In this document: positions 1 to 34,027 of the stretch, in pieces
Numbering within the stretch: the first letter of the stretch is position 1
Layout: the number at the start of each line of letters is the position of its first letter
Origin: Thermoleophilia bacterium
GTDB taxonomy: Bacteria; Actinomycetota; Thermoleophilia; Miltoncostaeales; Miltoncostaeaceae
Assembly: GCA_017853415.1 (NCBI GenBank)
Contig: JAFMJQ010000005.1
Coordinates: 1 to 34,027, forward strand
Length of the DNA stretch: 34,027 bases
Reading direction: 5' to 3'
Position numbers and translations under genes: made by a program
The notes under the pieces: generated by a model
Database searches by the model: none
What the model was told of the DNA's origin: nothing
The model's input: only the letters and a program-made list of their open reading frames with translations

Positions 1-148
1 GGATGAGCCCCATGACCTCGATGTTGCCGCGCTCATCCCGAGATATCCAGCCCGCCTCGCCCCGCACCAGCGTGGCGATGTCGTTCATCGAGAGCCTGAA
101 GAACCGCATTCGATTGCGGGCATGGCGAGTGAAGCGCATGCCGGCCAT
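1..148 (-). CDS. DUF4258-like small protein, N-terminal part (runs off left edge)
   Basis: An open frame on the minus strand starts at ATG 148 (alternative ATG 139) and is still open at base 2. From ATG 139 it gives 46 residues beginning MRFTRHARNRM, then FFRLSMNDIATLV and, after a short gap, DERGNIEV. The pattern of a Thr/Ser-Arg-His-Ala-Arg start, an Arg-Met pair, a Leu-Ser-x-x-Asp-Ile helix and a later Asp-Glu-Arg-Gly-Asn-Ile turn resembles the DUF4258 family, small proteins often compared with the toxin half of toxin-antitoxin pairs. Neither start has a clear ribosome binding site. The assignment rests on remembered family appearance and only half the protein is present. No antitoxin partner is visible, but one could lie outside the window. 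Confidence 0.45.
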   Translation of the reverse strand, partial: MAGMRFTRHARNRMRFFRLSMNDIATLVRGEAGWISRDERGNIEVMGLI

Positions 149-196
149 GCTGCGCGGCCGGAATGCACGGCATGCGCACGCATTGCCTCTTTACTC

Positions 197-217
197 AGCC
201 GGTGAGGTCACACGGCT
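197..217. promoter_or_regulatory. Bulged dyad upstream of nuo (possible operator)
   Basis: Left arm AGCCGGTGA (197-205) pairs with right arm TCAC-CGGCT (208-217) across a GG centre, with one unpaired A at 212. This is the strongest two-fold symmetry in the nuo upstream region. It could be a repressor or activator site, or chance in high-GC DNA. Confidence 0.25.
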
Positions 218-345
218 GGCACCGGGGTTTCGGAGGCTTGTGCGCTTTCGTCACGAGAATGTCACAAATGGCACTTGGGGGACCCTTCAGATCCCCCTTC
301 CCATGAGGCAATCGGCACGATGGTGCGCTTGTGCATGACCGTTGT

Positions 346-351
346 TAGGGT
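346..351 (+). promoter_or_regulatory. Candidate -10 of the nuo operon
   Basis: TAGGGT fits the actinobacterial TAnnnT -10 pattern and would give a leader of about 60 bases before the GTG of nuoA at 418. No good -35 hexamer lies 16-18 bases upstream. The same hexamer precedes tetR on the other strand (15940-15935). A GGAGAG ribosome binding site lies at 402-407. Confidence 0.3.
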
Positions 352-417
352 GATTCCGTTACGCGCGGTGGTACACCCCATCGGAGCCCTGCTGCAACCA
401 CGGAGAGACCGGTCCAC

Positions 418-774
418 GTGGACCTGTACACCTGGATTCCACTCCTGATTTACATCGTCCTCGGCGCCGGCGTCGCCGTGGCCCTGTTCACGTTGTCGAC
501 CATCGGGCGCAAGCGTCCGAATCCCACCAAGGAGCTGCCGTTCGAGAGCGGGATCCTCACCGTCCAGCCGGTGAGGCAGCGCTTCTCGATCGACTTCTAC
601 CTCACGGCCATGCTCTTCATCGTCTTCGACATCGAGCTGGCCTTCCTGTACCCGCTGGCCGTGGTGCTGCAGGACTTCGGCACGGTCGCGGTGGTTGAGC
701 TGGTCATCTTCATGGCCATCCTCACCGCGGCGCTTGCATATATCTGGCGGAAGAGGGCACTCGAATGGCGTTGA
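418..774 (+). CDS. nuoA: NADH-quinone oxidoreductase subunit A
   Basis: NuoA is a small membrane-arm subunit of complex I near the quinone site, next to NuoH, NuoJ and NuoK. The 118 residues contain three hydrophobic segments (roughly 7-29, 62-84 and 88-110). The conserved loop and second helix are visible as PFESG and then [20 protein letters not shown], a hallmark of the family with its buried acidic residues. The start is GTG, with GGAGAG ten bases upstream. It is the first gene of the operon, and its end overlaps the nuoB start by 10 bases, which suggests coupled translation. Length is normal. Confidence 0.95.
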
Positions 775-1535
775 TCCCACCGCCCGGCGCGCCAATCCGG
801 CGCTCGCCCCGCACCGATGACCACATCGACTGGGACCTTCGCGACCCCCTCACCGCCGAGGTGAGCAAGGGCCTGCTCACCACCACGGTGGAGAAGGCCA
901 TCGCGTGGACCCAGACGTCGGCCATCTGGCCGGCCACCTTCGGCCTGGCCTGCTGCTCGATCGAGATGATGCACACGCTCAGCCCGCGGCTCGACATGGG
1001 CCGCTTCGGCGCCGAGTACTTCCGCGGCACGCCGCGCCAGAGCGACCTCATGATCGTGGCCGGTCGGCTCACCCAGAAGATGGCCCCGGTGGTGCGCCAC
1101 ATCTACGACCAGATGCTCGAGCCCAAGTGGGTGATCAGCATGGGCGCCTGCGCCAGCACCGGCGGGGTGTTCAACAACTACGCCGTGGTGCAGGGGGTCG
1201 ACAAGATCCTGCCCGTCGATGTCTACGTGCCCGGCTGCCCGCCGCGGCCCGAGGGGCTCATGGAGGGCATCGACGTGCTGCGCAAGAAGATCGGCGTGAA
1301 CGGCCAGGTGACCTCCACCGAGCTCATCGCCCAGCGCCGCGCCGAGCGCGCCGAGTGGGACAAGCAGCACGCCGCCGAGCTCGAGGCGCTTCGCGAGATG
1401 TCGGCGGGCCACGACGTGCTGCAGGCAGGCGACGCGCCTGAGGTGGAGCCGGTGGTGGCCGAGGCGCAGGCCGAGGCCCTGGCCGCGGCCGAGGCCCGGG
1501 CGGCCGACGACGACGCCGAGGCTCCGCGGGCGTGA
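765..1535 (+). CDS. nuoB: NADH-quinone oxidoreductase subunit B
   Basis: NuoB carries the terminal [4Fe-4S] cluster N2, which reduces quinone. The four ligands are visible: the adjacent pair C63-C64 in ACCSIEMM, C129 in GACASTGG and C158 in PGCPPRPEG. At 256 residues it is longer than the usual 160-220. After about residue 190 an Arg/Glu/Ala-rich tail begins and ends in a mostly Ala, Glu and Asp stretch with no family motif. The ATG overlaps nuoA by 10 bases, and the stop overlaps the nuoC start as GTGA. The core is certain. The tail is lineage-specific and of unknown use. Confidence 0.96.
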
Positions 1536-2005
1536 GCGACGTATCGGCCCAGATCGAGGCGGCGTCGCCCGGTGCCGTGGTGGCGGAGTTCGAGCACGTG
1601 GGCGAGCTCACCGTGGAGGTGCAGAAGGAGCGCATCGTCGAGGCCTGCCGCGCGCTGCGCGACGGACCCTCGCAGTACGTCCTGCTCAGCGACGTCACCT
1701 GCGCCGACTTCCCCCACGAGCCCGGGCGGTTTCGCCTGGCGTACCAGCTCACCTCGCTGGCCACCGGCGCCCGCGTGCGGCTTCGCGCGTGGGCCGGGGC
1801 GCTCGACCCCGAGATCGAGTCGGTCACCTCGGTGTGGCCCGGGGCCAACTGGATGGAGCGCGAGGTGTACGACCAGTTCGGCGTGCGCTTCAGCGGCCAC
1901 CCGGACCTGTGCCGCATACTCAATCCCCTCGACTGGGAGGGTCACCCCCTCCGGCGCGACTACCCCATCGGCGGCGAGGAGGTGCAGTTCTCGGACGCCG
2001 TCTAG
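1532..2005 (+). CDS. nuoC: NADH-quinone oxidoreductase subunit C
   Basis: NuoC is the 30-kDa-type subunit of the peripheral arm, packing against NuoD and NuoB. Its signature lies at residues 109-145: [18 protein letters not shown], then RIL, and GHPLRRDYP near the C-terminus. At 157 residues it is the short, unfused form, not a NuoCD fusion as in E. coli. It starts at GTG 1532, sharing GTGA with the nuoB stop, and is followed after 21 bases by nuoD. Confidence 0.95.
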
Positions 2006-2026
2006 GCCCCGAGACCTGCCACGACC

Positions 2027-3384
<1,358 letters not shown>

Positions 3385-3388
<4 letters not shown>

Positions 3389-3881
3389 CCGTCGCCGAGA
3401 TCGAGCAGTACCTGGCGCCCATTCGCCACGAGTACCCCGACCCGCGCTCGCTCATCATCCCGGCGCTCAAGTACGCCCAGGGCGACGCCGGCTGGCTTCC
3501 GCCCGAGGCCATGGCGGCGGTTGCCGAGGCCACCGGGTTCTCGCAGGCCTACGTGGAGAGCGTGGCCACCTTCTACGACCGCCTGTACGTCGACGAGGTG
3601 GGCCGGTACTGCATCAACGTGTGCGTCACGCTGTCGTGCATGCTGCGCGGCTCGGACGAGCTGTTCGAGCACATCGCCGACTACCTGGGGCTTGACGGCG
3701 AGGGCACCACCGACGACGGCATGTTCACGCTGGCCAGGGTGCAGTGCATCGGCGCGTGCGACCGCGCGCCCTGCCTGCAGGTTGACTCGGGCGTGCAGCT
3801 CGGCCCGCTGGAGCCCGCCGACGCCACGTGCCTCATCGACGACCTGCGCGCCGAGCCCGCGCCCGCGAGGTACGACCGCTA

Positions 3882-3882
<1 letters not shown>
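3385..3882 (+). CDS. nuoE: NADH-quinone oxidoreductase subunit E
   Basis: NuoE is the 24-kDa-type thioredoxin-fold subunit that binds the [2Fe-2S] cluster N1a next to NuoF. The ligands are C80 and C85 (CVTLSC) and C121 and C125 (CIGAC), the expected C-x4-C and C-x3-C spacing. The start is the GTG at 3385, sharing four bases with the nuoD stop, giving 165 residues, normal for the family. The N-terminal helical domain (about 1-70) includes the familiar SVATFYDRL stretch. It overlaps nuoF by one base (TAGTG). Confidence 0.95.
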
Positions 3883-5172
<1,290 letters not shown>

Positions 5173-5180
<8 letters not shown>

Positions 5181-7524
5181 CGCCGGCAACACCCCGGCAG
5201 CGGGCGGCGACGCGGCGGGCGCGGGCGGTGCCCCGGCCGACGTGGTGAGCCTCACCGTGAACGGCCGCACCATCGAGGCGCCCAAGGGCACCATGCTGGT
5301 GGACGCCGCCAAGGCGGCGGGCATCGAGATCCCCATCTTCTGTTACGAGCCGCGCCTCGGCGCGCCCATCGGCGCATGCCGCATGTGCCTGGTGGAGGTC
5401 GAGGGCATGCGCGGCCTGCAGACCGCCTGCTCCACGCCCGTGGCCCCCGACATGGTGGTGAACACCGAGAGCGAGGTGGCCAAGGACGCCCAGGACGGCG
5501 TGCTCGAGCTGCTGCTGGCCAACCACCCGCTCGACTGCCCCGTGTGCGACAAGGGCGGCGAGTGCCCGCTGCAGGACCGCACGTTCCGCTTCGGCCCGGG
5601 CGAGACGCGCACGGTGGAACCCAAGATGCACTTCCCCAAGCCGCTCGACCTCTCGCCGCTGGTGGCGCTCGACCGCGAGCGCTGCATCGCCTGCTACCGC
5701 TGCGTGCGGTTCAGCCAGGAGGTCGCGGAAGACGGCCAGCTCACCTTCCAGGAGCGTGGCGACCACACCGAGATCGCCACCTTCAGCGGCGACCCCTACG
5801 AGGGCCGCTTCACCGGCAACACCATCGACCTCTGCCCGGTGGGCGCGCTCACCAGCAACCCCTACCGGTTCGTCAGCCGCCCCTGGGACATCAAGAACAC
5901 CCCCTCGGTGTGCGCCGGGTGCTCCATGGGCTGCAACGTCGAGGTGACCGAGCGCGACAACGAGGTGAAGCGCCTCACCGCACGCCCCGAGCCCAACATG
6001 GCCGTGGAGGAGGGCTGGATCTGCGATCGCGGGCGCTGGGGCTACCCGGCGCTGCGCAGCGCCGACCGCATCGACGCGCCCCTGCTGGTGGACGCCGTGG
6101 GTCGCCGCAAGGTGCTGCTCGACCGCGCGGTGAACGAGGCGGGCGGGCTTCTGGGAGGCCGCGACCTGCGCGTGGGAATCCTCCTCGGCGAGCCGGTGAC
6201 GGTGGAGACCGGGTTCCTGGCCACCGAGCTGGCCGAGCGGGCCGGCAACGGCGCGGGCATGGTGCGGCGCATGGGAATCCCCGGCCACGGCCTGGGCCCC
6301 CTGCGCGATCTTCCCGGTGCGCAGATGCACCACCTCGATGCCGCCGACGTGATCGTGGTGGTGGGCGGCGACCCCTGCGCGCAGCAGCCGGTGGCCGAGC
6401 TGCGACTGCGCAAGGCCCACCGCCGCGGCGCGCGCGTGGTGCTGGCGGGCCCCAGGCCCACGGCCCTCGACCCCGCGTGCCAGGTGCTGCGCACCACCCC
6501 GGGTCACCTTCAGGACGCCGCCCCGGCAATCGCCGAGGTGCTCGAGGGCAGCGCCCGGGCCATCGTGCTGTGGGACGAGGCCGACCTTGCCGCCGAGCCC
6601 GACGCCGCGGCCACGATCGCCGCGGTGGTGGCGGGCACCCCCGGTGCCCGGGCCATCGAGCTTGCCGCCGACGTGAGCGGACCCGGCCTGCGCGCCCTGG
6701 GCATCGACGCCCCGGGAGACCTGCTGGCGGCCATCGAGGCCGGCGAGGTGGACGTGCTCGTGACCGTGCAGGCCGACCCCACCACGGGCCCCGATGGCGA
6801 TCGCTGGTCGCAGGCGATCGCGGGCGTGCCGCGCGTGATCGAGATGGCCACCTACCGCTCGGGCCTCACCGACCGCGCCGACCTGGTGCTGCCGCTGCTC
6901 ACGGCGCTGGAGGACGAGGGCGTGCTGGTGAGCATGACCGGCCGCGCCCAGCGGCTGCGCCCGGCTGCGCGCGAGTGCCCCGACGCCGCGGCGGCGTGGG
7001 AGATCATCATCGCCCTCACCCACAGGCTCGGCCGACCGGTGCCCGACCGCACCCCGGCGCAGGCCTTCGCGCGCCTGGCCGCCGTGCACGCGCCGTTCGC
7101 GGGGCTCAGCTACGGCGCGCTCGGCACCACGGGTGCCGTGGTGGCCGCGTCGTCCCACGGCGGGCCGGCGCCGCGCCGCGAGGCCCCGGGCGACGGCCTG
7201 CTGGTGGTGCCCTGCACGCCGGTGTTCGGCGACGCCACCGCGCACAGGTCGGACGCCCTGGCCAGCGTGCTCGAGCCCACCCGCGTGGGCCTGGCCCCCG
7301 CCGAGGCCGACCGCCTGGGCGTGCGCACCGAGGCACGCGTGCGCATCGCCACGCCCCATGGCGAGGCCGTGCTGCCGCTCGAGGTGGACTCCCGCCTGCA
7401 CGAGGGCGCGGCATACCTGTTCACGGGCGATCCGCAGGCCGGTGCCATGCGCCTGCTGCCGCTCGACCGCGGCCCGGTGCGCGCCGTGGTGGGCGTGGTG
7501 CAGCGCGAGGAGGTGAGCGCCTGA
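5173..7524 (+). CDS. nuoG: NADH-quinone oxidoreductase subunit G
   Basis: NuoG is the large Fe-S subunit of the peripheral arm. Visible clusters: [2Fe-2S] N1b (C57, C69, C72, C86); N5 with its histidine (H118, C122, C125, C131); N4 (C171, C174, C177, C221); and an extra cluster N7 site (C247, C250, C254, C284, as C-x2-C-x3-C then ICDRGR). N7 occurs in only some bacteria, including E. coli and Thermus. The C-terminal half (from about 290) is a degenerate molybdopterin-oxidoreductase-like domain. Length is 783 residues. The start is TTG 5173 inside the end of nuoF. The first 22 residues are low-complexity Gly/Ala. Confidence 0.95.
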
Positions 7525-8519
7525 TGCCGCAGGAGGCCGTGCTCACCATGATCATCCAGGCCATCGTGGTGGTGGCCGTGGTGTTCTCGTGCTTCGCGGG
7601 CCTCACGGTGATCGAGCGCAAGCTCATCGGCCGGTTCCAGGCGCGGCGCGGCCCCAACCGCGCGGGCCCGTTCGGCCTGCTGCAGCCCCTGGCCGACATC
7701 GGCAAGCTCACCTTCAAGGAGGACTTCGTCCCGGCCGGTGCCAACCGCTGGGTGTTCCGCCTCGCGCCGATGGTGCCGCTCATCGCCGCCGTGGCCGCCC
7801 TGGCGCTCATCCCCTTCGGCGGGGTGCACGACTGGTTCGGCCACACCATCACCCTCTACGGCACCGACCTCAACGTGGGCGTGCTGGTGATGCTGGCGCT
7901 GTCGAGCCTGGGCTTCTACGGGCTCATCCTCGGGGGCTGGGCCAGCGGCAACAAGTACTCGCTGCTGGGTGCCGCGCGCAACGCCGCCCAGATGGTGTCG
8001 TACGAGGTGGCGATGGGGCTGTCGATACTCGGCGTGGTGATGATCAGCCAGAGCCTCTCGCTCGTGGACATCGCCAACGACCAGGCATCGGGCCTGTGGT
8101 ACATCCTCTTCCAGCCGGTGGCGTTCGTGGTGTTCATGATCGCCGCCTTCGCCGAGACCAACCGCACGCCGTTCGACCTGGGCGAGGCCGAGAGCGAGCT
8201 CATCGCGGGCTACAACCTGGAGTACGGCTCGGTGAAGTTCGCCATGTTCCTGGCGGCCGAGTACGTGGCCATGATCGTCATCTCGGCCTTCGCCGCCACG
8301 CTGTTCCTGGGCGGCCCCGCCGGCCCGTGGCTTCCCGGCTTCATCTGGCTGGGCATCAAGATCGCCGTGCTGCTGTTCATCTTCATCTGGGTGCGCGCCA
8401 CGCTGCCGCGCTTCCGCTACGACCGCCTGATGAAGTTCGGGTGGAAGGTGCTCATCCCCATCTCGATGGCCAACGTGCTGATCACGGCCATCGTCGTCGG
8501 AACGGCGTTCGCGAACTGA
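7524..8519 (+). CDS. nuoH: NADH-quinone oxidoreductase subunit H
   Basis: NuoH is the membrane subunit that joins the quinone cavity to the proton-pumping arm. Conserved loops are clear: ERKLIGRFQARRGPNR near residue 30, then LQPLADIGKL, and the acidic loop AETNRTPFDLGEAESELIAG followed by YGSVKFAMFLAAEY. These carry the charged residues of the family. It has 331 residues and several hydrophobic segments. The ATG at 7524 overlaps the nuoG stop by one base (TGATG). A strong ribosome binding site, GAGGAGGTG, lies at 7507-7515. Confidence 0.96.
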   Translation: MPQEAVLTMIIQAIVVVAVVFSCFAGLTVIERKLIGRFQARRGPNRAGPFGLLQPLADIGKLTFKEDFVPAGANRWVFRLAPMVPLIAAVAALALIPFGGVHDWFGHTITLYGTDLNVGVLVMLALSSLGFYGLILGGWASGNKYSLLGAARNAAQMVSYEVAMGLSILGVVMISQSLSLVDIANDQASGLWYILFQPVAFVVFMIAAFAETNRTPFDLGEAESELIAGYNLEYGSVKFAMFLAAEYVAMIVISAFAATLFLGGPAGPWLPGFIWLGIKIAVLLFIFIWVRATLPRFRYDRLMKFGWKVLIPISMANVLITAIVVGTAFAN

Positions 8520-9001
8520 TGGGCGTCCTCGATCCGCTCAAGGGCTTCGGCGTCACCTTCCGCAACCTGCTCACCAAGCCGGTGACCATCGGCTACCCCG
8601 AGCACAAGACCCCCGTGTACCCGCGCTTCCGCGGCCGCCACCGCCTGTGGCAGTTCGAGAACGGCCTCGAGAAGTGCGTGGGCTGCTCGCTGTGCGCGGC
8701 CGCCTGCCCGGCCGACTGCATCCGCGTGGTGGCCGAGGAGAACACGCCCGAGAACCGGGTGTCGGCGGGCGAGCGCTATGCGCGCATCTACGAGATCAAC
8801 ATGGCCCGCTGCATCTTCTGCGGGTACTGCGAGGTGGCGTGCCCGTTCGACGCCATCACCCTCGAGCACTCATACGAGCTCAGCGAGTACACACGCGAGG
8901 CGCTGATCTACGACAAGGACATGCTCCTCGAGCCGGCCCCCAAGCAGCCGCCCGTGCGGCCGAACGTGCCCGGCGCCCCCTCCCCGGTGGTCGACGCCTA
9001 G
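8519..9001 (+). CDS. nuoI: NADH-quinone oxidoreductase subunit I
   Basis: NuoI is the ferredoxin-like subunit with two [4Fe-4S] clusters (N6a and N6b) carrying electrons toward NuoB. The ligand groups are C53/C56/C59 with C63 in CVGCSLCAAACP, and C98/C101/C104 with C108 in CIFCGYCEVACP. It has 160 residues, within the normal range. The start is ATG 8519, sharing one base with the nuoH stop. The C-terminal 20 residues are proline-rich. It is followed, with a one-base overlap, by a cupin gene rather than directly by nuoJ. Confidence 0.95.
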   Translation: MGVLDPLKGFGVTFRNLLTKPVTIGYPEHKTPVYPRFRGRHRLWQFENGLEKCVGCSLCAAACPADCIRVVAEENTPENRVSAGERYARIYEINMARCIFCGYCEVACPFDAITLEHSYELSEYTREALIYDKDMLLEPAPKQPPVRPNVPGAPSPVVDA

Positions 9002-9489
9002 TGCCGGTGGCCACACTCACGCCGGGCCGGCCCATGCTGTTCATGGGAGAGGGCTTCCACGTGCACGCCACCAGCGCCACCACGGGCGGCGGGTTCCTCA
9101 TCGCCGAGATCGCCTCGCGCCCGGGCGGCGGACCGCGGCACCTGCACAGCCACGAGGCGGCCGAGCAGTACATGTGCCTTGACGGCGAGATCACGGTGGT
9201 CACCGACGAGGGAGTGCACCGCCTGGCCCCGCTCGACAGCGTGACCATCCGGCCGTGGCTGCCGCACACCTACCGCAACCTCGGTGACGAGCCCGCGCGC
9301 CTTCTGTGCACCCTGTCGCCCCCCGACGACATGGAGGCCTTCCTGCTCGAGGTGTGCGAGCCCATGCACGACCCCGGCGCGCCCCTGCCGGAGGTCACCC
9401 GCGAGCAGAGCGACCACGCCATGGCCGTGGCCGCCGAGCACGGCATGCGCATCCACGACGAATACGACCCGGCGGTGCTGGGTGGCTAG
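9001..9489 (+). CDS. Single-domain cupin protein inserted in the nuo operon
   Basis: The 162-residue protein has one cupin fold. Motif 1 is complete: HSHEAAEQYMCLDG gives His49, His51, Glu55 and Gly62, matching HxH-x3-E-x6-G. Motif 2 is represented by LPHTYRN with His89. These three His and one Glu would bind a metal ion. There is no signal peptide or membrane segment, so it should be cytoplasmic. The likely start is GTG 9001, overlapping the nuoI stop (TAGTG). The gene ends 11 bases before nuoJ, so it must be co-transcribed. Cupins include dioxygenases, isomerases and sensors, and the sequence does not say which. A role in complex I assembly, quinone chemistry or redox sensing is only a guess from position. 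Confidence 0.88.
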   Translation: MPVATLTPGRPMLFMGEGFHVHATSATTGGGFLIAEIASRPGGGPRHLHSHEAAEQYMCLDGEITVVTDEGVHRLAPLDSVTIRPWLPHTYRNLGDEPARLLCTLSPPDDMEAFLLEVCEPMHDPGAPLPEVTREQSDHAMAVAAEHGMRIHDEYDPAVLGG

Positions 9490-9500
9490 GGCGATGGCGC

Positions 9501-10022
9501 ATGGGTGAGCAGGTGCTGTTCACGGTGGCCGCCATCGGCACGCTGGGCTTCGGCGTGGGCGTGGTGTTCTTCAAGGACGCCTTCCGCGCCGCGGTGAGCC
9601 TGATCGGCACGCTGCTGTCGGTGGCGCTGCTGTTCGTCGCGCTGCTCGCGCCGTTCGCCGCGGCGATCCAGGTGATCGTCTACGCCGGCGCCATCGTGGT
9701 GATGTTCCTGTTCGTCATCGCCTACCTGGGCGATCGCGGCGCGCTGCCCGGGCCCGACCGGCTCGATCGCTGGCAGGTGGTCGGCTGGCTGGGCCTCATC
9801 GGCCTCGGCCTGTTCGGCGCCGTGGCGATCCTCGACTCCACCGCAGGACCGGCACAGCCCGCGCCCTCCACCACCGACGTCGGCTCGCCCACCAGCATCG
9901 GCGACGCCTTCCTGTCGTCGCACCTGCTGGCCTTCGAGGCCACCTCGCTGGTGCTGCTGGTGGCCGCCGTGGGCGCGGTGATCCTCGCCAAGGGCGCGGT
10001 GCAGGGGGAGGGCGGCCGGTGA
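9501..10022 (+). CDS. nuoJ: NADH-quinone oxidoreductase subunit J
   Basis: NuoJ is a membrane-arm subunit with five expected helices. The signature IQVIVYAGAIVVMFLFVI (centred near residue 60), with its conserved Tyr and Gly, is present. A hydrophilic loop of about 35 residues rich in Pro, Ser and Thr precedes the last helix. It has 173 residues. The ATG at 9501 follows the cupin stop by 11 bases and has only a weak GGG-type ribosome binding site. The end overlaps nuoK as GTGA. Confidence 0.93.
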   Translation: MGEQVLFTVAAIGTLGFGVGVVFFKDAFRAAVSLIGTLLSVALLFVALLAPFAAAIQVIVYAGAIVVMFLFVIAYLGDRGALPGPDRLDRWQVVGWLGLIGLGLFGAVAILDSTAGPAQPAPSTTDVGSPTSIGDAFLSSHLLAFEATSLVLLVAAVGAVILAKGAVQGEGGR

Positions 10023-10324
10023 GCGTGCCGATCGGGGCATACCTGGCGCTGTCGGTGGCCCTGCTGGTGCTGGGCCTCATCGGCGTCATGCGCCGGCGCA
10101 ACCCGCTGATGCTGCTGCTGTCGGTGGAGCTCATGCTCAACGCCGGCAACGTGGCGCTCATCGGGTTCTCGCGCCAGTGGGACGACCCCTCGGGCCAGGT
10201 GTTCGCGCTGGTGGTGATGGTGGTTGCGGCGGCCGAAGTGGTGATCGGCCTCGGCCTCACCGTGTCGGTGTTCCGCAGCCGCACCAACCTCGACGTCGAC
10301 GAGCTGTCGTCGATGAGGGGCTAG
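10019..10324 (+). CDS. nuoK: NADH-quinone oxidoreductase subunit K
   Basis: NuoK is an MrpC-like, three-helix membrane subunit. The two buried glutamates needed for proton transfer are visible as E37 in SVELMLNA and E73 in AAAEVVIGLGL. The 101 residues match the family length. It starts at GTG 10019, inside the nuoJ stop. A basic MRRRNP segment sits between helices 1 and 2, as usual. It lies three bases upstream of nuoL. Confidence 0.95.
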   Translation: MSVPIGAYLALSVALLVLGLIGVMRRRNPLMLLLSVELMLNAGNVALIGFSRQWDDPSGQVFALVVMVVAAAEVVIGLGLTVSVFRSRTNLDVDELSSMRG

Positions 10325-10327
10325 CCG

Positions 10328-12244
10328 GTGGCCACCGCACTCGCGTGGATCGTGCTCGTGGTGCCGCTGATCAGCGGCGTGGTGCTGGCCGGCTGGCCCA
10401 AGGAGCCGCCGCACGCGGTCACCCGGGTGCTGGGCGTGGGCAGCATCCTCGTGGCGTTCATCCTCTCGGCGGTGGTGTTCGCCGGGCTGGTGGGCAACGC
10501 GGCCGACGACCGATCGTTCGTGTCGAGCGCCTTCGAGTGGATCTCCATCGGCGGCGTGAAGGTGGACCTGGCGATCCTCGTCGACCCGCTCAGCGTGATG
10601 ATGATGCTCATCATCACCGGCGTGGGGTTCCTCATCCACCTCTACTCGGTGGAGTACATGGAGCACGACCCCGACTACCGGCGCTTCTTCGCGTGCATGA
10701 ACCTCTTCGTGTTCGCGATGCTGCTGCTGGTACTCGCGGCCAACTTCTTCTTCCTCATCGTGGGCTGGGCGTTCGTGGGCCTGGCCTCGTACCTGCTGAT
10801 CGGCTTCTGGTACCAGCGCCCCGCGGCGGTGGCGGCGGCCAAGAAGGCCTTCGTCATCAACGTGATCGGCGACGTCGGGCTGGTGCTCGGGGCCTTCCTG
10901 ATCCTGCGCACGCTCGGCACGCTCGACTACGGCGAGGCATTCGCGCGGGCACCCGAGGTGGGGGCGCAGTCGGGCACCGCGCTGGCCATCTGCCTGCTGC
11001 TGTTCGTGGGGGCGGCGGCCAAGAGCGCCCAGGTGCCGCTGCACACGTGGCTGCCCGACGCCATGGAGGGCCCCACCCCCGTGAGCGCGCTCATCCACGC
11101 CGCCACCATGGTGACGGCGGGCGTGTACCTCATCGTGCGCTGCCACGCGTTCTTCGACATCTCGTGGCTGGCCGGCGACATCGTGGCGTTCGTCGGCGCC
11201 ATCACGCTGCTGCTGGCGGCCACCGTGGCGCTGCAGCAGGTGGACATCAAGCGCGTGCTCGCATGGAGCACCGTGAGCCAGGTGGGCTACATGGTGATGG
11301 CCGTGGGGCTCGGTGCCTACGCCAGCGGCATGTTCATGCTCATGGCCCACGCCTTCTACAAGGCGGCGCTCTTCCTGGCGGCGGGCATCATCATCCACGC
11401 GCTGGGCGACGAGCAGAGCCTCGACCGCATGGGCGGCCTGCGCAAGCCGCTTCGCGTGGCGTTCTTCGGCATGGCGGCGGGCTGCCTGGCCATCGCGGGC
11501 ATCCCGGGGTTCGCCGGCTTCTTCGCCAAGGACGACGTCCTGTCGAGCGCGCTCACGTACGGCGGGTTCGGCGTGTTCTGCTGGGTCGTGGGCGTGGTGG
11601 GGGCGTTCCTCACCGCGCTCTACATGTTCCGCCTGCTCTTCCGCGCGTTCTTCGGCCCGGAGCCCGCGGGCGGGTACAACCCGCGGCCGCACCCCTCGCG
11701 CTGGTGGATGGCCGTGCCGGTGGTGATCCTGGGAATCCTCAGCATCGTCGGCGGGTGGCTGCAGGTTCCCTTCGGCTGGCGCGAGCTCGACACCTGGCTC
11801 GCCCCCGTGCTCGGCACCGGCGCGGAGATCGTGGAGCCCACGCACGGCGCCGAGGTGATCACCATCATCGTGTCGGTGGTCGCCGCGCTCGGCGGCATCG
11901 CCCTGGCCTGGTGGCTCTTCGGCGCCGACCCCGACCGCCGCCTGCGCCTCGCCAGGGTCGCGGCCGGACCGCGCCGGGTGATGGACGACGCCTGGGAGTT
12001 CGACCGGGCGTATGACGACCTCTTCGTGGAGCCCGGGCGCGACGTTGCGGACGTCATGGCCACGAAGGTGGAGCCGGCCGGGCCGCAGGGCCTGATCACG
12101 GGCACGGTGGCGGTGATGCGCGGGGCCGCGCGCGTGGTGAGCGCATCGCAGAGCGGCATGGTGCGCGCGTACGCGTTCTGGATGGTGCTGGGCATCAGCC
12201 TCGCGGGAATCATCATCGCGCTCGTCGTGGCGGGGGCGTCCTGA
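10328..12244 (+). CDS. nuoL: NADH-quinone oxidoreductase subunit L
   Basis: NuoL is the distal antiporter-like proton pump, including the long lateral helix at the C-terminus. The conserved core is visible: GAAAKSAQVPLHTWLPDA, followed by MEGPTPVSALIHAATMV, with the pumping lysine in AAAKSAQ. The acidic helix appears as YSVEYMEHDPDYRRFFA. The 638 residues are normal for the family. The start is GTG 10328, with GAGGGG seven bases upstream inside nuoK. It overlaps nuoM by one base (TGATG). Confidence 0.95.
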   Translation: MATALAWIVLVVPLISGVVLAGWPKEPPHAVTRVLGVGSILVAFILSAVVFAGLVGNAADDRSFVSSAFEWISIGGVKVDLAILVDPLSVMMMLIITGVGFLIHLYSVEYMEHDPDYRRFFACMNLFVFAMLLLVLAANFFFLIVGWAFVGLASYLLIGFWYQRPAAVAAAKKAFVINVIGDVGLVLGAFLILRTLGTLDYGEAFARAPEVGAQSGTALAICLLLFVGAAAKSAQVPLHTWLPDAMEGPTPVSALIHAATMVTAGVYLIVRCHAFFDISWLAGDIVAFVGAITLLLAATVALQQVDIKRVLAWSTVSQVGYMVMAVGLGAYASGMFMLMAHAFYKAALFLAAGIIIHALGDEQSLDRMGGLRKPLRVAFFGMAAGCLAIAGIPGFAGFFAKDDVLSSALTYGGFGVFCWVVGVVGAFLTALYMFRLLFRAFFGPEPAGGYNPRPHPSRWWMAVPVVILGILSIVGGWLQVPFGWRELDTWLAPVLGTGAEIVEPTHGAEVITIIVSVVAALGGIALAWWLFGADPDRRLRLARVAAGPRRVMDDAWEFDRAYDDLFVEPGRDVADVMATKVEPAGPQGLITGTVAVMRGAARVVSASQSGMVRAYAFWMVLGISLAGIIIALVVAGAS

Positions 12245-13824
12245 TGCCCTGGGTCACGATCCTCATCCTCATCCCGTTGGTGACGTCCCTGGTGCTGGCG
12301 CTGGTGCCCGCGCGCGAGCGGCGCATGGGGCGGGGCATCGCCCTTGCGGGTTCGTTGCTCGCGCTGGCGGCGTCGATCGTGGTGCTGGCGCTGTTCGACC
12401 GCGACCTCGCGGTGCTGCAGCAGGTGGACCACCTCGACTGGATCCCCACGGTGGGGGTGTCGTGGGACGTCGGCGTGGACGGCATCTCGATCTGGCTGGT
12501 GCTGCTCACCACCGTCATCTTCACGCTCGGCACCGTGGCCGCGTGCCAGCGCCTGCCCCAGCAGAGGGGCACGGCGTTCCTGTCGCTCATCATGCTGGCC
12601 GAGGCGGGCCTGCTCGGGCTCTTCACCGCCGGCGACCTGATCCTCTTCTACGTGTTCTGGGAGTTCATGCTCATCCCGTTCGCGTTGCTCATCTGGAACT
12701 GGGGCGGGTCGGATCGGCGCAGCGCGGGCCTGATCTTCGTGGCCTACACCATGGTGGGCTCGCTGCTGATGCTCGTGGCCATCGTGGCCACGGGCATCAT
12801 CGCCATGGACCACACCGGCCAGCTGTCGTTCCTCATGCGCGACCTCACAGGCGTGCCGTACGGCGAGGCCACGGCCACGCTGCTGCTGGCCGGGTTCCTG
12901 CTGGCGTTCGCCATCAAGATCCCGCTCTGGCCGTTCCACGGGTGGCTGCCGCGGGTGTACTCGCAGGCGCCCATCGTGGTGACCATCCTGCTGGCGGCGG
13001 TGATGAGCAAGGCCGGCGTGTACGGCCTGCTGCGCGTGGGCGTTCCGCTGTTCCCCGAGGGCGTGGGCAACCTGATCATCCCCGTGGCGATCCTCGCGCT
13101 GGTGGGGATCATCTACGGATCGCTGCTCGCATGGCGCGCGCCCACCATGCGCCTGCTGGTGGGTTACTCGAGCGTGGCGCACCTGGGCTTCATCGTGCTG
13201 GGCATCATCGTGATCGACCGCATGGCCGCGCAGGGCGCAGTGCTGCAGATGGTGAACCACGGCATCGTGGCCGCCGCCGCCTTCGTGGTGGTGATGATCA
13301 TCGCGCGCGGCACGGGCACCGAGGACATCGACCGCCTGGGCGGGCTGGCCAAGGGCGCGCCGCGACTGGCCGTGGCGTTCCTGTTCGTCACCATGGCCGC
13401 GCTGGCGCTGCCGGGGTCGAACGCCTTCGTGGGCGAGTTCTTCATCCTCGGCGGGGTGTTCGACCAGTACGCCTGGATGGCCGTCATCGCCATGCTGGGG
13501 GTCATCTACGCCGCGGTGTACATGCTGCGCATGTACCAGACCACCATGAACGGCCCGCCGCGTGGCGTGCAGGACCAGGGCCGCGCCGCCGAGATGACCG
13601 GCCGTGACGCCATCATCCTCGTGCCGCTCATCCTCATGATGGTGTGGATCGCCCTGTGGCCCGGAAGCCTGGTCACGCCCACGCGCGCCAGCACCGACCT
13701 GGCGGTGGCGCCGGCGCAGATCGCGCTCGAGCGCCCGGTGGACCAGATCGGCGTGCTGCCCGACCGCGCGGCGGCGGTGCCCGCGGCGGCAGTCGGGTCG
13801 CGCGCCCCGGAGAGGCAGCCGTGA
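12244..13824 (+). CDS. nuoM: NADH-quinone oxidoreductase subunit M
   Basis: NuoM is the middle antiporter-like proton pump. The key glutamate lies in FYVFWEFMLIPFALL, and the pumping lysine in AAVMSKAGVYGLLR. The loop between them reads PFHGWLPRVYSQAPIVV, where many homologues have a WLPDAH-x-EAP form, so the usual Asp and Glu are replaced. The C-terminus (about 485-526) is an Ala/Pro/Arg-rich tail after the last helix. It has 526 residues. The start is ATG 12244, overlapping the nuoL stop. The stop overlaps the nuoN start as GTGA. Confidence 0.95.
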   Translation: MPWVTILILIPLVTSLVLALVPARERRMGRGIALAGSLLALAASIVVLALFDRDLAVLQQVDHLDWIPTVGVSWDVGVDGISIWLVLLTTVIFTLGTVAACQRLPQQRGTAFLSLIMLAEAGLLGLFTAGDLILFYVFWEFMLIPFALLIWNWGGSDRRSAGLIFVAYTMVGSLLMLVAIVATGIIAMDHTGQLSFLMRDLTGVPYGEATATLLLAGFLLAFAIKIPLWPFHGWLPRVYSQAPIVVTILLAAVMSKAGVYGLLRVGVPLFPEGVGNLIIPVAILALVGIIYGSLLAWRAPTMRLLVGYSSVAHLGFIVLGIIVIDRMAAQGAVLQMVNHGIVAAAAFVVVMIIARGTGTEDIDRLGGLAKGAPRLAVAFLFVTMAALALPGSNAFVGEFFILGGVFDQYAWMAVIAMLGVIYAAVYMLRMYQTTMNGPPRGVQDQGRAAEMTGRDAIILVPLILMMVWIALWPGSLVTPTRASTDLAVAPAQIALERPVDQIGVLPDRAAAVPAAAVGSRAPERQP

Positions 13825-13835
13825 ACCCCGGGGCG
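13803..13835 (+). promoter_or_regulatory. Hairpin with the nuoN ribosome binding site and start in its loop
   Basis: Perfect 8-bp arms CGCCCCGG (13803-13810) and CCGGGGCG (13828-13835) enclose a 17-base loop. The loop holds AGAGG (13811-13815) and the GTG start (13821). The structure lies across the nuoM/nuoN overlap and could tune nuoN translation. It is seen directly, but its effect is inferred. Confidence 0.4.
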
Positions 13836-15269
13836 GCCCTCACCCTCTACGTGATGAGCGCGGCCACGGTGCTGGCGCTCGTGCTGGCCGTGGTGCCCCT
13901 GCCCGCCACGTGGCGCCGCCTTCCCGAGTGGGTGGGCTTCGGCGGCATCGTGGCCACGTTGGCGATCGCGGTGGCCCAGTGGGGCGAGCGGCAGGTGGGA
14001 TTCTCGGGCGAACTGCAGATCGACCGCTTCAGCCTGCTGCTCACCTGGATCATCCTGCCCGCGGCGCTCGCGGTGATCCTGTTCTCGTGGGGCGAGCCCG
14101 CCGCTGCGGGGCGCCGACCGGAGTTCGTGGGCCTGGTGCTGGCGGCCGCCACCGGGATGATGCTCACCGTGATGAGCGGCGACCTCATCACGCTGTTCAT
14201 CGGCATCGAGCTGCTGTCGGTGTCGCTGTACATCCTCTGCGCCATCGAGGTGGCGCGCGAACGATCGCTCGAGAGCGGCCTCAAGTACCTCATCACCGGC
14301 TCCATCGGCACGGCGATCCTCATCTACGGCTTCGCGCTGCTCTACGGCGTGGCGGGCACCACATCGCTCAGCGGCATCACCGAGCGCCTGGCCACCGTCG
14401 ATGGCCTGGCGTCGCAGCCCCTGCTCGTGGCGGCCATCGTGCTCATCGTGGTGGCCCTGGGCTTCAAGGCGAGTGCCGTGCCCTTCCACATGTGGACGCC
14501 CGACGTCTACCAGGGCGCGCCCACGCCGGTGACGGCCTTCATGGGCACCGGCACCAAGGTGGCCGCCATGGGGGCCTTCCTGCTGGTGTTCACCGGGGCC
14601 ACCCACCAGGTGTCCGGCGACTGGCGCGCGCTCATCGGCGCGCTGGCGGTGGCCACGATGGTGGTGGGCAACGTGGGCGCGCTGGCGCAGCAGAACGTCA
14701 AGCGCATGCTCGCGTGGTCGAGCGTGGCGCAGGCGGGCTACCTGCTGATCGGCGTGGCCGTGGGCACCATGGCCGGGGCCGCGGCGCTCACCTACTACCT
14801 GTTCGCCTACGTGGCCATGACCCTGGCGGCGTTCGCCATCGTGATCCTGCGCGAGCGCGAGGTGGAGGCCGGCGACACCCTCGTGGCGTTCACCGGGTTC
14901 GGGCGCGCGCGCCCCTGGGCGGGCGTGGTGATGACCCTCGCCCTGCTCTCGCTCGCGGGCTTCCCGCCGCTGGCCGGGTTCGTGGGCAAGTTCCTGCTGT
15001 TCGGGTCGGCCGTGGACGCCGGCATGAGCTGGCTGGCCATCGTCGGCGCCCTGGCCAGCGTGGTGAGCGTGGTCTACTACCTGCGCGTGGTGATCGTCAT
15101 GTGGTCGCCGCGGCCCGAGGGCACCCGCCCGGAGCGCCGGCTGCGGGTGCCGCTGTCGGTGGCGTCCGTGGCGGTGGCCGGCGCGGTGGCCGTGGTGGCG
15201 CTGGCCATCTGGGCGCAGCCCCTGCTCGACCTCTGCACGGACGCCGCCCGCGCGCTGATGATCCCCTAG
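13821..15269 (+). CDS. nuoN: NADH-quinone oxidoreductase subunit N
   Basis: NuoN is the proximal antiporter-like proton pump. The core motif PFHMWTPDVYQGAPTPVTAF is followed by GTGTKVAAMGAF. The conserved acidic helix is FIGIELLSVSLYILCA, and RMLAWSSVAQAGYLL follows later. The start is GTG 13821, within GTGA shared with nuoM, with GGAGAGG upstream (13809-13815). It has 482 residues, normal length. It is the last nuo gene. Its TAG stop (15267-15269) lies in the left arm of a strong terminator-like hairpin. Confidence 0.95.
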   Translation: MNPGAALTLYVMSAATVLALVLAVVPLPATWRRLPEWVGFGGIVATLAIAVAQWGERQVGFSGELQIDRFSLLLTWIILPAALAVILFSWGEPAAAGRRPEFVGLVLAAATGMMLTVMSGDLITLFIGIELLSVSLYILCAIEVARERSLESGLKYLITGSIGTAILIYGFALLYGVAGTTSLSGITERLATVDGLASQPLLVAAIVLIVVALGFKASAVPFHMWTPDVYQGAPTPVTAFMGTGTKVAAMGAFLLVFTGATHQVSGDWRALIGALAVATMVVGNVGALAQQNVKRMLAWSSVAQAGYLLIGVAVGTMAGAAALTYYLFAYVAMTLAAFAIVILREREVEAGDTLVAFTGFGRARPWAGVVMTLALLSLAGFPPLAGFVGKFLLFGSAVDAGMSWLAIVGALASVVSVVYYLRVVIVMWSPRPEGTRPERRLRVPLSVASVAVAGAVAVVALAIWAQPLLDLCTDAARALMIP

Positions 15270-15295
15270 GGCGTCGCCCTAGGGCGCGACGCCCT
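15268..15295. terminator. Bidirectional hairpin between nuoN and tetR
   Basis: Perfect 10-bp arms AGGGCGTCGC (15268-15277) and GCGACGCCCT (15286-15295) enclose an 8-base loop containing CCTAGG. The nuoN stop (15267-15269) and the tetR stop (15279-15281, minus strand) both fall in or at the hairpin, whose right arm is tetR coding sequence. There is no U-tract on either side, as is common for actinobacterial hairpin terminators. Confidence 0.7.
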
Positions 15296-15887
15296 TCAGG
15301 AAGATGTCCAGCCAGGCATTCACCTGGCGCGCGGTGATCTTCTTGTCGCTCATCATCCCGGCGGTCGCCGGCGGGCTGAGCAGCACCTGCGTGGCGGCCT
15401 GGATGTCCACGTCGGCGCGCATCTCACCCCGGGCGATGCCGCGCGTGAAGCACGCGGTCACCACCTCCACCCAGGGCCGTGAGATCTCGTTCATCCAGTA
15501 GGTCTTCAGCGGGCCGGATCGCGAGAGCTCGGCCACGATCTCGGTGAACATGCGGCCGTCGCGGCCATTCATGCCGCGCACCGACGTGGTGAGGATGCCC
15601 AGGAGGTCGTCGCGCAGGTTGCCGCTGTCGATGTCGCCCACCGGCTCCCACACCTCGGCCAGGGCCCCGACCACCAGGGCCTCCTTGTCGGGCCACCGCA
15701 GGTAGATGGTGCCCTTGCCCACGCCCGCGGCATCGGCCACCGCGGCGATGGTGAGGCCGCCGTAGCCGCGCTCGAGCAGCAGCTCGCGCGTGGCGCCGAG
15801 CACGGCGCCCTCCACTCGCGGGTCGCGCGGCCGGCCTCGCGGCCTGCGCACGGGCGGGGCGTCCTTCTTTGCCGAGGTCGTGGCCAT
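15279..15887 (-). CDS. TetR/AcrR-family transcriptional regulator
   Basis: This is a 202-residue TetR-type repressor. The basic N-terminus (RRPRGRPRDPR) leads into the DNA-binding domain. The helix-turn-helix spans about 44-63 (LTIAAVADAAGVGKGTIYLR) and is followed by WPDKEAL, the usual family pattern. The C-terminal ligand domain is not specific enough to name a ligand. The start is ATG 15887, with AGGAAGCAGG upstream on the minus strand. It is convergent with nuoN and divergent from otsB. It probably represses itself, and possibly otsB across the 172-base gap. No transporter or efflux gene lies next to it to suggest a target. Confidence 0.9.
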   Translation of the reverse strand: MATTSAKKDAPPVRRPRGRPRDPRVEGAVLGATRELLLERGYGGLTIAAVADAAGVGKGTIYLRWPDKEALVVGALAEVWEPVGDIDSGNLRDDLLGILTTSVRGMNGRDGRMFTEIVAELSRSGPLKTYWMNEISRPWVEVVTACFTRGIARGEMRADVDIQAATQVLLSPPATAGMMSDKKITARQVNAWLDIFLKGVAP

Positions 15888-15924
15888 TCGTCTACCTGCT
15901 TCCTCGTTGCTCGGGCATGCGCGG

Positions 15925-15949
15925 GGGTGAAATAACCCTACACCCGGGT
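15925..15949. promoter_or_regulatory. tetR promoter with overlapping dyads (candidate operator)
   Basis: On the minus strand TAGGGT (15940-15935) fits a -10 and would give a leader of about 40 bases. Overlapping it are GGGTG (15925-15929) and CACCC (15941-15945) as inverted arms, a shorter GGGT/ACCC pair (15925-15928 and 15935-15938), and the palindrome ACCCGGGT (15942-15949). Such nested symmetry on the -10 is what an autorepressing TetR protein would bind. This is inference from layout. Confidence 0.35.
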
Positions 15950-16045
15950 CGCGCAGCGGTCAGCCGCCTGCGGCCGTGGCGACCACCGGGTGCGTGATGC
16001 ATTCGATGAGAAGCGTGGTTGCACGCCGGCCGGTGCACGCGGTGT

Positions 16046-16051
16046 TAGCGT
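16046..16051 (+). promoter_or_regulatory. Candidate -10 of a leaderless otsB transcript
   Basis: TAGCGT is followed by 8 bases and then the GTG start at 16060. This spacing puts the transcription start at or next to the start codon. No ribosome binding site precedes the GTG. The same arrangement is seen at 23864, 32990 and 33005. Confidence 0.4.
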
Positions 16052-16059
16052 GGCCGCGC

Positions 16060-16845
16060 GTGAACGAGATCGTCGACGACCTGCGCCGGCAGCCCCGCGA
16101 GAGCGCGCTGCTGTTCGACATCGACGGCGTGCTGGCGCCCATCGTCCCCAATGCCGCCGACGCCCGCGTTCCCGACGAGGCCCTCGGCCTGCTCGAGGCC
16201 ATGACGCATCGCTACCTGCTCACCGGCGTGATCAGCGGGCGCGGCATGGCCGACGTCGACCGCATGGTGCCGGTGCCGGGTATCGCCCGCGGTGGCAACC
16301 ACGGCCTCGAGGTGGCGCACCCGGGAGGCGACCCCGGGCTGGTGCCGGGCGCCGGGGGCCCGGTGGCGCGCCTGCGCGCCTTCGTGCAGGCCCTCGACTC
16401 CCACGCGCTGGCCGCGCACGGCGCGTGGATGGAGGACAAGGGCGCGTCGGTGAGCCTGCACTACCGCGAGGCGGCCGATCCTGATGCCTCCGGCGAGTGG
16501 CTTCGCAGCGAGGTGCGCCCCGCCGCGCTGGCCGCCGGCCTGCGAACCCGCGACGGCAAGATGATCCTCGAGCTGCTGCCCGACCTCGACGTGCACAAGG
16601 GCACCGCGCTCGCGGCCCTCGTGGGCGCCGCGGGGGCGCGCAGGGTGCTCTACCTGGGCGACGACCACACCGACGCGGACGCCTGGCGGACCATGCGCGA
16701 GATGGTCGCGGGCGGGCTGCTCGACCGCGCCTGGTGCGTGCTGGCGGACGGCCCGGAGGTGGACCCGGCGGTGCGCGCACAGGCCGACGACGCCGTGCCG
16801 GGAACCGACGGCGTGCTGCAGCTCATGCGCGCGCTCGCCACCTGA
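16060..16845 (+). CDS. otsB: Trehalose-6-phosphate phosphatase (HAD family)
   Basis: OtsB removes phosphate from trehalose 6-phosphate in the OtsAB route to trehalose. The HAD nucleophile motif is FDIDGVLAPI (D20, D22). SGR follows at about 59-61, then GNHGLE. EDKGASVSLHYR matches the family's DKG-x-S-x3-HYR cap motif. The acidic motif is LGDDHTDADAW (D201, D202, D205). The chosen start is GTG 16060, giving 261 residues. An ATG at 15976 would add 28 residues without family character. No otsA synthase is in the window, so the substrate rests on family resemblance. It is divergent from tetR. Confidence 0.82.
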   Translation: MNEIVDDLRRQPRESALLFDIDGVLAPIVPNAADARVPDEALGLLEAMTHRYLLTGVISGRGMADVDRMVPVPGIARGGNHGLEVAHPGGDPGLVPGAGGPVARLRAFVQALDSHALAAHGAWMEDKGASVSLHYREAADPDASGEWLRSEVRPAALAAGLRTRDGKMILELLPDLDVHKGTALAALVGAAGARRVLYLGDDHTDADAWRTMREMVAGGLLDRAWCVLADGPEVDPAVRAQADDAVPGTDGVLQLMRALAT

Positions 16846-16853
16846 CCGTGCGG

Positions 16854-16873
16854 GCGGGTGAGGCGCGACCCGC
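16854..16873 (+). terminator. Weak hairpin after otsB
   Basis: Arms GCGGGT (16854-16859) and ACCCGC (16868-16873) enclose an 8-base loop nine bases after the otsB stop. There is no U-tract. It may end otsB transcription or be chance in GC-rich DNA. Confidence 0.25.
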
Positions 16874-16901
16874 GCGGCGGTTCGGCGGGCATGGCGGCTG
16901 A

Positions 16902-16907
16902 TATGTT
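16902..16907 (+). promoter_or_regulatory. Candidate extended -10 before the L,D-transpeptidase
   Basis: TATGTT is preceded by TGA, an extended -10 (TGnTAnnnT). It would give a leader of about 22 bases. GGAGG at 16929-16933 lies only two bases before the ATG at 16936, which is unusually close for a ribosome binding site. Confidence 0.35.
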
Positions 16908-16935
16908 GCGCGCGGGCTGACGGGCGTCGGAGGAC

Positions 16936-18534
16936 ATGCGGGGACTCGGAACACGTAGCGGGCTGATCACGGTGATCGTCACCGGCATCGTGGCGCTCGG
17001 CCTGCTCGCCGCGTTCCTGGTGGTCGAGTGGACCACGCGCCCCGTGGTGAACCCGCTGCAGCCCACCGCCAACGGGTCGATCAACCCCGCGAAGCGCCCG
17101 ATCGTGGTGGGCACCACGTCCGGCGCGATGGCCGACCTCACGGTGAGCATCGACGGCACCGACGTGAGCGACAAGATCGCCGGCGCGGGTGACGGCATCG
17201 TGGTGGACGCCCCCAACCTGGCCGAGGGCCCGCACACCATGGCGGTGTCGTACTCGGCCAGCAACCTCTTCTCGCGCGGCGCATCGGCCGAGTGGACCTT
17301 CACCGTCGACAAGAAGGCGCCGCCGCTCAAGGTGAACGTGCCCATCGGCAACGGGGTGAACACCCGCGACGTGCGCTTCGCCGGCACCACCCAGCCCGGC
17401 AGCATCGTGCAGGCATCGTGGAAGGGTGGCCAGGTGGCCGTGGCCGCCGATGGCACCACGGGATCGTGGAGCATGCAGGGCGCGCTGCCCGAGGGCCGCA
17501 ACGCCGTGGCATTCACCGCCACCGACGAGGCCGGCAACACCACCACGAAGAAGCGCGCGATCATCGTGGACACCCAGAAGCCCACGCTCACGCTGTCGGG
17601 CCAGAAGCAGCTGATCAAGCTCACCACCACGCCGTCGCCCGTGATCTACGGCAAGGTCGGCGGCGACAAGCCGCGCGACCTGATCTTCGGGGCGAAGATC
17701 AACGGCCAGCAGATCCCCGTGCTCAAGGGCCGCGACGCCATGGGCGGAAAGACGGCCACCGCCGACTCCGAGGCCGCGGGCAGCGAGAACGGACCCACCC
17801 TCACGATCAGGGGCAACAAGTTCGCCCTGGCCCCGGGCAAGCTGGCCGAGGGCAAGAACGTGGTGTCGGTGTGGGTGCGCGACCCGGGCGGCAACATCGC
17901 CCGCCAGGAGTTCACGTCGTTCGTGGACACCTCGAGCGAGTTCGGCACCCAGCAGCTGATGCAGGGCGCCACGGGCGCCGACGTCGACCAGCTGCAGGAG
18001 CGCCTCGGTGAAATCGGCCTGTGGAAGGGCGGCTCGACCGGCAAGTACGACGCCAAGACGATCAAGGCCGTCGAGAAGTACCAGCGCAAGTACAAGCTGA
18101 AGGTGAACGGCAAGGTCGACGCCCGCACCCTGCGCGCGATCGTCGGCAAGATCACCGTCGACCTCTCGGCCACCACGCTCACGCTCGAGCGCAACGGCAA
18201 GGTGGTGAAGACCTACCGCGTGGCCATCGGCCAGCCCCAGTACCCCACGCCCACCGGCTCGTACAAGATCGTGAGCAAGCAGAAGAACCCCACGTGGATC
18301 CCGCCCAAGTCGCCGTGGGCCGAGGGCCTGGGCGAGATCCCGCCCGGCCCGGGCAACCCGCTGGGCACCCGCTGGATCGGCACCTCCGCCCCCGCCGTGG
18401 GAATCCATGGCACCTACGCCGACTACTCCATCGGCAGCGCCGCCAGCCACGGCTGCCTGCGCATGCACATCCCCGATGTCGAGGAGCTCTACGAGATGGT
18501 CTCGGTGGGGATGCCCGTGGAGATCAACCCCTGA
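16936..18534 (+). CDS. Membrane-anchored L,D-transpeptidase with Ig-like and peptidoglycan-binding domains
   Basis: The 532-residue protein should sit outside the membrane and make 3-3 cross-links in peptidoglycan. An N-terminal hydrophobic anchor spans about 10-30. Three Ig-like beta segments follow (about 45-128, 129-216 and 217-334). Each closes with a similar strand: FTVDKKAP, IIVDTQKP and SFVDTSSE. A peptidoglycan-binding domain (about 336-403) includes GADVDQLQERLGEIG and YDAKTIKAVEKYQ. The YkuD catalytic domain (about 405-532) carries H491 in IHGTY and SHGCLRM at 504-510, with nucleophile C507. The multi-domain form resembles actinobacterial Ldt enzymes, which carry Ig-like spacers. 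A thioredoxin gene starts 14 bases downstream. Confidence 0.92.
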   Translation: MRGLGTRSGLITVIVTGIVALGLLAAFLVVEWTTRPVVNPLQPTANGSINPAKRPIVVGTTSGAMADLTVSIDGTDVSDKIAGAGDGIVVDAPNLAEGPHTMAVSYSASNLFSRGASAEWTFTVDKKAPPLKVNVPIGNGVNTRDVRFAGTTQPGSIVQASWKGGQVAVAADGTTGSWSMQGALPEGRNAVAFTATDEAGNTTTKKRAIIVDTQKPTLTLSGQKQLIKLTTTPSPVIYGKVGGDKPRDLIFGAKINGQQIPVLKGRDAMGGKTATADSEAAGSENGPTLTIRGNKFALAPGKLAEGKNVVSVWVRDPGGNIARQEFTSFVDTSSEFGTQQLMQGATGADVDQLQERLGEIGLWKGGSTGKYDAKTIKAVEKYQRKYKLKVNGKVDARTLRAIVGKITVDLSATTLTLERNGKVVKTYRVAIGQPQYPTPTGSYKIVSKQKNPTWIPPKSPWAEGLGEIPPGPGNPLGTRWIGTSAPAVGIHGTYADYSIGSAASHGCLRMHIPDVEELYEMVSVGMPVEINP

Positions 18535-18548
18535 CCGACGCCCCCGCG

Positions 18549-18866
18549 GTGCCGGCGCTCACCGACGCCGACTTCGACGCGCGGGTGATCGATGCGGGAG
18601 GCCTGGTGCTGGTGGACTTCTGGGCCCCCTGGTGCGGTCCGTGCGCCAAGGTGTCGCCGGTCATCGAGGCCCTGGCCGCCGAGCACGCGGGCACCCTGGC
18701 CGTGGCCGCGCTCGACGTGGAGGCCCACCCGGCGGCCGCGGCGCGCCATGCCGTGCTGTCGCTGCCGACCATCATCCTGTTCCGCGACGGGGCCGAGGCC
18801 GAGCGCCTCACGGGCGCCCCATCGGCGAAGAAGATCCGCAGGGCGCTGGAGAAGCACCTGCCGTAG
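18549..18866 (+). CDS. trxA: Thioredoxin
   Basis: A single-domain thioredoxin. The active site WAPWCGPCAKV is the classical WCGPC, and the cis-proline strand is LSLPTIILFRDG. With GTG 18549 as start it has 105 residues, typical length, with no signal peptide, so it should be cytoplasmic. The GTG has no ribosome binding site. A CTG at 18531 in the same frame has GGAG eight bases upstream and overlaps the preceding stop as CTGA, so a CTG start adding six residues is possible. It is likely co-transcribed with the L,D-transpeptidase. Confidence 0.9.
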   Translation: MPALTDADFDARVIDAGGLVLVDFWAPWCGPCAKVSPVIEALAAEHAGTLAVAALDVEAHPAAAARHAVLSLPTIILFRDGAEAERLTGAPSAKKIRRALEKHLP

Positions 18867-18867
18867 G

Positions 18868-18897
18868 TACGATGACGTCCATCGCGGTGCCAGGCAC
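18868..18897 (+). promoter_or_regulatory. Candidate promoter and palindrome upstream of the 89-residue gene
   Basis: TACGAT (18868-18873) fits a -10 directly after the thioredoxin stop. The perfect 11-base palindrome GTGCCAGGCAC lies at 18887-18897. CGGTGCCAG occurs at 18885-18893 and again at 18929-18937, so the second half-site may be a second contact. The leader would be about 85 bases. A regulator binding here is conjecture. Confidence 0.3.
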
Positions 18898-18964
18898 ACG
18901 ACCGCTGCGGCGCCCCAGTCGTCCCGCACGGTGCCAGCCACCCAACCATTCGTCCGGAGACCTC

Positions 18965-19234
18965 ATGACCGACAGGCCCATGCCGCCCATGTACTTCAGC
19001 CTCCGCACGGTGCAGCCGTTCGCGGACATGTCCCTCAGGCCCGTGGAGGGCGAGGAGGGCGTGGAGCTCACCATCGCCGACGGGCAGGTGGTGGGCATGC
19101 TGCTGCCCGACGTGCGCATGCTGAAGCGCCTCGAGGAGATCTGCGAGAAGGCGGGCATCGACCCCTACGAGTGCTGGCGCCGCGTGCAGGGCGACGTCGA
19201 CCTCTCGATCAAGATCCGCGAGAAGGCCGGCTGA
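18965..19234 (+). CDS. Unrecognised 89-residue protein
   Basis: I do not recognise a family. The protein begins MTDRPMPPMYFSLRTVQPF. Its middle looks like a beta hairpin (VELTIADGQVVGMLLPD). It ends in a charged helix (MLKRLEEICEKAG) and a segment with a lone Trp and Cys (DPYECWRRVQGDVD). There is no signal peptide or membrane helix. GGAG at 18956-18959 supports ATG 18965. An upstream in-frame ATG at 18872 would add 31 Arg/Pro-rich residues and overlaps the candidate -10, so it is unlikely. Base composition and frame use resemble the neighbours, so it is probably a real gene. It is convergent with the DUF4395-thioredoxin gene. Confidence 0.7.
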   Translation: MTDRPMPPMYFSLRTVQPFADMSLRPVEGEEGVELTIADGQVVGMLLPDVRMLKRLEEICEKAGIDPYECWRRVQGDVDLSIKIREKAG

Positions 19235-19277
19235 GCCAGCCGGCGCAGTTGCCTCGCGGAGACTGCGCGGTTCAGCC
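19229..19277. terminator. Two-part hairpin shared by convergent genes
   Basis: Outer arms GGCTGA (19229-19234) and TCAGCC (19272-19277) contain the stop codons of the left and right genes. Inner arms GCGCAGT (19243-19249) and ACTGCGC (19262-19268) enclose a 12-base loop, with unpaired bases between outer and inner stems. The layout matches the nuoN/tetR junction: one symmetrical element serving both directions. No U-tract is present. Confidence 0.55.
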
Positions 19278-19988
19278 CAGGGCGGTGACCAGCTCGGCCG
19301 CCTCGGGCGCGCCGATGCGGCCGGTCTTCACCAGGCCCACGTCGCCGGACTGCTCGATGACGATGCCGGCGGGCACGCTCCAGATGGGCAGGGCGCCCGC
19401 CTCGGGGTGCTCATCGAGGTCGATGTCCACCACCGCGCGGCCGCGCGCGGCGTCGTGGATGGCCTGCTTTGCCGCCGGGCAGCGCGGGCAGTTGGGCGCG
19501 GTGACCACCAGCAGCCACGGTCCGTCGCCCTGCAGGTCGAAGGCCTTCTTGAGGTCGTGGGCCGATCCCGCGCGCCGGGCGATCTGCTTCCAGGCGATGC
19601 ACCCGATGCAGATGCCACTGATGGCCGAGAACAGGGCCACGGCCGCCACCATTCCGGTGACGATCCAACCGGCCAGCGACAGCCCGGCGTAGAGCAGCAC
19701 GATCGCCACCACCAGCATGACCAGGGCGATCCACTGGGCGAAGCGCACGGGCTTCGACGGCTCGAGCTCCGCGGGGCGCACCGGCAGCAGCGCGAACAGG
19801 TAGGCCACCGGCGACCAGCGGGGGCCGATGAGGGCCAGGGCGATGAACGCCGCGGCCACCACCACCACGGCCTGCGTCTGGAAGAGCACGGCCTCGAGGC
19901 ACAGCAGGCCGGTGATGGCCTGCGCGAAGCGCGGGGCCCACGGGTGCACCACGGCGGGCGTGCGGGCGGGAAGCGGAAGGGTGCTCAT
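19272..19988 (-). CDS. DUF4395 membrane domain fused to a thioredoxin-like domain
   Basis: The 238-residue protein has a DUF4395-type N-terminal part (about 12-138). Family cues are HPWAPRFAQAITG, ALIGPRWSP, LEPSKPVRFAQW and the ending GICIGCIAW (C127, C130). It includes several hydrophobic segments (about 25-53, 86-103 and 107-124). The C-terminal part (about 145-238) is thioredoxin-like, with TAPNCPRCPAAK (C167, C170) and cis-proline region WSVPAGIV. The active site is CPRC rather than CGPC. The topology is not settled, but two CxxC pairs on one chain suggest electron transfer or disulfide exchange near the membrane. It follows ileS by 38 bases and is probably co-transcribed with it. Confidence 0.8.
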   Translation of the reverse strand: MSTLPLPARTPAVVHPWAPRFAQAITGLLCLEAVLFQTQAVVVVAAAFIALALIGPRWSPVAYLFALLPVRPAELEPSKPVRFAQWIALVMLVVAIVLLYAGLSLAGWIVTGMVAAVALFSAISGICIGCIAWKQIARRAGSAHDLKKAFDLQGDGPWLLVVTAPNCPRCPAAKQAIHDAARGRAVVDIDLDEHPEAGALPIWSVPAGIVIEQSGDVGLVKTGRIGAPEAAELVTALG

Positions 19989-20026
19989 GCGGTGGTCCTC
20001 GGGAGGAGGCTGCAGGGACGGAAGTC

Positions 20027-23000
20027 TTAGGCGCGCGACAGCGCGATTGCAACCGGCTCGGCGTCGATCTCGCCGTCCTCCCGGTGCAGCGGGGTGAACG
20101 GCACCCCGTGGCCCACCGTGAGCTCGGTGGCCAGCACCTCGCCGGCGATCCAGTCGCGGTGGGCGTCGATGGCCTCGCGGATGCGCGCCGAGCCGTCGAG
20201 GTGCAGCACGATGCGGTCCTCCACCCTGAGGTCGGCATCGCGGCGGGCGTTCTGGATGGCGCGCACGAGATCGCGCGCCAGGCCCTCCATCTCGAGCTCG
20301 GGGGTGATCCCCGTGGCAAGGCCCACGGCCAGCGCACCGCCCTCGGCCACCGCATACCCCTCGCTCGGGCGCACCTCGCGCAGCAGGTCGTCGTCGCCCA
20401 GCACCTCGTCATTGCCGTTGACCGTGACGGTCACGGTGTCACCGGCGTCGAGCGCCTGCACGGTGGCCGTGGCATCGAGCGCCGCCACGGCCTCGGCCAT
20501 CGCCGGCATGTTCGGGCCCATGCGCGGTCCCAGCGTGCGGTAGTTGGGCTTGAGGCTCACCTGCACCAGGCCACCGGCATCGGTGACGAAGCGCACCGCG
20601 CGCACGTTGAGCTCCTCGGCCACGATGCCCGAGAGCCCCTCGAGCTCGCGCGCCGTGGCCGGCGGGCAGGCGATCACCGCCTCGAGCAGCGGCTGGCGCA
20701 CCTTGAGCTTGGCCTCCTTGCGCGCCGAGCGGCCGAGGGTGGTGGCCTCCATCGCGGCGGCCATGGCCTGCTCGAGCTGCTCGTCACGGCGGCCGCCCGG
20801 GGCGGGCCAGTCGGCCAGGTGCACGCTGGGCGGCGCGGCGTCGTCGTGCGCCGCCACGAGGTTGCCCCACATCTCGTCGGCAACGAACGGGCAGAACGGT
20901 GCCACCAGCAGCGAGATGGTGGTGAGGCACTCATGCAGCGTGGCGAATGCGGCCGCGGTGTCGGCCGGGTCGTCGCTGCGCCAGAAGCGGCGGCGCGAGG
21001 TGCGCACGTACCAGTTGCTGAGGTCGTCGATGAGGTCCTCGAGGGCGCGGCCGGCCGACGTGGGGTCGTAGTCGGCCAGGCGGGCGGTCACCTGCTCGGT
21101 GGTGCCGTCGAGGCGCGACAGCGCCCAGCGGTCCATGGCCGAGCGCTCGGCCACGGCGGGCGCGGGGTCGCCCGGCGACCAGCCGTCGGGCAGCGCCGCG
21201 TAGGTGACGAGGAACGCATAGGTGTTCCAGAGGGTGAAGAGGAACCTCCGGCGGGTCTCGTCCACCACGTCGAGGCTGAAGCGGAACGACTCCCACGGGC
21301 TCTGGGCCGTGAACAGGTACCACCGGAAGGCGTCGGCCCCCGCGTGGTCGATGACCGTCCAGGGCTCCACCACGTTGCCCTTCGACTTGCTCATCTTCTG
21401 GCCCTCGCCGTCGAGGATGAGCCCCAGGCACACCACGTTGCGGTAGGGCGACTCGTCGAAGAGCAGCGTGCCCTCGGCCAGCAGCGAGTAGAACCATCCG
21501 CGGGTCTGGTCGAGCGCCTCGCACACGAAGTCGGCGGGGAAGCGCCCGGCGAGGTCATCGGGGCCCTCGAAGGGGTGGTGGTGCTGGGCGAACGGCATGG
21601 CGCCGGAGTCGAACCACACATCGGCCACCTCGGGCACGCGGTGGGCCACCCCGCCGCAGTGGCAGCGCACGTCGATGTCGTCCACGTACGGGCGGTGCGG
21701 GTCGAGCGGGTCGGGCACGTCGCCGATCGCGCGCTCCCGGAGGTCGGCGAACGATCCGATGGCCGTCACATGCGAGCAGTCGTCGCAGCGCCAGAAGGGC
21801 AGCGGGGTGCCCCAGTAGCGCTCGCGCGAGATGGCCCAGTCGACGTTGCCCTCGAGCCAGCGGCCGAACCGGCCGTCGCGCACGTGCTCGGGGTGCCAGC
21901 CCACCGACGCGTTGAGCTCGAGCATGCGCTCGCGAACGTCGGTGGTGCGGATGTACCACGAGGGCTTGGCGTAGTAGAGCAGGGGCGTGCCGCAGCGCCA
22001 GCAGTGGGGGTAGGAGTGCTCATAGGGCTTCTCGCGCTGCACGCGGCCACGGGCCTCGAGGTCGGTGATGAGCGCCCGGTCGGCGTCCTTCACGAACTGC
22101 CCCTCGGCCAGCGGCACCGTGGCCGTGAACAGGCCCTGGCGGTCGACGGGGTTGGGGGCGTCGAGGCCGTGCTCGCGCGCGGCGCGCATGTCGTCCTCGC
22201 CGAATGCCGGGGCGATGTGCACGATTCCGGTGCCGTCGTCGGTGGTGACGAAGTCGCTCAGCACCACCTGGTGCCTGCCCGGGATGAGGTCGAAGGGCGG
22301 CTCGTATTCGGCGCCCGCCAACTCGGCCGCGGGGATCACGCGCTCCACCGCGGCGCCCTCGCCCATCACGGCGCCCACCAGCGCCTCGGCCATCACCAGC
22401 CGCTCGTCGCCATCCACCACCACCGCGTAGTCGGTGCCGGGGCTGATGGCCGCGGCCTGGTTGGCCGGAAGCGTCCACGGGGTGGTGGTCCACACCAGCA
22501 GCGACGCCTCGCCCCCGGTGACGGAGGCCGCATCGGCCCGCAGCGGGAACTTCACGTAGATCGACGGGTCGGTGACGTCCCTGTAGCCCTGCGCCACCTC
22601 GTGGCTGCTCAGCGCCGTGCCGCACCGCGGGCAGTAGGGCACCACCTTGTCGCTCTCGTACACCAGGCCCTTGTCGTGCAGCGTGGCGAGGCTCCACCAC
22701 ACGCTCTCGACATAGTCGGTGTCCATGGTGCGATAGGCCTCGGAGGTGTCCACCCAGAAGCCGATGCGCTCGGTGAGGCGCTCCCACTCGTCGAGGTACT
22801 CGCCCACCGACGCCCGGCACCTGGCGTTGAACTCGGCGATGCCGTAGGCCTCGATCTCGGGCTTGCCGCTGATGCCCAGCTGCTTCTCCACCTCGAGCTC
22901 CACCGGCAGGCCGTGGCAGTCCCAGCCGGCCTTGCGCTCCACGTAGCGCCCGCGCATGGTGTGGAACCTCGGGAAGATGTCCTTGAACACCCGCGAGAGC

Positions 23001-23182
23001 ACGTGGTGCGATCCGGGGCGACCATTCGCGGTGGGCGGGCCCTCGTAGAACACGTAGGGGTCGTGGCCCTTCCGCATCTCCACGCTCGTGCGGAACACAT
23101 CGCCGTCGCGCCACGACTGCAGCACGCGCTCCTCCATCGACGTCCACTCGGACGCCGGGCCCACGGGCTTCCAGCGGCTCAT
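20027..23182 (-). CDS. ileS: Isoleucyl-tRNA synthetase, type 2 (GSHH signature)
   Basis: It charges tRNA-Ile with isoleucine. Length is 1051 residues from ATG 23182. The class I start region reads EGPPTANGRPGSHHVLSRV. The position normally HIGH is G57-S58-H59-H60. The second signature KMSKS is intact (596-600). The editing domain is indicated by VWTTTPWTLPANQ. Cysteine pairs CPRC and CWRC, and the end region RAIQNARRDADL with DRI, fit the eukaryote-like type 2 (IleRS2) branch, which is tolerant to mupirocin. The start overlaps the upstream HAD phosphatase stop as ATGA. An upstream extension to 23281 would lie in the HAD gene and lacks family character. Confidence 0.95.
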   Translation of the reverse strand: MSRWKPVGPASEWTSMEERVLQSWRDGDVFRTSVEMRKGHDPYVFYEGPPTANGRPGSHHVLSRVFKDIFPRFHTMRGRYVERKAGWDCHGLPVELEVEKQLGISGKPEIEAYGIAEFNARCRASVGEYLDEWERLTERIGFWVDTSEAYRTMDTDYVESVWWSLATLHDKGLVYESDKVVPYCPRCGTALSSHEVAQGYRDVTDPSIYVKFPLRADAASVTGGEASLLVWTTTPWTLPANQAAAISPGTDYAVVVDGDERLVMAEALVGAVMGEGAAVERVIPAAELAGAEYEPPFDLIPGRHQVVLSDFVTTDDGTGIVHIAPAFGEDDMRAAREHGLDAPNPVDRQGLFTATVPLAEGQFVKDADRALITDLEARGRVQREKPYEHSYPHCWRCGTPLLYYAKPSWYIRTTDVRERMLELNASVGWHPEHVRDGRFGRWLEGNVDWAISRERYWGTPLPFWRCDDCSHVTAIGSFADLRERAIGDVPDPLDPHRPYVDDIDVRCHCGGVAHRVPEVADVWFDSGAMPFAQHHHPFEGPDDLAGRFPADFVCEALDQTRGWFYSLLAEGTLLFDESPYRNVVCLGLILDGEGQKMSKSKGNVVEPWTVIDHAGADAFRWYLFTAQSPWESFRFSLDVVDETRRRFLFTLWNTYAFLVTYAALPDGWSPGDPAPAVAERSAMDRWALSRLDGTTEQVTARLADYDPTSAGRALEDLIDDLSNWYVRTSRRRFWRSDDPADTAAAFATLHECLTTISLLVAPFCPFVADEMWGNLVAAHDDAAPPSVHLADWPAPGGRRDEQLEQAMAAAMEATTLGRSARKEAKLKVRQPLLEAVIACPPATARELEGLSGIVAEELNVRAVRFVTDAGGLVQVSLKPNYRTLGPRMGPNMPAMAEAVAALDATATVQALDAGDTVTVTVNGNDEVLGDDDLLREVRPSEGYAVAEGGALAVGLATGITPELEMEGLARDLVRAIQNARRDADLRVEDRIVLHLDGSARIREAIDAHRDWIAGEVLATELTVGHGVPFTPLHREDGEIDAEPVAIALSRA

Positions 23183-23850
23183 GCGGCCGCCCGCTCCCCG
23201 CCCTGCCACTCGCGCACCCGCGCGATGACCTGGTGGAAGTCCTCGAAGGGCTCGTATGGCGTGCCGCGCTCGTCGAGCCACTCGGCCAGGTGGGCGCGTG
23301 CGAACACCAGGTCGGCCATGCCCGACACGCAGCGGTCGCTGATGCCATCACCCACGAACACGATGGGCTCGCCCTCGTGGCGCACCGACAGCGCATGGCG
23401 CTTGCAGCGGCGGTCGCAGAGCTCGCAGATGTCGCCGCGGTCGTCCGAGAACACCAGCGTGCAGCCGTCCTCGCTGAAGATGGCCTCGTTCGCCACCACC
23501 TCGAGGTGCCCCAGGCCGATGTCGTCGAGCACCATGTCGATCACCGTGCGGAAGCCCGCCGACATGATGACCACGCGGTGGCCCTCCTCCTCGGCGAACT
23601 CCACGAGTTCGAGGATGCCGTCGCGCACGCCCGCGCGCTCGCGCACCAGCGCCATGATGTCGTCGTGCGGCGCCTTGACCTCGGCGAACTGCCGCGACAT
23701 GGCTTCCTCGATGGTGATGCGGCCGGCGCGCAGATCGGGCTCGAGGTCGTCCCACACGCCCTCGCACCCGTGCTCGTCGACGATGACGTGCAGGGTGTCG
23801 CGCATGGTGATCGTGCCGTCGAAATCGACGGCGAGAAGGAGCGGGGCCAC
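23179..23850 (-). CDS. MtnX-like HAD-IB phosphatase
   Basis: The 223-residue HAD phosphatase has nucleophile and acid in VDFDGTIT (D9, D11). Motif II is in VIMSAGF (S97). The acidic motif is VFVGDGISDRC (D168, D172). A cysteine cluster ICELCDRRCKR (C142, C145, C149) lies where MtnX-type enzymes have a Cys-rich loop. MtnX acts in methionine salvage, but no other salvage gene is nearby, so the substrate is open. The best start is GTG 23850, eight bases after TAGCCT. The alternative ATG 23883 adds 11 residues and would overlap the divergent promoter. It is the first gene of an operon with ileS, which it overlaps by four bases. Confidence 0.85.
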   Translation of the reverse strand: MAPLLLAVDFDGTITMRDTLHVIVDEHGCEGVWDDLEPDLRAGRITIEEAMSRQFAEVKAPHDDIMALVRERAGVRDGILELVEFAEEEGHRVVIMSAGFRTVIDMVLDDIGLGHLEVVANEAIFSEDGCTLVFSDDRGDICELCDRRCKRHALSVRHEGEPIVFVGDGISDRCVSGMADLVFARAHLAEWLDERGTPYEPFEDFHQVIARVREWQGGERAAA

Positions 23851-23858
23851 GGCCGGTG

Positions 23859-23864
23859 AGGCTA
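23859..23864 (-). promoter_or_regulatory. Candidate -10 for the HAD-ileS operon (leaderless)
   Basis: On the minus strand TAGCCT is followed by eight bases and GTG 23850, with no ribosome binding site. The fabZ promoter uses the same hexamer. Between this element and the divergent -10 at 23878 lies the 12-base dyad AGCGGCACCGCT (23867-23878), a possible shared operator. Confidence 0.4.
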
Positions 23865-23877
23865 TCAGCGGCACCGC

Positions 23878-23883
23878 TACCAT
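23878..23883 (+). promoter_or_regulatory. Candidate -10 for the hydrolase/lipid kinase operon
   Basis: TACCAT fits TAnnnT. Transcription would start near 23890, just before the Shine-Dalgarno at 23895. An ATG at 23882 lies inside this hexamer. It opens a nine-codon frame that ends at TAG 23909-23911, and it would not be transcribed if this -10 is used. Confidence 0.35.
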
Positions 23884-23894
23884 GATCGGCGTGC

Positions 23895-23903
23895 AGGAGG
23901 TGA
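23895..23903 (+). promoter_or_regulatory. Perfect Shine-Dalgarno before an ATA codon
   Basis: AGGAGGTGA is fully complementary to the usual 16S rRNA 3' end. Counting from AGGAGG, seven bases separate it from ATA at 23908, the ideal spacing. No ATG, GTG or TTG stands at that position in any frame. This site decides the hydrolase start. Confidence 0.6.
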
Positions 23904-23907
23904 CCCC

Positions 23908-24618
23908 ATAGACGCTCCGCGTCCCGTATTCATCCATGGCGCAGGCAGGACGCCCGCCTCGTGGGGCCCGCAGCTCGCCCGATTCGAGGGGGCGCTGGCG
24001 GTGGCGCTGCCCGGGCACCCCGACGGCGCGCCCCTGCTGGGCGCCCCGGCCATGGCCGAGTGGGTGATCGCCGAGGTCGAGGAGATCCCAGGCCCGCTGG
24101 TGATGGTGGGCCACTCCCTGGGCGGCGCCGTGGCGCTCGAGATCGCCCTCATGCGCCCCGATCTCGTGGCCGGGCTCGTGCTGCTGTCCACCGGCGCCCG
24201 CCTTCCCGTGCCCGATGAGGCCCTCGCGCGCATCGACGCCGACTTCACCGCCGAGTGCGCGCGGTTCGTGGAGGAGTCGTGGCTGCACCACGAGCCCGAG
24301 CTCATCCGCCGCGGGACCAACTCGGTCATCTCCATGGGCCCGGAGTCGCTGCGCGCCGACTACCTCTCGGCGCGCGACCACGACCTGCGCGGCAAGCTCG
24401 GCGAGGTCGACGTGCCCGCCATGGTGATCAGCGGCGAGTCCGACCCGCTGGTGCCCACCTGGCTCTCGGAGGAGCTCGCCGACGAGCTGCCCGGTGCCTC
24501 GCTGGCCATCATCGCCGAGACCGCGCACGTGCCGCAGCTGGAGCGACCGGAGATGATCGACCTGCTCATCGCCGCGTTCCTCGCCCGGCTCGAGCTGTCG
24601 ATGGCGGAGGACGCTTGA
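23908..24618 (+). CDS. Alpha/beta hydrolase with apparent ATA start
   Basis: The 236-residue alpha/beta hydrolase has a complete catalytic machinery. The oxyanion loop is VFIHGAGRTPASW (about 8-19). The nucleophile elbow is VGHSLGG (S70). The acid is in ISGESDPLVP (D179), and the histidine in ETAHVPQLERPE (H207). The oxyanion strand lies upstream of the first in-frame canonical start (GTG 24001), which would delete it. Between the in-frame stop at 23857 and this strand the only start-like codon is ATA 23908, behind a perfect Shine-Dalgarno. The substrate is unknown. The stop overlaps the lipid kinase TTG start (TTGA), so the two are translated together. Confidence 0.85.
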   Translation: MDAPRPVFIHGAGRTPASWGPQLARFEGALAVALPGHPDGAPLLGAPAMAEWVIAEVEEIPGPLVMVGHSLGGAVALEIALMRPDLVAGLVLLSTGARLPVPDEALARIDADFTAECARFVEESWLHHEPELIRRGTNSVISMGPESLRADYLSARDHDLRGKLGEVDVPAMVISGESDPLVPTWLSEELADELPGASLAIIAETAHVPQLERPEMIDLLIAAFLARLELSMAEDA

Positions 24619-25577
24619 CCGAACCGCGGCACGCTGCGGATCACCCGATCGCGATCCTCGTCAACCCCCGCTCCACCGCGGCGCAGGAGGGCCTGACCGA
24701 GTACGCCCGGGAGCGGCTCGAGCCCTTCGGCGTGCAGGCCGTGCTCACCACGCGCCAGCGCGGGCACGCGGCCGAACTGGCGAAGCTCGCGATGAAGGAG
24801 CATGACGCCCTCACCGTGGTGACCCTGGGTGGCGACGGCACGGCCGCCGAGGCCGCCGGGGCGCTGGTGAACACCGGCGCGGCCCTGGCGCCGATCCCCA
24901 CCGGCAGCACCAACGTGTTCTCGCGCACCATCGGCTGGCCCATGGATCCGCGGCTGGCCATCGACCGCCTGGTCGACGCCATCGCGCGCGGGCAGCGCGC
25001 CGAGCCCGTGACCATCGGCATCGTGGAGGCCGACGGCCAGGAGCGGCCCTTCATCGTGAACGCCGGCGTGGGAATCGATGCCGAGGCCGCCGACATGGTG
25101 GAGCGCCACCCGGACATGAAGCGCCGCATCGGCCAGCTGTGGTTCGCCGGCGCCACGTTCGTGGCCGCCGCACGCCACGTGCGCAAGGCGCCGATGCGGG
25201 TGAGCGTGGACCACGGCACCCCCTTCCCGCTGGCATCGATGAGCATCGCCTGCACCCGGCCCTATGCGTACTTCCGCACCCACGCCTTCGACCTCATCCC
25301 CGATGCCGGCCACGACGGCGCCCTGGGCTGGCTCGGCTCGGTGGGCCGGGGCATGTCGGGCCCCGCCATCGCCGCTGCCGGCGCCTTCACCGGCGGATGG
25401 CACCTCGACTCGCCGCGCATCGCGCACGGCGTGGCCCATGAGGAGATCGTGCTGGACTCACCCGACGGCATGGCGCTGCAGGCCGATGGCGAGCCGCTGG
25501 GGCGGCACCGGCGCATCGTGGTGCGGCCGGCCAGCGGACTGCTTGTGCTGCGAGGGGATTCCCGGCCCGGGGCCTAG
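24615..25577 (+). CDS. Diacylglycerol-kinase-family lipid kinase
   Basis: A 320-residue member of the DgkB/YegS lipid kinase family, which phosphorylates diacylglycerol or related lipids and so recycles them toward phosphatidate. The nucleotide-binding motif LGGDGTAAEA (GGDGT at 72-76) and the following IPTGSTNVFSR (TGSTN at 96-100) are diagnostic. FIVNAGVGIDAEA begins the second domain, and GMALQADGEPLG is the typical C-terminal beta motif. The start is TTG 24615 with GGAGG at 24606-24610, overlapping the hydrolase stop by four bases. Sphingosine-kinase-like or other substrates are possible. It is convergent with the fab/acc block, and the two final stop codons overlap in a CTAG. Confidence 0.9.
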   Translation: MTEPRHAADHPIAILVNPRSTAAQEGLTEYARERLEPFGVQAVLTTRQRGHAAELAKLAMKEHDALTVVTLGGDGTAAEAAGALVNTGAALAPIPTGSTNVFSRTIGWPMDPRLAIDRLVDAIARGQRAEPVTIGIVEADGQERPFIVNAGVGIDAEAADMVERHPDMKRRIGQLWFAGATFVAAARHVRKAPMRVSVDHGTPFPLASMSIACTRPYAYFRTHAFDLIPDAGHDGALGWLGSVGRGMSGPAIAAAGAFTGGWHLDSPRIAHGVAHEEIVLDSPDGMALQADGEPLGRHRRIVVRPASGLLVLRGDSRPGA

Positions 25578-25592
25578 ATCTCCTGCCCGGCC
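25564..25592. terminator. Imperfect hairpin over overlapping convergent stops
   Basis: GGCC (25564-25567) pairs with GGCC (25589-25592), and GGG (25569-25571) with CCC (25586-25588), with one bulged C at 25568. The loop contains CTAG, in which the plus-strand TAG (25575-25577) and the minus-strand TAG (25576-25574) overlap by two bases. It is weaker than the other two convergent hairpins. Confidence 0.35.
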
Positions 25593-25999
25593 ACGAGGTC
25601 GTCGAGGTGGGTGTCGATGCGCCGGCCCAGCATGGCGAGCGCCCGGGCGCTGCCCGGCCCCCCGTGCCGCGCCGACAGGCACAGCGTGGCGCGGAGGTCG
25701 CGCATGGCCGCGGCGGCGCCGGCGGGCAGGCTGCCGCCGTCAGAGGGCCCGGCCGGCGGCCACTCCGGCGGGCGCCCCTGCATGAGCGGGTGGATCACCC
25801 GTCGCGTGGCCCCCACCACGGCCTCGAACTCGGTGTCGGGAAGCCCCGCACGGGCGTCGTCGAGGATGTCGCGCACCTGCGGCCAGGGATCGGACGGCTC
25901 GCCGTCGGGGGCCGATCGCGCGAGGGCCAGCGGGTCGTCGATCGGCGCCAGGCGGCTGGCGTCCATGCGGCGGTCCGCGGGGTCCTCCTCGGGCGGCAT
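25574..25999 (-). CDS. Unrecognised 141-residue protein at the end of the fab/acc operon
   Basis: I do not recognise a family. The protein starts MPPEEDPADRRMDASRL. It has an Asp/Pro-rich N-terminal third, a likely helical middle (VRDILDDARAGLPDTEFEAV) and a C-terminal helix (RALAMLGRRIDTHLDDLVAG). There is no membrane segment or signal peptide. The ATG at 25999 lies two bases after the accA stop, so it should be co-transcribed and perhaps coupled. A later in-frame ATG at MDASRL would remove 11 residues. The frame is uninterrupted, and its composition matches the neighbours. A carboxylase- or lipid-related job is suggested only by position. Confidence 0.65.
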   Translation of the reverse strand: MPPEEDPADRRMDASRLAPIDDPLALARSAPDGEPSDPWPQVRDILDDARAGLPDTEFEAVVGATRRVIHPLMQGRPPEWPPAGPSDGGSLPAGAAAAMRDLRATLCLSARHGGPGSARALAMLGRRIDTHLDDLVAGQEI

Positions 26000-26001
26000 G
26001 C

Positions 26002-26925
26002 TCAGCCCGGCGGCGGGGTCTCGCGGCCCGTGGCCATGCCCATGCCGCCCTCGGGGTCGCGCAGCGGGCCGAGCTTGCGGAAGCGCTCGCGGCGGGCACG
26101 GCGGCGGTCGGCCGGCGACATGGCCCCGAGCTCCGCGAGGGCACGCGAGAGGTACTGGTCGAGGATCTCCGCGGCCTGCTCGTGATCGGTGTGCGCCCCG
26201 CCCTCGGGCTCGGGCACCACGGCGTCCACCACGCCCCAGCGGTAGCAGTTGGCCGCCGTCGGCTTGAAGGCCTGGGCGGCGAGCTTGGCCTTGCTGGCGT
26301 CGCGCCAGAGGATCGCCGAGGCGCCCTCGGGGCTGATCACCGAGTAGGTGCTGTTCTCGAGCATGAGCACGCGGTCGGCCACGCCCAGGCCCAGCGCGCC
26401 GCCCGATGAGCCCTCGCCGATGACCACCGCGACCGTGGGCACGTCGAGGCGCCACATCATCTGGATGCTGCGGCTGATCGCCCCGCCCTGCCCCCGCTCC
26501 TCGGCGCTGGCGCCGGGGAAAGCCCCCGGCGTATCGATGAGGGTGACCACCGGCATGCCCAGGCGGTTGGCGACCTCCATCACGCGCATGGCCTTGCGGT
26601 AGCCCTCGGGCCCCGCCATGCCGAAGTTGCGGTAGGTGCGCTCGTTGGTGTCGCGGCCCTTCTGCTGGCCGATGAACGCCACCGGGTGGTCGTGGTACCG
26701 CCCGAATCCCGCGACCATCGCCGCGTCGTCGGCGTAGTAGCGATCGCCGTGGAGCTCCTCGAAGTCGCTGCACAGGCGGTTGATGTAGTCGAGCGTGTAG
26801 GGCCGCTCGGCGTGGCGCGCCAGCTGCACGCGCTCCCAGAGGTCTTCGTCCTGCGGCTCCGGGCCACGCCGCACCTTGTCGGCGACCTTCCGCACGAAGC
26901 GCCCGCCCTGCTTGCGGTCGGTCAT
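26002..26925 (-). CDS. accA: Acetyl-CoA carboxylase carboxyltransferase subunit alpha
   Basis: AccA pairs with AccD to transfer the carboxyl group from carboxybiotin to acetyl-CoA, giving malonyl-CoA. Family cues are FEELHGDRYYADD, IGQQKGRDTNER, NFGMAGPEGYRKA, DTPGAFPGASAEERGQG and GEGSSGGALGLGVADR, then SVISPEGASAILW. It has 307 residues from ATG 26925, near the usual 315-320. The start overlaps the accD stop as ATGA. It lies at the foot of a perfect 9-bp hairpin, with no separate ribosome binding site, so translation probably depends on ribosomes finishing accD. The biotin carrier and carboxylase genes are not in the window. Confidence 0.95.
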   Translation of the reverse strand: MTDRKQGGRFVRKVADKVRRGPEPQDEDLWERVQLARHAERPYTLDYINRLCSDFEELHGDRYYADDAAMVAGFGRYHDHPVAFIGQQKGRDTNERTYRNFGMAGPEGYRKAMRVMEVANRLGMPVVTLIDTPGAFPGASAEERGQGGAISRSIQMMWRLDVPTVAVVIGEGSSGGALGLGVADRVLMLENSTYSVISPEGASAILWRDASKAKLAAQAFKPTAANCYRWGVVDAVVPEPEGGAHTDHEQAAEILDQYLSRALAELGAMSPADRRRARRERFRKLGPLRDPEGGMGMATGRETPPPG

Positions 26926-27953
26926 GCGGGGGTGTCCCCCGCATCCTCGCCGTCGGTGGAGCCCGGACGGATGCGGTCCATCATCTTGCGGGGCAGCGAC
27001 GGCAGCGCCTGCACGGCCTCGCCCACCTTCTGCGCGCCGCCCTGCGCCCACTGCAGCGCGGGTGCCGCGGTGCTGGCGTCGTCGCCGGGCGGACGGCTGA
27101 GGATGTGCAGCACGCGGCCGATGCGCTCGGCCAGCTCGCGGCGGTCCACCACGGCGTCCACCTGGCCGTTGCGCAGCTGCGCCTCGGCGCGGCCGAAGTC
27201 GTCGGGCAGCACCTCGCGCGTGGTCTCCTCGATCACGCGCGGGCCGCTGAAGGCGATGAGCGCGCCGGGCTCGGCGTAGGTGACATCACCCAGCGACGCG
27301 AACGATGCCCACACCCCGCCCGTGGTGGGGTGCGCGAGCACCACGACCACCGGCACGCGGGCGTCGGCGAGGGCGTCGAGCGCGATGACGGTCTTGGCCA
27401 TCTGCATCAGCGCCAGGGTGCCCTCCTGCATGCGCGCGCCACCGGAGGCCGTCACCACGATGAGCGGCAGGCCCTCTGATGCCGCGTAGTCGCAGGCGCG
27501 CGCCAGCTTCTCGCCCACCACCGCGCCCATGCTGCCGCCCATGAACGTGAAGTCCATCACGGCCGCCACGGCGGGCTGGTGGCGCACCTCGAGCTGCGCG
27601 CACACGATGGCCTCGCCCATGCCCGTGGACTTCTCGGCGTCGACGATGCGCTCGGTGTACGGCTTGAGGTCGGTGAACTGCAGTGGGTCCGATGCCCGGA
27701 GCTCGGGCCACAGCTCCACGTAGCCGCCGGGCTCGCCCAGCTGCTCCATGCGCTCGCGGGCCGTGACGGCGAAGTGGTGCCCGCACGCGGGGCACACCCG
27801 CAGGTTGCGGCGCATCTCGTCGGCCGAGTAGTGGCTGTCGCACTTGGGGCAGGTGCCGGCGTCGGCCTTGATGCGCCGCGGGCGGCCGTCGCGGTGCGCC
27901 AACTGGCGCAGGCGGTCGACCGAGACGTGGATGTTGTGCCCGACGCGGCTCAT
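26922..27953 (-). CDS. accD: Acetyl-CoA carboxylase carboxyltransferase subunit beta
   Basis: AccD is the zinc-ribbon carboxyltransferase subunit. The ribbon is CPKC and CPAC (C35, C38, C54, C57). The catalytic core includes FTFMGGSMGAVVGEKLARA, SGGARMQEGTLALMQM and AHPTTGGVWASFASLGD. The start is ATG 27953, giving 343 residues. The end beyond about residue 290 is a tail rich in Ala, Gly, Asp and Pro, longer than in E. coli. It sits 10 bases downstream of the phosphatase gene and overlaps accA by four bases. In E. coli the zinc ribbon is reported to bind acc mRNA, which is of interest given the hairpin at the accA start. Confidence 0.95.
   Translation of the reverse strand: MSRVGHNIHVSVDRLRQLAHRDGRPRRIKADAGTCPKCDSHYSADEMRRNLRVCPACGHHFAVTARERMEQLGEPGGYVELWPELRASDPLQFTDLKPYTERIVDAEKSTGMGEAIVCAQLEVRHQPAVAAVMDFTFMGGSMGAVVGEKLARACDYAASEGLPLIVVTASGGARMQEGTLALMQMAKTVIALDALADARVPVVVVLAHPTTGGVWASFASLGDVTYAEPGALIAFSGPRVIEETTREVLPDDFGRAEAQLRNGQVDAVVDRRELAERIGRVLHILSRPPGDDASTAAPALQWAQGGAQKVGEAVQALPSLPRKMMDRIRPGSTDGEDAGDTPA
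26924..26944 (-). promoter_or_regulatory. Perfect 9-bp hairpin on the accA start
   Basis: Arms ATGCGGGGG and CCCCCGCAT enclose a 3-base loop. On the mRNA the 3' arm ends with the first two bases of the accA AUG, and the 5' arm lies in the last codons of accD. Nine GC-rich pairs would block initiation unless a ribosome terminating on accD opens them. The structure is seen directly. The coupling role is inferred. Confidence 0.6.
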
Positions 27954-27963
27954 CGCGCACCCA

Positions 27964-28584
27964 TCATCGCACGGCGGTGGCGTCGGATTGGTGAATGGGC
28001 TTCGCCCCGGTGGCCAGCCAGTCCTCCACCGCCTTGCGGTAGGTGGGCACGAGGCGGGCCTCGTGGCGGTGGCCCAGCAGCTCACGGGCCGCCACCTCGG
28101 GCGAGCGGCCGCGCAGGCGCAGCACCGCATAGGCCACGAACAGCGACCGGCGGCGGCCGCGCTGGCAGTGGATGAGCACCCGCGCGTTGGGGTCGTCGTC
28201 CAGCCATCCGGCGGCGATCTCGGCGGCGCGGGCCCACTTCTCGGGCGGCTGGTGGCGGCCGTGGTCCCACATGGGCGCCACGGCCACGTTGCGATCGCCG
28301 AACACCTGGCGCTCGGCCGAGAGGTCCTGGCTGAAGTGGGTCTGCAGGCGGGCGCGGCAGTTCACCACGTGGGTCACGCCGTCGCGCGCGAGGAGCTGCA
28401 GGCTCTCGGGCGTGGGCACGCTGCCGATGGCGATGCGCTCATCGCCGATCCAGGTCCACGGTCGCGTGCGGGTGCCGGGGCCGTACACCAGGGTGGCCAG
28501 GCGGAACCAGGCGTCGCGGAGGGGGGTGAGGGCCACGCGCAGCCTGCCCGGGAAGTGTCCGCCCGCATGGCCGGACTTCGCCAT
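27964..28584 (-). CDS. Dual-specificity/tyrosine-phosphatase-like protein in the fab operon
   Basis: A 206-residue cysteine phosphatase. The P-loop is VLIHCQRGRRRSLFV, matching HC-x2-G-x2-RS with nucleophile C140 and R146. The general acid is likely D107 in MWDHGRH. An N-terminal hydrophobic or basic stretch (about 14-35) may touch the membrane but is not a clear helix. Substrate could be a phosphoprotein, a phosphoinositide-like lipid or another phosphomonoester; the sequence does not decide. It shares one base with the fabF stop and lies 10 bases before accD, so it is co-expressed with fatty-acid synthesis genes. Confidence 0.87.
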   Translation of the reverse strand: MAKSGHAGGHFPGRLRVALTPLRDAWFRLATLVYGPGTRTRPWTWIGDERIAIGSVPTPESLQLLARDGVTHVVNCRARLQTHFSQDLSAERQVFGDRNVAVAPMWDHGRHQPPEKWARAAEIAAGWLDDDPNARVLIHCQRGRRRSLFVAYAVLRLRGRSPEVAARELLGHRHEARLVPTYRKAVEDWLATGAKPIHQSDATAVR

Positions 28585-29858
28585 CAGTCCTCCATGCGGC
28601 GGAACGCCAGGGTGGCGTTGTGCCCACCGAACCCGAACACGTTCGAGAGCGCCACGCGCACATCGGCCTCGCGGGCCTCATCGAGCACGTGGTCCACGCC
28701 TGCGCATTCGGGGTCGAGCTCGGTGACGTTGATCGTGGGCGGCACCACGCCGTCGCGCACGGCCAGCGCGGTGAGCGCGGCCTCCAGCGCGCCCGCGGCG
28801 CCCAGGGTGTGGCCGTGCATGGACTTGGTGCTGCTCACCATGGTGGCCGCGGCCTTCTCATCGCCCAGCGCGCGGCGGATGACGCGGATCTCGGACGGGT
28901 CGCCCACCGGCGTGGAGGTGCCGTGGGCATTCACGTAGTCCACCTCGGATGCCTCGAGGCCGGCGTCGGCGAGGGCCATGGTCATGGCCAGGGCCGGGCC
29001 CACGGCGGTGGGGTCGGGCTCGGTGATGTGGTGGGCGTCACCCGACAGGCCGTATCCCGCGAGCTCGCAGATGATGTCCGCGCCGCGGTCGAGCGCGTGG
29101 CCGAGTTCCTCGAGTATCAGCACGGCGCCCGCCTCGCCCATCACGAAGCCGTCACGGCCGATGTCGAACGGGCGGCTGGCGGTGCCGGGGTCGTCGTTGC
29201 GCGTGGAGAGCGCCTTCATGGCGTTGAAGCCGGCGATGCCCACCAGCGCCACCGCGCCCTCGGTGCCTCCGGCGATCATGGCGTCGGCGCGGCCCAGGCG
29301 GATGTGGTCGAAGGCGTCGCCGATCGCGTGGTTGGCCGAGGCGCACGCGGTGGTGGAGCACGAGAGCGGGCCCTGCAGGCCGATCTCCATCGATGCCTGC
29401 GCGGCGCCCATGTTGGCGATGATCGTGGGGATGAACAGCGGGCTCAGGCGCGTGGGGCCCAGGTCGCGCAGGCGCACGGTCTGCTCATGCCAGGTCTGGA
29501 TTCCCCCGATGCCCGATCCGATGATCACGCCCATGCGGTCGGGGGTGACCGTTCCCTTGATCCCCGACTCCTCGTACCCCAGCATCGCGGCGGCCACGCC
29601 CAGGTGCGAGAAGCGGTCCATGCGGCGGGCGGTCTTGCGGTCGAGGAACTGCTCGATGTCGAAGGCGTCGGGCACCTCGCAGGCGAAGTGCGTGTCGCAG
29701 TCGCTGGGATCGAACTGCCGGATGGTCGCCGCCGTGGAGGTGCCCGCCTTCGCCGCGGCCCAGGCGTCGTCGCGCCCGATTCCGAGCGGCGACACCAGGC
29801 CGATGCCCGTGATCACCACCCGGCGCAGGCCCCTACCGTCTATGAGCGTGGTACCCAT
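28584..29858 (-). CDS. fabF: Beta-ketoacyl-ACP synthase II
   Basis: FabF condenses malonyl-ACP with acyl-ACP in each elongation cycle. The catalytic triad is visible: C172 in STTACASANHAIGDA, H312 in NAHGTSTPVGD and H350 in KSMHGHTLGAAGA. The N-terminus VVITGIGLVSPLG and C-terminus NVFGFGGHNATLAF are standard. It has 424 residues from ATG 29858, with GGGAG upstream. It follows fabG by 12 bases, leaving no room for the acpP gene often found here. Its stop overlaps the phosphatase start by one base. Confidence 0.96.
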   Translation of the reverse strand: MGTTLIDGRGLRRVVITGIGLVSPLGIGRDDAWAAAKAGTSTAATIRQFDPSDCDTHFACEVPDAFDIEQFLDRKTARRMDRFSHLGVAAAMLGYEESGIKGTVTPDRMGVIIGSGIGGIQTWHEQTVRLRDLGPTRLSPLFIPTIIANMGAAQASMEIGLQGPLSCSTTACASANHAIGDAFDHIRLGRADAMIAGGTEGAVALVGIAGFNAMKALSTRNDDPGTASRPFDIGRDGFVMGEAGAVLILEELGHALDRGADIICELAGYGLSGDAHHITEPDPTAVGPALAMTMALADAGLEASEVDYVNAHGTSTPVGDPSEIRVIRRALGDEKAAATMVSSTKSMHGHTLGAAGALEAALTALAVRDGVVPPTINVTELDPECAGVDHVLDEAREADVRVALSNVFGFGGHNATLAFRRMED

Positions 29859-29870
29859 CGCGACTCCCGC

Positions 29871-30602
29871 CTACATCCCCAGGCCGCCGTCCACCGGGAT
29901 GACCGTCCCGGTGATGAACGACGACGCGTCCGAGCAGAGGAATGCCACGAGGCCCGCGACATCCTCCGGTGTTCCCAGGCGACCCAGAGGGGTATGGCCG
30001 ATCAACTGCTCCTTGATGTCGTCCGACAGCACGTCGGTCATGTCGGTGCTGATGTACCCCGGGGCGATGGCATTGGCCCGCACCCCGCGGGATCCCGCCT
30101 CCTTGGCGAGCGACTTCGTCATGCCGATAAGTCCGGCCTTCGCGGCAGCGTAATTCACCTGACCCGCATTGCCCATGAGGCCCACCACCGACGACACCGC
30201 CACGATCGACCCCTCGCGTCGCTTCATCATGCCGCGAAGCGCCGCCCGGGCGCAGTAGAACGATCCCGACAGGTTGGTGTCGATCACCGCGCGCCAGTCG
30301 TCGTCGCTCATGCGCATCATCAGCCCGTCGCGGGTGATGCCGGCGTTCAGCACCAGGGCGCCCAGCGGGCCCAGGGCATCCTCGGCGGCGCTCACCACGG
30401 CCTCGGCCGCGGCGGGGTCGGCGATGTCGCCCTGCACGATGGCGGCCTTGGTGCCCGCGGCCTCCACGGCCGCGGCGGTGGCCTCGGCGCCGGCCAGGTC
30501 GTTCACGTAGCCCACGGCCACGTCGTGCCCCCCCGCGGCCAGCGCCACGGCGCACGCCGCGCCGATTCCCCGGCTCGCGCCGGTCACCAGCGCCACGCTC
30601 AT
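29871..30602 (-). CDS. fabG: 3-oxoacyl-ACP reductase
   Basis: FabG is the NADPH-dependent ketoreductase of FASII and a short-chain dehydrogenase. The nucleotide loop is VTGASRGIGAA (residues 6-16), followed by LNAGITRD. The catalytic set is S138 in VSSVVG, Y151 and K155 in NYAAAKAG. The end TGTVIPVDGGLGM is typical. It has 243 residues from ATG 30602, which shares ATGA with the fabD stop. An AGGTGAT ribosome binding site lies in the end of fabD. Neighbouring fab genes make the FASII assignment firm. Confidence 0.96.
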   Translation of the reverse strand: MSVALVTGASRGIGAACAVALAAGGHDVAVGYVNDLAGAEATAAAVEAAGTKAAIVQGDIADPAAAEAVVSAAEDALGPLGALVLNAGITRDGLMMRMSDDDWRAVIDTNLSGSFYCARAALRGMMKRREGSIVAVSSVVGLMGNAGQVNYAAAKAGLIGMTKSLAKEAGSRGVRANAIAPGYISTDMTDVLSDDIKEQLIGHTPLGRLGTPEDVAGLVAFLCSDASSFITGTVIPVDGGLGM

Positions 30603-31510
30603 GCCATCACCTGCGCGATGCCCTCGAGCCCGTCGGGGCCCGACACCTGGTGAAGCGTGGCGTCGCGCTTGATGCGCTTCACCAGGCCCGACAGCACGCG
30701 GCCCGGGCCGAGTTCCACGAAGGTGTCGGCGCCCATTGCGATGGCCGTCTCCACCGCGTGGCCGAAGCGCACCGGCGAGGTGAGCTGGTCGAGCAGCACC
30801 GGACGCATGCGGTCGGCGGGCTCCACCTGCGCCGTGGTGGTGGACAGGAACGCGGGCGACGGCGGCTGGGGATCCCAGGCCTCGAGGGCGGGCGCCAGGC
30901 GCTCGGACGCCGGCTCCATGAGCGGGCTGTGGAACGCCCCGCCCACCTTCAGCTGGGTGGCCTTCACGCCGCGCTCGGATGCCATCGCGAGCAACCGCCC
31001 GATGCCGTCCACGCTTCCCGACGCCACCACCTGGCCGGGACAGTTGTAGTTGGCGGGCCACACCTCGCCCGCCTCGGCGCAGAGCGACTCGGCCTCGCCG
31101 TCGGACAGCCCGAGGATGGCCGCCATGGTGCCGGGGCGGGCCTCGCCCGCCGCCTGCATGGCCGCGCCGCGCTCGCCCACCAGGCGCAGGGCGTCGCCGA
31201 AGCCGATCGACCCACAGGCCACGAGGGCCGAGAACTCGCCCAGCGAGTGGCCCATGGCGAGGTCGCCCCCCAGGCCGTGGTCGCGGGCCACCCGCAGGCA
31301 GGCCACGCTCATCGCCAGGATCGCCGGTTGGCACACGTCGGTGCGCACCAGGTCGTCTTCCGGGCCCTCGAAGATGATCTTCGTGATGTCGTAGCCCAGG
31401 GCGTCGTTGGCCTCGGCGAAGGTGTCCGCCGCCGCGGGAAAGGCCTCGGCCAGCTCGCGGCCCATGCCCACCTGCTGGGCGCCCTGGCCCGGGAAGAGCA
31501 GGGCGATCAT
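30599..31510 (-). CDS. fabD: Malonyl-CoA:ACP transacylase
   Basis: FabD moves malonyl from CoA to acyl carrier protein. The start of the protein IALLFPGQGAQQVGMG is diagnostic. The nucleophile is S89 in MGHSLGEFSAL. The substrate arginine is R114 in VGERGAAM, and the catalytic histidine H194 in GGAFHSPLME. GPGRVLSGLVKR follows near the C-terminus. It has 303 residues from ATG 31510, with GGGAG upstream, overlapping the fabH stop by four bases. An in-frame start at 31546 would add 12 residues inside fabH and is unlikely. Confidence 0.96.
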   Translation of the reverse strand: MIALLFPGQGAQQVGMGRELAEAFPAAADTFAEANDALGYDITKIIFEGPEDDLVRTDVCQPAILAMSVACLRVARDHGLGGDLAMGHSLGEFSALVACGSIGFGDALRLVGERGAAMQAAGEARPGTMAAILGLSDGEAESLCAEAGEVWPANYNCPGQVVASGSVDGIGRLLAMASERGVKATQLKVGGAFHSPLMEPASERLAPALEAWDPQPPSPAFLSTTTAQVEPADRMRPVLLDQLTSPVRFGHAVETAIAMGADTFVELGPGRVLSGLVKRIKRDATLHQVSGPDGLEGIAQVMA

Positions 31511-32523
31511 GCGCGGGGCTCCCAGCGCACCAGCACGCTGCCCCACGTGAGGCCGGCGCCGAACCCCACCATCATCACCAGGTCGCCGGGAGTGAGCTGC
31601 CCGGTGTCGAGGGCGTCCGCCATGGCCAGGGGAATGCTGGCCGATGAGGTGTTGCCCACGCGATCGAGGTTCATCACCACCTTCTCCCGGGGAATCCCCA
31701 TGCGCTCGGATGCATGCTCGAGTATGCGCTCGTTGGCCTGGTGGGCCACCAGCAGGTCGACATCGTCGATGGTGAGCCCGGCCTCATCGAGCAGGCGCTG
31801 GGAGCTCTCCACGAGGATGCGCGTGGCGAACCGGAACACCTCACGGCCGTTCATCTGGATGCAGCCGTCGGCCCGGGGCGTGTCGTCGGTGACCGGCGTG
31901 CGCGTGCCGCCGGCCGGAACCCACAGGTCGTTGCGACCGCTGCCATCCGACCCGAGCTCCACCCCCACCACGCCCGTGCCGGGCTCGCCGTCGTCGGCCT
32001 CGATCAGCACCGCGCCCGCGCCGTCGGCGAACAGCACGCAGGTTGCGCGGTCCTCCCAGTCGATGATGCGCGAGAGCGTCTCTGCCCCCACCACCACGGC
32101 CTTTCGGGCAATGCCGCTCTCCACCATCCCGGTGGCCTGCGCCATGCCGTACATGAGCCCCGTGCACACGGCGTTGGTGTCGTAGGCCGCCACGGAGTCC
32201 ATGCCGGTCATGGTGCCGACCAATGGGGCGCAGGGCGGGAACACGTAGTCGGGGGTGGTGGTGGCCACCACCAGCAGGTCGATCTCGGAGGGGTCGGTGC
32301 CGGTGCGCCGCAGCACGTCGCGCACGGCCTCGGCCGCCAGGTCGGTGGTGGCCTGGTCGTCGGCGGCGATGTGGCGCTCGCGGATTCCCGTGCGCGAGAT
32401 GATCCACTCGTCGCTGGTGTCGACCATCTCCTCGAGCTCGGCGTTGGTGAGCACGCGCTCGGGCACGTAGCCGCCCACGCCCGTGAGGCGTGCGCGCGGC
32501 CGCGCGCGGGATCCGCCGGCCAC
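31507..32523 (-). CDS. fabH: Beta-ketoacyl-ACP synthase III
   Basis: FabH starts fatty-acid synthesis by condensing an acyl-CoA with malonyl-ACP. The catalytic triad is C120 in DTNAVCTGLMYG, H261 in VAHQANERI and N291 in RVGNTSSASIP. TGVGGYVPERVLTN and DEWIISRTGIRER are the typical N-terminal motifs. From GTG 32523 it has 338 residues. The first 12 are Arg/Ala/Gly-rich and encoded partly by a 16-base palindrome, so the real start could be slightly downstream. The gene begins five bases after the fabZ stop without a clear ribosome binding site. Confidence 0.95.
   Translation of the reverse strand: MAGGSRARPRARLTGVGGYVPERVLTNAELEEMVDTSDEWIISRTGIRERHIAADDQATTDLAAEAVRDVLRRTGTDPSEIDLLVVATTTPDYVFPPCAPLVGTMTGMDSVAAYDTNAVCTGLMYGMAQATGMVESGIARKAVVVGAETLSRIIDWEDRATCVLFADGAGAVLIEADDGEPGTGVVGVELGSDGSGRNDLWVPAGGTRTPVTDDTPRADGCIQMNGREVFRFATRILVESSQRLLDEAGLTIDDVDLLVAHQANERILEHASERMGIPREKVVMNLDRVGNTSSASIPLAMADALDTGQLTPGDLVMMVGFGAGLTWGSVLVRWEPRA
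32492..32507. repeat. 16-base perfect palindrome in the fabH 5' coding region
   Basis: GCGCGCGG joined to CCGCGCGC is self-complementary. It encodes part of the basic N-terminus (Arg-Pro-Arg-Ala). As RNA it could fold into a 6-bp stem with a GGCC loop, 16 bases after the start codon. It may be a by-product of Arg/Ala codons. Confidence 0.4.
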
Positions 32524-32528
32524 GATGC

Positions 32529-32975
32529 TCAGGACGCCCCCACCTGGTCGCGGTCGACGATGGCGAACTTGAGGATCGCCTGGCACGCCACCTCGTCGCC
32601 CACCTTCGCGACGGCCTCGGCCTCGCCGATGGGGCCGCGCACGCGGGTGACGCGGGTCTCGAACTCGAGCACGTCGCCCGGCCTCACCGGACGCTTGAAG
32701 CGGCACTTGTCCACGCCCGCGAACAGCGCCAGCTTGCCCTTGCCATCGTCGGTGGAGAGCGCCGCGAGGGCACCGGTCTGCGCCAGGGCCTCGACGATGA
32801 TCACCCCGGGCATGATGGGCTCACCGGGGAAGTGACCGGCGAGAAAGGGCGTGTCGGGGCGCAGGGTCCACCGGGCGCGGGCCGACTCGCCGGGAACCAG
32901 TTCCAGCACCTCGTCGATGAAGAGGAACGGATCCCGGTGGGGGAGCACGTCCTTGGGGTCCGGGAGATCGGTCAC
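32529..32975 (-). CDS. fabZ: 3-hydroxyacyl-ACP dehydratase
   Basis: FabZ removes water from 3-hydroxyacyl-ACP. The hot-dog fold signature is AGHFPGEPIMPGVIIVEALAQ-like, with catalytic H48 and E62, preceded by VLPHRDPFLFIDEV. The 148 residues match the family. The start is GTG 32975, nine bases after TAGCCT and without a ribosome binding site, so the mRNA is probably leaderless or nearly so. It is the first gene of the fab/acc operon and is divergent from the methyltransferase. Confidence 0.95.
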   Translation of the reverse strand: MTDLPDPKDVLPHRDPFLFIDEVLELVPGESARARWTLRPDTPFLAGHFPGEPIMPGVIIVEALAQTGALAALSTDDGKGKLALFAGVDKCRFKRPVRPGDVLEFETRVTRVRGPIGEAEAVAKVGDEVACQAILKFAIVDRDQVGAS

Positions 32976-32984
32976 GTTCCCGCA

Positions 32985-32990
32985 AGGCTA
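32985..32990 (-). promoter_or_regulatory. Candidate -10 of the fab/acc operon
   Basis: TAGCCT on the minus strand is followed by TGCGGGAAC and the fabZ GTG. Its mirror partner TATCCT-GCGGG lies on the other strand at 33005-33015. The two are near copies facing away from each other within 42 bases. Confidence 0.4.
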
Positions 32991-33004
32991 CTGGTTTCGG
33001 GCCG

Positions 33005-33010
33005 TATCCT
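33005..33010 (+). promoter_or_regulatory. Candidate -10 of a leaderless methyltransferase transcript
   Basis: TATCCT is followed by seven bases and ATG 33018. No ribosome binding site is present (GCGGGCG precedes the ATG). The spacing supports transcription beginning at or next to the start codon. Confidence 0.4.
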
Positions 33011-33017
33011 GCGGGCG

Positions 33018-33980
33018 ATGACCGACTCGCTCTCCACCCACCCGTCCGCGTGCCCGGTGTGCGGCATGCGGGGTGGTCGCGAGGTGCTGCGCGCCCGCGA
33101 CCACCGGCGCGGCATGCCCGGCGAATTCCGCGTGGTGGAGTGCACCTCGTGCCGCCTGTGCCGCACCGATCCGTGGCCCGACGACCCCGCCGCCTGGTAC
33201 CCGGACGAGTACCCCCAGCACGGCGGGGGTGAGTCGGCCACCGCCCGGGCGTCGCGCATGGCGCTGGCCCGGGCGGGGCGATCGGGCGCGGGCGTGGCGC
33301 GCGCGCTGGGCGTGGCGATCCCCGAGGCCGAGACCGGCGGCCCCATGCGCCCGGGCATGCGGGTGCTCGACATCGGCGCGGGCACGGGCGGGGCCGTGAT
33401 GGCCCTGCGCGAGGCCGGTCACGAGGCCTGGGGCGTGGAGCCGTCGGCGCGGGCGGTGGAGGTGGCGCATTCGCGCGGCAACCGCTGGGTACTGAACGGA
33501 TCGCTTGACGGCCTGCTGCACGACGGGGCCCTTCCGGACGGCCCCTGGGATGTCGTGCGCATGTCGCAGGTGCTCGAGCACGTGCCCGACCCCCTCGCCA
33601 CCCTGGGCAGCATCCGCGACCTGCTCGCCCCCGGCGGGCGCCTCATCATCGGCGTCCCCAACATCCGGTCGCTCGCCGCCCGGGCCATGCGTGGGTCGTG
33701 GGACGGACTCGAGTTGCCCCGGCACCTCGTGCACTACGACCGCGACTCTCTGCGGTGGGTGCTGGCGCTCGCGGGCTTCCGCGTCGCCTCGCTGCGCACC
33801 ACGCCCCTCATGGGCGTGCTGCCGGGGTCGGTCGACGCCCGAACGGCCGGCGGCCACCGGCAGCGCGGGTGGAGCGACGCCCTGCCGGTGCGCCTGCTGG
33901 CGTATCCGCTGGAGTGGGGCCTCGGCCTCGTGGGCCAGGGCGACGGCCTTCTCGCCGTGGCCCGGCGGGCAGGGGGCTAG
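33018..33980 (+). CDS. Zinc-ribbon class I SAM-dependent methyltransferase
   Basis: The 320-residue methyltransferase has an N-terminal zinc ribbon: CPVC (C12, C15) and CTSCRLC (C42, C45, C48). The SAM-binding motif I is VLDIGAGTGGAV (116-127), with acidic E141 in WGVEPSARAV. MSQVLEHVPDP and LAPGGRLIIGVPN are the usual post-motifs, and LPRHLVHYDRDSL follows. This arrangement is common in methyltransferases acting on sugars or surface polysaccharides, but the substrate is not shown. The start is ATG 33018. Its TAG stop lies in the palindrome at 33973-33984. Confidence 0.9.
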   Translation: MTDSLSTHPSACPVCGMRGGREVLRARDHRRGMPGEFRVVECTSCRLCRTDPWPDDPAAWYPDEYPQHGGGESATARASRMALARAGRSGAGVARALGVAIPEAETGGPMRPGMRVLDIGAGTGGAVMALREAGHEAWGVEPSARAVEVAHSRGNRWVLNGSLDGLLHDGALPDGPWDVVRMSQVLEHVPDPLATLGSIRDLLAPGGRLIIGVPNIRSLAARAMRGSWDGLELPRHLVHYDRDSLRWVLALAGFRVASLRTTPLMGVLPGSVDARTAGGHRQRGWSDALPVRLLAYPLEWGLGLVGQGDGLLAVARRAGG

Positions 33981-33984
33981 CCCC
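33973..33984. repeat. CTAG-centred palindrome at the methyltransferase stop
   Basis: GGGGCTAGCCCC is a perfect 12-base palindrome containing the TAG stop (33978-33980). As a hairpin it has only four pairs, so it is a weak terminator at best. CTAG-centred stops also occur in the hairpin at 15268-15295 and the overlap at 25574-25577. Confidence 0.35.
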
Positions 33985-34027
33985 TCCCCGCCGGATCGGC
34001 GTCACATCCCGGCGTCAACCCCGGGGG
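33985..34027. other. Right-edge non-coding tail
   Basis: No gene can be assigned. The 8-base direct repeat CGGCGTCA occurs at 33997-34004 and 34010-34017, a 13-base period. The window ends before its meaning can be judged. Confidence 0.3.

Follow-up and report, generated by a model that had tools for sequence, protein, structure and literature searches.

The 34,027-nt stretch of DNA analysed here (the window) comes from a 1.97-Mb metagenome-assembled genome of 174 contigs. Its plus strand carries a gene of 236 codons plus stop (23908–24618) for an alpha/beta hydrolase. Residues 7–215 matched Pfam PF12697 (Abhydrolase_6, E = 2e-21), the closest solved structure was the carboxylesterase Est-2 (5frd), aligned likewise from residue 7, and the translation contains an oxyanion-loop motif (HGAG, 23935–23946) and a nucleophile elbow (GHSLGG, 24109–24126, with the Ser codon at 24115–24117). 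Profile match, elbow and oxyanion HG motif together place the protein in Abhydrolase_6. The stop codon of the hydrolase overlaps the TTG start (TTGA) of a diacylglycerol-kinase-like gene (plus strand, 24615–25577; Pfam DAGK_cat, E = 2e-20), and on the other side lies a divergent gene for a HAD-family phosphatase (minus strand, 23179–23850; Pfam HAD, E = 4e-16) with a probable leaderless GTG start at 23850–23848.

Translated, the plus-strand hydrolase frame gives GYQRHRYHDRRAGGDP-I-DAPRPVFIHGAGRTPASWG...; TGA 23857–23859 closes it upstream and TGA 24616–24618 ends it. The first-pass annotation had reported that no ATG, GTG or TTG precedes GTG 24001 in this frame after the upstream stop; this held on inspection, and the positions it had given for the stop, the Shine-Dalgarno (SD) sequence, the ATA, HGAG and GTG 24001 were all correct. 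The HGAG motif lies upstream of GTG 24001. Because the Pfam and carboxylesterase matches both begin at residue 7, the motif falls within the fold, and a protein started at 24001 would lose the loop. The putative start codon is ATA (23908–23910, plus strand), separated by 7 nt from the AGGAGG of the SD sequence AGGAGGTGA (23895–23903, plus strand). Further upstream, TACCAT (23878–23883, plus strand) resembles a –10 hexamer (TANNNT) and would belong to the hydrolase promoter. GTG 23891 opens a 6-codon mini-ORF out of the hydrolase frame (GTG CAG GAG GTG ACC CCA TAG, 23891–23911, plus strand), predicted to be translated.

On the minus strand, TAGCCT (23859–23864), 8 nt before the GTG of the HAD gene, is a candidate –10 hexamer for that gene; its positions vary among the ATA orthologues described below solely as TAGCCT or TACCCT. 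Positions 23859–23883 of the window thus hold divergent –10-like boxes, TAGCCT (–) and TACCAT (+), 13 bp apart and each 7–8 nt from a GTG. The two divergent genes here are probably leaderless with overlapping promoters, an arrangement conserved in the genus.

The relatives available in public records are Miltoncostaeales/Thermoleophilia assemblies of uncultivated organisms known from environmental DNA. A hydrolase orthologue was held by 19 of 20 same-genus species genomes, and the comparison covers those 19. Three public records titled 'Bifidobacterium breve' (L044, L047 and L050; CAMCDF, CAMAVU and CAMCOB) contain genes like those of the Miltoncostaeales genus, and their labels look wrong.

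At the aligned position of the ATA, the 19 species have ATA (11), ATC (6), AGA (1) or ACA (1). The orthologue alignment proposed in the first-pass annotation thus found ATA kept and never ATG. Each of the 11 species in the ATA group is represented by a single genome, and the genomes stem from several sequencing projects. In all 11 the upstream hydrolase frame was free of ATG, GTG and TTG as far as the stop, which is the same TGA except in L020, where the frame is closed 12 nt nearer. Downstream, canonical codons occur from codon 7 onward and are variable, codon 7 itself being GTG in eight species and GTA, CTG or GTC in three. Column by column, three blocks of the leader (TACCATGA, CGTGCAGGAG and ATAGA) are invariant among the ATA species and the spacer between SD and start varies, as fits a promoter, an SD and a start codon. 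The SD takes the form AGGAG(GTGA), with the AGGAG core present in 11/11 and a match length of 9 nt in eight species and 5 nt in three. Most other members of the family have ATG or GTG at the aligned start position or one codon off.

Among the 11 ATA species, pN/pS was 0.042 for codons 2–31 and 0.062 for codons 2–6 alone, compared to 0.250 for the rest of the gene. This strong purifying selection on codons 2–31, and also on codons 2–6, indicates that translation starts at or before codon 2. We also examined whether the ATA could reflect ordinary isoleucine usage. Codon usage, like the promoter statistics below, was taken from stretches of ~0.3–0.4 Mb per genome. In the sampled genome, 59 of 3498 isoleucine codons (1.7%) were ATA, and the three columns with isoleucine in every one of the group's 12 species contained no ATA in 36 cells. 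ATA at 11 of 11 starts is therefore not ordinary isoleucine usage. The locus thus shows what marks conserved AUA starts: no canonical start that preserves the N-terminus, a codon kept in orthologues, and a strong SD at suitable spacing. Judged from these alignments, the odd AUA start is a real inherited feature, neither a sequencing error nor a fresh mutation. The earlier proposal of initiation at ATA behind a perfect SD gains strong support from the recurrence of ATA, AGGAG and their spacing in 11 species, and we consider it very probable that ATA 23908 is the genuine, conserved start of the hydrolase, initiated via extended SD pairing.

The leader differs between the ATA species and the rest of the genus in a consistent way. 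TACCAT is invariant in 19/19 orthologues and is followed by GTG exactly 7 nt on (13 nt from the start of TACCAT to the G of GTG), which would be the 5' end of the transcript; three species read GTGTG, in which the second GTG is the one at 7 nt. In the eight species with ATC, ACA or AGA, the hydrolase frame includes this GTG, and the SD match is 4 nt or less. In the 11 ATA species the homologous GTG is out of frame, and AGGAG and ATA are both invariant. The co-occurrence of out-of-frame GTG, SD and ATA was consistent in 19/19 species. It extends to G012, which the tree places within the ATA group as sister of the species that carries the window (85/82 support); G012 has one extra leader base, ACA for ATA, a broken SD and the GTG in frame. 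The tree allows ~3 independent changes, giving at most three independent pairs in a phylogenetic pair test, too few for significance.

Promoter statistics bear on the in-frame GTG. In three genomes of the family, the distance from the end of TANNNT to ATG or GTG peaked sharply at 6–9 nt genome-wide (in G019, 25 cases at 6 nt, 21 at 7 nt and 19 at 8 nt, versus 0–8 at ≥10 nt), the pattern that marks leaderless genes. The in-frame GTG of the eight non-ATA species, with TACCAT 7 nt before it, would accordingly be a leaderless start. Differences of a few bases separate the leaderless-GUG from the SD-AUA species, and a clade in which one promoter serves either mode offers a natural experiment in the shift of start sites between modes of initiation.

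From the leader we infer the following series of events. Transcription would begin at or near GTG 23891 and give a leader of ~17 nt consisting mostly of the SD (GUGCAGGAGGUGACCCC-AUAG). Extended pairing of SD and anti-SD would place the 30S subunit with AUA in the P site, where initiator tRNA-fMet would pair with AUA by its first two bases. In the sister species, the same promoter would yield a leaderless mRNA with a 5'-terminal GUG in frame, SD and ATA being absent. Expression of the hydrolase from AUA would likely be weak and sensitive to IF3; low yield is expected because the AUA starts of S. aureus infC, ccpN and citZ, which have extended SDs, give ~10–30% of the expression from AUG (PMC13009471). 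Tolerance of AUA is not explained by loss of IF3, since infC was found in 17/20 genus genomes. A point against this reading is that in M. smegmatis an SD permitted initiation at ATT and hardly at ATC, ATA being unmentioned there (PMC4633059).

A second point stands against direct initiation. ATG is one transition away from ATA and was never found, which direct initiation alone leaves unexplained. A refinement that we regard as possible, if rather doubtful, is that ribosomes enter at the leaderless 5'-GUG, read the mini-ORF, terminate at UAG and start again on the AUA that overlaps it, where the SD within the mini-ORF would hold them. The start codon would still be AUA, and expression would depend on the mini-ORF and its stop. 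Such coupling would account for the absence of ATG, because ATG would turn TAG into TGG and extend the mini-ORF 42–79 codons into the hydrolase. The mini-ORF has the same length and frame in 11/11 ATA species, with the peptide VQE(V/Q/M)(T/Q/K)(P/Q), and the ATAG overlap is kept in all of them; the invariant GTG 7 nt after TACCAT also fits. The conservation of TAG is not independent evidence, as ATA followed by a codon 2 starting with G gives TAG automatically. The first-pass annotation had offered rescue by a nine-codon frame (23882–23911) whose TAG overlaps the ATA. Help from a small out-of-frame ORF survives in the form of the leaderless GTG mini-ORF coupled via ATAG, and the overlap is as described, but the relevant ORF is the 6-codon one from GTG 23891, which shares that frame and TAG: ATG 23882 is probably untranscribed because it lies inside the probable –10 hexamer.

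Overlaps of this type were also found in three other genera, in which the stop of an upstream gene and the start of the hydrolase share 4 nt (ATAG in L028 and L029, GTGA in L030). We take this upstream gene to be a LOG/TIGR00725-like Rossmann gene from its motifs. The L028 orthologue (genus g10, 60% identity) also speaks for ATA as the start: its ATA lies 7 nt after GGAGG and overlaps the TAG of the upstream gene, and the frame is free of canonical starts over 312 nt upstream and, downstream, as far as +93. ATAG is present in L029 (g5) too, where no SD precedes it and a GTG occurs in frame at –102.

Precedents for coupling exist in mycobacteria, where leaderless translation needs no more than a 5' GUG and RTGA-coupled leaderless ORFs are over-represented (PMC4633059). 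Those small ORFs share with the present one a 5'-terminal GTG, a very short length and a 4-nt overlap, whereas the hydrolase overlap is ATAG with a non-canonical start and a predicted leaderless status, compared to RTGA with ATG or GTG (PMC4633059). As the overlap is ATAG, we claim that the mini-ORF may work like them, not that it belongs to their class. Termination-reinitiation at AUGA has been demonstrated in M. tuberculosis for uPPE2-PPE2, which resembles the hydrolase in having a uORF that lies in another frame and ends on the start codon of the main gene (AUGA), but differs in its AUG start, riboswitch control and a main gene without SD (PMC11260477). Against a need for coupling, the SD is strong enough without it, and leaderless translation is here a prediction. 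Direct SD initiation and the coupled refinement are inseparable on these data, and termination on the mini-ORF perhaps helps initiation at AUA. We suggest only tentatively that AUAG is a stop/start overlap that requires a non-canonical start, that selection for the stop keeps ATA from becoming ATG in the 11 species, and that similar ATAG coupling occurs in two other genera.

The remaining explanations are disfavoured. In a programmed –1 frameshift, which we consider very unlikely, ribosomes on the leaderless ORF (or on an ORF from ATG 23882) would shift before TAG into the hydrolase frame and add a short N-terminal extension. ATG 23882 and GTG 23891 are indeed off by just one frame, and the extra base of G012 puts them in frame; a slip would be possible at CCCC in the window, where an additional C would bring ATG 23882 into the frame of the hydrolase. 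However, the codons before TAG vary (ACC CCA, CAG CCA, ACC CAA, CAG CAA and AAG CCA), most of them cannot re-pair after a –1 shift, and the spacer is the variable part of a leader in which SD core and ATA are fixed. Frameshifting was rejected because the slip site differs between species.

Initiation at GTG 24001 or another downstream codon, to give a truncated or non-enzymatic protein, is less probable still. GTG 24001 is canonical and in frame, but it would remove the oxyanion-loop segment covered by the Pfam and PDB matches, would leave unexplained a segment (codons 2–31) more constrained than the rest of the gene, and is absent from several ATA species (L010, L016 and L020). A sequencing error at 23910 or a recent ATG-to-ATA change, both raised in the first-pass annotation and plausible at first sight for a metagenome assembly in 174 contigs, are excluded for practical purposes by the same ATA in genomes of 11 species from several projects whose synonymous sites have diverged.

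The hydrolase adds a new example of a mode of initiation that is rare but already established. The infC, ccpN and citZ genes of S. aureus, like the hydrolase, are protein-coding genes with a natural AUA start behind a strong extended SD, and the AUA start of ccpN is also found in B. subtilis (PMC13009471). They differ in phylum and in gene, and their initiation was measured, whereas use of AUA in the hydrolase is predicted. Only in the hydrolase does the AUA share bases with the stop codon of a mini-ORF that is probably leaderless. This AUAG arrangement seems to be a variant on both conserved AUA starts and RTGA-coupled leaderless ORFs, and the AUA start gains interest from this overlap and from the leaderless-to-SD switch. 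E. coli infC starts at AUU and is autoregulated by IF3 (also cited in PMC13009471). It resembles the hydrolase in its near-cognate AUN start and expected IF3 sensitivity; the likeness claimed here stops short of the IF3 feedback loop of infC.

We next asked how general such starts are. A scan for AGGAGG-N4-9-ATAG as a sign of general ATA starts gave no excess over the reversed control. A scan for GGAGGTGA-N2-5-ATA in 42 genomes listed 30 places versus 6 control matches; besides the hydrolase and rplJ of G008, each of the 21 other places inspected was non-coding, offered a usable GTG or contained no recognisable gene. These outcomes indicate that AUA starts are rare in these genomes and that the general rule is unaltered. 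At the ATA site, a sensitive Rfam search returned one chance-level match, below the gathering score of its family.

Other non-canonical starts were found in genes for core functions. In 18 genus genomes, rplJ (ribosomal protein L10) reads AGGAGGTGAGGAA-CTG-AACAGG, with CTG behind (A)GGAGGTGA. The CTG start was also present in 10 genomes from other genera of the family (the rplJ loci compared were G000:C5 (L125/L138), L119-L137, L157-L165 and L167); rplJ of G008 has an ATA start and, as codon 2, GAC in place of AAC, and L166, from another family, has ATG. In 4/4 genomes of genus g12 (L205:4592 = L240, L241, L242 and L243), gyrB has, at its N-terminus, ATC ~6 nt after AGGAGG, with no canonical in-frame start upstream and, downstream, either none or GTG only at +27 or +60. 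In other genera, gyrB has TTG, GTG or ATG close by. To judge from these leaders, the family appears to use non-canonical starts at a few genes with strong SDs. Gene finders would miss or truncate the hydrolase because commonly only ATG, GTG and TTG are allowed, and the rplJ and gyrB cases suggest that in this family even essential genes would be affected. A further candidate CTG start was seen in G030 (L206) at ~C1:39468 on the minus strand, behind GGAGGTGACCCC (LSALNVVAATPVMITAGAAT), with no canonical start within 60 nt upstream.
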